Part shown: positions 1-64,000 of the stretch, in pieces
How positions within the stretch are numbered: the first letter of the stretch is position 1
How the letters are laid out: each line of letters starts with the position of its first letter
Assembly (NCBI RefSeq): GCF_006385705.1
Contig: NZ_VFRQ01000012.1
Location: forward strand, 1 to 64,000
Source: Pontibacter mangrovi
Lineage (GTDB): Bacteria > Bacteroidota > Bacteroidia > Cytophagales > Hymenobacteraceae
Length of the DNA: 64,000 bases
Direction: 5' to 3'
Made by a program: the position numbers and the translations under genes
The notes under the pieces: generated by a model
What the model was told of the DNA's origin: nothing
The model's input: only the letters and a program-made list of their open reading frames with translations
The model's database searches: none

Positions 1-74
1 TCCGAACAGAGCAGTTAAGCCCGGGCGCGCCGATGGTACTGGGGTCACACCCGGGAGAGTAGGTGGCCGCCAAC
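1..74 (+). rRNA. rrf: 5S ribosomal RNA, 3' part
   Basis: The window opens inside a 5S rRNA gene. The stretch with GTTAAGCCC, GATGGTACTG and GGAGAGTAGG is the conserved second half of 5S rRNA in sense orientation. The 5' part lies before the window. A strong terminator follows directly, as expected at the end of an rRNA operon. Confidence 0.93.
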
Positions 75-83
75 CCCAACAAG

Positions 84-122
84 AAGGGCCCCTTCCCACG
101 CGGAAAGGGGCCCTTTCTTTTT
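84..122 (+). terminator. rRNA operon terminator
   Basis: An 11-bp GC-rich stem (84-94 with 105-115) is followed by a T-rich run. It sits just after the 5S gene and reads as its intrinsic terminator. Confidence 0.88.
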
Positions 123-138
123 TACACCCTTTAGCGCG

Positions 139-275
139 CATCTTTTGGAGCAGGCACGGATCTGCGTTACATCCAGGTACTGCTAGGCCATCGGTCCAGC
201 AAGACCATGGAGATCTACACCCACATCACCTCCCACGTATTGGATAAAATCGTCAGCCTGTTGAATAATATATAG
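139..275 (+). pseudogene. Tyrosine recombinase C-terminal remnant
   Basis: Translation from about 150 gives AGTDLRYIQVLLGHRSSKTM, then EIYTHIT and a stop at 273-275. This is the C-terminal catalytic segment of a phage-type integrase, with the LGH motif and the catalytic Tyr. The preceding HLLE (139-150) is in another frame, so one base has been lost near 150. No N-terminal half is present. It is a relic, probably of an element that once inserted next to the rRNA operon. Confidence 0.8.
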
Positions 276-437
276 CAATCACCTATATTAGCTTAAATAT
301 ATAAACACCTGCGCACTTCAATCCCAGGAACCAAGTCCAGGCTGCAAAGAAGAGCGAAAGCACGCCGCAGCAACTACGACCATAGTGCAGATAAACGTAT
401 GTTGTCTTATATACTATAGTTGGGGTAAACTTAAAGT

Positions 438-914
438 ATGGAAATCGCTTCAATAATTGCAGTGTTAATAATGGCTGTTTGCCTTTTACTCACTGTTGTC
501 TTTTTAGTGGGCTATTTGATAAAAAGAAGAAAAGCACGATTAAGAAATGCAGCTATCTCTTTTGCTACAGCAGTCTTATCATTAGGCTTACTGTTAGTAG
601 TTGAAGAACTATTCTTCTCTTACAATTTTAGAAATAAAGAAGAAGTTTTAGTTGCTTCCAGAGAAGCGCCAATCGGTGGAATCCTATTGAAGCTTTATGA
701 AGACAATACTTTTGAAATAGGTGGATTCAGAGAAGTGAAATCATCTGGTACTTACGAACTGAAATCAGATACTCTCTTTATAATTGCCACCGACAGTCCA
801 AAGCAGAGTGGATACATAACCCAAACCTCTTTCATTATCAGAAAAGGGTATTTGGAAGAAGTGGAAGATACTGGCATTGGGTTTTTAGAAGTTCACGTGA
901 ATAAACTAAAATAA
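438..914 (+). CDS. Small membrane protein of unknown function
   Basis: A 158-residue protein. Two hydrophobic segments (about residues 4-27 and 39-60) flank a basic loop, KRRKARLR. A polar C-terminal domain of about 95 residues, rich in beta-type sequence, follows. No family was recognised. The gene is AT-richer than its surroundings and stands alone between an integrase relic and an IS3 element, so it may be acquired DNA. The topology suggests membrane anchoring with the C-terminal domain outside the membrane core; this is inference. Confidence 0.6.
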   Translation: MEIASIIAVLIMAVCLLLTVVFLVGYLIKRRKARLRNAAISFATAVLSLGLLLVVEELFFSYNFRNKEEVLVASREAPIGGILLKLYEDNTFEIGGFREVKSSGTYELKSDTLFIIATDSPKQSGYITQTSFIIRKGYLEEVEDTGIGFLEVHVNKLK

Positions 915-1030
915 GAAAAGCTCTCCCCAACACGGCACATAAGGTATACTTCGGCTGGTGCCTCTGTCGGCTCCCCAGCTTTAGAACCGTTTGGAAGTTG
1001 AGTTTTCAACAAAATGAGCCCCTCCCAATT

Positions 1031-1884
1031 TTAGGACAGCGCTAAAGTAGAGGATTCGGGTTTCTCTATATTCTCTTTTATCCACTCTTCCGGCGTTTTG
1101 TCACCCAATGAACTGTGGGGGCGGAAACAGTTATACTCCTGCCGCCAAGCCTCGATTTTCCCCCTTGCGTCTTCCAGTGAGAGGAACCAGTTCACGTTCA
1201 GGCACTCATCCCGAAAGCTGCCATTGAAGGACTCGATAAAGGCGTTATCCGTCGGTTTGCCGGGCCTGGAGAAGTCCAAAGTTACTTTGTTGTCATAAGC
1301 CCACCGGTCCAGTGCCTTGGAGATAAACTCGCTGCCGTTATCCACTTTGATACGCTCCGGCACCCTGCCGTGTTGTTGCTTCAGCCGCTCCATCACGGCC
1401 ACCACCTGCTCCCCTTTGATGCCCTGGTCCACCTCGATGGCCAGGCATTGGCGGCTATAATTATCGACTACAGTTAAGCCGCGGAATTTGCGGCCGTCGA
1501 AGAGCTGGTCAGCCACGAAGTCCATGCTCCAGCAGGCAGATTCGTGGCGGGGACTTGTTCCAACCGGTGGGCAGCGGCCCGGCAGCGTCGGGGCCGCAGG
1601 CTTCTCAGGTTTAGCCCTTCCAGCTTATAGAGCCGGTGGACGCGCTTGTGGTTGTCCGGCCAGCCTTCCCGGCGCAGCAGCGTGTAAATCCGCCACATGC
1701 CGTAGCGCACCCTCGTCTGGGCGATCTGGCGCATGCGCGCCCGCAACACCAAGTCCCTTTCTTTCCCTTGTGCCTTATAGTACCAGCCTGAGCGGTGGAA
1801 CATCACCACACGGCAAGCCCGGTGGATGGAAACCCGGTAATCAGTCAGCAACGTCACGGCCAGCGCCTTGAGCTGGGCTGGCCT
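1031..1884 (-). pseudogene. IS3-family transposase OrfB, frameshifted and separated from OrfA
   Basis: The upstream part (1884-1550) gives PAQLKALAVTLLTDYRVS, the HTH_21-like region, and RVRYGMWRIY. The downstream part (1525-1031) gives the integrase core: MDFVADQLFDGRKFR with the first Asp, KVDNGSEF with the second Asp, and FNGSFRDECLN with the Glu. The DDE residues are therefore intact. The two parts are in different frames, with the shift near 1540-1560 just before SACWSMDF. The 5' end is cut off from OrfA by the IS110 insert. It is a dead transposase. Confidence 0.88.
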
Positions 1885-1887
1885 CAG

Positions 1888-2149
1888 AACTCATATCTTA
1901 GAATCATTCAGAAAGAATACAAGTAAAACAGGTAAGGAACCACAGGCAGGATGGCAAAAATACCTCAGAGCAAGTACACCATGGGTGATACTGAAAAAAA
2001 GGGAGTTCCACCTGCCTGCTGCTTCCCTGAAGCTGAACAGTACTTACAGACATCTCGCCTCAAGGGATGATCTTGCATAAGACCATGAGAAAAGTTTTGG
2101 GAAGAGCATCGGTTTCAAGTCTTTTTTACATCTCTTAACATCACAGGCC
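1888..2149 (+). ncRNA. Candidate bridge RNA in the IS110 left end
   Basis: This non-coding left end folds into two loop domains. The first is closed by a perfect 8-bp stem (CAGGCAGG 1943-1950 with CCTGCCTG 2011-2018), with GGAA/TTCC outside it. It holds CCTCAG (1963-1968), identical to the left target plus core, and TACTGA (1989-1994), the reverse complement of the right target. The second is closed by 2066-2074 with 2102-2110 (8 of 9 pairs). It holds TAAGAC (2078-2083), matching the element's right end plus core, and AGTTTTG (2093-2099), complementary to core plus left end with one G-U pair. The order, target loop then donor loop, is that of IS621-type bridge RNAs. Transcription is inferred. 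Confidence 0.75.
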
Positions 2150-3319
2150 ATGAAGATCATCAAGCAATCAGTAAGCGCCGACATCGCCAAAGACAAGTTT
2201 GACGCCTGCTTCTCGGTGCTCACCTCCGAGCACCGGGTGGTGGTGAAAGCCACTCGCAAGTTCGCTAACACCTCAAAAGGCTTTGCTGAGTTTGGCAGGT
2301 GGGTGAGCAAGTGGGAGAATCTCCAAGTGGAGTTGGCCGTGGTCATGGAGGCTACCGGGGTATACTATGAGAACCTGGCTTGGAGTCTGTATCAGGCGGG
2401 CCGGAAAGTGGTGGTAGTGCTGCCAAACAGAGCCAAGCAGTATACCCAGAGCCTGGGCCACAAGTCCAAGAACGATAAGCTAGACGCCAGAGCCCTGGCC
2501 CATATGGGCGCTGAAAGACAACTGGAGCCCTGGCAGCCCATGAGCCGGCAGCTCTTTTTGTTGCGTAAGCTCACGCGGGAACATGAGCAGGTCCAGCAGA
2601 TGCGCACCGAGGCTAACAACCGCCTCCATGCCGAGTCGCATTCCATGCTGGAGAGCAAGAGTACCGTAAAAAGGCTCCGGAAGACACTCCAGCTGTATGA
2701 GGCACAGCTACAGGTTATCCAGCAGGAAATAAGGGCCACCATTGAGAGTGATGCTTTGCTCAAGGCCAAAGTAGGGAAGGTCACCACCATCAAGGGAGTG
2801 GGGCTGCTGACGGCGGCCACCGTCATCGCCGAGACCAATGGCTTTGCCCTCTTCACCAGCCAGAAGCAGCTCACCAGCTACGCCGGATATGACGTGGTGG
2901 AGAACCAGTCGGGGAAACGGAGCGGCAAGACCAAGATCTCCAAGCAGGGCAACAGCCATATCAGGAGGATACTGCACATGCCCGCCTTCAATGCGGTGAG
3001 CCGAAACGTGCCGGTTTGCCGTGCGCTTTATGAGCGCCTGACGGGGAAGGGGAAAAAGAAGATGGTGGCTTACGTGGCCGTGCAGAAAAAGCTGTTGGCT
3101 CTCATCTATACTTTGTGGAAGAGAGATGAGGCTTGGCAGGAGGACAGATACCAGCAGCAAACAGAAGAGGGCATCCAAAGCCTGGAGGCCGGAGCCTCTC
3201 TTTCAGGTGTCAGCGCAGCTGACAGAAGCACAGTAGCCCCGGCAGTGGCCAGGGCTACACAAGATAAGCATCCAGTACCTGTCGGCCCGGGAGCTCTCTT
3301 TCAGGTAAGGGAAAGATAA
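2150..3319 (+). CDS. IS110-family recombinase (transposase)
   Basis: A 389-residue protein. The N-terminal RuvC-like DEDD domain shows D11 (SADIAKDKF), E67 (VVMEATGVYY) and D109/D112 (KSKNDKLDARALA). A helical spacer follows (about residues 135-205). The C-terminal Tnp20 domain has KGVGLLTAATVIAE, then SYAGYDVVENQSGKRSG with candidate catalytic Ser254, and ISKQGNSHIRRIL. In this family the enzyme uses a structured bridge RNA to recombine target and donor DNA. The frame is intact and full length, so it could be active. A tail of about 40 residues after the Tnp20 domain is low-complexity and probably not conserved. Confidence 0.93.
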   Translation: MKIIKQSVSADIAKDKFDACFSVLTSEHRVVVKATRKFANTSKGFAEFGRWVSKWENLQVELAVVMEATGVYYENLAWSLYQAGRKVVVVLPNRAKQYTQSLGHKSKNDKLDARALAHMGAERQLEPWQPMSRQLFLLRKLTREHEQVQQMRTEANNRLHAESHSMLESKSTVKRLRKTLQLYEAQLQVIQQEIRATIESDALLKAKVGKVTTIKGVGLLTAATVIAETNGFALFTSQKQLTSYAGYDVVENQSGKRSGKTKISKQGNSHIRRILHMPAFNAVSRNVPVCRALYERLTGKGKKKMVAYVAVQKKLLALIYTLWKRDEAWQEDRYQQQTEEGIQSLEAGASLSGVSAADRSTVAPAVARATQDKHPVPVGPGALFQVRER

Positions 3320-3346
3320 GAAAAAATCAACTAAAATGCTTGACTT

Positions 3347-3619
3347 TTAAGACAGTACCTTTTTTTTCAGTACGTCCTGCAGCATTTGCTTGTCCAGGCT
3401 CAGGTCTGCCACCAGCTGCTTTAGGTGCCGGTTTTCCTCCTCCAGTTGCCGCAGTTTCCTGAGCTCTGACACTCCTAAACCACCGTATTTCTTCTTCCAG
3501 TTGTAGAAGGTGGCCTCTGATACGCCCATCTTGCGGCACACTTCTGCGACAGAAACACCTGTCTCTGACTGCTTGATGGCGAAGATGATCTGCGCCTCCG
3601 TAAATTTTGATCTTTTCAT
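3347..3619 (-). CDS. IS3-family transposase OrfA (HTH)
   Basis: A 90-residue protein with a helix-turn-helix (FTEAQIIFAIKQSETGVSVA, then CRKMGVSEATFYNWKKKYGG) and a leucine-rich coiled coil (LRQLEEENRHLKQLVADLSL). The A8-type run (about 3361-3368) near its end, coding KKK, would suit programmed frameshifting into OrfB, as in other IS3 elements. The present stop comes from IS110 sequence at the insertion joint, so the last residue or two are not native. It can no longer make the OrfAB transposase. Confidence 0.88.
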   Translation of the reverse strand: MKRSKFTEAQIIFAIKQSETGVSVAEVCRKMGVSEATFYNWKKKYGGLGVSELRKLRQLEEENRHLKQLVADLSLDKQMLQDVLKKKVLS

Positions 3620-3719
3620 GGCAATTCGTTTTGTTTTAATACGACAAATTGCCCGTTTTCTCTACTTTATAACGGTTCGGTTTTCCGGGGGGAGGTCAAA
3701 AATGAAAATCACTTCTACT

Positions 3720-4039
3720 ACCACCACTACTCCTCTTCTTCCGGCAGCCATTTGACCTATACCTGGAGGTCAGGCCCGGGAGCGAGCTCCTATCGTTTCC
3801 TTACCTTACCAACAATTGACAGTGCTGGCTGAGCAACAGCCCGCCCTAGAAACCCTGCTGCGGTGGCTGGTACTCCAATATTGCGCCTTTTTCATAAGGA
3901 CCTGTTCACGCGCTCAGCCTGGGAGCGCTACCTGGACCTGCTGCAGACACATCCGCGCATTGAACAGAAAGTATCCAAGGAGGTGATCGCCTCGTGCCTG
4001 GGCGTGACGCCCCAGTCGCTGAGCAGGCTCCTCCGCTAA
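3720..4039 (+). pseudogene. Crp/Fnr-family regulator remnant
   Basis: One frame gives LTVLAEQQPALETLLRWLVL (from about 3817), the end of a cyclic-nucleotide-binding domain. After a frameshift near 3880 another gives FHKDLFTRSAWERYLDLLQT, then HPRIEQKVSKEVIASCLGVT and PQSLSRLLR with a stop at 4037-4039. The second part is the dimerisation helix and HTH of Bacteroidota Crp/Fnr regulators. The N-terminal beta-roll is missing, and the IS3 element ends just upstream at 3698, so the gene was probably cut by that insertion and then decayed. Confidence 0.75.
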
Positions 4040-4254
4040 AATGGTCACCCATAAGCTGCTGCAAGGCACATCCTAGGTTCAGTCTTTTCCTATCCTTTCA
4101 TCATTCATTTCCTAACATAAGGTAAAGTATTTAGCCCACCTTACCCGCTACCTTTATATAAAGCTTTCAACTAGTCGGCGTTGTAGCAAGGGATGCACCA
4201 ATGCTGCTATAGCGCCTTGGGAGCTGTCAAAAAAAAACTCTTAGCAGGTAACTT

Positions 4255-4734
4255 ATGAAGCGAACGAAATCTTACCTGAGGTGGATCAGGCTGGCTTTGC
4301 TGCTGCTGTGGGTATACGCGGCCGTGAGCAAGCTGCAGGAAGTAGAGGTGTTCTACATGCAGTTACTACGCCAGCCTCTGCCTGTCTGGCTCGCACCCTA
4401 CCTGGTATGGGCACTACCCGCCATGGAACTTATTGCTGCGGGCCTGCTGGTTTTCCGGCCATCGCAGGCAGCAGGCCTTTGGCTTTCGCTGGGGCTGCTG
4501 CTTCTGTTTTCGTGCTATGTGGGCCTGGCCGTGCTGGGCGTATGGCAGGAGCTGCCTTGCGCCTGCGGGGGAGTGCTCAGCCAGCTGGGGTGGGGAGAGC
4601 ACCTGGTGTTCAACCTGCTGTTCACCGCGTTGGCGGTTTGTGGACTGTACCTGTGCAAGAAGCAAAGAAGAAGGGGGGGGATCGGGAGAGCTGCCTCTTC
4701 AGGTGCGGCGGCCTACCAAAGTGGCGGCCAATAA
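4255..4734 (+). CDS. MauE/DoxX-like redox-associated membrane protein
   Basis: A 159-residue protein with four hydrophobic segments (about residues 10-25, 45-68, 73-98 and 112-135). The signature LPCACGGVLSQLGWGEHLVF resembles MauE/DoxX redox membrane proteins, in which cysteines near a membrane face take part in disulfide exchange. The CxCGG pair sits between TM3 and TM4. It is followed at 30 nt by a small secreted two-Cys protein, and the region downstream carries DsbD and a TlpA-like thioredoxin on the other strand. A role in periplasmic thiol chemistry is inferred from this context. Confidence 0.8.
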   Translation: MKRTKSYLRWIRLALLLLWVYAAVSKLQEVEVFYMQLLRQPLPVWLAPYLVWALPAMELIAAGLLVFRPSQAAGLWLSLGLLLLFSCYVGLAVLGVWQELPCACGGVLSQLGWGEHLVFNLLFTALAVCGLYLCKKQRRRGGIGRAASSGAAAYQSGGQ

Positions 4735-4764
4735 ATTAATTTCTCAATTTTAATTTTTCGCATT

Positions 4765-5049
4765 ATGAAAAAGCTAAAAGTAAATTTCCTGGCGCTGGCC
4801 GCTGTCTTGATGGCCGCCGGCACAATGGCCTTCAGTGCACCAGCCACGCTTCAGTCCGGATGGTACCTGGTAGAAGGGGACGCCATTGGCAGCCCGACTT
4901 CAGGCCCTGGCGGGGATTGCAGCACGCTCTACACCAACAGGCTGTGCATGGTGCAGCTGCAGCTGGATGAAAATGAGCCAATCCCGCAGACGGTCTCCGA
5001 GGCAGAGGCCAATGATCAGGTGATAGCCAAAGCCCATCGACAGTTCTAA
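4765..5049 (+). CDS. Small secreted two-cysteine protein, DUF6520-like
   Basis: A 94-residue protein with a clear signal peptide (MKKLKVNFLALAAVLMAAGT, cleavage near AFSA). The mature part is about 70 residues with WYLVEGDAIG and a pair of cysteines in GGDCSTLYTNRLC. The layout matches the Bacteroidota DUF6520 family as I remember it; its function is not known to me. The gene lies 30 nt after the MauE-like gene, probably in one transcript. The cysteine pair could be a substrate for the redox proteins here, which is a hypothesis. Confidence 0.75.
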   Translation: MKKLKVNFLALAAVLMAAGTMAFSAPATLQSGWYLVEGDAIGSPTSGPGGDCSTLYTNRLCMVQLQLDENEPIPQTVSEAEANDQVIAKAHRQF

Positions 5050-5292
5050 GGGCTAAACCGGTCAACAGGCAGGTACTTTGGGCAGTAGACGCTACTCTCT
5101 GGAGTACCTGTTTTGCTTTGGAGACAAAGCTTATCAGAAGCGTGGGCATGGAAAAGGCGCCCCGGCAAAACCAGGACGCCTTAACAACCAAACTCACCTT
5201 AAACTTTCTTACAGGGCTGGTGAAGGGGAAAGCAGGGAGGCCAGTACCAGACCAGCCTCCGCAGCCAACACAAACACCAACACATTTTTATT

Positions 5293-7341
5293 TCATGGGA
5301 ACAGGGCAGCGGGCGCCGGTTCCTCATCATGTTGTTGCAGGCTGGTCTCAGCGGCCTGCCTGTCCAGGGCGGACAAGCCGCAGCGCAGCCAGTCGGCATA
5401 CGCATCCTCCTCAGGGGTATACCCGATAGGCTGGTTGAGCAGCTGCATGTCCGGGCTTAGAAGCACGTAGAGGGGCTGGGTCACCTGCCCGAAATTAATA
5501 GCCTGGAAGGTAGCCCACTTGTCTCCCACGGTGCGAATTTCCTTCGTGCTCCCATCGGGGCCTGTATAGGGGAAGCGCTCCGTGAGCGGCAGTGACTGGC
5601 GGTCGTCTACATAGAGGGACACAAGGATCACCTCCTCCCGGAGCAGCCGTGCTACGGCGGGCGCTGTCCACACCTGCTCCTCCATCTTGCGGCAGTTCAC
5701 GCAGGCATAGCCGGTGAAGTCGAGCAGCAGCGGCTTGTGCTGCTCCCTGGCCAATTGGAGGGCCCCGTAGAGGTCGTTCACTACCTGCGTTTGAACAGTC
5801 CCATGCATGTTCGCCTGGAAACCTCCACGACTATAGAGGCTGTAACTCCAGGGCGGGAGAAACCCACTCAGCAGGTGCAGGCTGCCTTGGGGTATATTGC
5901 CCAGGCCCGGGGCCAGGTAGAGCGCGAAGAGCAGGGCCAGCACTCCGACGAACCGTCGCATCCGCTCAATCCCCTGCCCGCGCGGCTCACCGGGAATGCG
6001 CAGGATTCCTAGCAGGTAAAGACCAAGTCCCACCGCCAGCAGAAGCCATAGCCCGAGAAAAACTTCGCGCTTAAGCAGTCCCCATTGGGCTACCAGGTCT
6101 GCATTGCTCAGGAACTTGAGTGCCAGGGCTAGCTCCACAAAGGCCAGCGATTTCTTCATTGTGCTGAGCCAACCCCCGCTGCGGGGCAGGCGCTGCAGCC
6201 ATCCGGGAAAGAGGGCCAGCAAGGCAAAGGGCAAAGCGAGCGCCAGCCCGAATCCGGCCATGCCCGCGGTCAGCTGCCAGGCGCCACTGTCCGAGGAAAG
6301 GGAGCCTACCAGCAGGGTGCCCAGGATCGGTCCGGTGCAGGAGAAGGAGACCATCACGAGGGTGAGCGCCAGGAAAAAGATGCCGCCCAGGCTGCCCAGA
6401 CCTGCTTGGGCGTCTGCCCTGTTTGTCAGCCTGCCTGGAAGCGTGAGCTCAAATGCGCCGAAAAACGACAGGGCAAATCCCACAAAGACGGCAAAGAAAA
6501 GCAGGTTCACCCACACATTGGTCGAGAGGCTGTTGAGGATGCCCGGCTCCACGCTATTAAGCACGTGAAAGGGGAGGCTGCAGGCCAGGTAGATCACCAG
6601 GATGCAGAGGCCAAAGAGCATACCGTGACGGAGTGCCTGCCGGCTGCCTTCGGAACGGCTGGTAAAGAAAGTCACGGTCAGCGGCACCATGGGAAAGACA
6701 CAAGGTGTGAGCAGGGCCAGCAGTCCTCCCAGGAAGCCTAGCAAAAAAACGGTAGGGACTGAGCCGTCGCTGCTAGCCGTTTCCCCGCAGGCCGAAGCCC
6801 GCGACAGGTCCAGGGAAGCCAGCTGCAGACTGCCCGAGAGGACTGCGCTATGCTCCTGCCCATCCGGAAGTGTCACGCGCAGCTCCTCCCGCAGCGGCAG
6901 GAAGCTACCCTTCGTGGCAGCAAAGCCGATGAGGGTCAGGGAAAGGGAAGTCGGTACGGGCCCCTGTATGCAAAGGCGCTGCTCCAGCGCCAAGGTATCG
7001 CGGTACACCTTCACCCATTTGTTTTCCAGGAGCGGGTCCTGCAGGCGCACGGGCGGCACCAAGGAGATCGGGGTTTCCAGAGTAAGAAGCGGGTCCTCAG
7101 TCGTGAGGCGCGGGCCCTCCAGGCCCAGAGCTGCATCCCTTTCAGCGTACAGATGCCAGCCCGGCTGGATCGTGCCGCGCAGGGTCAGGAGGTAACTATT
7201 GTCTGGCTGCTTTGCTGCTGATACCTGCCACTGCACCGGGCTTTGGGCCGAGGCAGTCACCAGGCTGAGGCTAAAGAGCAGGAGGAGCAGTCCCTTTTTC
7301 CGGAAGAGGGGGAGCATTGGTTTAGAGATCCAGGTCAGCAT
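5293..7341 (-). CDS. dsbD: DsbD-type thiol:disulfide interchange protein
   Basis: A 682-residue inner-membrane protein. Order: signal region (residues 10-33), DsbD alpha-like domain (34-165), eight or so membrane segments (about 195-480), and a C-terminal thioredoxin domain (about 525-660) with TGYACVNCRKMEE. The membrane domain keeps both transport cysteines, in LTPCVFPMVP and SFSCTGPILG. The N-terminal domain has lost its active-site pair: FAATKGSFLPL stands where the paralogue next door has MACDTTRCLPP. Electrons from cytoplasmic thioredoxin are probably passed to separate periplasmic partners. The start is 1 nt after the upstream stop; Met9 is an alternative start. Confidence 0.92.
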   Translation of the reverse strand: MLTWISKPMLPLFRKKGLLLLLFSLSLVTASAQSPVQWQVSAAKQPDNSYLLTLRGTIQPGWHLYAERDAALGLEGPRLTTEDPLLTLETPISLVPPVRLQDPLLENKWVKVYRDTLALEQRLCIQGPVPTSLSLTLIGFAATKGSFLPLREELRVTLPDGQEHSAVLSGSLQLASLDLSRASACGETASSDGSVPTVFLLGFLGGLLALLTPCVFPMVPLTVTFFTSRSEGSRQALRHGMLFGLCILVIYLACSLPFHVLNSVEPGILNSLSTNVWVNLLFFAVFVGFALSFFGAFELTLPGRLTNRADAQAGLGSLGGIFFLALTLVMVSFSCTGPILGTLLVGSLSSDSGAWQLTAGMAGFGLALALPFALLALFPGWLQRLPRSGGWLSTMKKSLAFVELALALKFLSNADLVAQWGLLKREVFLGLWLLLAVGLGLYLLGILRIPGEPRGQGIERMRRFVGVLALLFALYLAPGLGNIPQGSLHLLSGFLPPWSYSLYSRGGFQANMHGTVQTQVVNDLYGALQLAREQHKPLLLDFTGYACVNCRKMEEQVWTAPAVARLLREEVILVSLYVDDRQSLPLTERFPYTGPDGSTKEIRTVGDKWATFQAINFGQVTQPLYVLLSPDMQLLNQPIGYTPEEDAYADWLRCGLSALDRQAAETSLQQHDEEPAPAALFP

Positions 7342-7342
7342 C

Positions 7343-7804
7343 TTAGTCCAGTGGTATGGTGAACGCTATGGTTTGGGGCGGAAGGCAGCGCGTCGTATCA
7401 CATGCCATAAATTCCACCGTGCCCGAAAGGGCTGTCGTGACAGGGCTGCGTAGCCGGACTTTTTGCTCGAACGTGACCGTGTGGCGGTAGTAGTGTACCT
7501 CCACGCCGAAGGTCTTGTCCTGCTTCAGTTGGCCCATTCCCTTTTCCACAGCGCTGCCCAGCGGCAGCACCATGGGGTTGGGATGAAACGTGATGGTGGT
7601 AGGCAGGAGGCCTCCCTTCGCGGTATACTGTGAGTAGATCGCCCAGGGGCTGTCCATCGTTGCTGTGAGCAGGACCTGATAAGTTTGGGGCGCTACGCGT
7701 TCAGCCTGAAATGTCCACTGCACCGGCTGGAGGCCTTGCGCCTGGATGCTTCCGGAAAGAAGCAGCCAGCACAGAAGGGGAAAAACAATTTTTAAAGTAG
7801 GCAT
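7343..7804 (-). CDS. Free-standing DsbD alpha-domain protein, secreted
   Basis: A 153-residue protein with signal peptide MPTLKIVFPLLCWLLLSGSI, cleaved near IQAQ. The rest is one immunoglobulin-like DsbD N-terminal domain. It carries MACDTTRCLPPQTIAF, the position of the redox CxxxxC...PP motif of DsbD alpha domains. It is one nucleotide from dsbD, whose fused alpha domain lacks these cysteines, so this protein is the likely electron acceptor from the DsbD gamma/beta modules. It lies 17 nt after susD, in the same operon. Confidence 0.85.
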   Translation of the reverse strand: MPTLKIVFPLLCWLLLSGSIQAQGLQPVQWTFQAERVAPQTYQVLLTATMDSPWAIYSQYTAKGGLLPTTITFHPNPMVLPLGSAVEKGMGQLKQDKTFGVEVHYYRHTVTFEQKVRLRSPVTTALSGTVEFMACDTTRCLPPQTIAFTIPLD

Positions 7805-7821
7805 AGGCTAAAAGTGAAAGG

Positions 7822-9201
7822 TTAACGGGGGTTCTGAGGCAGACCGCTGGCCTGCACGACATTGTCCGGGATGGGCCACACATAGCGCGGGTCGTTGGGC
7901 GGCAATTCATAACGCTTGCCGTCTATGTGACGCACCAGGGTTTTGGCAAAGCGGGGGTCTTTGTTGAGGCGGCGCAGGTCCTGCCAGCGCACTCCCCGGA
8001 AAAGCAGCTCTTTCCTGCGCTCCTCCAGGATGCGGCCCAGCACGTCCGGGGTGTTATCCGTAGTGAGAGGCTCGAAAGCACCCGCCTCATAGCGGCGTGC
8101 AAGCAGCTGGTTGAGCGTATGCAGGGCCTCTTCGGGCTGGCCGAGCCGGGCCAGGCACTCAGCTTTGGTCAGATACAGTTCCCCGGTGGTAAGGGCCGTG
8201 GATAAACTATAAAAGCCCTCATAGGATCCCTTGAAGGTGAGTTTATCCCCTTCGTAGTAGAAGAAAGCCTGCCGGCGCAGGTCCAGCGTGTCGTAGGATT
8301 GGTACAGCACCGAGTCTACCTGCACGCGTCCGGCAAAGAGGATCTCTAGCGCATACTGGTTGCTGTAAAAGACAATCTCCGGATTCCCAACTCCCTGAGT
8401 GGGGAAGGGGAAGGCGGCGCTGGTGTCCAGGGTGTTGTAATCGAGCAGGGTGCTGCTTAGCTGTAGGGCACCTTCCGTGGAGGTCAGCGCCTGCTGGTAA
8501 TCTCCCAGCTGCAGGTAGGTGCGGGCAAGCACCTGGCGGGCGGCTGCCTTGCCCGGGCGCTGTGGCACGATGGCGTGTTCCGGCAGCAGGGCCTCGGCTG
8601 CTTGCAGGTCCTCCAGGATCTGGCGGTAGGTCTCGGCCACAGACTGACGTGTCGGCACGGCTCCTACGTCGGCAGAGAGACGGAGCGGGATGCCCGGATC
8701 CTGCGCTGCGGTAGCTGCATCGTAGGGTTTGGCAAAGAGCTGCGCCAGCTGGAAAAATGCCCAGCCACGGTGGAAGAGGGCCATGCCTTTCGCCTGACTC
8801 CAGGCCGCCTGCTGCGCGGGCGAGGGCTGGAGCTTCTCCAATCCCTCCAGCACGGTGTTGGCGTAGAGAATGCGGCGGTAGGCATAGTCCCAGTCATTCA
8901 CCGGCTGGCCTTCATATACCTCCTTAGCCCAGATGTAACCGTTCTTCTCCTCGGGCCGGGGCAGCAGCTGCCAGGTAGCCGTAGAGACGTAGTAGTCATC
9001 GGAGCCGAACTCAGCGAGCGCATGCGAGGTGCCGGTGTTCATCACAGCGCCGTGGTCCAGCAAGGCCTGCAGGTCTTCCAGGGTGGTAGGCACCACCAGG
9101 GTCTTATCGGGCTTGAGCTCGAGGAACTCCTTTTCGCAGGAGGGTAGTGCAGCCAAGGTCAGCAGGCATAAGACCCAGGTACATAAATTTCTATTTTTCA
9201 T
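7822..9201 (-). CDS. SusD/RagB-family outer-membrane lipoprotein
   Basis: A 459-residue protein. The lipoprotein signal ends at LAALPSC (Cys22). SusD-type tetratricopeptide-like helices follow, with RILYANTVLEGLEKL, AKGMALFHRGWAFFQLAQLF and the C-terminal ILEERRKELLFRGVRWQDLR that marks the family. SusD proteins cap the SusC channel and bind the ligand at the cell surface. It is 9 nt after susC. Together they form a TonB-dependent importer; the ligand is not shown by sequence, and no glycoside hydrolase lies nearby. Confidence 0.95.
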   Translation of the reverse strand: MKNRNLCTWVLCLLTLAALPSCEKEFLELKPDKTLVVPTTLEDLQALLDHGAVMNTGTSHALAEFGSDDYYVSTATWQLLPRPEEKNGYIWAKEVYEGQPVNDWDYAYRRILYANTVLEGLEKLQPSPAQQAAWSQAKGMALFHRGWAFFQLAQLFAKPYDAATAAQDPGIPLRLSADVGAVPTRQSVAETYRQILEDLQAAEALLPEHAIVPQRPGKAAARQVLARTYLQLGDYQQALTSTEGALQLSSTLLDYNTLDTSAAFPFPTQGVGNPEIVFYSNQYALEILFAGRVQVDSVLYQSYDTLDLRRQAFFYYEGDKLTFKGSYEGFYSLSTALTTGELYLTKAECLARLGQPEEALHTLNQLLARRYEAGAFEPLTTDNTPDVLGRILEERRKELLFRGVRWQDLRRLNKDPRFAKTLVRHIDGKRYELPPNDPRYVWPIPDNVVQASGLPQNPR

Positions 9202-9210
9202 TTTTTTGAT

Positions 9211-12200
9211 CTAAAAGGTTAACTGTAGGCCGGCAGACAGGCTGCGTGCCGGCGGATAGGTAGTATTCACATAATCCGGGTCCAGGCCATAGCCGTTGGC
9301 CCGCCAGAGGATGCCCAGGTCCCGGGCATAGAGAAACAGTTTCAGCTGCTGGAAGGGCAGGGCTTTTTGCTGCCGTGCAGCAAAGGTGTAGGCGAGGTTC
9401 ACGTCCTGCAGCCGCACATGGTCTCCCTTCTCCACGAGCATCTCGCTGTAGGTATGGTAGCTCTCCCGGCTATAGTTAAGGGAGACTGGCAGGGAGGGTA
9501 CCTGAGTGCGGGCCTCGTCCCCGAGCTGCTGCCAGCGATCCCGATAGTCCACATGGGCTACTCCACTATTAATCAGCTGGCTGTAGTCGATGCTGCTGCG
9601 GCGGAAAAAATAACCTGCCTTCCATGTCAGGTTGGCGCTCAGCGAGAAGCCTTTCCAGGTAAAGGTGTTGCGCAGGCTGCCAAACCAGGTAGGCATAGCG
9701 CTGCCATGGTAGACAAGGTCCCCTGGCGTCAGGCTCTGCTGGTAGGCGCTGTAATTGGTGCCCAGCTGCCCGTCAACAGGTACAAGGGGGTCGCCTGACT
9801 CGGGGGAAAGACCATGCCAGGGGTAGCTGTATACGGCTGCAATAGGTTTGCCCACGATAGGGGGCGGGCTGGCAAAGAAATAGGTGTTGGTGCTGACGGC
9901 AGGGAGCTGTCTTTCCTCATAGCCGGTGACTTGGCTCTGCACGTGGCTTGCCAGCACGTGCGTTTGCCAGCCGAAGGCACCGCTGAGGTTGTCGGAGCGG
10001 AGCGCCAGGTCCCAGCCGGTGGTTAGCACGTCGGCATAATTGATCCGGTTCCGCACAAAGCCGTTAGGCCCGGAGATAATGCCTGAGGTCGGGTCGATAA
10101 ACACGTCTCCGAGCAGGTCTGTGCCCTGCTTGCGGTAGTATTCCAGGCTGCCTGTAATGCGGTCGCGAAAGAACCCAAAGTCAATGCCCGTATTGAGCGT
10201 GGCGGTCTTCTCCCAGCGCAGCTGCGGGTTGCCCGCGCTGCGCAGGATGGCGAAAGGCAGGCGACTTAGCGGATCTGCCGATACGTAGGAAATCGTGGGA
10301 TAGGCTGTCACGCTTTTATTGGTGTTGCCGGCCAGGCCGTAGGTGGCGCGCAGCTTGAGTTGGGAGAGCCAGTCCTGCTGCAGGAAGTTCTCTTCGCTCA
10401 TGAGCCAGCTCAGGCCCGCTGACCACAGCGGCACGCCTTTCTGGTTGGTCTTCACCCCATAGAGGTTGGAAGCGTCCCAGCGGCTGCTGGCTGAAAGGGT
10501 ATAGCGGTCACGGAAGACATAAGAGGCGTTGGCATAGTAGGAAAGAAAACGGTCGGTTAATTCCTTGCGCTGGGTACTGGGAGCGGGAATGCGGGCCCCG
10601 GAGCTGGGAAGGGTCTTATGAAAGGAGCGAAAGTCCAGCATGGTCTGCCCCTGCGCCACCTCCGGGTTATAGCCATAGAGGATAGCGCCCGGGTAGCTGA
10701 TCTGGCGTGTCTGCCGTACTTCGGCGCCGCCCAAAGCGCTTAGGTAGCCCTGCCTGCCCACTTCATGCGTATAATCGAGCTGCAAGCGCCCGGAATGAGC
10801 TGCCTGACTGCCGGACCACTCGGAAAGAATGCCGCCTAGGGGAATGATGCGGGTACCATCGGGTTGCGTAAAACGGTTGATCAGGTTGCGGGCGTAATAG
10901 GTCTCGACAGTATTCAAATCAGTGGTGCTGTTGCTCTGGTGCTGGTATTGGTAGAGGGCGCGGGCTTTCAGGCCCGGTAATAGCGCATAGGCAAGGCTTC
11001 CGTTCAGGCGTGTTTCCGTCGCTGTATTGGTTTTGTCCCGCAGCCGGATCTCCTCCAGGGGGCGGAACTGCCAGTCCAACAGGCCTATTTCCGCTGCGCG
11101 GCTAATGTAGGCGTTGCGGTAGTCCCGCACAATGGGCAGGGCATTGCCTTCGGCGTCGGCCAGTTGGGCATAGGGGTAAATGTTGGTCCAGCCGGCGGTG
11201 CTCAGCCCGCTGATGCCCAATCCGTTCTCTTCTGCCTCACGGCCGGTGTAGGTCAGGCCGGCAGTCAGTTCCAGTCTGGGCAGGGGACGTATGGTGTTTT
11301 GGCTTGTGAGCGTCACACGGCGGTCTTCGTTGCCAATCAGGCTGGAGAGCCCGCGGTCATAGCCGGCGGAGAGGTAATAGCGATATGTGTCGCTTCCGCC
11401 GTTCAGGTTGAGGGCATACTGCTGGTGCAGGGCCGGACGGTAGAGGTGCTCGAGCGCCTCATCGCGTACGTCTACCTGGCGCATGGCGTTGATGCGGGCG
11501 CTGGCTTCCGCTGCCGAGAGCTGCCCATCCCGCTCCTGTATCCAGGTTTCAACAGCTGGAGAGAGCGTCTTGCGATCATTCTCCGGGTAGAAGCCCCGCT
11601 CAAAGAGTATGCGCTCAATGTCTATGAAGTCGGTGGCGGGCAGGAAGCTGCGGTTGTAGTGCAGGTCTGGCTTCTCCGTAAGTTGCACATTGGTTTGGAA
11701 GGATACCTGCGGCGTCTGGTGATAGCGTCCCCGTTTGGTGGTGATGACGATCACCCCGTTTCCGGCACGTGCCCCCCAGATAGAGGCGGCCGCGGCATCT
11801 TTTAAAATGGTCACACTTTCCACATCATTAGGGTTGATGTTGGCGATGTCCCCTTCGTAGGGGAAGTTGTCCACGACAAGCAGCGGCGCAGTATTGGCGT
11901 AGAGGGTGCTCAGGCCCCGCACGCGCAGCTCGGGCTTGCTGTCGGTGCGTTCGCTGTATAGGCCGCGGCGGTCAAAGGCCAGACTATTAGCCACCCCTTC
12001 GAGGCGGCTGATGACGTCCTGGCCGGTGCTTCGGGTGAGCAGCTCCCGATCCACCTGGGTAAAGGAGCCGGTGGCCCTTTCCTGCGGGATATCCTGGTAG
12101 CCGGTGGAGACCACGGTCACTTCCCGCAAGTTGGTGTTGCGCTCGGCGAGGGTCAGCTGTAGGGGCGAGGCCGGAAGCCGCTGCAGTGGCATCTCCCGCG

Positions 12201-12426
12201 GTTCAAATCCCAGGAGAGTTACCAGCAGCGTGTCGGGCAGGCTGGTGATAGGCAGCGAGAAATTGCCGCCCACATCCGTGGTGGTACCGGCACGCCCGCT
12301 TTTAAGCAGGACGGTGACTCCTTCGAGAGGGATGCCGTCTTTGTCTGCGCGCACCGTGCCCTCCAGGCGCTGCTGCGCATACAGGCAGGCTGGCGCCAGC
12401 AGCAACAATGGTAAACTTCGTTTCAT
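9211..12426 (-). CDS. SusC/RagA-family TonB-dependent outer-membrane receptor
   Basis: A 1071-residue protein. Signal peptide (1-17), CarboxypepD_reg-like domain (about 20-100, LEGTVRADKDGIPLEGVTVL), plug domain (about 120-230, with LRVRGLSTLYANTAPLLVVD and NPNDVESVTILKDAAAASIW), and a 22-strand barrel ending in the aromatic residue F of LSAGLQLTF. The length is typical of SusC. It imports a ligand across the outer membrane with SusD, driven by TonB. The gene before it encodes a TlpA-like protein and those after it the DsbD system, which is unlike a polysaccharide locus and suggests a peptide or thiol-containing ligand (inference). Confidence 0.96.
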   Translation of the reverse strand: MKRSLPLLLLAPACLYAQQRLEGTVRADKDGIPLEGVTVLLKSGRAGTTTDVGGNFSLPITSLPDTLLVTLLGFEPREMPLQRLPASPLQLTLAERNTNLREVTVVSTGYQDIPQERATGSFTQVDRELLTRSTGQDVISRLEGVANSLAFDRRGLYSERTDSKPELRVRGLSTLYANTAPLLVVDNFPYEGDIANINPNDVESVTILKDAAAASIWGARAGNGVIVITTKRGRYHQTPQVSFQTNVQLTEKPDLHYNRSFLPATDFIDIERILFERGFYPENDRKTLSPAVETWIQERDGQLSAAEASARINAMRQVDVRDEALEHLYRPALHQQYALNLNGGSDTYRYYLSAGYDRGLSSLIGNEDRRVTLTSQNTIRPLPRLELTAGLTYTGREAEENGLGISGLSTAGWTNIYPYAQLADAEGNALPIVRDYRNAYISRAAEIGLLDWQFRPLEEIRLRDKTNTATETRLNGSLAYALLPGLKARALYQYQHQSNSTTDLNTVETYYARNLINRFTQPDGTRIIPLGGILSEWSGSQAAHSGRLQLDYTHEVGRQGYLSALGGAEVRQTRQISYPGAILYGYNPEVAQGQTMLDFRSFHKTLPSSGARIPAPSTQRKELTDRFLSYYANASYVFRDRYTLSASSRWDASNLYGVKTNQKGVPLWSAGLSWLMSEENFLQQDWLSQLKLRATYGLAGNTNKSVTAYPTISYVSADPLSRLPFAILRSAGNPQLRWEKTATLNTGIDFGFFRDRITGSLEYYRKQGTDLLGDVFIDPTSGIISGPNGFVRNRINYADVLTTGWDLALRSDNLSGAFGWQTHVLASHVQSQVTGYEERQLPAVSTNTYFFASPPPIVGKPIAAVYSYPWHGLSPESGDPLVPVDGQLGTNYSAYQQSLTPGDLVYHGSAMPTWFGSLRNTFTWKGFSLSANLTWKAGYFFRRSSIDYSQLINSGVAHVDYRDRWQQLGDEARTQVPSLPVSLNYSRESYHTYSEMLVEKGDHVRLQDVNLAYTFAARQQKALPFQQLKLFLYARDLGILWRANGYGLDPDYVNTTYPPARSLSAGLQLTF

Positions 12427-12503
12427 CAGATTTTATAGTTTATAAAGGTTAGAAATGGTATTGCTTCATTCAGCCATCGACCTAGCCTGGCCTTAGGGTA
12501 AGG

Positions 12504-13868
12504 CTATTTTGAATGGAACTTCTGTTCCACCTCCGAGATCACCAGCATGTCGAGCTTGCGACGCGCCGGGCGAAGGTCCAGGCCATAGTCTTGCAGGGCC
12601 TCCCGTACCTGGTCCAGGTCGCTGAGGGGCTGGGGCAGGCGGATGTCGATGTTGCCGGTGTAGCCGGTCTCGTCCACGATAGGCAGGGGCTGCAGCTTGT
12701 TCTCGTACTGCAGGGCGCTCACCAGGTGGCGGAAGGGTTTGTTTAATAGCTCAAACTTTTGCGCATCAACGCTACGCTGTTCGCTGCCTCCTTTGCTGGC
12801 GAGAAAGTCTTTGCGGGAAGTGCGCACGAGCACCAGGCAGTCCACCTTGCGGCGCTGCAGGGAGCCCCGGATGCCCAGGTACTGGCTGAACAGGCGGTTA
12901 AGGTCCTCCAGCATGATGGCGTTAAGCGTTTCCCGTGGCTGTTCCTGCGGAAGGACCAGGCTATAGCAGTACATGTTCTCATCCATCCAGTTCAAGAAAG
13001 GGGCATCGGTAGCATAATCCCCTGTTAAGGTAGGGGAGCCCTCCCATACGATGCGCTGGCGGATGGAGTCGGATACTTCCAGCAGCAGGCGGTTGTGTTG
13101 GTCGTGAAAGCGGAAGACCTCGCTGAAGGCTTCGAAGTACAGGTCCGGCAGCGCAACGTTGTAAGCCAAAATGCGGTCCTTTCGGCGGGAGGTGCCGCCA
13201 ATGTCAGCCGGCAGGCGGGAAGAGAGGGCCGATTGGTAGAGAAGTTGCTCGCCCGGGCCACCGTTGCCGTTGACAAAAAGCGGCTTGTCCTTCTCCAGCC
13301 GGACTTCCTGTTTTGTTTTGAACTGAAAGCCGGTGCCGGCAAGGGCAGCGCGGATGTTCCCGGCTGTGGCATATTCTCCTCCCGTAATCGCCAGTACGCG
13401 GCCGTCCCGGATCCATACCTGGTGGGGGATGGCCTGGTGTGGAAAGAGGCGGCGCAGCACGGTATCTGAGGTAACGGTGGGCAGGCGCCAACCACGCTTC
13501 TGCCAGAAGGGAGCGACTTTGCTCAGCGGCTCGTCCGTGACAGGTAACACCACCAGGTCCTCCCCAAATTGCTGCTGCAGGGAGTCAAGCTTATGGAGAG
13601 ACTTGACGCAGGGGGCGCACCAGGTAGCCCAGAAATCTAATAGGAGCAGCTTTCCTTTATAATCTGAAAGGCTGGCCTCTGTGAAGGAGGCGTTGTGGAT
13701 GTTCGTTAGGCTCACATCCGGCACCGGATCGCCTACGGCAAGTCCGGAAGGGGTGGGAAGAGCCTGGGCAATGGCCTTGCCCGGCTCGAGGAAAAGCTGC
13801 ACGAGCCAGAGCAGGGACAGGCAAAGTATGGTCTTTGGAGGATGGAATGATCCTACGGAATGTTTCAT
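12504..13868 (-). CDS. TlpA-like thioredoxin-fold protein with a long C-terminal extension
   Basis: A 454-residue protein. Signal region (about 1-35), then a TlpA/ResA-type thioredoxin domain (about 45-180) with LLDFWATWCAPCVKSLHKL and the cis-Pro region QAIPHQVWIRDG. The C-terminal 270 residues are unrecognised; they contain NVALPDLYFEAFSEVFRF and a repeat-like IDIRLPQPLSDL. Such proteins reduce or isomerise disulfides outside the inner membrane. It lies 77 nt upstream of susC. Reduction by DsbD encoded in the same operon is a natural inference. Confidence 0.88.
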   Translation of the reverse strand: MKHSVGSFHPPKTILCLSLLWLVQLFLEPGKAIAQALPTPSGLAVGDPVPDVSLTNIHNASFTEASLSDYKGKLLLLDFWATWCAPCVKSLHKLDSLQQQFGEDLVVLPVTDEPLSKVAPFWQKRGWRLPTVTSDTVLRRLFPHQAIPHQVWIRDGRVLAITGGEYATAGNIRAALAGTGFQFKTKQEVRLEKDKPLFVNGNGGPGEQLLYQSALSSRLPADIGGTSRRKDRILAYNVALPDLYFEAFSEVFRFHDQHNRLLLEVSDSIRQRIVWEGSPTLTGDYATDAPFLNWMDENMYCYSLVLPQEQPRETLNAIMLEDLNRLFSQYLGIRGSLQRRKVDCLVLVRTSRKDFLASKGGSEQRSVDAQKFELLNKPFRHLVSALQYENKLQPLPIVDETGYTGNIDIRLPQPLSDLDQVREALQDYGLDLRPARRKLDMLVISEVEQKFHSK

Positions 13869-13930
13869 GATCAGTGGTTTAAAAGTGAGTGATGGAATTG
13901 ATGTGTAAGCGTCATGAGTCTGGATATGGC

Positions 13931-14251
13931 TTATTCAGGAGGCGCCACGAGCAGCGTCCAGTTGGGCGTCAGGTATAGGCTCAGCTCCTCGAGTGCCAGG
14001 GCCAGGGAGGGAGGCGTGGCGGTATCATCTTCCAGCCGGTACAGCGCTGAGATTACGGTACGTAGCTGCTCGTAGAACGAGATGAGCCTAGTGGTGCGGA
14101 CGGTGGAGAGGCCGTCGTAGTTTGCCTTCAGGGCCAGGATAAACCAGCGCCTGATCTCCAGCTGCACCTCCTCTTCCGGGTGGCGGGCGCAGAAGGCCTG
14201 TAGGATGTCCAAAGGTGCCAGCGTGTTGGGGCTTTCAAATGCGTTTGCCAT
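13931..14251 (-). CDS. Unknown small protein, paralogue of the 14396-14734 product
   Basis: A 106-residue acidic protein with no signal peptide or membrane segment. It ends in LTPNWTLLVAPPE, close to CRSWMLLISPPE at the end of the next gene upstream, and both have a helical middle (RTTRLISFYEQLRTVISALY here, RTTKPLTLYENASKALPALH there). The family was not recognised. It lies 62 nt before the TlpA-like gene in the same direction and is probably co-transcribed with the SusCD operon. Confidence 0.65.
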   Translation of the reverse strand: MANAFESPNTLAPLDILQAFCARHPEEEVQLEIRRWFILALKANYDGLSTVRTTRLISFYEQLRTVISALYRLEDDTATPPSLALALEELSLYLTPNWTLLVAPPE

Positions 14252-14395
14252 AGGTAATCTGAGTTTTAGTTGAGCAATAGGGTTCCTGTCAACCCTTGGT
14301 AGGGGCTGAGGGAAGGTCAGGGAGTCAAAGCGGTTGCCCGCCTGAAATACTTCGTATAGCTGGTGTTAGGGCGACACGTGGAGAAGGGGTGAGGC

Positions 14396-14734
14396 TTACT
14401 CCGGAGGGGAGATGAGGAGCATCCAGGATCGGCAAAGTACCAGGGTACTATGGGTGGTTAGGGCCTGTTCCGATAGTGGGAGCGGCTGCTTCTTTCTGGG
14501 TAGGTCAGGTAGCGTGTGTAGAGCCGGAAGAGCTTTTGAAGCGTTTTCATAGAGGGTAAGCGGTTTAGTGGTTCGGAAATAAAAGATGTCATAGAGGGCG
14601 AGGAGTAGGGCAGCAGCACCTTTTTTCCTTCCTTTGCGGATCAGACGCTGCGCATCAGGCACATAAGTATTCCCTGACCTTCTGGTCCATGCCGGGCGTA
14701 CTGGCCAGGAAGAATGCGATGTGATTGCGTCCAT
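14396..14734 (-). CDS. Unknown small basic protein, paralogue of the 13931-14251 product
   Basis: A 112-residue protein. The N-terminal third is basic (RLIRKGRKKGAAALLLALYD), then an RTTK segment and the shared WMLLISPPE terminus. It resembles its neighbour mainly in the last 60 residues. No signal peptide was seen. It heads the putative SusCD-redox operon. The conserved aromatic-LL-PPE ending may be a recognition tail; this is speculation. The function is unknown. Confidence 0.55.
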   Translation of the reverse strand: MDAITSHSSWPVRPAWTRRSGNTYVPDAQRLIRKGRKKGAAALLLALYDIFYFRTTKPLTLYENASKALPALHTLPDLPRKKQPLPLSEQALTTHSTLVLCRSWMLLISPPE

Positions 14735-15014
14735 TTTTTTAAGTTCCGCCTCCTGGGAGGCTGGTTTCAGGTTTGGCTTTTTTTCTGTACTCTGTTAGCT
14801 GCGCGAGCAGGAGAAATGCAACAGGTGTAAATATTCAGAAAGTATTATGTGTGAAAGCTGTATATTAGCATCGGGTACAGCCTTACTCTAGCACGAAGAT
14901 GCAGGAATGGGCACTTGTATGAAATGTGGTACGCTTGTATTAAACAACTGGCAACGTGTGAAATACAAGTAAATAAAAATTGGATTTATTAAATATTATT
15001 CCTAACTTATTTCT

Positions 15015-15440
15015 ATGGAAACAGCAGCCAGAAGACGACCACTTCACCTGGGCGACCACGTGAGAAGAATGCGGACCGCTTTGGGAGTGAAGCAATCCGC
15101 CTTAGCCAGCGAACTGGGCACTACCCAGCAGAACATCTCCCGCATCGAGCAGGAAGAGGAGGTGGATGATGTGACCTTGGAAAAGATTGGTAAGGCTCTT
15201 GGTGTCTCTGCTGAGGCAATTAAAAATTTTGATGAGGAAGCTGCTATTAATATTGTTTCTACTACTTTTAATAGTCATGACAATTCTACCTCTGTAGCTT
15301 TTAAGTCTACATTTAACTTTAATCCTATTGATAGCTTGATGGAAGCAATTGAAGAGAATAAGAAATTATATGAACGCCTTTTACAAATCGAGCGGGAGAA
15401 AGTGGAGCTACTGGAAAGGCTGCTAAAGGAACAGAAATAA
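15015..15440 (+). CDS. XRE-family transcriptional regulator with coiled-coil tail
   Basis: A 141-residue protein. HTH_3 domain at residues 8-68 (GDHVRRMRTALGVKQSALAS, then TTQQNISRIEQEEEV and LGVSAEAIKNF). The C-terminal 35 residues form a coiled coil (ENKKLYERLLQIEREKVELL). It is probably a dimeric repressor. It is divergent from the SusCD-redox operon with about 280 nt between them, so control of that operon is possible but not shown. A terminator follows its stop. Confidence 0.85.
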   Translation: METAARRRPLHLGDHVRRMRTALGVKQSALASELGTTQQNISRIEQEEEVDDVTLEKIGKALGVSAEAIKNFDEEAAINIVSTTFNSHDNSTSVAFKSTFNFNPIDSLMEAIEENKKLYERLLQIEREKVELLERLLKEQK

Positions 15441-15463
15441 TTAAGTTAGTTTAGTATGTGTAA

Positions 15464-15498
15464 GAGAGCCACTGAGCATAGTTCAGCGGCTCTTTTTG
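15464..15498 (+). terminator. Intrinsic terminator after the XRE gene
   Basis: AGAGCC (15465-15470) plus ACTGA pairs with TCAGC plus GGCTCT (15488-15493), followed by TTTTT. It is placed 25 nt after the stop codon. Confidence 0.82.
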
Positions 15499-15700
15499 AT
15501 TTTGGACGCGTCAGCTTCATGAACACTAGATTCCAGTCACCTTAGATCCCGGGGATGGGGCAACAGGCAAAATGGCCTAAAAATTTACTTATGAACGGCG
15601 CCGCAGCACAGTTGATAAAAAAACGGCTTATTCATCACAAACTTTAGGCGCTTCATCACTTTTTTTGGGCATCGATAAGGCTTTCTGTTATCATTGATCC

Positions 15701-17218
15701 ATGAATGACCTGGCAATAAAAAACATCGTGGCCGAACCTATCCAACGGAACAAGGTAGAGTTCTGGGCCGCTTCCACTATTTTCGTGTTTGCGCTGTTTT
15801 CACTTTCCATCGACTACAGCCCGAACGAGTTCTATTTCAGGAATGCGAACGTGGTTTACCACTACTATGAGCATTTCTTCTGGCCGCAGTTGGTGCGCTT
15901 CACGATCATTTACCTGGCCTTCCTGCTTCTTAACTTTAAGGTGGCGCCCAGGCTGATGCGGAAAGAAGCCATCTGGCAGGACATTCTGCTCATGATAGCC
16001 GTCTTTGTAGCTGTCGGAGTGGTCACTGGTATCGCAGACACGTACTTCAAAGCTTACCTGCAGACCCGGTTCGACACCTTGCAAGGCTTCTGGAATTACA
16101 CCTTCCAAAGAAGCTTCCAGGATACCCTGCGGCTGTTGCTCCTGTTCGGTTTCTACACGTTTATCAAATATTTGGGCCTTTACCTGCTCTCCAACTCCTC
16201 TGCCATTCAGTCCAAGTACCGTATGGTGACACAGGACGTGATCACCGTCTTTATGGCATGGCTGGTGAGCGTGTTCATCCTGGCTGTATTTGATGTCGGA
16301 GAGGAATTAACCGCGATCTGGACTATTGTCTCGCTCAGTGCGATCCTACTATACTTCTTTTCCTTTTACGCGCTCATCCCTAAATCGCTAGCTGCACGGC
16401 GCCCTTTCCTGTATTATGAGGTAAGGGTCCTGTTGGTGCTTGCGCTTTCCTTTTTGCCGGTAGCCTTACTGTTACTGCCCATGCTGCATGATGGGGACAC
16501 GGCGTTTGGGATCAGCTTCTTCAATGCCTTGTTTCAGCTGGTTGTTACAGCGCCAGCTACCTGGGTGTTGCATAGGCGCCAGCAAAAAGGAAGGGAGGAA
16601 GTGTACGTGCTGCAGAGAGAGCTGGGCAATTCTGCCGCTAACCTGGATTTCCTGCGCTCGCAGATCAACCCTCACTTTCTCTTCAACGCCCTGAACACGC
16701 TGTACGGCACGGCCCTGCAAGAGAACAGCGAGCGTACAGCTCAAGGTATCCAGATGCTGGGCGATATGATGCGCTTTATGCTTCATGAGAACCTGCAGCA
16801 AAAAATCTTGCTCTCACGCGAAACAGAATACCTTGAAAACTACGTGAAGCTGCAGATGCTCCGTACCTCTGCCTCACCGGGCATCCTGATTGAAACAAAC
16901 ATTGAGGAGGTCCTGGACCAGAAGTATATAGCGCCCATGCTGCTGATACCCTTTGTGGAGAATGCCTTCAAGCATGGCATCAGCCTGCAGCATAAGTCCT
17001 GGGTCAGGATATCCCTACACTGCGACGCGCACAGGCTGTACTTCGATGTATACAACAGCACCCATAAAAAGCAGGAGCAGGACCCGGAGAAGCATGCATC
17101 CGGCATCGGGTTACAGAACGTGAAACAGCGCTTGGAGCTGCTCTATCCGCAAAGGCACGAGCTGATCACCCGACAGACGCCTGAGGAGTTCTTTGTCCAC
17201 CTTACGCTGGAGCTGTAA
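15701..17218 (+). CDS. LytS-type sensor histidine kinase
   Basis: A 505-residue protein. About eight membrane segments occupy residues 20-300, followed by a short linker helix. The His_kinase (PF06580) block shows LRSQINPHFLFNALNTLYGT with the phospho-accepting His, the N-box PFVENAFKHGIS and the G-box ASGIGLQNVKQRLELLYP. There is no recognisable periplasmic sensor domain, so the membrane block probably senses the signal. It is followed at 42 nt by its LytTR response regulator, making a two-component pair. Confidence 0.93.
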   Translation: MNDLAIKNIVAEPIQRNKVEFWAASTIFVFALFSLSIDYSPNEFYFRNANVVYHYYEHFFWPQLVRFTIIYLAFLLLNFKVAPRLMRKEAIWQDILLMIAVFVAVGVVTGIADTYFKAYLQTRFDTLQGFWNYTFQRSFQDTLRLLLLFGFYTFIKYLGLYLLSNSSAIQSKYRMVTQDVITVFMAWLVSVFILAVFDVGEELTAIWTIVSLSAILLYFFSFYALIPKSLAARRPFLYYEVRVLLVLALSFLPVALLLLPMLHDGDTAFGISFFNALFQLVVTAPATWVLHRRQQKGREEVYVLQRELGNSAANLDFLRSQINPHFLFNALNTLYGTALQENSERTAQGIQMLGDMMRFMLHENLQQKILLSRETEYLENYVKLQMLRTSASPGILIETNIEEVLDQKYIAPMLLIPFVENAFKHGISLQHKSWVRISLHCDAHRLYFDVYNSTHKKQEQDPEKHASGIGLQNVKQRLELLYPQRHELITRQTPEEFFVHLTLEL

Positions 17219-17260
17219 GTAAAATGTGCGTATATTCATGGGTAAAGTAGAGAATCAAAT

Positions 17261-17938
17261 ATGAAGGCTATAGCGATTGATGACGAACCGATGGCGCTGG
17301 AGGTGGTACGGTCTCATGCTGCCAAAGTGCCTTTTCTGGAACTGGTCAGCTGCTATACCGATGCCTTCAAAGCGCTGGAGCACCTGCAGGAGGAGCCTAT
17401 AGACCTGCTGTTTTTGGACATCAAAATGCCCGATATCTCGGGCCTTGATTTCTTTGCAAGCTTGCAGGTAAAGCCCATGGTCATTTTCACTACAGCTTAT
17501 TCTGAGCACGCTGTGACCAGTTTTGAACTTGACGCCATAGACTACCTGCTGAAGCCCTTTTCACTGCCCCGGTTCATGAAAGCCTGCAACAAAGCACAGG
17601 AACTGCTGCAGCTTCGTAGCGCTGCGCCGGCACCTGTCAAAGACTATGTGTTCCTGAAAACGGGCTATGAGCAGGTAAGGGTTTACTATGAAGAGATTCT
17701 GTTCCTGGAGGCAGCGGGCAACTACGTGACCTTTGTGCTGGAGGAAAAAAAACTGCTCACCCGCATGACCATCAGCGAAGCCACCGACAGCTTGCCAGCC
17801 GATAAGTTTGTACGCGTACACCGCTCTTACATTGTGGCCAAGGACAAGGTAGAGAAGATCGAGCGCCACCAGCTAACGATCAGAGGCAATGAGGTACCTG
17901 TGGGGAGCTCATATATGCAGCAACTACAGTTGGTTTGA
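17261..17938 (+). CDS. LytTR-family response regulator
   Basis: A 225-residue protein. Receiver domain (1-120) with acidic pair D7/D8, phospho-acceptor D53 in LLFLDIKMPD, Thr in VIFTTAYSEHA and Lys in DYLLKPF. LytTR DNA-binding domain (about 130-225) with EILFLEAAGNYVTF and FVRVHRSYIV. It pairs with the histidine kinase just upstream. Targets are unknown; LytTR regulators usually bind paired direct repeats. Confidence 0.94.
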   Translation: MKAIAIDDEPMALEVVRSHAAKVPFLELVSCYTDAFKALEHLQEEPIDLLFLDIKMPDISGLDFFASLQVKPMVIFTTAYSEHAVTSFELDAIDYLLKPFSLPRFMKACNKAQELLQLRSAAPAPVKDYVFLKTGYEQVRVYYEEILFLEAAGNYVTFVLEEKKLLTRMTISEATDSLPADKFVRVHRSYIVAKDKVEKIERHQLTIRGNEVPVGSSYMQQLQLV

Positions 17939-17998
17939 TTGTTAGAAGAATAGGGCTGTTAAAAAAACAATCTTGGCAAAGCCGCTTGCAAAGCTAAA

Positions 17999-18280
17999 TC
18001 ATGAAAAGCGCACCTGCAGCCCACCTTGCTCCAGGGAGATGTCCATACTTTCCAGCACAGAGCGGTAGTTCGGTTGGGAGGGAGCCGCCAGGTGATGCTC
18101 CAGGTCACCGATAGAAGTAGCGCCCGTGTCGCCCTCGAAGAAGCGAAGCCAACGCTCTCCCTCTCCGGCAGCCTCCTCCAACTGCCGGAGCCCGTCGATT
18201 AGCTCCTGCGCCTCGTGCGTCTGCTGAAACTCCTGAAGTAGGGCCGTTACGGCCTCCTTGTATGCAGTAGCTCTTGCCAT
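17999..18280 (-). CDS. Unknown small acidic protein
   Basis: A 93-residue soluble protein, helical at the start (ARATAYKEAVTALLQEFQQT) and ending SLEQGGLQVRFS. No family was recognised. It is convergent with the LytTR gene, 60 nt away. Codon use and length make a real gene plausible. Confidence 0.55.
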   Translation of the reverse strand: MARATAYKEAVTALLQEFQQTHEAQELIDGLRQLEEAAGEGERWLRFFEGDTGATSIGDLEHHLAAPSQPNYRSVLESMDISLEQGGLQVRFS

Positions 18281-18519
18281 GCCCTATGATGGCTTATTTC
18301 TATCTTTATGTGAATCTACTCCAGTGGGAAACTTGAAGCCAGAGCTAAACCCGCGTTCAGACTTGCAGCAGGGGCTTGGTTTTTCTATCTTTTGAACCTT
18401 TAAGAAATCTATTTTATGCTATTCTTAGGGAATATGCTTATTGACAGCATTCGGGAGAGGTTCATGAGGATGGGAAACCTAGAGGGTGGAGCATTAAAGA
18501 CTATTTAATACGAAGACAC

Positions 18520-18972
18520 ATGATAGAAAAATTGCAGGAAGAAGACGCGTCAAACAGGCCAGAGAAACTCCAGGCAGCTTATGAGAAGCTGCGGTCCCTG
18601 CTTAGTGAGCTCAGCGCCAGGAATATCCCAGCCGACACAGAAGCTGGCGTAAATGCGTTAGTCCGTGAGGTAAATACCAGTGCTGAAAGTGGGGATGCGC
18701 TGGCTAAGCAAGTAGAGGAAGCCTATAAAGGGGTTCTGAAACTTGTGGAAAAGGAGCTGCAGCTGGTACCCCGCAATTATCACCGCAATCTATGGATGGC
18801 CTTGGGCATGGCAGCTTTCGGTTTGCCGCTGGGGATGCTGTTTGCTACAGCGCTTGGGAATTATGGCCTCATGGGTATAGGGCTGCCCATTGGGCTGGCT
18901 ATGGGCCTTGGGGTAGGCACAAGCCTGGACAAGAAGGCTGCCGCTGAAGGAAGGCAGCTGTCGGTGGAATAA
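18520..18972 (+). CDS. Unknown membrane protein with helical N-terminal domain
   Basis: A 150-residue protein. Residues 1-88 are charged and helical. Residues 91-134 form two glycine-rich membrane segments (LWMALGMAAFGLPLGMLFAT and NYGLMGIGLPIGLAMGLGVG), and a short polar tail follows. It stands alone. The glycine zipper pattern occurs in small integral membrane proteins of many functions; none is assigned. Confidence 0.6.
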   Translation: MIEKLQEEDASNRPEKLQAAYEKLRSLLSELSARNIPADTEAGVNALVREVNTSAESGDALAKQVEEAYKGVLKLVEKELQLVPRNYHRNLWMALGMAAFGLPLGMLFATALGNYGLMGIGLPIGLAMGLGVGTSLDKKAAAEGRQLSVE

Positions 18973-19095
18973 ACAAGGGTTTGTCACAAAAGACCAACAA
19001 CTAAACCTATTGTTTGGGCTGGGTCCCAGCCCCCAGTCCCATCTACATGCTCTGAGCGTAGATGGCTAAACTTTTAAGTAAAAAGTTATTATGGT

Positions 19096-19644
19096 ATGAC
19101 CCAGGAGGAATTCTTGATCCAGCACCTGATCGAAGATAAAAGCTATCCTCTCCTTCTACAGGAAAACAGGGAATTGAGTCTTTCTATACTACAGGCATGG
19201 TGGGCTACCGGTACTGAATTCAGAACAAAGATCAGAAGGGCAAATACACTGTATACAAGCAGGAAGGGTAACCCGGCGTTTGCTGCCTTTGAACGCGCAG
19301 GCAAAAGGGCTTTTTTTGAATGGTACCAAAGACAGCCAAGAATCTGTGCCTGCTGCAACATCGAGGAATATAAGTTGGAGGAGTTGTTTGATACGGGCGC
19401 GCTCGAAACGAAAAGGGGGCGGGGCAGGTCATTGGAATTGGAGCGAAGAGACACGCGCTTAAACTTATATACAGAAGATAATTGCGTGCTGGCCTGCTAC
19501 TTCTGCAACAACCATAAAGGCGACACCATTTCAGAGAAAGACCATCTGCATTACTTTTCGGTTCCCACCAGGCAATACCTGGAAGATAAATACAGCCAGT
19601 TTAAAGGGAAAAGACGCCGCATCAAAGTTACGACGGACCATTAG
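19096..19644 (+). CDS. HNH-endonuclease-like protein
   Basis: A 182-residue protein. Two zinc-knuckle pairs frame the core: CACCNIEEY (about residue 86) and CYFCNNHKGD (about residue 138). Between them RGRSLELERRDTRLNLYTED takes the place of the LEVDHI...G..N..NL segment of HNH nucleases. The first His of the classic motif is replaced by Arg (LELERRD), while NNHKGD keeps the His-x-Gly type end. It may be a nuclease of a defence or mobile element, or a non-catalytic relative. No methylase lies next to it. Confidence 0.65.
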   Translation: MTQEEFLIQHLIEDKSYPLLLQENRELSLSILQAWWATGTEFRTKIRRANTLYTSRKGNPAFAAFERAGKRAFFEWYQRQPRICACCNIEEYKLEELFDTGALETKRGRGRSLELERRDTRLNLYTEDNCVLACYFCNNHKGDTISEKDHLHYFSVPTRQYLEDKYSQFKGKRRRIKVTTDH

Positions 19645-20234
19645 CGCGGTCTTATACTTGATGAAAGGTCCGATAGCTTGAAAACCAGCATCTACTTTGA
19701 TTGAAAAGGTAACCCCCATTGGTGTCTATTCAAGTTGATGAAAAGGTGGGCGAGGTGCATGCGTACTACATGAGTTATTTTGAAGTCTTTGCTGCTCCTG
19801 GGGAAGAAGCTGGACATACTGTCTCACTTTACCACACTAAAGGAAAGTTTCTAATTCGGATTAAAGTAAATGGGCACCTTCTTGGTTTGGTTGGTTGTCT
19901 CATCCTTAAGGCTGTAGGTGAGGTGGTTTTCCTTTAGCTCAATGGAGATGTCATTCTTATTCCGGCGGAACACCATGGAAATGGTCTATATAGAAGGTTA
20001 GTAAAGCCTCAGTATGATATTCAAAACCCGCAGATAATCCAAAAAAAATCACCATGATAAGATTCAAAAGTTGAATCCGCAAGAATGAATATGGCATAGT
20101 GCATCTTCAGCATGGCGCTTGAGTGCTTCCGGTTGATTCTTATAGGACGAGGTGCGACTGGCCTTTTTATTTAATGGGGCGGTGTTAATCAGGTCCAAGA
20201 GGGCTGGGAGGTTAAGGTTTACTAGTTGTTTTCC
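19645..20234. other. 590-nt stretch without a convincing gene
   Basis: Only fragments were found. On the minus strand 19976-19851 reads a 41-codon ORF (MVFRRNKNDISIELKENHLT...), followed in frame by more protein-like sequence after the stop. On the minus strand near 20220-20080 NLNLPALLDLINTAPLNKKA also looks coding. Both look like remains of decayed genes; neither was identified. Confidence 0.4.
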
Positions 20235-20828
20235 TCACTCAATGATAGCCCGGAAGTAACCGGCTGCGTAACGGTCACCCTTCAGCCTTGTGAACAGCTC
20301 TCCCGCAACAGTGTCACCTTGCTCGTAGGTGCCTTTGCTCAGCGTCAGCCTGCTGTACTCCTCAGCGACAGTTGCCCCGTAAGGGGCAATGTCAGACCAT
20401 TCGTAGTAGTGAGAGCTTGCCTTGTCGCCTACCACGGTGACGGCTATGCCCCAGCCCCCGAATGTCTCCGAGAGCGAGGAGGCGGGTTTGATGTAGAGGA
20501 AGAGGGTGTCCCCGCCAAGCCGTGCCTCGGCAAACCGAAGTTCATCGGTGGATAAGCTTGTGTCCCCGACCACGGCATAAGTGACCTTGGAGCCAGCGTA
20601 AGCGGCACGCGCAACCTCCGGCCCGGAGAAGCCAGCGTTCAACAGCATCTCATAGGTGACGGAGTCCAAGGTTGGATTATCGGTCACCAGCTCCCGGTGC
20701 AGCTCAGGGACTATCCGAACCGTAGCCGGTGTCCGCTCCTGGTTATCAGCTGAGATAGCTTTCCGGTCCCGGCACGACGGGGGCATTAGGGGTAGCAGAA
20801 GGAGAGAAGGGAGCAAGATTTTGTTCAT
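20235..20828 (-). CDS. Unknown secreted lipoprotein
   Basis: A 197-residue protein. The start at 20828 gives a lipoprotein signal, MNKILLPSLLLLPLMPPSC, with Cys19. The longer frame up to 20975 lies inside the upstream gene and has no signal sequence, so it is rejected. The mature domain (about 175 residues) was not recognised; it contains WSDIAPYGATVAEEYSRLTL. It lies 73 nt after the 20902-22113 gene on the same strand, probably in one operon. Confidence 0.65.
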   Translation of the reverse strand: MNKILLPSLLLLPLMPPSCRDRKAISADNQERTPATVRIVPELHRELVTDNPTLDSVTYEMLLNAGFSGPEVARAAYAGSKVTYAVVGDTSLSTDELRFAEARLGGDTLFLYIKPASSLSETFGGWGIAVTVVGDKASSHYYEWSDIAPYGATVAEEYSRLTLSKGTYEQGDTVAGELFTRLKGDRYAAGYFRAIIE

Positions 20829-20901
20829 CATCCGTACTGAGTAAGGAGTCTGGTAGGTCCCATGTACGCTCTGGCACTGGGAATGTTGGCTTATACTTGC
20901 A

Positions 20902-22113
20902 TCACTCAATCCACGTGGAGAGCATCTTGTATTCCCAGCCGCCCCTCCCTTTCCTGATGAGGTACTCGGTGCCACCTAGACCGAATGAGACACGAAGCCG
21001 GTAGGTGTCCGGCATGCCATCTACCTTGAACAGGGGGCTGAGGTAGTATTGTTTTAGGGTACTTGGGTAGGTTGCCCTGTGCTGCTTATACGCTTTATCT
21101 GTCAGGATAATAACTCTTTCGTCTGATAAGGTAATGCTCTGCACATGCCTGCTGTCACTGACAATGAGCCTAGTAGCCTTGGGCTCTATGAGGAGCATCT
21201 TGTAGTTGGCCATATAAGGCACCCTGCTGTACCCATTTGTAGGAGGAATATAGGTATCGGATAGTAAGGCCTGGTATATGACTGAGAAATCTGTTCTAGG
21301 CAGGTTAAACCTTGGGTTGGGGTCAAGGCTGTCGATGATACCGTCTCGGTCCGTATCCCTTAGGGAAGGGTCAAGCCCCAGTTTCGCCTCTGTGACATCC
21401 GAGAGCCCGTCCCCGTCAGTGTCAGCGATGATAGCTTTTAAGTCAATTTCAACCGTTACACCGTCCTTTACCGCATCGTGGATTGGAAAAAAGTGCTTGG
21501 GTGAATAAAACTCCCGCAGGAAAGCCGCCTCGATCTGCAGGCGGCCGCTGTCCTTTAGTAATGGGAGTCTAGAGTCCCACTTGAGGAAGAGTGGCTTACC
21601 CTGGGCCAGTCCAGTATAGTAGCACTTCCACTGTTTCGACTCATCATAGAGAGCCACCCATATGCCTTCTCGGGATTCATCGAACCTATCATCTGTAAAC
21701 AAAATAGCTTGCCCGCCATTCAGGCTGCCTTTCTTGATGATATGTAGTTTGCTTACTCCACTCGTACCCTCCTGCGGCAGGATGCCGTTCTGGACCATGT
21801 TTGGAACTTGCTGAGCTTCATAAAACTCTTTGAGTTCCTGCTTTTGCTCCGGACTCATGCTGTAGATATCCTTAAAGGGGGTAAAAGACCTTAACTCCTT
21901 TATGTGTATGTGCGGCAGGCGAAACGATAGTATCTCCTCCCTGCTGGCAGGCTCCAGAGACGGGTGATGCAGCGAGTCGTAGTAGGCCTCCTGCTCGCTG
22001 CTGAAGTACTTGTCCTCTTCATGGCTCTGGGCGTGCAGGGGCTGAGTGGCCAATATAGCGATACTTAGTAAAGCCACGGCTCTTATGTATAGGAAGGTCT
22101 TTAATATCGTCAT
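20902..22113 (-). CDS. Secreted protein with thrombospondin-3-like calcium repeats
   Basis: A 403-residue protein with signal peptide (about 1-28, ending LHAQ). Residues 232-265 carry DTDGDGLSDVTEAKLGLDPS and DTDRDGIIDSLDPNP, paired calcium-binding repeats of the TSP3/dockerin-like type. The flanking domains were not recognised. It is probably exported and stabilised by calcium. Neighbours are unknown lipoprotein and hydrolase genes on the same strand. No sorting domain was seen at its C-terminus. Confidence 0.7.
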   Translation of the reverse strand: MTILKTFLYIRAVALLSIAILATQPLHAQSHEEDKYFSSEQEAYYDSLHHPSLEPASREEILSFRLPHIHIKELRSFTPFKDIYSMSPEQKQELKEFYEAQQVPNMVQNGILPQEGTSGVSKLHIIKKGSLNGGQAILFTDDRFDESREGIWVALYDESKQWKCYYTGLAQGKPLFLKWDSRLPLLKDSGRLQIEAAFLREFYSPKHFFPIHDAVKDGVTVEIDLKAIIADTDGDGLSDVTEAKLGLDPSLRDTDRDGIIDSLDPNPRFNLPRTDFSVIYQALLSDTYIPPTNGYSRVPYMANYKMLLIEPKATRLIVSDSRHVQSITLSDERVIILTDKAYKQHRATYPSTLKQYYLSPLFKVDGMPDTYRLRVSFGLGGTEYLIRKGRGGWEYKMLSTWIE

Positions 22114-22240
22114 AGCATACTTAGTATGGCACCCGTGCGTGAGTGTAGTCGCTCTGGTTGAAAGTTATACTGACTGGTCCAGCGCGAGGCCTGAACATTG
22201 CGGATATTACATAGCTGCATCAGGTCAGCTGCAAGGAGCA

Positions 22241-22831
22241 TCACTGGCTGCGCCAAAGCTTCTGCCACCATTTCTGCTTGGTCCTGGGAGAGGTGCTGCC
22301 CCACACCTGACTGACCAGCTCGTTATCATAGATGTAGTGTATGGTCGTTTCCCCTCCCTCTATGATAAGCCCCTGCTCATTGCCAAGGATGGTCGCCAGC
22401 ACCCTGTCCTGCTTTGCGCTCAGCAGGAACCTCTCCTCATCGAGTTCAAGCTCCGCTTCGTCTTCTGCCCCGGTGGCTGGATAAACCGCTACGGCTCGTT
22501 TTGCCCTCAACTCCCGCAGGAATGCAAAGGACTGGCCGATGACGGTGCGGGGGCTGAGGATGGAGAACCGGAGGAAGAGGCGAGGCACTTCCCGCTCACC
22601 CGGAGCCAAGTCGGCACGCAGCTCAGTCAAGCCAAGCTCACTCCTAATTTCAAAGCGATAGCTTCCCCAACCTGTACTTGAGCTAGGGCTAGGACCGCCA
22701 GCCATGTATGTGGCTCCGCAGCTCTCCAGCATGCTGATTAGCTCCGCTTGTGGGATGGGGTGCTTAAACTTCACTTCCATCAGGTATGATTCTGCTCCCA
22801 TTGTCTTAGGTTTCTTTTTACATCTTTTCAT
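22241..22831 (-). CDS. Unknown protein
   Basis: A 196-residue soluble protein, or 186 residues from Met11 at 22801. It has mixed alpha/beta sequence with FRFSILSPRTVIGQSFAFLR and a polar tail, KQKWWQKLWRSQ. No signal peptide is clear and no family was recognised. It lies 36 nt after a hydrolase gene on the same strand. Confidence 0.55.
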   Translation of the reverse strand: MKRCKKKPKTMGAESYLMEVKFKHPIPQAELISMLESCGATYMAGGPSPSSSTGWGSYRFEIRSELGLTELRADLAPGEREVPRLFLRFSILSPRTVIGQSFAFLRELRAKRAVAVYPATGAEDEAELELDEERFLLSAKQDRVLATILGNEQGLIIEGGETTIHYIYDNELVSQVWGSTSPRTKQKWWQKLWRSQ

Positions 22832-22867
22832 ACGAGGTGTAGTCCATAAAACATAGGAAGGAAAAGA

Positions 22868-23869
22868 CTACTCTTTTTCAAGCCACGCTCTCCAATCCGC
22901 GGCCACCATGTCCCAGCCGAAGTCATCATAGTTCACCTCGTCGTTACGGCCCATGCCGAAGAAGTTGTGCTCTCGGCCCACGTAGGGGGTGAAGGTGAAG
23001 TTATCCTTTTTCTCGCGCATAACCTCCAGGCGCAGGTAGTCGAAGAAGGGCGCAGCGGTGTCCTCGGTGCCGTAGGCCACCAGCACAGGTATGCTCAGCT
23101 TCAGCAGAGAGGCCATGGGCGGCTGTGAGAAGCTGTAGATGGATTTGTAGGTGACCTCGCCCTTCACTTCGTTGTTCCCGTGGTCGCGCACCAACTCTTC
23201 CCAAAACCGGAACTGCTCCTCTGCTGCCGTCCCCAGCGAGTCGTCCTGTTGCCTTATCTGGGAGAGGGTGGTGGCCATCCTGCCCAGCGGATTGGTACTG
23301 GAAAATATCAGGTGCGTCACGTCTTTGGACACCTCTGCAAGCTTGGCGGCCACGGCAGCCCCCTCGGAGTGACCGGCAACGACCACTTTATCCCCAACCC
23401 AATCCTGCCGCTTCAGGTACTTTACCGCAGCCTTGTTTCTATGGGCGTAGTAGCTTAGGTTGTCCCGCTGTATGTACTCCTGTGGGAAAGTGCCCGTCTG
23501 CGGGTCTAGGTAGGCCATGTCCCTGCGCAGCGTGCTGGCCGCGCGGATGAGCGGCACGTATGGCTTGCCGATGATGGCAAGATGGTAGTCTTCCAGCAGG
23601 ATGTCCGCATTAAAGGGGAAAACCATGTATGGCTTCCCGTTCTCATTGATAAGGATAAGGGGCTTGGGCAGCGAGCCTTGTATAAAAAGGAACAGCGGCT
23701 TTTTTACCTTTTCCTCCCCTTGCCTGGAGAGCACCAGAATGTCGACGGTGTCCTTTTGGAAGCGCGTCTGCAGGTGCCTGAAACCGAAGTCCTCCGGCTG
23801 GCGGGCCTGTGGCCTGGCCTGAAACATAACTAGCCAAGAAAGGTGGAAGAGTATAAGGGCCTTTCTCAT
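22868..23869 (-). CDS. Alpha/beta hydrolase, secreted
   Basis: A 333-residue protein. The start at 23869 forms an ATGA overlap with the stop of the upstream hydrolase gene, so translation is probably coupled. A longer frame reaching 24298 is only a shadow of that gene. It has a signal peptide (1-18), then an alpha/beta hydrolase fold with nucleophile motif AGHSEGAAVAAKL, acid in YGTEDTAAPFFD and His in GREHNFFGMG. The substrate is unknown. It resembles the prolyl-oligopeptidase/dienelactone-hydrolase type. Confidence 0.85.
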   Translation of the reverse strand: MRKALILFHLSWLVMFQARPQARQPEDFGFRHLQTRFQKDTVDILVLSRQGEEKVKKPLFLFIQGSLPKPLILINENGKPYMVFPFNADILLEDYHLAIIGKPYVPLIRAASTLRRDMAYLDPQTGTFPQEYIQRDNLSYYAHRNKAAVKYLKRQDWVGDKVVVAGHSEGAAVAAKLAEVSKDVTHLIFSSTNPLGRMATTLSQIRQQDDSLGTAAEEQFRFWEELVRDHGNNEVKGEVTYKSIYSFSQPPMASLLKLSIPVLVAYGTEDTAAPFFDYLRLEVMREKKDNFTFTPYVGREHNFFGMGRNDEVNYDDFGWDMVAADWRAWLEKE

Positions 23870-24702
23870 CCTTTTAGCTTTTGGGTAAAGTGCATCAGGG
23901 CTTTGACATACAAGTCCCCGAAACTTTTCTTGGTCAGGGTCATGAAGCCCTCGGTGTGGTTGCCGCTGTGCCTGAGGACCTCCCTGTTGCCCCGTTGCCG
24001 GGCGATCTGCTCGCTGTCCGCGACCGTGGTGAACTTGTCCTGCTCGCCAGCCACCAGCAGCATGGGGCACTTTAGCTTCCTGAGCTTGGAGGCATAGGTG
24101 TCGGCACCCGCAGGCAGGGCAATGTCCCGGCCCTTGATTTCCTTTATCCTTGCCACGTAGGCGCTGGGGGCGTGCACGAAACCTTCGCCAATCAGGAAGT
24201 CCGCTTTCTCCAGCTGCAGGGCGATCGTGGCCACGATGGTGCCCATAGAGAAGGCCAGCACGCCTGTTCTGTTCCCCCGCGCGTTCTGCTTCGTCCACCT
24301 GAGCACGGTGGCAAGGTCGGTGGCGAACTCGTTGTAGTAGAGGTGGAGCGGGTCAATCTCAAACTCTGAGCTTTTTCCGAAGCCCCGGTAGTCGAAGGCC
24401 ACTACGGTGTACCCGGCTTCGGACAGCGCCTTGATGTGGTGGAGCCAGTAGGACATGTTGCCACTGTCTGCATAAGAAAGCACCAGCGTGGTCTTTTTGT
24501 CCTTCTCCGGGGAGGGCTGGATGAGCCATGTGTTCAGTCCATAACCATCGGGGGTACTCAGCACCTGCTGTTCATAGCGCATCCCTAAGCTGTCGGGCGT
24601 GGCCACGTACTCCTGCGCAGGCTTTATCGCATAACAGTCGAAGGAAAGGGCCAGGAAAAGTAGGAGGAGAGTACTTTTGATTAAAGCTCGTTTCATACCC
24701 AT
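23866..24702 (-). CDS. Alpha/beta hydrolase, secreted
   Basis: A 278-residue protein from the ATG at 24702 (or 276 from 24696). Signal peptide near MKRALIKSTLLLLFLALSFD. The hydrolase fold shows FDYRGFGKSS for the oxyanion region, nucleophile GVLAFSMGTIVA, acid in LVAGEQDKFTT and His in SGNHTEGF. It begins 7 nt after the desaturase stop and overlaps the next hydrolase by 4 nt. A three-gene unit with lipid-active products is likely from this context; the substrate is not shown. Confidence 0.85.
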   Translation of the reverse strand: MGMKRALIKSTLLLLFLALSFDCYAIKPAQEYVATPDSLGMRYEQQVLSTPDGYGLNTWLIQPSPEKDKKTTLVLSYADSGNMSYWLHHIKALSEAGYTVVAFDYRGFGKSSEFEIDPLHLYYNEFATDLATVLRWTKQNARGNRTGVLAFSMGTIVATIALQLEKADFLIGEGFVHAPSAYVARIKEIKGRDIALPAGADTYASKLRKLKCPMLLVAGEQDKFTTVADSEQIARQRGNREVLRHSGNHTEGFMTLTKKSFGDLYVKALMHFTQKLKG

Positions 24703-24709
24703 GTTCGTA

Positions 24710-25669
24710 TTAACACTGCTTCCGGACAGGCCGCTGCTTATCACTCTCCTGCCAGGGCCAGCTCCACCGGGTCAGGTGCGGGGTGGCGCGTTGCTTTAGG
24801 GTCTGGTCTTTTCCCGCCTCCTGTACCGCCCATACCAGGCCCAGGTTCTGGAAAAGCCGGATCATGTACCAGCTGAAGTCAATCTCATACCATTTCAGGC
24901 CAAAGCGGGCACTGGACGGATGGGCATGGTGGTTGTTGTGAAAACCCTCGCCGAAGCTTATCAGGCCCAGAAACCAGGTGTTCTTACCGCTCACGTCTGC
25001 CTGCGCAATGCTGTACTGGCTGTAGCCGTAGGTGTGGGTAACAAAACCCACAAACCAGTGGCCCAGCATGGTGAGGCTGATGCGCAGCGCCATGGTCACG
25101 ACCAGGGCCTGCCAACCAAAGAGCAGCCAGACAAGTCCGCAGGCCCCGAGCACATGCAGGTACCAGGTCTTATCCAGCCAGATGAGCCAGGGATCTTCCA
25201 GGTCATCGGCAGGAATGGCGTAGCGTTCCAAATTGCCGGGCAGGTAGCTCACGTGCAGGTACCACCAGTAGTCTTTCCAGAGCGAGTGGTGGTACTGAAA
25301 GTAGCGGGGCGTGTCCTTCCGGTTCTGCCAGTAGTCCCGGATGTAATGGAGCTTTAGCCAGGAGAGGGGGCTACCCAGGCCTGTTAGCACAAACAGGTAA
25401 GCCGTCAGGTTACGGAAAGCCCGGCTGCACTGGTAGCTGCGGTGAATAATGCCGCGATGCAGGCCGACCGAATGGCCGATGCCCACGATAAAGAAGGTGA
25501 GGAGAGCTGAAGCCAGGCTAAGCGTCCAGGAGGCTGCCTCCCAGGTGAAGGCGATGCTGGGAAACAGGAACAGGTACAGCCAGGCGGTTTTCTGCCAGTT
25601 GAACAGCACCCGGTCGCCGGGATGCGCCACCGGGTGCTGCCGCACCGCGGTAAGAAGGGGCTTGGTCAT
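24710..25669 (-). CDS. Acyl-CoA/fatty-acid desaturase, membrane di-iron type
   Basis: A 319-residue protein with four to five membrane segments. His box 1 is GLHRGIIHRSYQ and box 3 is GEGFHNNHHAHPSS. The usual middle HxxHH box is absent: LHYIRDYWQNRKD stands in its place, as in a bacterial subgroup with an HxxRDYxQ-like motif. The family inserts double bonds into acyl chains at the inner membrane. It heads a minus-strand unit with two hydrolases and faces the PAP2 phosphatase gene, which is consistent with lipid metabolism. Confidence 0.87.
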   Translation of the reverse strand: MTKPLLTAVRQHPVAHPGDRVLFNWQKTAWLYLFLFPSIAFTWEAASWTLSLASALLTFFIVGIGHSVGLHRGIIHRSYQCSRAFRNLTAYLFVLTGLGSPLSWLKLHYIRDYWQNRKDTPRYFQYHHSLWKDYWWYLHVSYLPGNLERYAIPADDLEDPWLIWLDKTWYLHVLGACGLVWLLFGWQALVVTMALRISLTMLGHWFVGFVTHTYGYSQYSIAQADVSGKNTWFLGLISFGEGFHNNHHAHPSSARFGLKWYEIDFSWYMIRLFQNLGLVWAVQEAGKDQTLKQRATPHLTRWSWPWQESDKQRPVRKQC

Positions 25670-25867
25670 TGTCGTTTGTTTTCTTGCTCGGGTGGATGAG
25701 GCGCTTTGCCTTTGGCACGGGGCACGGCCGAAAAGCGCACTTCACACCCTTTTGCTGGATGAATTATCGAATATAGAATATATTTGGTATACTCGCAACC
25801 TGGTCTTGTGAACGGTGACAACAGCCAACGGGCACCGATACTGTGCCTGGCTTGAAAGAAATCCCCT

Positions 25868-26653
25868 TTGAGAACGCACTACAAAGAAAACAAACTGGCG
25901 CTCCGCTGCGCCCTGGGTACCTGGCTGATGCTGGTGCTGTGCCTATGGGGGCTGCCGGTTGCCTTCAGCGGCTACCTGGAAAGTGACCTGGACACGGTTT
26001 TCTGGTACGCTGTCTCTGAGTCAGGAGGCGTGTATGGCACGGCGGCACTGGCCGTGACGCTTTGCCTGGCGGCAGCCTGGCAGCAGGCGCGCAGCCGTCA
26101 CCGGGCAAGAGCCTTTGCTGTTGGCTTCGGCTTTCTGCTACTCCTGCTGGGGAGTACCGCCGCCCTGAACGAGTACGGCGTAAAGCCGCTCCTGCACCAG
26201 GCCCGGCCCAGTCACGTGTTTCTCCTGGGAGAGGCGCAGAGCCCGCTTTTAGCTGAGTTTTACCGCAAGCCGGTGCCCGAGCGACAGGCATACCTGGAGC
26301 ATTACCTCCAGGAGAATGCCGGTCAGTATGCCGGTATCTCCCCGCTGGTACTGGCGCACTGGGTGGCTGAGAGCGGCTACTCCTTTCCCTCCGGCCACTC
26401 TCAAAACGCTTTTTTACTGGCCACTATGCTGGCCTTCTGGCTGTGCGGGCAGTTGCCGGCCCGTAGGCGGGGCTGGTGCCTGCTGCCCCTGGGCTGGGCC
26501 CTGCTCGTGTGCCTGTCGCGCGTGGCGCTGGGCGTGCATTCGGAACTGGACGTGAGCCTGGGCGCCGCTGCCGGCCTGGTGCTGGCCTACCTGCTCTCGC
26601 TCACGGGTCTGCTGCCCCGGGTATTTGCCTTAACCAAACCTGAAACTAATTGA
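25868..26653 (+). CDS. PAP2-family membrane phosphatase
   Basis: A 261-residue protein starting at TTG (25868). It has about six membrane segments. The three PAP2 signature blocks are present: KPLLHQARP, SFPSGHSQ and SRVALGVHSELD, holding the catalytic His pair and Asp. It probably dephosphorylates a lipid phosphate at the outer face of the inner membrane. Its stop overlaps the next start (ATGA), tying it to a glycosyltransferase gene; the pair may process a lipid carrier or glycolipid. Confidence 0.88.
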   Translation: MRTHYKENKLALRCALGTWLMLVLCLWGLPVAFSGYLESDLDTVFWYAVSESGGVYGTAALAVTLCLAAAWQQARSRHRARAFAVGFGFLLLLLGSTAALNEYGVKPLLHQARPSHVFLLGEAQSPLLAEFYRKPVPERQAYLEHYLQENAGQYAGISPLVLAHWVAESGYSFPSGHSQNAFLLATMLAFWLCGQLPARRRGWCLLPLGWALLVCLSRVALGVHSELDVSLGAAAGLVLAYLLSLTGLLPRVFALTKPETN

Positions 26654-27717
26654 TCATGAAGATACTTTACGGAGTGCCCGGAGAGGGCATGGGCCATGCT
26701 ACGCGCAGCAAGGTCATCATTACCCACCTGCTCGAGCAGGGACACCAGGTCGAGGTGGTCTCCAGTGCCAGGGCATATCAGTTTTTAAACCAGGCCTTCC
26801 CGGGCCTGGTGCACGAGATCAAGGGCTTTCACCTGGCTTACCGCCAGGCGGCGGTCTCCAAGCTGGGAACGGCCCTGCTGACACTTAAATCAGCCCCCGA
26901 GAACCTGCACCGCAACTATGAGCGCTACCGCCAGCTGCTTGCCAGCTTTTCCCCGGAGGCGGTGATCTCGGACTTTGAGTCCTTTACCTATTTCTTTGCC
27001 AAGCAACACGGCCTGCCTTTGATCAGCATCGACAACATGCAGGTGATGAGCCGGTGCACGCTCGACATCCCAGTGCCGAGGCAGGAGCGTGGCAGCTACG
27101 CCATCGCCAGAAATATCGTGCGCTCCAAGGTGCCGCGCTCGGACTATTACCTCATCTCCTCGTTCTTTGACGCGCCGGTCTGCAAGGAGCGCACGAGCCT
27201 AGTGCCGCCCATCATCCGGCGCGAGATCCTGCAGGCGGTCCCTTCCGTGGGGAGACACGTGCTGGTGTACCAGACGAGCACCAGCCAGGCCAACCTGGTG
27301 GAGACACTGCGACAGCTGCCGACAGAGGAGTTCCGCGTCTATGGCTTTAACAAGGAGGAAACGCACGGCAACGTGCAACTCAAGGCCTTTAGCGAGGCGG
27401 GCTTCATCCGGGACCTGGCCTCGGCCAGGGCGGTGGTAGCCAACGGCGGCTTTTCCCTGCTCAGCGAGGCCGTGTACCTGCGAAAGCCGATCTGCTCGGT
27501 ACCAATCGCCGGGCAGTTTGAGCAGTTTGTCAATGCCGCCTATGTGGAGAAGATGGGCTACGGCCGCCACTTTGACTGCTTCAGTGCCGACGGGCTCAAA
27601 GCCTTCCTCTATGACGTGGAGCGATTCCGCGACCGGCTGCAGGCATACAGGCAGGAAGGCAACACGGTCTTGTTTGCCGAGGTTGACCGGCAACTAGCTG
27701 CCCTGGTACCGGCATAA
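26650..27717 (+). CDS. Glycosyltransferase of the GT28/MJ1255-like type
   Basis: A 355-residue protein (353 from Met3 at 26656, which may be the real start). The N-terminal Rossmann half has ILYGVPGEGMGHATRSKVII, the glycine loop seen in MurG-like GT-B enzymes. The C-terminal half has ARAVVANGGFSLLSEAVYLR and KPICSVPIAGQFEQFVNA, the nucleotide-sugar binding segment. It is soluble or membrane-associated. It is coupled to the PAP2 gene by a 4-nt overlap. Donor and acceptor are unknown. Confidence 0.85.
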   Translation: MIMKILYGVPGEGMGHATRSKVIITHLLEQGHQVEVVSSARAYQFLNQAFPGLVHEIKGFHLAYRQAAVSKLGTALLTLKSAPENLHRNYERYRQLLASFSPEAVISDFESFTYFFAKQHGLPLISIDNMQVMSRCTLDIPVPRQERGSYAIARNIVRSKVPRSDYYLISSFFDAPVCKERTSLVPPIIRREILQAVPSVGRHVLVYQTSTSQANLVETLRQLPTEEFRVYGFNKEETHGNVQLKAFSEAGFIRDLASARAVVANGGFSLLSEAVYLRKPICSVPIAGQFEQFVNAAYVEKMGYGRHFDCFSADGLKAFLYDVERFRDRLQAYRQEGNTVLFAEVDRQLAALVPA

Positions 27718-27893
27718 GCAGGCCCGGGTGCCCGGGCATTCAAGGGTTTTTACGGCCCGCAGGTTCTCCCGGAAAAAGGGGGGCTGCCAGAGGACACTTA
27801 GGTGAGAAGCCGGCCGAAGTAGTGAACGTTGTGATTGTATTCTTTACTTAACGCTTGAACATGAAGTGAGCTGCCTTTTATTACGCTTTCTTA

Positions 27894-28151
27894 ATGCCGG
27901 CCATCTTGCTGGGTGTGTACCTGGTTTATGTGCTGGCAACCTTTTCCAAAGCGGACAGCTACGAAACAGGCGTTCGACAGGTAAATACGGTCATCGGGAT
28001 CCTTTACCTCACCCCGGTTGTACAGGTGCTTCTTTTCCTTATCTATAGGAAGTGCCGGAAAGGCACGGCGCGCGGAATCCTGTATGGTTCGTGCTTCTGG
28101 ATTTTGGTAGCCCTGCTGCATTTTTGGTTTTTTCAAGGGTTTGTTCGCTAG
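27894..28151 (+). CDS. Small membrane protein of unknown function
   Basis: An 85-residue protein with three hydrophobic segments (about 2-17, 33-51 and 62-80) separated by short polar loops with KADSYETGVRQ and YRKCRKGTARG. No family was recognised. The sequence reads as a normal membrane protein, but it sits at the edge of a decayed region. Confidence 0.45.
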   Translation: MPAILLGVYLVYVLATFSKADSYETGVRQVNTVIGILYLTPVVQVLLFLIYRKCRKGTARGILYGSCFWILVALLHFWFFQGFVR

Positions 28152-29572
28152 CTGCTGTCTGTTGAAAAGGGCAGCGCGCTGTGCTGTGATCACGATTAGT
28201 AGCGGGGCGACAGCTTGCTCGGAGGCATGGGCATAGGAGCGCGAAGCCCTATCCTGGCGCCAAGCCCGCACCGGCGCCTTTAAACGGCTACTCCCAAAAA
28301 AATAGAAAATACAACATCGCTCTCTACAGCACGCGCCTGGAGTTGCGGCAGAAGAATGGAGGCCTGCTCAGCTGTGACCTTGTCAATAATGCCATTGGGT
28401 AGGCGCAGGGGGCACCGTGTAGCTTCAATCGCTGAACGCCGGCAATTCACAAAAAAAACCTGGTATGAGCGCAGCAATACAGCGGGGGGCGCGTTAGCTA
28501 TGAAGCGTACAGAAGAAGCTTAACCTGGTGCTGCTACTATTTGGCCTGTTGCTGCCCTGGCTCGGAGCATCAAAGAGCGCTGGCACCGCCTGTGCTTACC
28601 AGATCGACTTCTTCCCCGTACGGTGTGCGACAACCTCCATATCACACGCGCACCTGCCCCAGTCAGAATCCTATCGAAGCAAGCGTTGCTTCTTCTATGG
28701 CTTCCCTGGTCCCTTCCACCTCGAAAAGGAGTAGGCAGTGCTATCTCCATGCCAGCTATCAGGCTTGCACAGGTCATGGTGCAAGACAGTTTCCAGCGCC
28801 TTTCACGCTAAGTGGAAGCGGGCAGGAAACGATAAGGGGGACGGCATTTTCTCGGCCTGCGCTATGAGGTGATAGCCGGCGTGCCTATCTTTGTGCTTAA
28901 TTCAGCCAGGCTTGCTGCATGTTAACCGCGAACAAAGCCGTTTTGGTGAGGAGGCTGCTTACAAGGTGCTGCACCTGCTGGATAAAGTGGGCCTGGCGGG
29001 CAAGTACAGACCCTACGTAGACAGGGTAGTGGCGCAGGCCATGGTCAACGCCGGGATTGCCGCACAACCGGGTGTGCATACTTATACCTTGGGAAAGGTA
29101 TTTGAACTGGCGGGAAGAAAGCGTTAGCAGGAGGCGCTCTTTGCGGCTTTGGTACTATGTGTTGCGGCTGTGCCTGCGTTGTTGAGGGTGTAACTGCTGA
29201 TCGCCCTTATCCCCGTGTTGCTTCCTATTGAATGGGTTTAAAACCATCGTTAACGGCCTGCTCAGCGGAGCAGGCCGTTAAGCCAACAAACAAATTCTTT
29301 TAGCTTCCATGAGCAGGTAGTCGCTGGATATACACCTTTAGGTCACGGCCCCAATGTTCCATGGTTTTATCTGTAGGCACTACTAAACGTATTTGGTTTG
29401 TGCTCAGAGAGCTATGACGCCTATATAAGGGTGTTGATCCTCAATAATTTAAAAGTCTAAGAGCTTGTGTTGGTAAATAAAATACTAAATTAATTAGTAT
29501 AAACATGGTGTAACTAATTAATTTAGTGGCCAGTTTCAAAATTGCAGCAGCCCATCGTGCTGTGTTTTTCCT
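28152..29572. other. 1.4-kb degenerate region
   Basis: No gene is convincing here. A frame at 28527-28690 starts like a signal peptide (LNLVLLLFGLLLPWLGASKS) but leads nowhere recognisable. A frame at 28891-29127 (CLIQPGLLHVNREQSRFGEE..., 78 residues) is protein-like but unidentified and lacks a clear start. A perfect hairpin lies at 29250-29281 and an AT-rich stretch at 29440-29530. It looks like remains of two or more lost genes. Confidence 0.45.
29250..29281. terminator. 14-bp perfect hairpin, possible terminator
   Basis: TTAACGGCCTGCTC (29250-29263) pairs fully with 29268-29281 around the loop AGCG. No strong T run follows on either strand, so termination is uncertain. Confidence 0.5.
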
Positions 29573-30688
29573 ATGCCCACAGTAGCACCAAACAACTTCT
29601 TTAGCCAGCGGCGCAGCATTACAGAAATCAAACAGGAGCTGCTACTGCCTTTTTTTGATGTCTGGTGCTGTATGCAGGTAAACAGGATCAAAGAGCAGAC
29701 CATTCAAGGCATCTTTTATGCGGACCTACATGCCGAAAGCAAGCAGGACGCTGTTCCTGATACCAACACCACTTTACTTAAGAGTATCCTGTCGAGACCG
29801 GAGCTAAACCAACAGGCTCATTCGTTTTATTACAGCCAATACAAAGAGGTGCTGGAACAGGTTCAACAACAGCTGTCAGGCTGTGCTTACTGTGCAGAAC
29901 TGCAGAACCCGCCCAAAAGCCTTGCTGCACCTGAAATTAAAGTCCTGCCAGGAGAATTGGCTGGAGCAGGTCATGCCTCCCTGGTCTTTGCGGATCCGTT
30001 TGCGAGCGTTCTCGCACACAAGGTAGCCAAAAAAGCCCTGTTAGAATGGCGTTCGGACCTTTTTATGCTCATAAGCCCTGACAACCTTACCAAAACCATG
30101 GCAGGTAAGAAACAGCCGGAGATACTGGCCCGGTTGTTTGCCGAGCAGCTGCCACAGGTACAGCGCTTCTGCCGACTGGAGAAGGATAAGGGAAAGCGCC
30201 AGCAGTTTATCCTGGAGCAGTTTGAATGCGTGTTGCAGAGCAAAGGATATGCTTCCCTGCTTTACAAAATCAATCTGCCAAAATGTGAGCAGGCTGCATT
30301 TTACCTGCTTTTTGCGTCGCCTGATCTAAAGGTCTACAGGGGCTTGAAAGAGTACATGATGGCATACAGCGTTTCGCGAGAGGACGGTGTTCCCGAATGG
30401 GCAGCGCATAAATTTGTGCAGGCACAATTCTCCTTGTTTGGACAGGAGCCAGCCTTCACAATCGTGAACCTGATAAAAAGGTTAACAGATAAAGCAGGAC
30501 AGTACAAGTACAAGTCGGTTGAAAAGATTTATGAGCTCGATAACCCGGGCACTGCCTACTGCCTTGCCAATTACCTGGCGGCCTTTGAGCAGATGCAGCG
30601 AGAAGGGCTGGTAGAGTTCTTAAATGCCAGTACGCGGCAAACCACGAAGCGTCCCACTGACACCTCCCTTGTGAAATTCAAATCGTAG
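29573..30688 (+). CDS. TcmP-like protein (three-Cys-motif partner family)
   Basis: A 371-residue protein. It follows the TcmP layout: FFSQRRSITEIKQELLLPFF, then the strand IQGIFYADLHAESKQD with PDTNTTLLKSIL, the strand SLVFADPFASVLAHKVAKKA, and a C-terminal GLKEYMMAYSV followed by a winged-helix-like end. In typical members the first strand reads DxFAGPG, so the glycine loop here is degenerate (ADLHAES), while the DPF element is kept. TcmP is linked in databases to phage-related three-Cys proteins; no such partner is visible here. The activity is unknown. Confidence 0.62.
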   Translation: MPTVAPNNFFSQRRSITEIKQELLLPFFDVWCCMQVNRIKEQTIQGIFYADLHAESKQDAVPDTNTTLLKSILSRPELNQQAHSFYYSQYKEVLEQVQQQLSGCAYCAELQNPPKSLAAPEIKVLPGELAGAGHASLVFADPFASVLAHKVAKKALLEWRSDLFMLISPDNLTKTMAGKKQPEILARLFAEQLPQVQRFCRLEKDKGKRQQFILEQFECVLQSKGYASLLYKINLPKCEQAAFYLLFASPDLKVYRGLKEYMMAYSVSREDGVPEWAAHKFVQAQFSLFGQEPAFTIVNLIKRLTDKAGQYKYKSVEKIYELDNPGTAYCLANYLAAFEQMQREGLVEFLNASTRQTTKRPTDTSLVKFKS

Positions 30689-30689
30689 C

Positions 30690-31469
30690 TTGGCTATTGC
30701 AGGAGGGAAGAGCCATAGGAGAAAAGTATCCGTTTGCCTCTATCGGAAGCCTGGTGAGGGTGAAGCAGAACAAGGAAAGCAGGTTATTGCTATGGGTGTA
30801 AGAAGCACTGTCACCCCATCCCTGATTTTCTTTCGGAGCGGGGAACCTGCCTACATCACCAGGCGCTTTGATGTGAAGCCTGACGGGATGAGGCATGGGC
30901 AGGAGGATATGGCTTCGCTTGCCGGCCGCACCAGGCACACGGCCGGCAGTGACTTCAAATATGAGGGGAGCTATGAGGAGATCGCCCGTATCATTGAATC
31001 CACAGTGCCTGCCTACCGGGTGGAACTGGAAAAGCTGTTTTCCCTGATCGTGTTTAACTACCTCTTCTCGAACGGCGATGCGCACCTGAAGAATTTCTCC
31101 CTCATTGACACAGCCTACGGCGATTACGTACTGAGCCCGGCATATGATCTGATCTGCACCTGCTTGCACGTGGAGGATTCGTACTTCGCCCTGAAAGGCG
31201 CGCTCTTCTCGGGTGACTATGAAACAGAGAGCTTACTGGCTAAGGGTTTTTACGCCTATGACGATATCTATGAGTTTGGGCTCTGGATTGGTCTGCAGGA
31301 AAAGCGTTTGGCCGGAATACTACATATTTTCCGGCAGGACCACGCCACCGTCCATAAGCTAATTAAGCACTCCTTCCTGCGGGAGAATATGAAGGATGTG
31401 TACAGGAACTACTACCTGGAGCGGCTGGAGATGCTCAATTGTTCAATGGCTGAAAGAAACCGGGCATAA
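30690..31469 (+). pseudogene. HipA-like kinase, 5'-truncated
   Basis: Clear HipA C-lobe from about 30800: LIFFRSGEPAYITRRFD, the EDMASLAG region, the catalytic loop FNYLFSNGDAHLKNFS with the Asp, and the metal-binding YVLSPAYDL. The first 35 residues do not match the family, and the N-lobe (ATP P-loop and HipN part) is missing. The joint lies just after the TcmP-like stop at 30688. No hipB-like antitoxin gene is next to it. It is probably a non-functional relic made by a deletion that fused it to the TcmP gene. Confidence 0.75.
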
Positions 31470-31647
31470 AGAGCGTGCTGCCTGTTGTGTACTCCAGTCC
31501 ATTATGCACCTTCTCATACACCTACTCAACATAGCCTGATCGGGCCTCCGCCACTACAACTTGATCAGCTGCAGTTCTGCTGTTCAAAGCAGTTATGAAG
31601 CGCTATCCACTGACTTTGCAAGCCTCCTCTAAAACAGAGAACCACCA

Positions 31648-32045
31648 ACACCGTCGGGTGATCTTGTAAAAGGGGATCGGGTGCTTCCCAAAACGCTGCC
31701 GGTGAATCCTGATCCGGTTCTAGCATCTTTCTTTAATTATTACCGGACAAAACGTGGCTTCCATCAAAGGTCTATCAACTCCACAACCGCTTAGACGGCT
31801 ACAACCCCATGGCTTTCTTTAGCTTTCCGATGGCAGCCAACATTGAGATGATTTCGCCTCGTCCAATACTATTGGTAGCCGGTGAATACGCCCACTCACG
31901 CTATTATTCTGAAGATGTTTATAAGATGGCCTCTGAGCCGAAGGAACCGGTGATTGTACCCAATACAGACCATGTGGATCTGTACGATCAGACTGATATT
32001 ATTCCTTTTGAAAAGTTGGAGTCGTTCTTTGAAGGAAATTTATAA
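31648..32045 (+). pseudogene. Dienelactone-hydrolase-like alpha/beta hydrolase, C-terminal remnant
   Basis: Reading from 31669 gives KGDRVLPKTLPVNPDPVLAS and YYRTKRGFHQRSINSTTA, then an in-frame TAG where the family has Trp (about 31789) and a 1-nt shift at about 31808. It continues as MAFFSFPMAANIEMISPRPI, LVAGEYAHSRYYSED and PNTDHVDLYDQTDIIPF. The catalytic Asp/His region is kept, but the nucleophile half is gone. It is a decayed gene, the close relative of short secreted or cytosolic hydrolases often placed near dehydrogenases. Confidence 0.75.
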
Positions 32046-32104
32046 CAGTAGCGAATTAAAACAGTAAAATATAACTCGTAACTGACTTAAGACAGTATTT
32101 AAAT

Positions 32105-32340
32105 ATGGAAAGAGTAAAAGCAACAGCAGATGGAGCAATCCCCGTGAAAGCAAAAGAAGTGAAAGCGTTCGGCACCGAAGCAGCCGATGCAGCTTTGGAG
32201 CAATTGAACATCCAAAGAAGAAACCCCACACCACATGATGTGGAGATTGAGATATTGTACTGCGGCGTTTGCCATTCCGACCTTCATACAGCCCGAAACG
32301 AGTGGCACAGCACGGTTTATCCGTGTGTTCCCGGCCATTT
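32105..32340 (+). pseudogene. Zinc-dependent alcohol dehydrogenase, N-terminal remnant
   Basis: About 78 residues match the start of YahK-type zinc alcohol dehydrogenases: PHDVEIEILYCGVCHSDLHT holds the catalytic Cys of GVCHSD, and YPCVPGH ends just where EIVG should follow. The reading then runs into sequence that belongs to a metallophosphoesterase on the opposite strand. The 5' end looks normal, and the gene is cut at about 32338. Confidence 0.8.
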
Positions 32341-33140
32341 TTCCCAGAGTCGGGCATGGTCACTGTAAAGCTGCCAACCCATGAGCAGGTAAACCAGGCC
32401 CAGCAACAGGCTGAAATAAGGATTCTTTAGCGGGAACAGGAGGTTTCGGAAAGTAAACCCCCGGAATACCCGCCTGGGAGGAAAGCATTCCTCCAGCACA
32501 AACCGCTCGTTTTTGCCGCTGTGCTTGTCGGGCCACGTCAAAGCCTCCTTCAGATGGTGGGTCGGGTGTAGGAAGGTGCCGCCTCCCCCGGCCGTCAGGT
32601 AGGGCGTATCCGGACTGCCTTCAGTCACATGGTTATGGCGGGCGTAATGGTGTAGGTCCCCCGCCAGCGCCAGCACAAGCTCAAGGGACCTGCGCCTTGT
32701 CTCCAGGCAGGCGCCCTCCCGCTTGACACTGTAAGTGATGCTTTCTAAGCAGTGCTTCCTGAAGAAGGCCAGTTTCTCGTACCGCTCCTGGCGTGTGGTC
32801 CAGCCGCCGATACTACGTTCCTGGCAGAACTGCTTTAGGACACTGCTGAGCCCGTCATACCAGTCGTGGTTGCCGGAGATGGTAATCAGGTGGGGTTCCA
32901 GCCGTCCCCGACATCGGCGATGTAGTTCAGCCACAGCTCCTCACGGCCGCTGTAGTCGTAGGAAGGCGCTTTGCGGGTAGTGGCAAACGACTCCCGCTTG
33001 TCGGCATAGGTGCTGAACACAAAGGAGACCATCACCCGGACCGCCGTATCCAGCAGCTGCAGCGGGTTGAACCAGCGCACCATGGGCTTTCGCCTGAAAA
33101 CCACTTTCCCGATGTTCACGCTGGACTTATCGCGATGCAT
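32341..33140 (-). pseudogene. Metallophosphoesterase, internally deleted and truncated
   Basis: From the ATG at 33140 the frame reads MVRWFNPLQLLDTAVRVMVS, the DYSGREELW region and YIADVGDGWNPT. It then breaks near 32890. A second frame continues with LEPHLITISGNHDWYDGLSS (GNHD phosphoesterase motif), GDLHHYARHNH and a hydrophobic end, LLGLVYLLMGWQLY. The metal-binding segment between the two pieces is missing, and the C-terminus is cut by the joint with the dehydrogenase remnant. It is non-functional. Confidence 0.78.
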
Positions 33141-33381
33141 GGTATGGGGTAGAAGGAGTAGAGCGCATAAGCAGTCAACTAGTAGATGAATAGCAATCCT
33201 AAGACAGGAGTATGCGCTACTGTTACAAGCTCTCTGGTGGCCCATCAGGAGCCCGGGCAGTCCGCTCCATCCGCATTGTAGCATGCTGGATTGGTGTTGG
33301 GAAATGCACCTTAGGCTTCGGCAGGGAATCCCTGACATATTTTACCGACCACACCTTTCGCGTCTCATCATTTAACAAAGG

Positions 33382-36360
33382 CTAAGCTTTTGTAAGTATA
33401 TTTTCTCCAACAGGGGATAGTTGCCTAATCCTGCTGATCGTTTTACTCAGGCTAGGTGCATGCTGCCATGCCTCCAGCTTCGGCGTGAGATCTTTCTCTG
33501 CCGCCGACTTGTTCAGGGCAAGGACCTCCATGTAAATTTCCAGCAGTTTTTTCAGGTTTTTGATCGGTTCATCTGGTAGCTGCTGTAGAAGAGCGGTAAG
33601 CATTTCTTCCAACTGCACGTTATGCCTGCCTGAAACCTGAAGCATGTTGCTGATGATCAGATCCGTCAGCCGTTTCAGCGGGGCAAACTCAACCTGTTCC
33701 TGCAGACCAATGATTTCACCGACTAAACCGCTTTTGATGGAGTCACTGCTTACTCCCCTGATCCATATCTCGGCGGCGAAGGCACGGATGGTTTTATCGC
33801 TGCTCAACATACAGGTGGCTACAAACAGATGGGCGGTTGCACCAAAGTCCTTCCATATTTCCTGTAACGTGCGGATCGTGGCTGTCACCATTTTCCTGTC
33901 GGCCTCACTCCAGAAGGTTGGATAGGTGAGGCACTGGCCGATTACCTGGGCCAGGAGAAGCTCCGGGTTATTGGGGACAAGCATGAGCAAACGCTGAATA
34001 TCGTTAGGCTCTGCATCGAGGTACTTCGTCTTCAGGGTCAGGTACTCATATAGCAGCGTCACCCCTTTTTTCTGGAGCGGGAGCAGTTTTCTTAGATTAT
34101 TTTTGATGCCGGATAGCGGATTTGCTATGCCTTGCTTCTTTATCCGCACGCGTAGTATCTTTCTGGTATCATGCACCTTAAGCTCTTGCCGTTTCTGATA
34201 GTCATACTTCTTATAGGTGTATGCCTCCAGCAGCGCCTGCCATTCAAACTGTCCTGTCAGGTAATGATGGGGTAACATGGTGCCGGAAAAAGGGGAGAAT
34301 TCCGGGTAAACCTGCTTGGGTGTCTTGGCTAATGCTGCGGCCATCCAGGCTGCTGGTGTGGTGAAAGGAGGCCTTGGGGAGGCATCGGGCTGCAGTAAAA
34401 AACAAACCAGGTGACCGTACTCCCCGGGCAACTCCTTCGCTGCAGCAAGGGCTTCTTCGGGTGCTTCCAGTGCACAACGGGACATAGCGATCTGCAGGTC
34501 CATGCTATCGGGCTTCACACCGGAGGCTGTGTATTGCGACAAGCGCTTCACCAGAATGGCCGGGTCAATCCAGCCCGGGGCGTGTGTTGGTGTGGACAGC
34601 AAAGGTAACCTGTCTTCTTGCCTTAGTTTTTCCTTTACCGTCAGCAGGATTTGCTTGTAAGGTTCATAGGCTGGATTCTCTGTATGCGTTTTCCAGCTCT
34701 CCAGGCTGCCTATCCTCAGGTTGTAAAAAGACCAGCGCTTCTTATTTTCCCGATCCTGCTGCACGTATCTGTTGTGAATATCGGTTATGGACGCTGTAGC
34801 TTTCGGGAACTTTTCGTGCAACAGGTAAGCATAGCTCACAAAGAAGGTGGCAAGCAGGTGGTCCAGGTATCCCATCGTGCTCTGCCAGTCATTGAGCAGG
34901 AGCTTATAGGCTCTCTGAAAGGCTGGCTCCAGCTTCGGGATGTTCTCTCCCTGGGTTTCCTGCTGCAGGTCTATCAGTGCCGCGGCAAGAAGATCAAAGT
35001 GGTAGGGTTGGTTGTTGTCAAATGCTTGGCTTGCCAGGTACACCAGTTCATCGAACGTACCGACCGGCTCTATCTTGTTTTCCAGTTGCAGGGTTGGCTC
35101 TTCAGAAAAGCTCCCTGGAAGCTCCTGCAGGGATGCTCCTATGCGCTCAGGTGTGGCGACAAAATCCTGAAGCAGGTTGCGGGTATGGACGAAAAGCGAG
35201 TCGTGGTACGTTGTTACCGCTTCCCGCAAGGCGGGGTCAGCGGCCTTCCCGTACTTCACCACCAGTTTGGCAACCCGGGTTTGCAGGGAGTCATCGGGAT
35301 GGAGCAAAGCCTGGCACGCCAGCTGGGTGATAGCGCCCGCCTTGTCCTTGTGCTTCCTGGCTAGTGTGTCCAGCACCATCAGCGTGGATGTAACCACGGC
35401 CTTTGTCTCAGAGGCCAGCAACAAAGGCCCGTTTTCCAGAAAATCCTCCAGGTAAAAACCTTTCTCTGCCGCCAGTGCCTTGATGTATTTCAGGGCCATG
35501 TTCACTACCTTGCTGTGGGGAGAACTGACCACCTGCAACAACTCCTTTTGCAGCATCAGCAGCTCCTCCTTTGTGGGTTGCAGGCTGGTGAAGAGGTTGG
35601 CAAACCAGCCGGACAATATTTTGTTGAAGTTCCGGTTCGTGGCAGCCAGCGCTTCTTTCAGAAGTCGGACCCTATTGATCTTTCCTTCATCTGAGAGCGT
35701 GGTGAAGGCCGCTATCCAGCCGGTTTGCTGGGAAGCAGAGGCTTTGGTAAATTGTAAGTACCTGTCGCTCCAGTTAATCCCGGTCTCCTTTTCAAAGACG
35801 TACCAGATGTGCTCCCGGAGCGTTATTTCCCGCTGCAGCAGTTTTTCAGGCCTGAAGTTCCACTCGCTGCCGGTTCGCTCATAGATAAGCTCAGGCAAAA
35901 GCTTAGCGAGTAAATGTTCCCCAGGTGTCAGGTAGCCCTGCTCAGTCAGCTCCATGACCCACTCATAGCTGATAAACAACGGGACATACTCGGCATTTCC
36001 GTACTTGTTTATGAAATCACTAAACCAGGTTGGGCAGTACCAGTGAATGACCCGGGCCAGTACCCCTCTTTCCAGTACCTGTGCAGCGGCCAGCGACTTA
36101 TCAAAATCGGAGAGGTTGAAGAGTACAAAGGAGGCGATTCCGAGCATCTGCCGTTGAACGGGTGTGGCCTTGCTTGTAAAGGTGGTGGAGCCGCCTTTCG
36201 TAACGGGTTTGTACTCCAAGTACTCCTTGTTCAGTTTTTTGACGTGAGGTACAAGGCTTTTCTTTTGCTTCGCGTCCAGTGACCGCAGGAACAGAAGCAG
36301 GGCTTCTTCTTTTTGTTTTGCAATGATGCCGGTAAGCTGCTCTTGGATAGTCATATGCAC
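33382..36360 (-). CDS. DUF6493-like large helical protein
   Basis: A 992-residue protein (990 from Met3 at 36354) with no signal peptide or membrane segment. It is almost all helical, with HEAT-like stretches (about residues 250-400 and 760-960). It resembles DUF6493 proteins of Bacteroidota, an assignment from memory. It lies 5 nt after a SWIM zinc-finger gene, so the two are co-transcribed and probably act together. Comparable SWIM plus helical-repeat genes occur with MoxR ATPase and VWA genes (as in E. coli yehLMPQ); those partners are absent in this window. Confidence 0.75.
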   Translation of the reverse strand: MHMTIQEQLTGIIAKQKEEALLLFLRSLDAKQKKSLVPHVKKLNKEYLEYKPVTKGGSTTFTSKATPVQRQMLGIASFVLFNLSDFDKSLAAAQVLERGVLARVIHWYCPTWFSDFINKYGNAEYVPLFISYEWVMELTEQGYLTPGEHLLAKLLPELIYERTGSEWNFRPEKLLQREITLREHIWYVFEKETGINWSDRYLQFTKASASQQTGWIAAFTTLSDEGKINRVRLLKEALAATNRNFNKILSGWFANLFTSLQPTKEELLMLQKELLQVVSSPHSKVVNMALKYIKALAAEKGFYLEDFLENGPLLLASETKAVVTSTLMVLDTLARKHKDKAGAITQLACQALLHPDDSLQTRVAKLVVKYGKAADPALREAVTTYHDSLFVHTRNLLQDFVATPERIGASLQELPGSFSEEPTLQLENKIEPVGTFDELVYLASQAFDNNQPYHFDLLAAALIDLQQETQGENIPKLEPAFQRAYKLLLNDWQSTMGYLDHLLATFFVSYAYLLHEKFPKATASITDIHNRYVQQDRENKKRWSFYNLRIGSLESWKTHTENPAYEPYKQILLTVKEKLRQEDRLPLLSTPTHAPGWIDPAILVKRLSQYTASGVKPDSMDLQIAMSRCALEAPEEALAAAKELPGEYGHLVCFLLQPDASPRPPFTTPAAWMAAALAKTPKQVYPEFSPFSGTMLPHHYLTGQFEWQALLEAYTYKKYDYQKRQELKVHDTRKILRVRIKKQGIANPLSGIKNNLRKLLPLQKKGVTLLYEYLTLKTKYLDAEPNDIQRLLMLVPNNPELLLAQVIGQCLTYPTFWSEADRKMVTATIRTLQEIWKDFGATAHLFVATCMLSSDKTIRAFAAEIWIRGVSSDSIKSGLVGEIIGLQEQVEFAPLKRLTDLIISNMLQVSGRHNVQLEEMLTALLQQLPDEPIKNLKKLLEIYMEVLALNKSAAEKDLTPKLEAWQHAPSLSKTISRIRQLSPVGENILTKA

Positions 36361-36365
36361 GTAGG

Positions 36366-37706
36366 TTAACCGATCAGTTTCTTTTTGACAGCCAGTATGT
36401 GTTTGCAGGCCCCTCTTTCTCCCTGGTGCCTGCTGTACCAGGTACAGGTACAGCGTTCCTTGTCGCCTTCGAGCATGACCACATGGCGCACACCGCTGCC
36501 TTCCACCCGTGCTTCGACTTTCGTGTCCGTCTGAACCACCAACTCCACCTTTCCGGCCTCCAGCAGCTTTTCTGCCTCCTTCATGCGCGGGTTCAGGCTC
36601 AGGATCCGGTTTAACTTGAAAGGCAGGCTTCTGTAAAAGAAGTGGTTCTCATCCAGGTCAAAGCCCAGCAGGCCCATGGCCGAGAGCCTCCCTGTAATAT
36701 TATCTACTTTCTTCAGGTCAAGTCCTTCCTGTATGGCTAACAGTGTCGGGTTAAACTCCTGGTTGGCATAGCTGTACTTGTCCACCAGGTCGATCCATTC
36801 TTCCGGCACATCCTCCAGCAATGCCTCCAATGCGGCTCCCTCGCCTGAGAAACCACGCCACGCGTCGCGGGAAAGGGAAAGGCTGAAGCGCACGTTGCCG
36901 AAGTATAGCTGCCAGGTGGTGGACTGCATGGCAGGGTGTGGGAAGACCCGTAGTTCGTCTGCCAAAGGCAAGAGCGGCTCCAGGAGGCGCAAGCGGTGTA
37001 TACCTCCGACACAGATGGCAGCGGAGGACTTTACCGGTGAGAAAGCTGCCTTATTGCCACGAACAGTCAGGTAGTAATCAGTTTTAGGTTTGCCGTTCGG
37101 AATACTGCGAAAGAGCTGCAGCGCCTGCATGCGGTTGAACGTAAACGTCTTTTCAGCCTGGGCCAGGAACAGCTGCACTGTGGTGAGGCCCTTGATCCAT
37201 TTGGTGGGCAGGGGCACCTTTCGTTCCACTATTTTGGCCTCTTCTTTCTGAAGGGTGACTTCTTGTTTCCCTACCGAAAGCATCACCTTATCGCTTTTGC
37301 CGATGCCGCTAAGTGCTGCGAGCATGGGCTGGTTAAAGTCCACGTTGGTTGTGCCATTTGCCAGGAACTCTCCATCATGGCCATCCGGCAACACATCCAC
37401 ACGCGCATAAACACCGGCGCAGTGGGAAAAGCCCTCAAACCGGATCTTGTTGTTACCCGCCGTCACGATAGGATCTTTGAGTAAGGCTAACTGGAAAGGG
37501 GAGAGGTTAAAGCTGGACTGTACAACGTTAGAAAGTGTGACCAGGCACCGCGCCGTGATATAGGGGTTGGTGAGCCTTCCCCAAAAGAAGCAGGCGGTGT
37601 CTTTCTTCTGAACTTCACTGTATTGGGCCAGGAACAGTTCATCAAGGCCATGTGCTTTATTGAGCAGCGATGGTTGCTTGTACTGGTAAACAAGTGTGTC
37701 GGACAT
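36366..37706 (-). CDS. SWIM zinc-finger protein
   Basis: A 446-residue protein. The C-terminal SWIM finger (about 405-446) reads ERCTCTWYSRHQGERGACKH, matching CxC-x(n)-CxH. The first 400 residues are an unrecognised soluble domain. SWIM fingers bind DNA or proteins. It is the first gene of a two-gene operon with the DUF6493-like gene. The upstream region (37707-38643) carries no other partner gene. Confidence 0.85.
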   Translation of the reverse strand: MSDTLVYQYKQPSLLNKAHGLDELFLAQYSEVQKKDTACFFWGRLTNPYITARCLVTLSNVVQSSFNLSPFQLALLKDPIVTAGNNKIRFEGFSHCAGVYARVDVLPDGHDGEFLANGTTNVDFNQPMLAALSGIGKSDKVMLSVGKQEVTLQKEEAKIVERKVPLPTKWIKGLTTVQLFLAQAEKTFTFNRMQALQLFRSIPNGKPKTDYYLTVRGNKAAFSPVKSSAAICVGGIHRLRLLEPLLPLADELRVFPHPAMQSTTWQLYFGNVRFSLSLSRDAWRGFSGEGAALEALLEDVPEEWIDLVDKYSYANQEFNPTLLAIQEGLDLKKVDNITGRLSAMGLLGFDLDENHFFYRSLPFKLNRILSLNPRMKEAEKLLEAGKVELVVQTDTKVEARVEGSGVRHVVMLEGDKERCTCTWYSRHQGERGACKHILAVKKKLIG

Positions 37707-38643
37707 ATAAGAAACTAGTAACAGCAGAACTCCTGGGAAAGCATCATCTAAAAGAGAGCAGGTTCAGGTAAATTTTCCCAGGTTTACCAGCTTTAAAGAT
37801 AGCAGAAAGCTGGTAAGTCTTTAAGCCTTCTCAAAAAAAAGAGCTTTAGGCCTTCCGGGTCTTTACTACCCTGAGGAGGGCAGCCGGCAAGTAAAGGGAG
37901 ATACAGCGTTATAAAACCCATCCATTGCAACAAGAAAGTAGAGAGTTGCAATGGATGGCGATTCATGTTTACACAGAGTTTCTCTACAGCCTCGGGTCCA
38001 CCGCCTCGCTCTCCAGCGCCAGTACATCAAGAGTTGAGCGATCGACATAGTTACTAGTTCGGCGACTAATTATATGGTTAGTTATCTGAGTGTCTACATA
38101 TTTTACAGTAAAAGAAGGTGTGTTTTAATTGTTTTACAGTCAATCTAATCTTTTTAATGAAGCCTATCTGAAGTAAGAGGTATCTCAGAACATCCAAGTT
38201 AGTGGGTGCTTTTCTGTGAGTGACGCTTCTCGGTGCTCCTTAGCCAGAAGGCTAAAGGTATAGCTTGAAGCTTTGAAAGTTCAAGCGGCGTGGAGAAGCA
38301 TCATTCTGTCATCTTCTAAGGGGCTTTACGCAGTTGCGGTAGGAGAGCTTTGTTTCGGATCGGCTTCAACGACGGAACGCCCTATCCGGTAGTACAGAAA
38401 TAGTAGCTGCATGCGCAGGCTAAAAGTCATTCGTCCTGCCATTTTAGAGAGCTATGACTAAAGGAGGGGGAAGTCCTTTTTCAGGAAAGCCGCTTCAGCC
38501 AAGCAACCACACTATGATATCTGGTTTTATAACCTATAAACCTGGCATTGCGTGCACTACCCGCCCCTGCTATTAGTGTCATGGTCAATAACACAATTCT
38601 CTTTTTTTAAATTCAGCGTTGTAAGTAAAGTGTTTTGGGCTTG
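37707..38643. other. 937-nt intergenic region
   Basis: No open frame with protein-like content was found on either strand. The region holds the promoter side of the SWIM operon (to about 37800) and AT-rich sequence at 38060-38170. The block 38210-38320 contains CTTAGCCAGAAGGCTAAAGG, a small inverted repeat. It may be the remains of lost genes. Confidence 0.4.
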
Positions 38644-38705
38644 TGCGGAGATTACGTTTGCTAATCTCCGCACATTTACGGAGATTAGCAAACGTAATCT
38701 CCGCA
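38644..38705. promoter_or_regulatory. 62-nt near-perfect palindrome upstream of fic, candidate operator
   Basis: Two 27-nt arms (38644-38670 and 38679-38705) are exact reverse complements around an 8-nt centre. Each arm is itself a palindrome of CGGAGATTA and TAATCTCCG around 7 nt, so the nonamer occurs four times in alternating direction. It ends 13 nt before the fic start codon. The Fic protein carries its own C-terminal wHTH domain, so autoregulatory binding here is the simplest reading. As RNA it would form a very stable hairpin in the fic leader. Confidence 0.75.
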
Positions 38706-38718
38706 GTTTATCACCATC

Positions 38719-39837
38719 ATGAGTTTCTACATATACCAGCAACCGGCGTGGCCGCAGTTTACTTGGGATGAGCATTCACTCTCCAGGCTCTTAGGGGAAG
38801 TGCGTTATGTGCAAGGGCGATCGGCAGGGCGTATGGAAGGACTCGGATTTTCCGTCAGAGAAGAGACCATGCTGCAGACTCTGACGCAGGACGTGTTAAA
38901 GTCTACCGAAATTGAAGGCGAGTTACTGGAGCCTGATCAGGTGCGGTCATCCATCGCCAGGAGACTGGGTATGGATATTGCCGGGCTCATTCCATCGGAT
39001 AGGGATGTGGAAGGGGTGGTGGAGATGATGCTGGATGCCACGCAGAACTATCAGGAGCCCTTAACAAAAGAGCGCTTGTGCAATTGGCAGTCCTCTCTGT
39101 TTCCGACAGGTAGAAGCGGCATGTACAAGATCATCATCGGGGCCTGGCGGGACAATGAAAAAGGGCCCATGCAGGTAATATCAGGTCCACTTGGAAGGGA
39201 GAGGGTGCACTTTGAGGCTCCTGACGCGCCCCGGCTGGAGCGTGAGATGGAAAAGTTCCTGGACTGGTTCAACGGAGAGTCGGTGCTGGACCCGGTGTTG
39301 AAGGCTGGCGTTGCCCATCTCTGGTTTGTTACCTTGCATCCGTTTGATGATGGGAACGGCCGTGTGGCGCGCGCGATCACGGACATGCAGCTGGCGCGCG
39401 CTGAGAAAGGCGGACAGCGGTATTACAGTATGTCCGCCCAGATACGGCAGGAGCGAAACGCCTACTATCATATCTTGGAGAAAACGCAGAAGGGCACGCT
39501 TGATATAACCCCGTGGCTGGAGTGGTTTCTTTTCTGTCTGATCAGTGCGCTGCATGCGGCAGAGGAGAAACTGGAGGCGGTATTACAGAAAGCCCGTTTC
39601 TGGGATTTGCACGCGGAGACACCGCTAAACGAACGGCAGCGCCTACTGATACGGAAGCTGCAGGACGGGTTCGTCGGAAAACTCACTTCTTCAAAGTGGG
39701 CAAAGATCGCCAAATGCTCCCAGGATACGGCGGGCCGTGATATACAGGATTTAATTGGCAAAGGTATTCTCCGGAAGGATGCTGCCGGGGGAAGGAGCAC
39801 GAGCTACAGTCTTGTTAACGACGAACAGGCATTTTAA
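38719..39837 (+). CDS. Fic-family protein with DUF4172 and C-terminal wHTH
   Basis: A 372-residue protein. DUF4172 N-terminal domain (about 1-90) with inhibitory-helix motif S62-TEI-E66-G67, matching [S/T]xxxE[G/N]. Fic core with H207-PFDDGNGRVAR (207-218), all catalytic residues present. C-terminal wHTH (about 300-370): LTSSKWAKIAKCSQDTAGRD, then LIGKGILRKDAAGG. Fic enzymes transfer AMP or a related group to a target protein, and the N-terminal helix keeps the enzyme off. The gene has its own terminator and a large palindrome in front, suggesting an independent self-regulated unit. Confidence 0.93.
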   Translation: MSFYIYQQPAWPQFTWDEHSLSRLLGEVRYVQGRSAGRMEGLGFSVREETMLQTLTQDVLKSTEIEGELLEPDQVRSSIARRLGMDIAGLIPSDRDVEGVVEMMLDATQNYQEPLTKERLCNWQSSLFPTGRSGMYKIIIGAWRDNEKGPMQVISGPLGRERVHFEAPDAPRLEREMEKFLDWFNGESVLDPVLKAGVAHLWFVTLHPFDDGNGRVARAITDMQLARAEKGGQRYYSMSAQIRQERNAYYHILEKTQKGTLDITPWLEWFLFCLISALHAAEEKLEAVLQKARFWDLHAETPLNERQRLLIRKLQDGFVGKLTSSKWAKIAKCSQDTAGRDIQDLIGKGILRKDAAGGRSTSYSLVNDEQAF

Positions 39838-39844
39838 AAGTAAT

Positions 39845-39877
39845 AAAGGGGCTGCCTGATTTCCAGGCAGCCCCTTT
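39845..39877. terminator. Bidirectional terminator between fic and ardC
   Basis: AAAGGGGCTGCCTG (39845-39858) pairs perfectly with 39864-39877 around ATTTC. It serves the two convergent genes. Confidence 0.85.
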
Positions 39878-39884
39878 GGGTTCT

Positions 39885-40822
39885 TTAAGCGGCCGCTTTT
39901 ACTTGGGGCGGAACTTCTTGCTGCTCTTTGGTCTTCAGGCCCAGGATAAAGCTGGCTGCCTTGAAGGCCCTGGCGGCTGCGTAGAGAAGCATCGTTTTGT
40001 CGTCTTTGAACTTGCTGACCCAGCCCTGCAGGTAGGCCACCGAGTTGGGGAAGACCTGCTCCCGGATGCCGGTAAAGGCGCAGAGGAAGCTGGCGCCCAT
40101 CTCGGCCACAAGCTCCTCTTTGCTGTAGCTTTCATCCCCGAAGCGGGCCTTCTCCTCTTCTGAGAAGCGGGTAAGGCGCATGGGGTGACCGGTGGCGTGG
40201 ATGAGCTCGTGAAAGAGCGTGGCGTGGTAGGCCTCAGCGGTGACGAAGCGCTTGGGCTCGGGTACCTGCACGATGTCGGGCGCCGGGGCATACAGGCGTC
40301 TGCCCCGTGCCTGATCCTGGGGCGGGGGGATGGGAAACCTTCCACTACTTGCTGGCAGCTCTCGATGACCTGCTGCCCGCTTCGCACCCGCACTTCCGGC
40401 AGGTGGAAGTCCACACCCTCCACCTGGTCGATGTTGAACACGGTCCAAAGAAATGGGATGCATCTTCTGCTCTTGTCATTTTCCATTACATCCTGCTGCT
40501 CCTCTGCCTTTCCGTTCTCTTTGCCTTTATACACTTTCCAGTAGACGATACGGGTACCTTTCTGGCCCCTGCGGACGCGGCCGCCCAGCTCGCGGGCCTG
40601 CCGGAAGGTGAGGAAGTAGGGCGCCTTGTAGTTGTTCTTCTCTGAGATGTAATGCAGGTAGAAGGCGTTGAAGCCCTCGTAGGGGCGGGCGGATGCGTAG
40701 TTTCTGGGCAGGCCGTAGGAGCCCCAGGGCTTTTGCCAGAGGACCTTTCCTTTCTGGAGCTCAGCGATCACCTCATCTGTCACTTGCTGGGCAAGCTGGT
40801 TGAATTTCTGGTATGCATTCAT
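39885..40822 (-). pseudogene. ArdC-like antirestriction protein, frameshifted
   Basis: The N-terminal part (40822 to about 40335) has MNAYQKFNQLAQQVTDEVIA and the ArdC ssDNA-binding region with LTFRQARELGGRVRRGQKGT. The C-terminal part, in another frame, has YHATLFHELIHATGHPMRL with the HExxH zinc motif and FSEEEKARFGDESYSKEELV. The shift lies in a C/G run at about 40315-40335 (GGGGCGGGGGG). Homologues are single proteins of about 310 residues on plasmids and conjugative elements. It could be a true mutation or a sequencing error in the homopolymer. Confidence 0.82.
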
Positions 40823-40889
40823 AGTAGTAAAATTTAAGGTAGTTGAATAATCAATTGAAGGCGCTTTGCTTCTAAAAGGAGGAGAGGGG

Positions 40890-41366
40890 CTACAGGAGCC
40901 CCTCGTCTGCAAGTGAGTAGTAGCCCTCGCTGGTGAGGATGATATGGTCCAGGACGGCGATGTCGAGCAGCTCCCCGCCCTGCTTGAGCTTTTTGGTGAG
41001 CTGCAGGTCCGCCTGGCTGGGCTTGAGGTTGCCCGAGGGGTGGTTGTGGGAGAGGATGATGCCGGAGGCGCAGGCTTTGAGGGCGGCCACGAAGACGAGC
41101 TTTGGGTCTGCCACAGTGCCGGCCACGCCGCCGGTGGAGAGCTCGTAGACGCCCAGCACCCGGTTGGCGCGGTTTAAGAGCAGCACCTTGAACTGCTCGA
41201 CAAACTCGAGTTTGCCCTGATCCCAGCCCTCTTTGAGGACGCGGTAAGAGTCGGTGGAGCTGGTGACCTGCGGCCTTTCGCTGGGCTTGACGCGGTTGCG
41301 GTAGGAGAGCTTGACTTCGGCTACTTTGTGGAAGGCGGATGTGTTGACAGTCTTTTCCATAATCAT
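40890..41366 (-). CDS. RadC-like JAB/MPN-domain protein
   Basis: A 158-residue protein from the ATG at 41366 (or 41360). The longer frame to 41480 has a basic low-complexity lead and is not used. It matches the RadC MPN domain with ILSHNHPSGNLKPSQADLQL, the JAMM metal-binding motif, and LLDIAVLDHIIL. It lacks the UPF0758 N-terminal HhH part, as is usual for the short RadC proteins of mobile elements. It lies 67 nt upstream of the ArdC gene on the same strand; both are typical of plasmid or ICE cargo. Confidence 0.9.
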   Translation of the reverse strand: MIMEKTVNTSAFHKVAEVKLSYRNRVKPSERPQVTSSTDSYRVLKEGWDQGKLEFVEQFKVLLLNRANRVLGVYELSTGGVAGTVADPKLVFVAALKACASGIILSHNHPSGNLKPSQADLQLTKKLKQGGELLDIAVLDHIILTSEGYYSLADEGLL

Positions 41367-42007
41367 CTGATTTTTAGTTAGAGGAAATTGATTATGGTGC
41401 CCCCGCCGCCTTCGGCGACGGACTAAGGGCAAGGTGGAGGCGGAGAAAATGCGGAGGGTCCGCGGCCCGTGGATACCCATTTTGTCCGGACAACCTTGCT
41501 CCCGTGTCCGGCCCTGAAGGCTACCTTTGCCCCAAAATGAATGACGGTTGGACTTTTTTTATACAACGGATGTATACAGGCTTCAAGCAAGGCGTTGCCG
41601 AGTATAGAGCCTGTACATGGTTATGCCACCCGCTTCTTCTCTTCTTGCATATCACATAAGAAGTTGGGATAGATATCATATCCTTTAAGCCATTCAAGTC
41701 CACCTCCTGGCTCAATTGTTACTTTGCTAAAATGGTTATCTTCTTACAACTCTTTTGTGAACCCTTTACCAAATGTGATAATTGCTTAGGATTTCAAATT
41801 CAACTATTTCATTCATAGCTTTCTATTATCTTAACAGTTCAATTTTATCTAAGCTTGCAGGTACTTGAGCTTTCTCTCATTTTGCCAGTAACTCCTCTTT
41901 ATGTAAAGACGCCCACTCCAGGACTAAAGCATGTGCTCTATTGGGTAACGTTCCTGCTATTCTATCTAACTCAAGTGCCTGTTGCACAACTCCTGAGTAT
42001 GAAGCCC
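41367..42007. other. 640-nt region without a gene
   Basis: Nothing was recognised. It includes the leader of the RadC-like gene (41367-41480) with a GC-rich CCGCCTTCGGCGA hairpin, then AT-rich sequence. ORFs here are short and without family signatures. Confidence 0.4.
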
Positions 42008-42997
42008 TTACCATCCCTTTCCCATGGCCAGTTCAAAGTCTGACCGAAAATAGAGATGAAAACCACCCACCTGCTTAGGCTTGGGCAGAGCCACGGTGGC
42101 TGTCTGGCCCCTTCTGGGGGTGTAGTGCAGCAGTTTCTGCAGGTTGTAGGCCGCGTCGGACATCAGCATTCCTTTGGGGCCAGCTTCAGGCCGCGGGTGT
42201 TGACCTTGCGCAGGCACATGTGGTTTAGCAGTGTACCCAGTACCGGCTCCACCGTGGCCTACCGGAGCCGTTTCATCCGCCGGCCCCAGCGGCTGCTAAT
42301 CCGGGCGATAACCCGCTCATATTTGGCGAGGTAAGAGGTGATGGTCTTTTCGAGCTTCTTACCGCAGCTAGCGGCTTTCAGGGGGCAGTCCTGGTAGCTC
42401 TGGCGCGTGGTGCGGTAGAGCCGGGAGCAGCCTTTGCCGGCACCGTTTGAGTAATGCTTTCCGCTAGGGTTGATGCCGTAACCGAGGTGCCGGTAAGGTT
42501 ACTTTTGTTAAGCACCGTGGAGGAGAAGCCGGAGGAAGTGAAGACCTGCACCTGATAGGTGTCTGCCCCCGAAACGGCGTTCCAGCTTAGGGTGGGGGAG
42601 AGGGCAAGATTGGTGGCCTGGTTAGTCGGCGAGTAGTGGGTGGTGTTGGAAGTGTAGAGGAGGCACTTGTTGTGCCCCCTGGAACGAAGGTCTGCTCCCA
42701 GCGCCATTTGCGGTGGCGGGCCTGGACCAGGCGCAGGTCCAGCCGCAGGCTGCGGTGCTCGATTAGGCGGTGGTCGGAGGCTATGTTCTCCAGGTGAGCT
42801 ACCAGGCAGAGCTTGAAGAAGACGACCGGGTCGATCGAGTGCTGGCCGCAGCGCCCGTAGTAGAGTGCCGTCAGCTCATAGTGAAACTCCAGGTCCAGCC
42901 TGTCCTTGAGCCGCTGGTAGAAGTTGTGCGCCGGCACGTGCGCCGAGAGCGAGAAGCGCAGCTCCCGCTCGTCTTCGAAAGTTTTTCTGCCCTACAT
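42008..42997 (-). pseudogene. IS1182-family transposase, broken and with a foreign insert
   Basis: The N-terminal part (42997 to about 42690) reads KTFEDERELRFSLSAHVPAH, FYQRLKDRLDLEFHYELTAL and SIDPVVFFKLCLV, typical of IS1182; its second codon is now TAG. The C-terminal part (about 42430 to 42008) reads LYRTTRQSYQDCPLKAASCG, RISSRWGRRMKRLR with a TAG where Gln is usual, ATVEPVLGTLLNHMCLRKVN, a frameshift, and KGMLMSDAAYNLQKLLHY. The middle, about half of the protein, is missing, and an unrelated fragment lies between (42440-42665). Confidence 0.85.
42440..42665 (-). pseudogene. Fibronectin-III-like domain fragment inside the IS1182 remnant
   Basis: About 70 residues: HYSPTNQATNLALSPTLSWN, AVSGADTYQVQVFTSSGFSS and LTGTSVTASTL. 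This is the pattern of FN3/Ig-like repeats in large secreted Bacteroidota proteins (SPTLSWN...A..YQVQV). It has no start, signal or partner domain, and is flanked by transposase sequence on both sides in the same strand. It was probably left by recombination between an IS copy and a surface-protein gene elsewhere. Confidence 0.7.
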
Positions 42998-43168
42998 CCT
43001 ATTATAGATTTGGCACTAGCTCTTTTTATAGTTTGATTCAATTTTCAACCAGTTGTGCAACAGGCACTAAAGTTGATAAATTTTTTCTTATACACCGCCT
43101 ATCTACAATCAACCGTTGTTGCCAACCCTTACATTTTCTAGTTTGTTTTTAGATATATAAGACACATC

Positions 43169-43188
43169 TGAGCCTAGCAATAGGCTCA
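43169..43188 (-). terminator. Hairpin after the 43200-44603 gene
   Basis: TGAGCCTA (43169-43176) pairs with TAGGCTCA (43181-43188) around GCAA, 12 nt beyond the stop. The following T run is weak. Confidence 0.5.
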
Positions 43189-43199
43189 TGTGCGCATCA

Positions 43200-44603
43200 T
43201 CATATTTCTTTTAGAATCCACCTGCTTATTTTTTCAAGGACCTTCGGACTCATCGTTTGTTCGATCTTTGGGTATTCAGAAATTTGTCCTGTTGTGCTCT
43301 CCTGGAACAAGTGGTTTAAATCAGGCATCAACACAACTTCGTAATTTCCAGACTTACTTTTTTGTAAAGCTTCTTTGACTGGCTTCATGTTATATTTTGG
43401 AGGTACCTGCGTATCATTGCTTCCATACAAAGCCAAAGCCGGAATGTCTATTTTTGTGATTTCTTCCGCGGGGTTGTAATGGTAGAAATATCGGATCCAT
43501 GGACCAGTTCTACTCTTAACCAGGTTATCAATAAATTCAGCTTTATTTATGGTTGGGGGGAGAATGGAAGTTAATACTTCAGAATTCTGATAGAAAGATC
43601 TCAATTCCTCTTTTACGATCGTCGTCTCCTTATCAGAAGCCGCGATAGCAATCGCTTTTTCTATATACGCTTTATATCTTTTCTCGTCCTCCACGGGAAA
43701 ATTCCTGTAATCTAGCGCTTGCTGCAGAGAGACCTGTTTCCCCAAGACCCCGGTACCCGCTAACATAATTATGAATGACACATCCTTTGAGCTATTGGCC
43801 ACTTTAGGAGCAATAATGGCGCCTTCGCTATGGCCTATCAAACCTATTTTATGCCCCCCGATATCAGTTCTGCTTTTTAAGAATGCTAGCACACTCAATA
43901 CATCCTTCGAAAAGTCGGCGGTAGTTGCTTTTTCAAAATTTCCAGTCGATTCCCCTACCCCTCTATCATCATATCTCAAAACAGCGATTCCTTGTCGCGT
44001 TAGATAGTCTGACAGCACAAGAAAGGGCTTATGTCCCATATATGATTCATCTCTATCTTGTGGACCGCTACCGGAAATTAATACTACCACAGGGGTATTT
44101 CGGTTAAATGCCCTGGGTAAGGTAAGTGTTCCTGCCAGGCTAATGTCATCTTCAGAATTATATATTTTTACCTCTTCAACCAAATACGGATATGGTTTGG
44201 CAGGTTCCTGAGGTCTTTTGGGAGTCTCTACCCGCTTTATCAGCTCTTCTTTAGTAAGGATCAAGGGAACACTATTTAAGCCTTCCTGGAAGGTGCCGTT
44301 GATTTTACCCGATTCTACATCCCACTTTCCATTGAATTTGAATCCCAGGTTTGATGCGTCGATGCTTAGCTTATTTTCGATGAATGTGGTCGAGGCTGGC
44401 TGAAGTTCCGTTAACCCCTGGCTGGGGATAGCTAACTTGGCAATGAGGTCTTCTTTACTTTTAGATATTTCAAAGATAAACAGCATGGATTTCCCAGGCT
44501 GTACTTCCAGGTTTCCCTGCCAGGTTCCTTCAATATGCTGCGCAAACAGGTTATTGACATTGACACATAAGATTAACAGGAGCGTGATTGTAAATATTTT
44601 CAT
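43200..44603 (-). CDS. Secreted alpha/beta hydrolase with N-terminal beta domain
   Basis: A 467-residue protein with signal peptide (1-22, ending LFAQ). Residues 25-130 form a lipocalin- or DUF3887-like beta domain (IEGTWQGNLEVQPGKSMLFI). Residues 140-465 form an alpha/beta hydrolase with GSGPQDRDESYMGH at the oxyanion side, nucleophile IGLIGHSEGAIIAPK, acid in LYGSNDTQVPP and His in MPDLNHLFQE. It resembles the Bacteroidota hydrolases that act on esters or peptides in the periplasm. It is 78 nt after the membrane-protein gene of the sigma-factor pair. Confidence 0.88.
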   Translation of the reverse strand: MKIFTITLLLILCVNVNNLFAQHIEGTWQGNLEVQPGKSMLFIFEISKSKEDLIAKLAIPSQGLTELQPASTTFIENKLSIDASNLGFKFNGKWDVESGKINGTFQEGLNSVPLILTKEELIKRVETPKRPQEPAKPYPYLVEEVKIYNSEDDISLAGTLTLPRAFNRNTPVVVLISGSGPQDRDESYMGHKPFLVLSDYLTRQGIAVLRYDDRGVGESTGNFEKATTADFSKDVLSVLAFLKSRTDIGGHKIGLIGHSEGAIIAPKVANSSKDVSFIIMLAGTGVLGKQVSLQQALDYRNFPVEDEKRYKAYIEKAIAIAASDKETTIVKEELRSFYQNSEVLTSILPPTINKAEFIDNLVKSRTGPWIRYFYHYNPAEEITKIDIPALALYGSNDTQVPPKYNMKPVKEALQKSKSGNYEVVLMPDLNHLFQESTTGQISEYPKIEQTMSPKVLEKISRWILKEI

Positions 44604-44681
44604 GATTATAATTAGTTTAGGGCATGACTATCCTTCTGCTGAATTTTCAGCTGATAGAAACAGGAATATTTATAAGGTTTT

Positions 44682-45275
44682 TTAGTTGTTGATTTCGGAG
44701 AGTAATTTCTCAGTGGCTTCTAACGACTTATGGTAGGATTTCAATACCCACAGCGCAAACCCTAAGAAAGCAATGACTGAAATAGGAAATGTTAAGGTCC
44801 AAAAATATTCGCTTTCACTAAGGTTAACACCCTTAATAGCTGAAAGCACGGGAATGGCTATTAAAATTAAGAATAGTCCCAGTGACACATTTAATTTTTG
44901 AAACCTTTGAAATTTGACCTTACGTTTTCCGAAATCATTTAAAGTATCTAAGTAGGGTTTAGATGAGATCGTTAATTTTTGCATTCCCTTCAAACTCCTT
45001 AAGGAAATTACCGGTAGCGTTAAGAGTAAACCGATAGCAATGACCGCAAAGATTTTTTCGGCTACAGGCTCAATTTTCATGTAATTCAGGATTAAATAGA
45101 TAGCACCCGAATAACAGATAATTGCCCCTATCATTTCAGAGTATCTGATCTTATTCAATTTCGAATGGTACTTTTCTTCAGTCACCTTTTCGATGAGATC
45201 TTTCGTGAGCAGCTCTTGTTTTTCTACTTTGTTGCTCATTCCCTCCCATAAGTTTTTCATTTCATCCAATTCCAT
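44682..45275 (-). CDS. Membrane protein paired with an ECF sigma factor
   Basis: A 197-residue protein. The cytosolic N-terminus (1-45) has LWEGMSNKVEKQELLTKDLI, and four membrane segments follow (about 48-67, 73-92, 128-148 and 157-178). It starts 6 nt after the sigma gene stop. The gene order suggests an anti-sigma role with the helical N-terminus holding the sigma factor, but no RsgI/FecR/zinc anti-sigma motif is visible. The role is inference. Confidence 0.65.
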   Translation of the reverse strand: MELDEMKNLWEGMSNKVEKQELLTKDLIEKVTEEKYHSKLNKIRYSEMIGAIICYSGAIYLILNYMKIEPVAEKIFAVIAIGLLLTLPVISLRSLKGMQKLTISSKPYLDTLNDFGKRKVKFQRFQKLNVSLGLFLILIAIPVLSAIKGVNLSESEYFWTLTFPISVIAFLGFALWVLKSYHKSLEATEKLLSEINN

Positions 45276-45281
45276 AATTTC

Positions 45282-45770
45282 TTAGTTCTTATTTATTTGG
45301 GATTTCAATTTTTTCTTGATCCTTGAAATCTTAGTCCCAACGTTACTTGTAGTTATTCCAATTATTTCTGCGATTTCATCATGACTCTTTCCTTCCAGAT
45401 AAAGTAGAATAATACCCTTCTCTAGAAGATTTAATTTTTGAATTTGATCATGAAGCAATTTCAGCTTTTCGTCTTCTGAATGATCCTTGTGCTCGGCAAT
45501 TCTTTCCACCATAGGATCGATCGTAGTAGTTCCTACTTTTCTATTATTCTTTTTCAAATTATAGATGGCGGTATTCATTGCCACACGGTACATCCAGGTG
45601 CTTAATTTTGAAAATTCATCAAAGCTGTCGTAAGATTTCCAAAGTTGAAAAACGATCTCCTGGTAAAGATCTTCTCTGTCCTGAAGGCTGTCTGTATATA
45701 GCAGGGTCACCTTGTAAATCAGGCCTTCATTCTCTTCAATGGCTCTTGTAAAATGCTCTTTTTTGTTCAT
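45282..45770 (-). CDS. ECF-type sigma-70 factor
   Basis: A 162-residue protein. Region 2 (about 25-85) has LQDREDLYQEIVFQLWKSYD and LSTWMYRVAMNTAIYNLKKN. Region 4 (about 110-160) has LLYLEGKSHDEIAEIIGITT and VGTKISRIKKKLK. Length and domain order are those of small ECF sigma factors. It is the first gene of a unit with a membrane protein gene and probably the alpha/beta hydrolase gene downstream. Confidence 0.92.
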   Translation of the reverse strand: MNKKEHFTRAIEENEGLIYKVTLLYTDSLQDREDLYQEIVFQLWKSYDSFDEFSKLSTWMYRVAMNTAIYNLKKNNRKVGTTTIDPMVERIAEHKDHSEDEKLKLLHDQIQKLNLLEKGIILLYLEGKSHDEIAEIIGITTSNVGTKISRIKKKLKSQINKN

Positions 45771-45954
45771 TTAGAATTTAAACTTCCCCCTATTAGTGTA
45801 TCAGGCTTTGAAAAAATCACACCTTGAAGGTTTTTTTAATGAAAGGCATTTTAATAATTACTGGCAACTTCTCTAGGAGCGAAAACATGAACGGAGTAAA
45901 AACCAGGTTTCCACGGTTTTAAATCTAACAAAATCAGCCTGATAAGGTATGCCC

Positions 45955-46200
45955 GGCTAAAGATGGCAAAGGCCTGTCGGGCACAGCGACAAGCGCCAGC
46001 ACCCTGATCTTACCTCTACCAGGAAGCGGTCGTAGCGCGCTTTGCAGGCGGCATTTGATTTCTTAGCCGAGAAGCTGCACCTAAACAGCTCGCTCCTGAT
46101 AAAGTCTCCTTTCCTCTCGGAGATCTTTACCCTGCCCCTGATACTGGTGCCGGAAGTGAACTCGAGGGGGCGACAGGCCTCCCATGAGTTGCCGGGACTT
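45955..46200 (-). pseudogene. IS110-family transposase C-terminal scrap
   Basis: The minus strand from about 46190 gives GTSIRGRVKISERKGDFIRS, ELFRCSFSAKKSNAACKARY and DRFLVE, then after a frameshift GKIRVLALVAVPDRP. This is the end of the Tnp20 domain of IS110 transposases. It is a different lineage from the intact element at 1885-3355. Nothing of the DEDD domain remains. The rest of 45771-46533 holds no gene. Confidence 0.7.
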
Positions 46201-46533
46201 GTCCACCCTCCGAAACATGACTCATCCCAAACTTTTAATAAGCCTGTTTTGAGGCTAAAATGGAGCCCAATGAGGATTTAATGGCTGTTTTGAGGTTGTT
46301 GCCAGCGGCTCATCAGAGCATGTACTCAACCTCAAAGAGATCAAATATGCCGCTTTTATTCAGGCATGAAGCCATTTTGCCCTTCTGAGTAGCTGAAAAA
46401 AGAGGTGACAGCATGAAAAAGGCGCCCCGGTATACTCCAGAGACGCCTGTTTGCCTTTTTAGCCCCTTATCAAACTCCGGGATTACTTGCTAAAAAATTA
46501 TTCCCTTATTTTATAGCTCGTCATGGCAAAATG

Positions 46534-47559
46534 TCATTCTATAGCCTGAATGTATTCTTTGTAACCACTATTTTCATAGAATTCAATGAGTGGTATCCTG
46601 TAAATATCCTTCCAAGAGCCTTCTCCGTGTTGTTTAACGTAACTCTCTATGATGCGGAAGCCTAAAAAATAACATAATTCATCTTCTATGTTTTCTGGAA
46701 TATTTTGGAGGATGGGTTCACATTCACCACTTCTTCCACAATGCCTGTATATGGGGCAACCTTCTTCTTCTGTTTTAAGCAAGTACGGCTCTAGCGCATT
46801 GAATATCTCTTTTTCCCTCTCAAACAACACCTTATTCTGCTCGCCATACAGCGCCTCGCTTACATCTTGGTGCAAGTATTTATAAGTATAGTAAACGGCT
46901 AATCCTTCGTCCAGCGTGATACCTAAGCCGGTATGCCCATGTTGGTCATCCTGAAGTGTTGGTTCAAAGACAAGATGCTCGATTTCATGGGCAAATAGCC
47001 CATTGATCGCTGTTGTACTCCAGGCATCGCCAAACATATCCAACACCATTGTGCTTTTATCACAGCCGCCGGAAATCTGGAAATCTTTCGGACCAAAGTA
47101 AATCATCCATTTCCCTTTTCCCTTTTGCCCTGTAATTTCCTGAACAGCAGTTAAATGGTTCCGAAAAAGCTGATTTACGTCTACTGAATCCAGAACAGCT
47201 AATTTCGATTCTATCATCGCTTTATTGTCACGGATTAATTTCCTGTTCCATTCGTATAACCCCTTTGGCCTGAACTTTATGGCATTTTCATCACCAAATA
47301 TCATCCCAAGACAGTTATCGAAAGTGTTTTTATTCGGGAGGTAAACTTTGTTTAAGATAGTCAGGCTATCGAATCCAGAATCCTTATGAGCCAGGATCTG
47401 GTGCTTAAAAGTATTGTGGATAACCATGTCGCCGACAACTACACTGTCTGATACAGCGCTGACACTTTCGAAAATCGCTTTTTCCTTGGTTTCTTTCGAC
47501 CCATTCTGACAACTCTGAACCATAAGTATTAAAATCAGGGGTAAAATTACTTTTCTCAT
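46534..47559 (-). CDS. Zinc-metallopeptidase-like lipoprotein (DUF2268-like)
   Basis: A 341-residue protein. Lipoprotein signal MRKVILPLILILMVQSC with Cys17. The HExxH motif lies in LFAHEIEHLVFEP, and a downstream Glu lies in GITLDEGLAVYYTY, the gluzincin pattern of DUF2268-type predicted proteases. The C-terminus has ELCYFLGFRIIESYVKQHGE. It is probably a surface- or periplasm-anchored peptidase. The gene is alone and AT-rich, flanked by transposase remnants. Confidence 0.75.
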   Translation of the reverse strand: MRKVILPLILILMVQSCQNGSKETKEKAIFESVSAVSDSVVVGDMVIHNTFKHQILAHKDSGFDSLTILNKVYLPNKNTFDNCLGMIFGDENAIKFRPKGLYEWNRKLIRDNKAMIESKLAVLDSVDVNQLFRNHLTAVQEITGQKGKGKWMIYFGPKDFQISGGCDKSTMVLDMFGDAWSTTAINGLFAHEIEHLVFEPTLQDDQHGHTGLGITLDEGLAVYYTYKYLHQDVSEALYGEQNKVLFEREKEIFNALEPYLLKTEEEGCPIYRHCGRSGECEPILQNIPENIEDELCYFLGFRIIESYVKQHGEGSWKDIYRIPLIEFYENSGYKEYIQAIE

Positions 47560-48004
47560 ATTACTTTAAAAAAAGCTGTTTAGAATGGAAGGAACCTCTA
47601 AAGAATTAAGCTGGTAAAAGTGTTTGAAAAGACATTTTTACCCTTATTCCATGCAAGTCCTAAGCGAAGATAGCATAAACCGCTGGATGGTAGCGCATCT
47701 GAGCGTGAGCACAAGAGCCCAAAAGCCTCAGAAGCTGTTTTAAAATGTATTGTAGGGGAATAAAAGTAGGGCCCACTTTGGGTAAGATAGTTGAACGACC
47801 AACTAACCAAAACCTCGGTGAGCACCCTTCAAAAGAAGCAAAAAAGGAATAGTTATCCAAGTGATATGAGCCAAAATGGCTGGAAGCAGCTAAAGCAGGC
47901 GCTGCCGGTTGTCCCTTCTTGCAATAAGCGCTGTGTGAACTTGCTACCTTTGACTGGGGGCTTCTTGATGGGCAGCTTCTCTGAAATATTTACATTTGAT
48001 GAAT
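47560..48004. other. 445-nt region without a gene
   Basis: Short frames only. On the minus strand near 47660-47860 one frame resembles repetitive IS-flank sequence, but no family was identified. The 3' part leads into an IS3 remnant. Confidence 0.35.
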
Positions 48005-48790
48005 ATGGAAAAAAGAGCGTATGACGCCTCCTTCAAGCGGATGGCCATTGACCTGTCCTACGCTAGGGGGTCGGTAAAAGAAGTGGCTCTGGAACTGGGT
48101 ATAGATCCCGGTAGACTGAGCAAGTGGCGGTGAGAAGGAAGGTACCCCCATACGCTTTGCCGAAGGATTGACAGAGGAGCAAAAGGAGATCAAACGGCTG
48201 CAGAAGGAACTCAGGGAGGCGCAGCTGGAGCGTGATACCTTAAAAAAGGCCGTAAGCATCTCCCGAAACGAGTTCGGGATCCCCGATTCTCCAGGGGAGA
48301 CGGGCGGTAAACGTGGGCTTCCTAAAAGAGCACCGGAACCAATATCCTGCAGAGAAGATGTGCCGGGTGCTGAAGGTGAGCACCGGCGGATTCTACTACT
48401 GGCTCCAGCACCCCCAGAGCCAGCGAGCGCGCAAAGAGGCGCAACTGGTAACCAAGATCAGGCAGGTCCACTAGCAGAGCAAGGGCCGCTACGGCAGCCC
48501 CCGCATCAGCTTTGAGCTAAAGGAGCAGGGCATCCGGGCCTCCCGCCCCCGCATCGCCCGGCTGATGCGAAAGTATCAGATACAGAGCATTGTCCGGAAA
48601 AATACCGGGTCCAGACCACTGACTCCAACCATGGCCTCACGGTGGCAGAGAATCACCTGAACCGGGACTTCACAGCAACAAAACCGGCCCAGAAGTGGGT
48701 GTCGGATCTGACCTATATCTGTACGGCAGAAGGCTGGCTCTACCCGGGCGGCTGTGCTGGACCTGGCCGACCGGAAGGCAGCGGCCTCAC
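48005..48790 (+). pseudogene. IS3-family transposase remnants (orfA and orfB)
   Basis: OrfA begins MEKRAYDASFKRMAIDLSYA and runs through ELGIDPGRLSKWR to a premature TGA at 48131. One base shifts the frame, which then continues EKEGTPIRFAEGLTEEQKEI and ELREAQLERDTLKKAVSI. OrfB follows as FLKEHRNQYPAEKMCRVLKV, an in-frame TAG at about 48472, RYGSPRISFELKEQGIRASR, and KPAQKWVSDLTYICTAEGWL ending at ADRKAAAS. The DDE core beyond the first Asp is missing. It is an IS150-like element, dead and 3'-truncated. Confidence 0.85.
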
Positions 48791-48911
48791 GCCAGTATCG
48801 ACTCTATGCCGCCCGAGCAGGCCCTCCGGCGGCAGGGGGACGATCCCCAAAAGGAGGAAGCGCTACAAAAGAAGCACAAAGGCCGTAGCAGTCGAAGACC
48901 GGGCCTAGTAA

Positions 48912-48962
48912 GGCTGTGGAAATATGAAAAACTCCCCCTGAGTTTTTCATATTTCCACAGCC
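48912..48962. repeat. 23-bp perfect inverted repeat
   Basis: GGCTGTGGAAATATGAAAAA (with CTC, 48912-48934) is exactly complementary to 48940-48962 around CCCCT. It lies 120 nt after the IS3 remnant. There is no T run outside the stem, so it is not a normal terminator. It may be the fused ends of a lost element or a small palindromic repeat. Confidence 0.75.
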
Positions 48963-49351
48963 CCGATAGTGGTAGCGGTTATGATTGATTTTATTGATGT
49001 ACTTGCAGGACAAGCCGTCTGTAAAGTTTATGCAGGACAAACAGCGAAAGACCCTAAATCACAAACAGGACGAACTCTCAAACCTGTAGTTTTTTTTGGA
49101 CGCCCTCCACTTTCGGCTGATGCTCTGGTAGGCCAAAGGAAGGAATTATTGAACTATTTCTTCAGGTAATTAGTAGCTGTGTTTGATTACTTAGGACGAG
49201 AGAAGGAGTAGTATTTAGCTTACATTATCAGCAACAAGTGCTCTACCTGATAACCTATTTTAAGTACTTTATGACAACGCTACTCTGAAACCAAGTTTGG
49301 AAAACCAATTTCCCCTGGCAGTGTTCAAACAAGTGGATGGCACATGTCTTT
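48963..49351. other. 390-nt region without a gene
   Basis: A frame at 48982-49169 (MIDFIDVLAGQAVCKVYAGQ...) has no recognised relatives and no clear initiation context. It is probably non-coding. Confidence 0.35.
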
Positions 49352-50236
49352 TCAGTGCTTTCTATTTTTACTGAAGAAACGCCACATGATCTCATTGATG
49401 TCTATGTCCCTGGTTGTATAACCCAAAGGGTAGCCGATGTTATAGGCAACACCACCCGGCCAGGTATGGCCACCGTTCTCGACAGTAATGAGCGATACTG
49501 CAATGTTTCCATCCGATACTTCCTGAATCGTAACAGAGGTGTCATCCTTTTTATCAGCATTAACAACTTTCATACTTTCTTTCCGGCCTGCTAGCCCATT
49601 GCGTATTGCCCAGTAACTATAGGTATCTGAAGCCGACGCATAAGCATTTGTTTTTCCATCATACTTTACCACCTCATCGGCCGTGCCGTGCACCTGCATC
49701 ACGCTCACTTTTTTATCACCTTGGTGATAATATTTTACCGAGTCAGGCAAAGGCCCGCCAATGGAAGCAATGGCGGCAAAGTCATCCGGCATTTCAGCAG
49801 CCAGTCGATGACAGAAAAAACCGCCTCGTGATAAGCCTGTTGCAAAGATGGCCTTTTCATCTATACGGTACGTTTGCTTCAGGCTGTCGAGTATGGCTTT
49901 GACAAACCCAACATCATTGGTGCCTTTTTGGTAAGACATTTCAAAGCCTACGTTCCAATCCTGCTTTATTCCGGAGGGGTATACCACTATAAAATTGTGT
50001 TTATCAGCAGCCTCATTCATTCTGGTGTAGAGCATTTGTTCAGCTATGCTCATGCCTCCGCCATGGAAGTTAAATACTAAAGGATAGGAGTGGTTGGGGT
50101 TGGATTGATAGGAGGCAGGAAGGTACAAGAGGAACTTTCTCTTAACCCCCTCGAATTGGAAGGATTGTACCTGTGCAGAAACGGTGATGGCAGTAGCCAG
50201 TAATACTGCAGTGATGAGAAGTTTTAACATGATCAT
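49352..50236 (-). CDS. PHB-depolymerase-like secreted esterase
   Basis: A 294-residue protein with signal peptide (1-22, ending VSAQ). The fold matches the LpqC/esterase-PHB family: PLVFNFHGGGMSIAEQ (oxyanion HGGG), nucleophile FATGLSRGGFFCHRL, acid in VHGTADEVVKYDG and His in NGGHTWPGGV. Family members cleave polyhydroxyalkanoate, feruloyl or acetyl esters. No carbohydrate genes are adjacent, so the substrate is open. Met3 at 50230 is an alternative start. Confidence 0.88.
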   Translation of the reverse strand: MIMLKLLITAVLLATAITVSAQVQSFQFEGVKRKFLLYLPASYQSNPNHSYPLVFNFHGGGMSIAEQMLYTRMNEAADKHNFIVVYPSGIKQDWNVGFEMSYQKGTNDVGFVKAILDSLKQTYRIDEKAIFATGLSRGGFFCHRLAAEMPDDFAAIASIGGPLPDSVKYYHQGDKKVSVMQVHGTADEVVKYDGKTNAYASASDTYSYWAIRNGLAGRKESMKVVNADKKDDTSVTIQEVSDGNIAVSLITVENGGHTWPGGVAYNIGYPLGYTTRDIDINEIMWRFFSKNRKH

Positions 50237-50401
50237 TTAGTTTAGTTTCGACACAAATGACGAGCTAGCAGGTGTCAGATTCTTCCAAAATGATCATTTG
50301 CCTATAGTAAATAATGATTTTATAGCCAGTTTTTACTTTCCGGCAGTTCTGGGGAAGGAATTCGCATGAAGATAGGAGTTAGCCGGCAGGGTATGGAGTC
50401 T

Positions 50402-51451
50402 CTACGCTTGTGTCATCTCTTTACGATACGCTGATGGAGTTTTCTGCGTTTGTTTTTTAAAGGCGGTATTAAAGCTTGTAAGGCTATTAAACCCGACCTC
50501 GTAAGCAATAGCTGCAATTGTAAGTTCATTGGATTTGCTCCCTTCCAATAAGGCCTGCGCATGCTTAATACGGTATTGATTAACAAAACCGTTAAAATTC
50601 GATCCAGACCTGCTATTGATTGCCAACGAAATCTTTTGTGGGCTCACTTTTAAGGCCTTGCTGAATGTGCTTAAGGCAAGGTCAGGGTCTTTGTATAGCT
50701 CCTCTTCTGTTAGGAGTTCCTTTACATGCTCGTAAATCTGGTTTATTTCAGTTTCTGATAATGGTGTCGTTTTATACTTTGCCACATCAAGCCTATTGAT
50801 GTAGCCCTTTTTAATGGCAATCAGACTGACTCCATAAGCAATGAAAGAATAAAGAAGAGGTCCAAGAATGTAGGGAACTCTGTCCTCCAGTAAGTTTAAC
50901 ACATACACCACCCACAGCGCTGCCAACGCATAAAAAAGGAGTTGCAGCCACTGTACCGTGGCTGCAACTCCTTCCGAAGAGTCTTTGTGCTTTTGTATCT
51001 GCCGGTAACTGTAGAGTAGATAAACCAAGTAGTGGCCGTAATAGAGGCAGAAAAGAAAAACAAACACACTTACCGGAGTAGTTTTTACATTTTCCCTGTT
51101 AGTCCAAAGACTAAAGGCTATTCCCGCAAGAAAAGGAATAAAATGTAACAGTAAAGCAGTGGTGAATCGGAATGATTTTTCCAGAACTGATCTGGTGTAG
51201 AAGTGGAAGAGGGGACCAATTAGCAGAAGTGCGGCAAGACCCGCAAAAATCAACTGCAAGTAAAACTCATCCACAAACTCCAGAAAAACAGATTTCCCAA
51301 TGCGGAAAGAGAGTATCAGCAATAGTATGCTCAGGATCTTATTGGAAGTACTCAGTCCCTTCGGGTGGACCCAAAGAAAAGCAGCTAAAAAGAACCCGTG
51401 AAGGACACCTAAACTGCTGAGCAGTATAAGAAGGACCTGGCTTGTTGACAT
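50402..51451 (-). CDS. AraC-family regulator with membrane-bound N-terminus
   Basis: A 349-residue protein. Seven or so membrane segments (about 5-215), then a cytosolic AraC HTH_18 domain (about 240-345) with LSTFSKALKVSPQKISLAIN and AYEVGFNSLTSFNTAFKKQT, TPSAYRKEM. This architecture is common in Bacteroidota. The signal is probably sensed in the membrane. The esterase gene, 165 nt downstream on the same strand, is a possible target. Confidence 0.9.
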   Translation of the reverse strand: MSTSQVLLILLSSLGVLHGFFLAAFLWVHPKGLSTSNKILSILLLILSFRIGKSVFLEFVDEFYLQLIFAGLAALLLIGPLFHFYTRSVLEKSFRFTTALLLHFIPFLAGIAFSLWTNRENVKTTPVSVFVFLFCLYYGHYLVYLLYSYRQIQKHKDSSEGVAATVQWLQLLFYALAALWVVYVLNLLEDRVPYILGPLLYSFIAYGVSLIAIKKGYINRLDVAKYKTTPLSETEINQIYEHVKELLTEEELYKDPDLALSTFSKALKVSPQKISLAINSRSGSNFNGFVNQYRIKHAQALLEGSKSNELTIAAIAYEVGFNSLTSFNTAFKKQTQKTPSAYRKEMTQA

Positions 51452-51631
51452 GAGAGCAAATAAACAAATTATTACACTCTAAAGCATTCAACTTAAAAAT
51501 ATTAAAACCCATAATAAGAAGTTCCGAGATATATAGAATGTAGAGAAAAGCTAGAAACTGTTGCTCGTGTAGTTGATTGTTACCTAAAAAGTCCGATAAT
51601 TCTCCCTTTCGGTTAAAGATACCGAACCCAA

Positions 51632-51662
51632 AAAGCCGCCCCATTTGACGTGGAGCGGCTTT
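51632..51662. terminator. Hairpin terminator
   Basis: AAAGCCGC (51632-51639) pairs with GCGGCTTT (51655-51662). It lies 180 nt upstream of the AraC gene start and may stop transcription coming from the right. Confidence 0.6.
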
Positions 51663-51858
51663 CTTGATGTAGTAGACCATAGGAAGGAATTATCGAACCA
51701 TATCCACAGGGATTTGCTAGCAGTACTTGAGTTAATGTAAGTACTTTATAACATTATAGCCCTGCGATACTGTATGCAAACCAATGCAAATCATTCTGCA
51801 CTATTTCAAATAAGGATGGTTTTTATGAGATTCAGGTACAACAAGTGTAACTATTAAC

Positions 51859-51890
51859 AAGGCCGGCTCCTGTTTATGGGAGCCGGCCTT
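51859..51890 (-). terminator. Terminator after the DinB-like gene
   Basis: A 12-bp GC-rich stem (51859-51870 with 51879-51890) around TGTTTAT(G), with a T-rich tail on the minus strand. It lies about 105 nt after the stop codon at 51994. Confidence 0.75.
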
Positions 51891-51993
51891 ATAAACCCAC
51901 TTATGTCAAGCAAGTAGCTGAACTGGTATATTGTCTTATGTTTGAAGCAGCAGAGTAGGAGCTGCCGTTTCGAGACAGCTCCTGCGCTGTTGC

Positions 51994-52491
51994 CTACAAG
52001 CCCTGCTCGTCGGCACTTGGACCGTAGCTACCGGGAATAGGAATGTTCAGCAACCGCAGGTATAAGCCAAGCTGCGCCCTGTGATGGATTGTTTGCGCCA
52101 GCGCATGGCGGATAGTTTCATACTTCGAAAGGGTCATGTAAACAACAGTATCGTTGCGCAACGTCCAGGGCTCTTCCAGTTGCTCTTCTGTCGCCTGCTC
52201 CAAATCTGCTTTGGCCTTTGCCAGGTTTTTCTCGAACAGCGTTAAGAGCTCATCCGTGTTATTTACATTGCCAGGATTGTAAGGGCTGGCAGCAAAGTCG
52301 AGCTCATCGGTAGTAACAGCTAAGGTGATCCAGGTGGGCAAGTCAGCAATGTGCAGTGCGAGATCTTTAACAGGCATGCTTTTGGGGTGAGGCCGCCAAT
52401 CGTATTTATCGTCTGGCACGATGCTTAGCATGTTGCGGGTTTTCTGCCCTTCTTCCTGGATTTCCTTCAGAAGCTTTTCGATTAGTTTCAT
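51994..52491 (-). CDS. DinB-family protein
   Basis: A 165-residue protein from the ATG at 52491 (MKLIEKLLKEIQEEG); the longer frame to 52521 adds only a non-conserved lead. Four-helix DinB/YfiT fold with three metal-site histidines: VKDLALHIADLP, and RHALAQTIHHRAQLGLYLRL. DinB-like proteins often act as thiol-dependent or glutathione/bacillithiol-type transferases; the reaction here is not evident. The gene is monocistronic. Confidence 0.88.
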   Translation of the reverse strand: MKLIEKLLKEIQEEGQKTRNMLSIVPDDKYDWRPHPKSMPVKDLALHIADLPTWITLAVTTDELDFAASPYNPGNVNNTDELLTLFEKNLAKAKADLEQATEEQLEEPWTLRNDTVVYMTLSKYETIRHALAQTIHHRAQLGLYLRLLNIPIPGSYGPSADEQGL

Positions 52492-52768
52492 AGATCTATG
52501 CTGTTGATGTAGATAAAGCAATAATACTAAATAAATTAGTGTTTGCCAATAAATTTAGTTTGAAGTATTGTTTTCATTCATTATTTCAGAAATTAAATCT
52601 TTAGAGAAGGCTTGTCAAGGGTTGACACTGGCAGAAAGCGCTGTGCAATAGAGCATGGTTCTGCAGCTTTCTGCTGCGGCAGCCTATTGAGGCTTGGGGC
52701 TGCCATGCCAATGCTTGCCAGAATAGCAGCATCAGGCGGTTTATAAGACCATCATTGCCTGCCAAGCA

Positions 52769-54082
52769 TCAGTATATCCAAAATTCCTTGAGAGACTGGT
52801 AATGAGGGTAGTTCTTACCGGTGCCCACCATGGCCTTCCCACCGACAGCTGCTCCCACGGCGCCGAACGGCTTTGCTCCTGGGTAGTCTGCTATTCTACC
52901 CCACGTATTTGTTGAAGGGTCATACTCCCACACGTCATTCAGGCTGACAGTTATCCAGGTGTTGGGGGATGTCGCCTCCCACCCTTCCCCACATGCTATG
53001 AATCCTTTCCCGTCCAGTGAATAGCCCACGGCGAATCTTCTTCCCACTCCCCCGAAGTCCGCTTTCTTAGCCCACCTGTCTGTTGCCGGGTCATACTCAT
53101 AAAACGCTTTGCTGAAGCCTCCTCCGTCCAGCCCGCCAGCCAGCGCATAGCCTTTGTCTGCAATGGAAAATACTACCGGGAACTGTGAGGCAACAGGGAA
53201 AGGGGCCTTGGCGGTTAAGGCCATGGCTGCAGGGTCGAACTCCCACAGATCACGGCCTGAAAACAGGTACACCTTCTCATTCACGACAAAGGCTTTGGTG
53301 CTCATCGTCTGGTTTGGATTCAGCTCACTAAACGCGGCCACCATTCTCCATGAATCGTCCGAAGGGTCATACTCCCAAAAATCATTGCGTTCAAATGGTG
53401 GGCAACCGGCGGATTTGCAGTTCGTGGCGTAGCCCATTGCCACATACCCCTTTCCTTTGATGGTGAACCCTTGTGAAAAAGACCTCGGGCCTCCAGGGAA
53501 CGCCTTCTTCTGCGTCCAAGTATTGCGCGCCAGGTCGTATTCATAAAAGTCATCCAGGCCCTGCTCTTTGTTATCTTTAGGGCCGCTGCCCAACCCAACA
53601 TAGAGTTTGTCTCCGATGGCGAAGCAGGTAGCGTTTCTCCTGCCAGGGCCCGGGAAGGCGGCGGCCTGGCGCCACTCCTTTAGCTTGGACTGCTTGGCAG
53701 TAACCCGCACCGGTTTGGCCGCAGTTCCCTCGGCCGTCACCTCAATGGTGGCTGCGCGCTCAGCACCGCTGCTGTTAGCCTCTTTGATGATCACATACAC
53801 TTTTTTATTGCCCTTCCCGCTGAGCGAGCTTGGCTCTAACCAGGAAGCGGAGGCGGGAACGACAGCAAGGGCCCAGTTTCCCTCGTACTGGACCTCAAAA
53901 GAGTCAATGCTGCCAATGCTACCGCCCAAGAGAAGGTCTGTTTTCTCGATTTTCACCTGCTCTTGCGTTGTAGGACTTGCCGGCTCCCCCTCCTCGGTAC
54001 AGGACGAAGCAAGCCACAGGCCCAGCACCAGGACGAAGGCATATTTCACGGATGGTCTCACAAACTGCCATGTTCTTTCCAT
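52769..54082 (-). CDS. Lipoprotein with BACON-like and Kelch-repeat domains
   Basis: A 437-residue protein. Lipobox LWLASSC (Cys28). Residues 40-135 form a BACON-like beta domain (YEGNWALAVVPASASWLEPS). Residues 138-437 hold about five Kelch blades, for example DDFYEYDLARNTWTQKKAFP and NDFWEYDPSDDSWRMVAAF. It is probably a surface-exposed binding protein. BACON domains are often attached to carbohydrate-binding or mucin-binding proteins; the ligand is unknown. Confidence 0.88.
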   Translation of the reverse strand: MERTWQFVRPSVKYAFVLVLGLWLASSCTEEGEPASPTTQEQVKIEKTDLLLGGSIGSIDSFEVQYEGNWALAVVPASASWLEPSSLSGKGNKKVYVIIKEANSSGAERAATIEVTAEGTAAKPVRVTAKQSKLKEWRQAAAFPGPGRRNATCFAIGDKLYVGLGSGPKDNKEQGLDDFYEYDLARNTWTQKKAFPGGPRSFSQGFTIKGKGYVAMGYATNCKSAGCPPFERNDFWEYDPSDDSWRMVAAFSELNPNQTMSTKAFVVNEKVYLFSGRDLWEFDPAAMALTAKAPFPVASQFPVVFSIADKGYALAGGLDGGGFSKAFYEYDPATDRWAKKADFGGVGRRFAVGYSLDGKGFIACGEGWEATSPNTWITVSLNDVWEYDPSTNTWGRIADYPGAKPFGAVGAAVGGKAMVGTGKNYPHYQSLKEFWIY

Positions 54083-54625
54083 GGGGGGTAGGATTGTGTT
54101 GAAAGTGTTAAAGATATAACAATTAAAAAGCGAGATGGACTATAAAAGTATAATATACCGATATATATAACAAAGTTACATAAGAGTAGCTGTTTTAATT
54201 GTTGAACCCGGTGGGAGGTCATAGTGAATTTGTGCCTTTAGACAGCAGGCTTCTTTACCTAAAACAATGCTGCTGGAGTAGGGCGATAGTATGATTCATT
54301 GCTTTACAGCATCCCGTAAAGCGGCCTTTTGCTGGGGCAAATCATTCATTGGTCTGAATATGGCTTTAGGAGTTTCCAAACTTCTCATTTAGCCATCTCA
54401 TAAACGAATTGGGGATTGGATTTATGTGATGTGTAGGAGAGATGGGGGATTAGCAACGCTTACAAGGAATTAGCTATTGGTAGTACTCATATATTGCAGG
54501 AGAAAAGCAACCTGCCACAAAGACTATTCAACAACTGCCTTATTTTATGGGAGCAGACCTGAAAGAGGCAGGCTGATAGAAGAGAATCAGAAAATTTTTG
54601 GTTGTTAAGTGTCCGATGAGCATAC
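54083..54625. other. 540-nt intergenic region
   Basis: AT-rich (54110-54200) upstream of the Kelch lipoprotein gene, then unremarkable sequence with no gene. It may contain the left limit of the integrative module at 54.7-57.0 kb, but no attachment repeat was found by eye. Confidence 0.35.
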
Positions 54626-54659
54626 AAAAGCCGCTCCAGTTTTACCTGAAGCGGCTTTT
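54626..54659. terminator. Terminator at the end of the HTH gene
   Basis: AAAAGCCGCT (54626-54635) pairs with AGCGGCTTTT (54650-54659), with inner CCAG/CTGA-type pairing. It works in both directions and lies 42 nt after the stop at 54701. Confidence 0.82.
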
Positions 54660-54700
54660 GTAGCCCGTAGGGAAATCGAATAATATACACCTGCAACACT

Positions 54701-55039
54701 TTATATCCCATATACCCGCTTCCTTCGCCCATACGTTTGTGTTTCTTGTTGTATTTCAGAAACTGTTTTCTTGCGCCCGCCTTTGATCCACTTCTCTAGC
54801 TCAGACTTATAAAAGTAGAGGCGATTGCCTTTTTTGTTAACAGGAATTTCCCTGTTGCTTACTTTCAGGTACACTGTACCCACGGAAAGCTTGAGAAACG
54901 CTGCCGCCTGCGCGACGGTGAACATTTCCTCCTCCTTCTCCGCAACCTGCCTTTCTAGAAGAAGTTGCTCAATGCGGCTTACCTTGTCATGCAGTTCGCT
55001 CACAGCTTGTGGAAGCTTTTCAAACGTTAAATTTTCCAT
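54701..55039 (-). CDS. Excisionase-like helix-turn-helix protein
   Basis: A 112-residue protein from the ATG at 55039 (MENLTFEKLPQAVSELHDKV); Met1 of the longer frame (55072) is less likely. The N-terminal coiled coil (about 10-40) is followed by a MerR/HTH_17-type domain: FTVAQAAAFLKLSVGTVYLK and EIPVNKKGNRLYFYKSELEK. The basic tail has GRRKKTV. Such proteins accompany Bacteroidota integrases. It is 80 nt from the integrase stop. Confidence 0.85.
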   Translation of the reverse strand: MENLTFEKLPQAVSELHDKVSRIEQLLLERQVAEKEEEMFTVAQAAAFLKLSVGTVYLKVSNREIPVNKKGNRLYFYKSELEKWIKGGRKKTVSEIQQETQTYGRRKRVYGI

Positions 55040-55118
55040 AACTAAATTTTTTAGAAGTGATGAATAAAGCACATTATAGAATGGTGTTAGACAATTAGTC
55101 TCCTATCTACCTGCAGGT

Positions 55119-56241
55119 CTACTCAAGCTTTAGTTTGATGCGGTTAGCCGCTTCCCGCTTGGAACTATCTATAACCTTGACATAGAGCTGCGTTGTTTTT
55201 AGTTCACGGTGTCCTAACAGCTTTGAGACGGTGTATGTCCGTTCCGTGTGAAAGCTGCAGTGTGGCATAAGTGTGCCTGAAACAGTGGAACGTGATGTGT
55301 TTAGTGATGCCTGCTGCCTTTACCCAGTCCCGTAATAGATTGTTGTTTTGGGAAGAGTACGCTAAATCTGCAAAGACAAGGTCTTGAGGCGTTCCCCTAT
55401 CGCCTAAAAGAAGCAGGGCCTGTTCCGAGATAGGCAGCACCTCCACTCCCTGTGTTTTCTGCTGCGTGAACCGCAGGTAAAATCCTTCGGCCTGGCTTTG
55501 CTGCACTTCGCTCCATAGAAGCTTTTTAATGTCTGAAAAGCGGAGGCCGGTAAGGGCAGAGAAAAGAGCAGCCCGCTTCAGTACGGGCAAGGGACAATCC
55601 GTGCTGTATAAGGCTTGCAGCTCTTCCTGTGTGAGGAACTCGCGCTTTGTCTCCGCTGCTTTGATGGAGGAAATTTTAGCGTTCAGGTCTGTTTTCAGGA
55701 GGTCCTCTTTATAGGCTTGTTTGAGTATCGCCCTAAATTTATTGAAATAGGAGAGGGCGGTATTGCGGGATATTTTTACCTTTCTTTTGCTCCGCCGGCC
55801 ATTGGCGTGGAGTAGGAAGTCTTTGTACTCGTTGCAGGCAGTAACAGTCAGATCGTAGAGCTTTACCCCTTCAGAGAAGAAGCCCTGCAGGTAAAGCAGA
55901 GAACTCTGCCAGATTTGTCTGTTAGAACCATGGCGCCTGGCTACTTCTTTCTTATAAAAGTCGAGCAGTGTCGTGTTTTGTTTTATTCTGGAGAGGAAGC
56001 CGAACCGTAGGTTCTGGATGTCCAGCTGCCGCTGTGCCCGGATATTTTCAGCCAAAGCGAGTGTTTCCTTGTTGTGGTGCCTGTCCAGCTGCGATTTTGG
56101 TTTTTCAAACAGATAAAGGCCCAGAAACTCCCGACGCGTCAGCTTCCCGGTATCGGGGTGGGGGATGGGGGGATAAAAGTCCAAGTAAAGGGTCAGTCTT
56201 TCCTTGGAGATGGGTTTATGGCGTAAGGTTACTTTTGTCAT
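55119..56241 (-). pseudogene. Tyrosine recombinase (integrase), frameshifted near the catalytic Tyr
   Basis: The main frame (56241-55204) has the SAM-like arm region, RAALFSALTGLRFSDIKKLL with the first Arg, and HCFRHTYATLQLSHGTDI with the HxxR box. It then shifts near 55236. The other frame continues YTVSKLLGHRELKTTQLYVK with the catalytic Tyr, VIDSSKREAANRIKLKLE and a stop at 55119-55121. One inserted or deleted base therefore separates the Tyr from the rest. Full length would be about 373 residues. An upstream HTH gene starts the same transcript. Confidence 0.88.
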
Positions 56242-56263
56242 AACTCGGGGCGTTTTTCTTATC

Positions 56264-56830
56264 TCACAAAATGGGGCCTAATAGGACGTCAATTTCTTTT
56301 TTGGGAACAAAGACGTGAATGCCTCGCCTGTACTGGGGGATGCTTTGGCGTCTGATAAGCTCATAAAGTGCCTTTTCCGAAATCCTGTACCGTTGCTGCA
56401 CCTGCTTCAGGGTATAGCAAGCCTCCTGGTCAAACGGGGGAGGGGTAGGCTGTTCAGGTATTGGCGTTGTAGGGGTAAGCTGAAACAGTTTATCTATGTC
56501 AGAGCGTTTGACGATGGTTTTGCGGTCGGACAACTGAACGGCAGGCAGGACATTGCTTTTGATGAGGTTATATACTGTCTGTCTGCTGCAGTTGATGAGG
56601 AGGGCGGTATCTCGGATAGTCAGGAACTCTTTTGCCTTGATCTCCTCCACGGGTTTGTTCCGCATACGGTCGGTCTCCCGGTTACTGGCTTCCACCTTCG
56701 ATGCCTTTTTTCTGGCTTTGTAAGCCCGCTTGGCGCAATTGTCGCCGCAGTACTGGGTGACGGTGGTCCGGGCAGTGAACTCTTGCCCGCATTGCTGGCA
56801 TATACGCTGGATTCTGATGTTTGAACTCAT
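56264..56830 (-). CDS. HTH protein with zinc-ribbon N-terminus, integration-module type
   Basis: A 188-residue protein. The N-terminus has a CxxCG...C...C ribbon (ICQQCGQEFTARTTVTQYCG, then DNCAKRAYKARKK). Two excisionase-like HTH domains follow: LTIRDTALLINCSRQTVYNL with LSDRKTIVKRSDIDKLF, and YTLKQVQQRYRISEKALYEL with VFVPKKEIDVLL. It precedes the integrase by 22 nt. Direct repeats in its upstream region could be its binding sites. Confidence 0.83.
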   Translation of the reverse strand: MSSNIRIQRICQQCGQEFTARTTVTQYCGDNCAKRAYKARKKASKVEASNRETDRMRNKPVEEIKAKEFLTIRDTALLINCSRQTVYNLIKSNVLPAVQLSDRKTIVKRSDIDKLFQLTPTTPIPEQPTPPPFDQEACYTLKQVQQRYRISEKALYELIRRQSIPQYRRGIHVFVPKKEIDVLLGPIL

Positions 56831-56847
56831 TGCTTTTAAGTGCAGAT

Positions 56848-56947
56848 AGAGTTAATTAAGTATCGTTAGAGTTAAATAAGTCAAATAATCTCCCCCGTTT
56901 TCAGTACTGAGGTACAAATACTGATATTTAGGTACAGTCGAGGTACA
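56848..56947. repeat. Direct repeats upstream of the HTH-integrase operon
   Basis: Two 14-nt copies (AGAGTTAATTAAGT 56848-56861 and AGAGTTAAATAAGT 56868-56881) lie 20 nt apart. Three copies of AGGTACA lie at 56910, 56930 and 56941. They sit between the HTH gene start and the mnmE terminator and resemble arm-type or Xis/Int binding repeats. Confidence 0.65.
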
Positions 56948-57003
56948 ACAATAATATGAATTTAAGAATAATGCTTTTGATTGTCAAAAAGATGTGGATA
57001 CAA

Positions 57004-57036
57004 AAAAGCCTGATTATCAGGAATAATCAGGCTTTT
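57004..57036. terminator. Terminator of mnmE
   Basis: AAAAGCCTGATTAT (57004-57017) pairs perfectly with 57023-57036 around CAGGA, 33 nt beyond the mnmE stop. The T-rich arm ends work on the minus strand. Confidence 0.85.
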
Positions 57037-57068
57037 GGTCTAATGTGTTATTGACTTATTTTGTGACT

Positions 57069-58448
57069 CTATTTGCCGATGCAGAACTTCGTAAAAATAT
57101 TATCCAGCAAGTCATCTGTGGTGATCTCCCCTGTGATCTCGCCCAGGCTGTAAAGTGCCCTGCGGATATCGGCCGCTACCAGGTCACCGCTCATACCCAA
57201 GCCTATGCCGTTAAGCACATCATCCAGGGCCGAGTAGGTTTTGTTCAGGCTGTCTACGTGGCGCAGGTTGGTGACGATGGTTTGGCTTTGCGTATTCAGT
57301 TTCCCCAGGTTAACCTTCTCTACCAAAGCCTGTTTCAAGGCATCCAGGTTGGCACCCTCAGCCGCTGAAATCTGCACCAGCCCATCTATACTTGCAAAAG
57401 CATCTAACTTCGCAGCGGATGCCTGGTCTATCTTGTTGGCAACGGCTACCAGCGGCAATTTCTGGGGGTTCAGCCTGTCCAGTTCTGCCTGCACCTCCGC
57501 GGCGGTTACCTCCGTAATGTCAAACAGGTAAATGATAAGCGAGGACTGGCTGAGCTTCTGCATGGTGCGCTCCACGCCAATGGCCTCTACCTTGTCTGTC
57601 GTTTCGCGGAGACCCGCCGTGTCGATAAAGCGGAAGGTGATGCCTTCCATGTTAATCTCATCCTCTATAAAGTCGCGCGTGGTGCCCGGAACGTCCGAAA
57701 CAATGGCTTTCTCTTCGTTCAGCAGCTTGTTTAGCAAAGTGGATTTACCTGCATTGGGTTTGCCCACAATCACAGTCGGTACGCCGTTCTTGATCACGTT
57801 GCCCAGCTCAAACGACTTCAGCAGTTCGCGGATTATACTTTGGATGTTGCCTATGAGTGTGCGCAGCTGGTCCCGGTCAGCAAACTCCACATCCTCTTCG
57901 CCAAAATCCAGTTCCAGTTCTATCATAGAGGCAAAGTGCACCAGCTCGGCGCGCAGGCGCTTTATCTCCTGCGAAAAGCCGCCGCGCATCTGCTTCATGG
58001 CCACCTCATGCGAGAGGGCAGAGTCGGAAGAGATAAGATCTGCAACGGCCTCGGCCTGCGCCAGGTCGAACTGCCCGTTCAGGAAAGCGCGCTTTGTAAA
58101 CTCTCCCGCGTTGGCCAAGCGAGCACCCTTTTGGAGGAGCAGCTTCACGATCTGCTGTACAATAAAATCGGAGCCGTGGCACGAAATCTCCACCACGTTT
58201 TCCTTGGTGTAGGAGTGCGGCGCCACAAACAGTGACACCAACACTTCGTCCAGCACCTTGCCTTCGTCGCGTATGGTGCCGAAGTGGATCGTGTGGCTGG
58301 CCTGGCTGGCAAGGTCTTTACCTTTAAACACACTGTTAGTGATGTTAATGGCCTCCGGACCGGAAAGCCTGATCACGGCAATGGCACCCACGCCGGGGGC
58401 AGTGGCTACTGCTACAATTGTGTCGTTCGTATGGAAATGGTTCGTCAA
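57069..58448 (-). CDS. mnmE: tRNA modification GTPase MnmE
   Basis: A 459-residue protein, full length. The N-terminal folate-binding domain opens NDTIVAVATAPGVGAIAVIR. The G domain has GKPNAGKSTLLNKLL, DVPGTTRDF, DTAGLRET and NKID (VANKIDQAS). It ends FTKFCIGK with the conserved catalytic Cys. With MnmG it makes the 5-carboxymethylaminomethyl group at U34 of certain tRNAs. The start is TTG at 58448, chosen because NDTIVA sits at the usual distance. The integrase module lies just past its 3' end. Confidence 0.96.
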   Translation of the reverse strand: MTNHFHTNDTIVAVATAPGVGAIAVIRLSGPEAINITNSVFKGKDLASQASHTIHFGTIRDEGKVLDEVLVSLFVAPHSYTKENVVEISCHGSDFIVQQIVKLLLQKGARLANAGEFTKRAFLNGQFDLAQAEAVADLISSDSALSHEVAMKQMRGGFSQEIKRLRAELVHFASMIELELDFGEEDVEFADRDQLRTLIGNIQSIIRELLKSFELGNVIKNGVPTVIVGKPNAGKSTLLNKLLNEEKAIVSDVPGTTRDFIEDEINMEGITFRFIDTAGLRETTDKVEAIGVERTMQKLSQSSLIIYLFDITEVTAAEVQAELDRLNPQKLPLVAVANKIDQASAAKLDAFASIDGLVQISAAEGANLDALKQALVEKVNLGKLNTQSQTIVTNLRHVDSLNKTYSALDDVLNGIGLGMSGDLVAADIRRALYSLGEITGEITTDDLLDNIFTKFCIGK

Positions 58449-58526
58449 AGCAGGTAATAGTTAATGGCACTGCAAAGGTAGGGGTTTATTCAGTATAAGC
58501 ATCCTTGCTTATACCTTGGGAGGTGG

Positions 58527-59132
58527 CTACAGGCTTTTTTCATACTCCTGAAAGCTCATCTGCTTGTGGTGGTTCTCCCCGAAATAACGCAGAATCTTAG
58601 AGAAGTTATCTGCATCCAGGTAGCCGGGAACAGGAGCCAGCATGTTCATCTGCTCGTCCAGGTATACGGTGGTCGGAAAGCTCAACTGCCCCTGCAGCAG
58701 GGCCACCGCCAGCTCATGCGAGCGGTACTCGTCTTTATAGGTAAATGTCTGGCCTTTCAGCGTGATGGGTTCTTTTCCTTCGGCATTAAGCTTTACAGCG
58801 TAAAAGTGCTCCTTCACAAGCTCCCTTACCTTCGGGTCCGTAAAGGTTTCCTTGTCCATTTTCTTGCACCAGCCGCACCAGTCTGTATACACGTCTATGA
58901 CCACCTTGCGGGGCTCTTGCTCCATGCGTGCCGCGGCTTCCTCTATCGTCAGCCATTCAATTCTATCAGCCTCTTTAGCTGGTGCCGGAGTATTTGCTGC
59001 AGTGGGCGCCTGGGCTACAGCGGCTGTCTCAGTGGTGCTGTTGGAAGCGGCAGGTGCGGTGCTTTTGTTGCAGCCGGCCAGCAAAAAGGCAAGACCAAGT
59101 ATGGCTAGGTATGTTTTTCCAGGGTTTTTCAT
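58527..59132 (-). CDS. Thioredoxin-fold lipoprotein
   Basis: A 201-residue protein. Lipoprotein signal ending FLLAGC (Cys21), a low-complexity linker rich in Ala/Thr/Pro (22-55), then a thioredoxin domain with VYTDWCGWCKKMDKETF (CGWC) and the cis-Pro in SFPTTVYLDE. It is probably a periplasmic thiol:disulfide protein. It lies between mntH and mnmE on the same strand, not in an obvious redox operon. Confidence 0.88.
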   Translation of the reverse strand: MKNPGKTYLAILGLAFLLAGCNKSTAPAASNSTTETAAVAQAPTAANTPAPAKEADRIEWLTIEEAAARMEQEPRKVVIDVYTDWCGWCKKMDKETFTDPKVRELVKEHFYAVKLNAEGKEPITLKGQTFTYKDEYRSHELAVALLQGQLSFPTTVYLDEQMNMLAPVPGYLDADNFSKILRYFGENHHKQMSFQEYEKSL

Positions 59133-59184
59133 GCTATAGTATACTTTTAGCCAAAACGCGCTAGTGTGCCCGTATAGTTCAGTG

Positions 59185-61068
59185 CTATACGATCAGCATC
59201 GGGATCTTGACGGCGTGGCGCACAGCATTGATGGTGGTGCCCAGGATAAGGTCCTTCATGATCCGGTGCCCATGGGAGCCCATTACCAGCAGGTCTGCCT
59301 CAAAAGTATGCACAATTTTAGGGATGTGCTGTTTCGGGCTGCCAAAGCCCAGTTGGGCCGTTACGTTATAGCCGCGGCTGCGCAAGTCGTTGGCGTAGCG
59401 CTGCAGGTTGTCCCAGTCCGAGGTGGTTTCCATGTCCTTTATCTCCTGGCCCAGTACCAGCGCGCCAGCTGTTTCCACGATGTGGATGAGCAGGTACTCG
59501 GCAGCAGGGGTGCCGATGGCAATGGCGCTGTCGAGCACGCGCTTATCTGTGTCAGAGAAATCCACGGTGATGGCAATCTTTTTGTAAACGGGCTTTTGCG
59601 CGGGCTCATAGGCAACAGGCTTATGGTGCCCGGTAGCTGTAAGAGAGCGGGTCGAAGAGCCGGCAATCAGTGGCTGAAACGTGATGTAAAGCAGCAGCAA
59701 ACCGCAGGCCACCGCCACAGGCACCACCAACAGCCAGATCAGCACAGGGTTTTCGCTTACCTGTAGCCACTCTGCGATCTGGTCCACCACCAGTTTGGCG
59801 TTCAGCACCACAATGGTAGAGGCGATAAGCCAGGCAGCGGTTTTAAGCCAGGGGCCGATAGCAAACTCGCCCATGCGCGCTTTGTTGCTCACAAAGTGAA
59901 TCAGGGGAATCACGGCAAAGCCCAGTTGTAAGCTCAGCACCACCTGGCTCAGCACCAGCAGCTCACCTGTCTCATCTTCCCCAAAGTATAAAATAACGAA
60001 CAGGGCAGGGCCCACGGCCAGCAGGCGCGTGATCATGCGGCGAAGCCAGGGCTGAATGCGCAGGTTCAGGTAGCCTTCCATCACGATCTGCCCAGCCAGC
60101 GTGCCGGTAAGCGTGGAGCTTTGGCCGGCGGCAATCAGGGCGACGGCAAACAGGATAGGGGCCCACTGCGTGCCCAGCAGCGGAGCGAGAAACTTATGCG
60201 CGTCCTGTATCTCGGTGACGGTATGGATGCCGTTGCGGTAAAAGGCCGCGGCGGCAAGTATAAGTATGGCCGCGTTAACGAACAAAGCCAGGTTCAGGGC
60301 CACGGCCGAGTCCACGAAGTTATACTTGATGGCGCGCCAGATGCCCTGTGGCGTGCGCTCTATCTTCCGCGACTGCACCAGGGAAGAGTGCAGGTACAGG
60401 TTGTGCGGCATTACGGTGGCCCCGATGATACCGATGGCAATGTAAAGGGCATCGTTGTTCGGGATGGAAGGGACAAAGCCGGCCACCAACTCGCCCACGT
60501 CCGGTTTGGCAAACACCATCTCCAGCACAAAGGCCACACCAATAATCGACACCAGCGCCAGCACAAAAGCCTCCATTTTGCGCATCCCTTTGTTGATCAG
60601 GAAAAGCAGCAGGAAGGTGTCCAGCACGGTGAGGCTGACGCCCCAAACCAGCGGCATGCCAAAAAGCAGCTGCAGGCCAATGGCCATACCCAACACTTCA
60701 GCCAGGTCGCAGGCGGCAATGGCAATCTCGGCCAGCACATACAGCGGAATGTTGATAAATGCCGGATAACTCTCGCGGGAGGCCTGGGCCAGGTCTTTGC
60801 CGCGCACCACGCCCAAGCGGGCGCTCAGGCTTTGCAGCAGGATAGCCATCAGGTTCGACATGAGCAGCACCCACACCAGCTTATAGCCAAACTGGCTGCC
60901 GCCGGCAATGTCGGTGGCCCAGTTGCCGGGATCCATGTAGCCCACGCTCACCATGTAGGCCGGGCCCAGGAATGCGAACAGCCGTCTCCAGAAGCTGGTG
61001 GATTTGGTGGTGTCGATAGAGGCGTGTACCTCTTCGAGGGATTTGCCGGAGTACGTTTCCTGTAGCAT
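59185..61068 (-). CDS. mntH: Nramp-type Mn2+/Fe2+ transporter with C-terminal UspA domain
   Basis: A 627-residue protein from the ATG at 61068. The transporter part (1-475) has about 11 membrane segments with the metal-site motifs YMDPGNWATDIAGGSQFGY and VMPHNLYLHSS. Residues 490-627 form a UspA domain (KKIAITVDFSDTDKRVLDSA, then VMGSHGHRIMKDLILGTTIN), with the G-x2-G-x9-G[ST]-type nucleotide loop partly kept. The mntR gene lies 29 nt upstream. The UspA tail may bind ATP and tune transport; that is inference. Confidence 0.93.
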   Translation of the reverse strand: MLQETYSGKSLEEVHASIDTTKSTSFWRRLFAFLGPAYMVSVGYMDPGNWATDIAGGSQFGYKLVWVLLMSNLMAILLQSLSARLGVVRGKDLAQASRESYPAFINIPLYVLAEIAIAACDLAEVLGMAIGLQLLFGMPLVWGVSLTVLDTFLLLFLINKGMRKMEAFVLALVSIIGVAFVLEMVFAKPDVGELVAGFVPSIPNNDALYIAIGIIGATVMPHNLYLHSSLVQSRKIERTPQGIWRAIKYNFVDSAVALNLALFVNAAILILAAAAFYRNGIHTVTEIQDAHKFLAPLLGTQWAPILFAVALIAAGQSSTLTGTLAGQIVMEGYLNLRIQPWLRRMITRLLAVGPALFVILYFGEDETGELLVLSQVVLSLQLGFAVIPLIHFVSNKARMGEFAIGPWLKTAAWLIASTIVVLNAKLVVDQIAEWLQVSENPVLIWLLVVPVAVACGLLLLYITFQPLIAGSSTRSLTATGHHKPVAYEPAQKPVYKKIAITVDFSDTDKRVLDSAIAIGTPAAEYLLIHIVETAGALVLGQEIKDMETTSDWDNLQRYANDLRSRGYNVTAQLGFGSPKQHIPKIVHTFEADLLVMGSHGHRIMKDLILGTTINAVRHAVKIPMLIV

Positions 61069-61097
61069 AGTCGGATGCAGTATAAAGGTGGTAAGAG

Positions 61098-61757
61098 TTA
61101 GGCGGAAAGGTAGATGTTGCGGCATACCTCACTGGACAGGAGCAGCTGCTTTTCGCCGTTCAGCTCTACTTCCAGCGAGTTATCGTAGGGGATTTTATCT
61201 TTTACCCGAATATGAGCGCCCAGGCCGATGCCCAGTTTATCGAGGTACTGCAGAAAGAGCGGCTGCGAGTCGCTCACGCCCACCACCTTGCCTTCGCTGC
61301 CTGTTTCCAGCTCGCCTAGCAGCTGCTGCTTTTTCAGCTTCATTTCCCCGTCTTCCGTTGGAATCGGGTCGCCGTGCGGGTCAAACCTGGGGTAGCCCAG
61401 GTACTCATCCAGGCGGTTGGTGAGCAGGCTGGAGGAGATGTGCTCCAACTCCTCGGCCACCTCGTGCACCTCATCCCAGTTAAATTTTAGCTTTTCTACG
61501 AGAAAGGTTTCCCAAAGGCGGTGCTTGCGGATGATCTGCAGCGCCACGCGCTCGCCCTGGGGTGTCAGCGAAACGCCTTTATACTTTACATAGTTAACAA
61601 TGTCCTTTGAGCTCAGCTTCCGGAGCATATCGGTCACCGAGGCCGCTTTGGTCTCCAGCACTTCGGCGATGGCATTGGTGCTAACTTCCTGCGTGCCGTT
61701 GGCCGAAAGCTTGAAAATAGCTTTAATGTAGTTCTCCTCTGTGTAGCTGTGTGACAC
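61098..61757 (-). CDS. mntR: MntR/DtxR-family metal-dependent repressor
   Basis: A 219-residue protein starting at GTG (61757). wHTH (1-65) with TNAIAEVLETKAASVTDMLR, dimer and metal-binding domain (65-140) with HRLWETFLVEKL, EVAEELEHISS and PRFDPHGDPIP, then a C-terminal FeoA/SH3-like domain (about 145-217). It senses Mn2+ or Fe2+ and represses uptake genes. It is the first gene of the mntR-mntH unit, so autoregulation is expected. Confidence 0.94.
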   Translation of the reverse strand: MSHSYTEENYIKAIFKLSANGTQEVSTNAIAEVLETKAASVTDMLRKLSSKDIVNYVKYKGVSLTPQGERVALQIIRKHRLWETFLVEKLKFNWDEVHEVAEELEHISSSLLTNRLDEYLGYPRFDPHGDPIPTEDGEMKLKKQQLLGELETGSEGKVVGVSDSQPLFLQYLDKLGIGLGAHIRVKDKIPYDNSLEVELNGEKQLLLSSEVCRNIYLSA

Positions 61758-61783
61758 TTTGTTTTAATTTTGAATGAGCGAAT

Positions 61784-61829
61784 GAGTGAATGTGTGAGTA
61801 ATGTAATTCGCTCATGCACACATTCACTC
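61784..61829. terminator. Imperfect long hairpin between fabH and mntR
   Basis: GAGTGAATGTGTG (61784-61796) pairs exactly with 61817-61829, inside wider GAATGAG/CTCA repeats. It lies 15 nt past the fabH stop and 27 nt before the mntR start. It could end fabH transcription or serve as a repressor site; the repeated GAGTGAATG units fit either. Confidence 0.55.
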
Positions 61830-61843
61830 ACTCAAAACTGTAT

Positions 61844-62842
61844 TTACCAGCGGATAAGCGCCGAGGCCCAGGTAAAGCCGCTGCCAAAGGCTGCCAGGCA
61901 CACCAGGTCGCCTTCTTTAATACGGCCTTCCTCATAGGCTTCGCTCAGGGCGATGGGCACGGAGGCTGCCGTCGTGTTGCCATACTTCTGGATGTTGCTC
62001 ATCACCTTCTCTGCCGGCAAGCCCATCTTCTGCTGGATAAAGGAGGTAATGCGCAGGTTAGCCTGGTGCGGCACCAGCAGGTCGATGTCCTGCGGGGTAT
62101 AGCCGTTCTTGCGCAGGGCCTCCTCAATCACCTCCGGGAAACGGGTAACGGCATGCTTGAACACCATGTTTCCGTTCATGTATGGATAAACGCTGCCATC
62201 ATCGATCATTTCGTGCGTCAGGCGCTCTTTTTTGTTGCTGTTAGGGGCCGTTACGGCCAGTTCTTCGGCAAACTCGCCGTCGGCATGCAGGTGCGTAGAC
62301 AGGATGCCTTTGTCATTGCTTTCAGAAGGGGTCAGTACCACGGCACCGGCGCCGTCACCAAAAATAACCGATACGCCGCGGCCGCGGGTTGTAAAGTCCA
62401 GGCCGGTAGAGTGGATCTCAGACCCTACCACCAGCACGTTGTTATACATGCCTGTCTTGATGAACTGGTCACCCACAGAGAGGGCATAGATAAAGCCGGA
62501 GCACTGGTTGCGCACGTCCAGCGCCGGAATCTCCTTCAGGCCCAGCTCCCGCTGCAACAGCACGCCCGAGCCAGGGAAAACATAGTCAGGGCTTAGGGTG
62601 GCAAATACAATAAAATCGATGTCCTTGGGCTCCAGGCCAGCCATCTGGATGGCTTTGCGGGCAGCGGCGGCTCCCATATTGGCCGTGGTGTCTACGCCTT
62701 CCTGAAAATAGCGGCGCTCCACAATGCCTGTCCGTTCCCGAATCCACTCGTCCGAAGTGTCCATCAGCTTTTCCAGGTCCTTGTTCGTTACCACGTTTTC
62801 CGGCACGTAGTGGCCTACACCTGCAATTTTAGAGTTACGCAT
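61844..62842 (-). CDS. fabH: 3-oxoacyl-ACP synthase III
   Basis: A 332-residue protein, full length. It starts MRNSKIAGVGHYVPENVVTN, with DEWIRERTGI. The Cys-His-Asn triad is in VRNQCSGFIYALS (Cys about 114), LLVPHQANLRI (His) and YGNTTAASVPIA (Asn). It condenses acetyl- or branched acyl-CoA with malonyl-ACP to start fatty acid synthesis. It stands alone or is linked to mntR by readthrough. Confidence 0.96.
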   Translation of the reverse strand: MRNSKIAGVGHYVPENVVTNKDLEKLMDTSDEWIRERTGIVERRYFQEGVDTTANMGAAAARKAIQMAGLEPKDIDFIVFATLSPDYVFPGSGVLLQRELGLKEIPALDVRNQCSGFIYALSVGDQFIKTGMYNNVLVVGSEIHSTGLDFTTRGRGVSVIFGDGAGAVVLTPSESNDKGILSTHLHADGEFAEELAVTAPNSNKKERLTHEMIDDGSVYPYMNGNMVFKHAVTRFPEVIEEALRKNGYTPQDIDLLVPHQANLRITSFIQQKMGLPAEKVMSNIQKYGNTTAASVPIALSEAYEEGRIKEGDLVCLAAFGSGFTWASALIRW

Positions 62843-62921
62843 ACTATTCGTGTTGTATTTAGTGACAAATATAATGACTAATTTTTAATTTAGGGTTATC
62901 TAAAAATATATTTAAATGTTC

Positions 62922-64000
62922 TTAATGGCTGTCGATGATCTTGCTGATCACTCCTAAAAGCTTTTTTTCCTCTGTTTCCCAGTACACGTCCTGCGGCACG
63001 CCTGAAGTATAAAATAGCCCCTGCTGTATACGTGCCAGCAGTTCTAAGGGGCTAACCTGCCGGAAATCTATCGCCAGACCTGCCCCGGCAGCTACGACCA
63101 CGTTCTGCCACAGCGGGTTTTCGGGCACCAGCACGGGCAGGGCGTAGGCCATGTACTCGTATAGTTTGGTGGGCATGCAGCGCTCGGTGCTGGGGTTGGG
63201 GCGGTACGGCAGCAGGCCCAGGTTACAGGCTTGTATGTGCTGCAGTATCTGTTGGTGCGGCACCAGCCTGTCGCCGCCGATGAGCGTGATGTAGCTTTTA
63301 CCCTGCAGGCGCTGCTGCAGCTTTTGCAGGGTCTGGCGGTGCGCGCAGTAGCCAATGATGGTGAGCGTAGTAGACGGTGCCAGGTCATGCAGGGCCTCCG
63401 CCAGGTCCACCGCCTCAAACACCCCGTACAGCTCGGCGATGGTGCCGGAGTAGAGCAGGCGCAGCGGCGCATTGCCTAAGCCTACCGGGGTAGCGGGCAA
63501 GGTATAGTTTGCCGCAGGTTTATACTTGTTGCCGATCACGGTGAAGCACCCTGGCCTCAGAAACGGCAGCTCCTGCGCATAACTTTCCTCGGCCAGCAGA
63601 AAATGTGCTACAGCCGGCGATGCCCTTTGCTCTGTGCTCCCTACCCAGCGGGCCAGCAGCTGCCGGAGCAGGGGCGGGTAGTGCCGCTGCGAGGTCAGGT
63701 TCAACGTATAATTTTCCTGTACATCGTACACCAGCTTTGCGCCATACTGGCGGCAATAGCGCAGGCTGGCTTGCAGCAGCTCGTGCGTGCAGGCAATGAC
63801 CAGGTCCGGCTTTAGCGTGTGCAGCAGGCGCTCATACTTCTGCTGTGCCAAAAACCGGCCGGCGCTCAGGCGGCTGAAGCGAAAGATGGGGTGAAAGTGC
63901 AGGTTAGCGGGACTTGCCTCAGGCAGCGGCGCTTGAAAACCAGCCAGGTGAACCTGGGTTTCTGGCAGCTTGCACAACGACAGGCCCAGCTTTTCATACA
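62922..64000 (-). CDS. Glycosyltransferase, family 4-like, partial
   Basis: The frame is open to the window edge, with EKLGLSLCKLPETQVHLAGF upstream of a possible TTG at 63977, so the gene begins outside. About 359 residues are visible. The C-terminal GT-B half has PLRLLYSGTIAELYGVFEAV, YITLIGGDRLVPHQQ and MPTKLYEYMAYALPVLV with the usual E-x7-E-like sugar-nucleotide segment. It probably works in cell-surface glycan synthesis. Confidence 0.85.
   Translation of the reverse strand, partial: YEKLGLSLCKLPETQVHLAGFQAPLPEASPANLHFHPIFRFSRLSAGRFLAQQKYERLLHTLKPDLVIACTHELLQASLRYCRQYGAKLVYDVQENYTLNLTSQRHYPPLLRQLLARWVGSTEQRASPAVAHFLLAEESYAQELPFLRPGCFTVIGNKYKPAANYTLPATPVGLGNAPLRLLYSGTIAELYGVFEAVDLAEALHDLAPSTTLTIIGYCAHRQTLQKLQQRLQGKSYITLIGGDRLVPHQQILQHIQACNLGLLPYRPNPSTERCMPTKLYEYMAYALPVLVPENPLWQNVVVAAGAGLAIDFRQVSPLELLARIQQGLFYTSGVPQDVYWETEEKKLLGVISKIIDSH

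Follow-up and report, generated by a model that had tools for sequence, protein, structure and literature searches.

Insertion sequences of the IS110 group encode bridge RNAs, and the available parts of two papers already describe these RNAs together with CT cores, the order of the two loops, an interrupted right donor guide (RDG) and long right target guides (RTGs) (PMC11208160; PMC11208158). According to excerpts of the same papers, the promoter for the IS621 RNA is reassembled where the ends of the circularised element meet (PMC11208160), and the catalytic residues of its recombinase are D11, E60, D102, D105 and S241 (PMC11208158). The use of IS3 transposase genes as the target of an IS110 element has likewise been published, for ISEc21, in the portion of that report consulted (PMC11187229).

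The window (the whole 64,000-nucleotide stretch of Pontibacter mangrovi DNA that was analysed) contains an IS110-group insertion sequence with a left-end RNA. The reading preferred here, with a probability of roughly 0.93, is that this RNA is a bridge RNA whose guides, as corrected below, aim the element at the orfA/orfB junction of an IS3 element. The original prediction had recognised an IS110 left-end bridge RNA, with a first loop that reads the insertion site and a second loop that reads the element's own ends in the order known from IS621. The kind of RNA, the left target guide (LTG) and the first stem have stood, but new assignments, based on empty sites and relatives, were needed for the core, the target, the ends, the extent of the RTG, both donor guides and the second stem.

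The element and the IS3 copy that it interrupts

The IS110 gene sits inside an IS3-family element, remnants of whose orfA and orfB lie on the reverse strand, one on each side. Reading frames and domain matches on either side bear out the interruption that had been proposed.

1890-3358, + strand: IS110-group element, 1469 bp with one core counted; ends from uninterrupted IS3 copies, BLAST ends of relatives and multi-copy comparisons
1890-1891, + strand: CT core, left copy; multi-copy comparisons and uninterrupted IS3 copies
2150-3319, + strand: IS110 recombinase, 389 aa, with DEDD_Tnp_IS110 and Transposase_20 domains
3339-3358, + strand: right end, containing TTG 3340-3342
3359-3360, + strand: CT core, right copy; BLAST ends of relatives, multi-copy comparisons and uninterrupted IS3 copies
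1031-1889, - strand: IS3 orfB side (left target); reading frames, domain matches and comparison with uninterrupted IS3
3361-3619, - strand: IS3 orfA side (right target TTTTTTTCAGTA); reading frames, domain matches and comparison with uninterrupted IS3

The assignment of gene 2150-3319 to IS110 agrees with its matches to both domains. As in other members of the group, a DEDD (RuvC-like) domain is joined to a Transposase_20 domain with a catalytic Ser; D11, E67, D109, D112 and S254, counted by hand, align with IS621 residues D11, E60, D102, D105 and S241. Two solved sequences only were matched, ISCro4 (9t56) and IS621 (8wt6). The non-coding DNA amounts to 260 nt before the gene, close to the 262-nt left end first described, and 39 nt after it, the long left and short right ends of the IS110-group layout. 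When the outer 45 nt of each end were compared for subterminal inverted repeats of the IS1111 type (about 11-13 bp), the longest exact repeat was 5 bp; the long non-coding region that follows the gene in IS1111-type elements is represented by only 39 nt, and the element falls outside IS1111.

The position of the ends follows from comparison with relatives. At unrelated sites, the BLAST ends of relatives show the right end ACAGTAC-CT or close variants, with divergence starting directly after the CT, and most pairs in within-genome copy comparisons stop at that position, give or take a few bases. Left ends read CT-CGTAT or CT-TGTAT in multi-copy comparisons and CT-CATAT in nearer relatives. A search by pattern listed 81 elements, in six of which it recognised no right end. 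Of 51 dereplicated elements, 30 have ACAGTAC as the seven letters that precede the right core, 11 have ACAGTAT, 6 have ATAGTAC and 4 have other variants differing by one or two letters, a likeness that is partly built in by the tolerant pattern used to locate right ends (one change allowed from ACAGTACCT-like letters); the independent evidence is that of the BLAST ends and the within-genome copies. The right-side core is CT in 47/51 of these elements and CA in 4/51. The Spirosoma-type relatives L066, L082, L085 and L045 carry ACAGTAC-CA on the right and CT on the left, perhaps reflecting another core or register.

The empty site is given by IS3 copies without the insertion. One that is 90% identical (L170) reads GGCCTTAAAACT|TTTTTTTCAG at the insertion point, or GGCCTTAAAACT|TTTTTTTCAGTACATCC over a longer stretch, and six more (L172, L174, L175, L176, L178 and L179) read GCT|TTTTTC. 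The reconstructed site is CCTCAGAA-CT-TTTTTTTCAGTA, which is the A8G run where IS3 orfA and orfB meet. Such A-runs in IS3 elements serve programmed frameshifting. When the window flanks are joined at CT, orfA ends LKKKF* and orfB lies in another frame across AAAAAAAAG, as they do in L170. Because CAGTAC is common to relatives at unrelated sites, it belongs to the element; the right end shared with relatives and the 90%-identical uninterrupted IS3 together make the core CT, as in IS621. The originally proposed core, CAG, is contradicted by these ends and by the seven uninterrupted copies, which lack CAGTAC at the insertion point, and gives way to CT. The proposed target CCTCAGTA falls with it, since empty sites and relatives' ends place CAGTAC inside the element, and is superseded by CCTCAGAA-CT-TTTTTTTCAGTA.

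The joined ends of an excised circle may form a promoter of Bacteroidetes type, judging from the motifs present. In the accessible part of one report, the consensus of the main Bacteroides sigma factor is TAnnTTTG at -7 with TTTG near -33, the -33 motif not having been found in Flavobacterium johnsoniae (PMC7366714). Joining the ends puts a right-end TTG 20 nt before a TAnnTTTG-like left-end motif in 47/49 elements (L008 and L074 left aside), a count without a shuffled baseline, and the fixed spacing may partly reflect descent. For the window, TTG 3340-3342 would precede TATCTTAG at 1894-1901 by 20 nt in the circle. The exact TAnnTTTG occurs in 19/49 elements, the window not among them; there TATCTTAG takes the place of TATCTTTG. 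As integrated, 12/49 elements, that of the window included, have a TTG 17-23 nt upstream of the motif, so that the RNA of the window element could also be read while the element is integrated.

A true bridge RNA might nonetheless be carried by a copy that is now an inactive, passive remnant, a reading that is unlikely but retains appreciable weight. It draws on the departure of TATCTTAG from TATCTTTG in the left end and on the single copy in the genome (4.88 Mb, 35 contigs), where the recombinase has no second protein match and the sole other DNA match to the element is 119 bp on contig 13, 74% identical. The host IS3 orfB is also broken elsewhere: its remnant at 1031-1857 holds two overlapping frames (127 aa and 164 aa) where L170 keeps one, so the host was damaged apart from the IS110 insertion as well. 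Against this, the 389-aa recombinase is open and has all five catalytic residues, and both loops, the stems and the ends are intact.

The two loops of the left-end RNA

The features assigned to the RNA are as follows.

1905-2110, + strand: putative bridge RNA, approximate extent; loops conserved in an alignment of 26 relatives, 5' end guessed from the promoter-like motif
1943-1950, + strand: target-loop stem, 5' arm; pairs with 2011-2018, 8/8 in the window
1963-1971, + strand: LTG CCTCAGAGC; eight identities and one G-U with CCTCAGAA-C
1989-2002, + strand: RTG TACTGAAAAAAAGG; 13 Watson-Crick pairs and one G-U with CT-TTTTTTTCAGTA
2011-2018, + strand: target-loop stem, 3' arm; pairs with 1943-1950
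2022-2033, + strand: donor-loop stems, 5' arms; 2022-2027 with 2099-2104, 2031-2033 with 2094-2096
2037-2045, + strand: left donor guide (LDG) ACAGTACTT; reads the right end ACAGTAC-CT, z 8.1 for own versus swapped
2048-2073, + strand: inner hairpin of the donor loop; 2048-2056 with 2064-2073, 9/9 pairs in the window, covarying
2077-2089, + strand: RDG; ATGAG 2085-2089 pairs with CTCAT 1890-1894, and ATA 2077-2079 perhaps with TAT 1894-1896
2094-2104, + strand: donor-loop stems, 3' arms; partner of 2022-2033

The first-loop guides match the left target on the bottom strand and the right target on the top strand, as expected of the IS110 group. CCTCAG at 1963-1968 had correctly been read as the LTG, which extends to 1971, while TACTGA, present at 1989-1994, is only the 5' part of an RTG that continues through AAAAAAAGG. 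These portions could be found because CAGTA occurs both in the right end of the element and in the IS3 flank. In the window, LTG and RTG jointly score 22.0 of 23, which none of 2000 dinucleotide shuffles of the RNA reaches (best shuffle, 20.0); taken singly, the LTG score is reached by 34/2000 shuffles and the RTG score by 1/2000.

Across relatives, guides were compared with their own and with swapped targets in a sample of 93 elements with both flanks, reduced to 51 by dereplication. The search was limited to the stretch expected from the donor-guide position in 49 of these, leaving aside L008 (left end not credible) and L080 (donor-guide motif not found) and retaining the row of L078, for which a wrong motif site was taken. 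Left guides score 6.49 of 8 on their own targets versus 5.10 on swapped ones (z 14.0, 0/100000 permutations) and right guides 5.20 of 7 versus 4.54 (z 7.6, 0/100000), with four wrong-strand or wrong-region controls flat (z -0.5 to 0.3). The fits are imperfect, 7 of 8 being reached by 25/49 left guides and 6 of 7 by 13/49 right guides. An alignment-column scan with no positions given, which covered 24 of the 26 aligned RNAs (two lacked a flank) and had the left guide of the window about four columns off in the alignment, placed the strongest target signals at the same two places and on the expected strands. The position-limited test replaced a weaker search for the best match anywhere in the RNA, in which, over 51 elements and 20000 permutations, the LTG score was reached 0 times, the RTG score 73 times and the right-end score 2 times, compared with 882 and 3463 for wrong-strand controls. 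In a 23-element subset the RTG gave 110 and one wrong-strand control 136, which is about as good; the RTG test is weak without position limits.

Six of the right flanks (L004, L006, L014, L015, L026 and L031) share CTT(T)ATCCACA..GATTT (TTATCCACA or similar). DnaA boxes were considered for these TTATCCACA-like letters and dropped, the end of a coding sequence (IHRDL-like) being the better reading.

Both loops are closed by stems that covary among relatives, the donor stems after correction, and each stem-loop contains an internal loop, as in the RNAs of the IS110 group. The target-loop stem 1943-1950/2011-2018, already part of the original prediction, pairs at 8/8 positions and, over 49 relatives, its own halves score 26.1 versus 17.2 when swapped (z 17.3, 0/50000). 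For the 18 pairs of the donor-loop stems, 89.8% of cells are paired versus 62.4% in column shuffles and 37.6-51.4% in slid versions, over which the structure is favoured because it was derived from the same alignment; changes on both sides are found in 18/18 pairs versus 14.5 in shuffles. The window's outer donor stem forms 3/6 pairs by alignment columns and 6/6 when moved by one base, and its other two donor-loop stems pair 3/3 and 9/9. The second stem first proposed, 2066-2074/2102-2110, does form 8/9 pairs in this sequence but was rejected, as the covarying, alignment-derived donor-loop stems lie elsewhere.

The left end might instead be a mere untranslated leader or regulatory RNA, its guide matches being leftover target sequence or low-complexity coincidence. 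The A-rich composition of the RTG is in keeping with that reading, as is the fold of the window RNA alone, which is not unusually stable (z -1.39, 15/200 shuffles as good). It is made very improbable by the tracking of targets by guides across 49 elements with flat controls, and by a close relative at another IS3 site that has guides fitting that site. A search of the window against Rfam at gathering thresholds returned only a 5S rRNA and no bridge-RNA match. The partial 5S rRNA, at window positions 1-75 (Rfam), adjoins a fragment at 150-275 that reads, by eye, like the end of a tyrosine recombinase (LRYIQVLLGHRSSKTMEIYTHI).

The second-loop guides of the bridge RNA match the element's own ends. 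The RDG tracks the left end, with ATGAG in 19/28 CTCAT elements, ACGAG in 8/13 CTCGT elements and ACAAG in 6/7 CTTGT elements; in one CTCGT element, ACAAG replaces or accompanies ACGAG. With G-U allowed, a permissive test, a match lies somewhere in a 48-nt stretch in 45/48 elements (L008, L074 and L080 left aside, and the donor-guide position of L078 set by hand). The test is failed by L066, L082 and L085, three of the four elements with CA on the right side, the fourth being L045. The donor guides TAAGAC (2078-2083) and AGTTTTG (2093-2099) were rejected in favour of ACAGTACTT and ATGAG, which follow the ends across relatives. All the short matches behind the register first proposed (core CAG, target CCTCAGTA, donor guides TAAGAC/AGTTTTG and stem 2066-2074/2102-2110) do exist in this one copy, but with CAGTAC part of the element in relatives, absent at the insertion point from seven uninterrupted IS3 copies, and with other stems covarying and other guides following the ends, that register has next to no probability left. 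The lesson is that guides read from one copy, without empty sites, can land in the wrong register.

Copies of the lineage and IS110 insertions in IS110 DNA

A comparison of copies had been suggested with the original prediction. Four copies have near-identical target guides (the window, two in G167 and the outer element of L140), and each of them sits within an IS3 copy, at a site that reads A(G/A)-CT-TTTTT. The G167 copies, L005 and L025 (= L137 and L136), have the guides GCCCTAAAGC and AAAAAAAGG, and the sites that they occupy in other IS3 copies read ACAG-CT-TTTTTTCC. In G173 (P. pamirensis), which counts as the same genus as the window's genome, the outer element of L140 is at CCTCAGAG-CT with guide CTTCAGAGC; in this case the similarity is 76% between the host IS3 copies and 89% between the IS110 left ends, so that separate insertions are more likely than shared descent.

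A window-like IS110 is also found with changed guides. The left part of such an element stands at two contig ends of G173 (L197 and L199), where the left target is CCCTTGCGG-CT. The guides of L197 are CCTTGCGGC (left) and GGGCATGAG (right), and the left guide of L199 is changed. L024 carries the right part of such an element, with the right target CT-CATGCTC. When the flanks of L197 and L024 are joined, the IS3 orfB frame stays open through MSRKGNCWDNAVAESFF, which suggests that the two parts belong to one copy. The guides of this window-like IS110 (L197, L199, L024) fit the IS3 orfB stretch that codes for MSRKGNCWDN. In the window's own genome, the contig-13 remnant L002 (G000:C13:17249-17367) contains GGGCATGAGG, similar to those right-guide letters.

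Outside the window, related IS110 elements are inserted in the left-donor-guide DNA (CAGTA-CT-TA) of other IS110 bridge-RNA genes. In L140 (G173:C22), the donor guide of a window-like RNA, GAACAGTA-CT, marks the exact start of a second IS110. The right end of this second element directly adjoins the IS3 flank and the rest of the outer element is missing, so this is not a simple insertion. L197 (C58) and L199 (C77) end at GGACAGTA-CT followed by the same kind of IS110 left end, and L004 and L024 (C57 and C30) start with such a right end, after which the remainder of a window-like RNA continues as CT-TACAGACATC. In L037 (C53), an element 94% identical to the second one of L140 lies at GGGCAGTA-CT-TAATG; the ATG of an IS110-like reading frame, which breaks off after 74 codons, follows 85 nt downstream. 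The left guides are AACAGTA-AT in the second element of L140, with a core letter mismatched, and GACAGTA-CT in L037, whose right guide CATTAAG fits CT-TAATG; the own donor guide of both is CAGTA-CC. With four left junctions, all from one draft genome, the sample is too small to support a statistical claim.

It is tentatively proposed, at somewhat less than even odds, that in Pontibacter the bridge RNAs of IS110 elements have become, in the course of evolution, predators of other mobile elements, in one lineage directed at IS3 signals and in another at IS110 donor guides. The window lineage would aim at constrained IS3 signals, the orfA/orfB slippery run and, in G173, the MSRKGNCWDN stretch, and the second lineage at the left-donor-guide DNA (CAGTA-CT-TA) of other IS110 elements. 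That DNA must match the victim's own end and would therefore be conserved across the clade. An insertion there would split the guide RNA of the victim, and the attackers' donor guide CAGTA-CC, having no CT core, would spare the attackers themselves.

Proposed reaction and known systems

In the proposed mechanism, the left end would encode the bridge RNA, probably transcribed from the promoter formed on circularisation. Its second loop would pair with the joined element ends ACAGTAC-CT-CATAT, and the recombinase, with its DEDD residues and Ser, would exchange strands at the shared CT. The outcome would be the element between two CT copies, with the IS3 transposase gene cut at its frameshift signal. 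Transcription, the RNA-protein complex, the reaction chemistry and present activity are what we infer; the ends, the core, the empty site, guides that follow target and donor, covarying stems and conserved catalytic residues come from the comparison of sequences itself.

The checked ends, core, target guides and donor guides for a Bacteroidetes IS110 clade are what a plasmid test needs, and the set includes a naturally long (14-nt) RTG. The targets may surprise specialists, being the frameshift signal of an IS3 and, for relatives, DNA that encodes the guides of rival IS110 elements. In the titles and abstract openings consulted, among them few subscription journals or preprints, no IS110 was found described as targeting an IS3 frameshift site or the bridge-RNA gene of another IS110.

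Among known systems, IS621, as described in the available parts of two papers, shares with the window element a left-end RNA with a target loop followed by a donor loop, a CT core, guides that read the bottom and then the top strand, an interrupted RDG and a DEDD+Ser recombinase (PMC11208160; PMC11208158). The two differ in target, an IS3 frameshift run in the window element and a REP sequence in IS621, and in the RTG, which pairs over 14 nt in the window element and 4 in IS621, although longer ones are reported for some orthologues in the same excerpts; the promoter-like motif of the window element would furthermore be of Bacteroidetes type. ISEc21, as far as the accessible part of its description goes, is also an IS110 element whose upstream non-coding RNA is aimed at a conserved segment of IS3 transposase genes, but it is directed at codons around the second D of the DDE motif, whereas the window element is directed at the orfA/orfB A-run, the two being compared by description (PMC11187229). 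At the protein level, the closest solved sequence is that of the ISCro4 transposase (PDB 9t56; E 5e-35).
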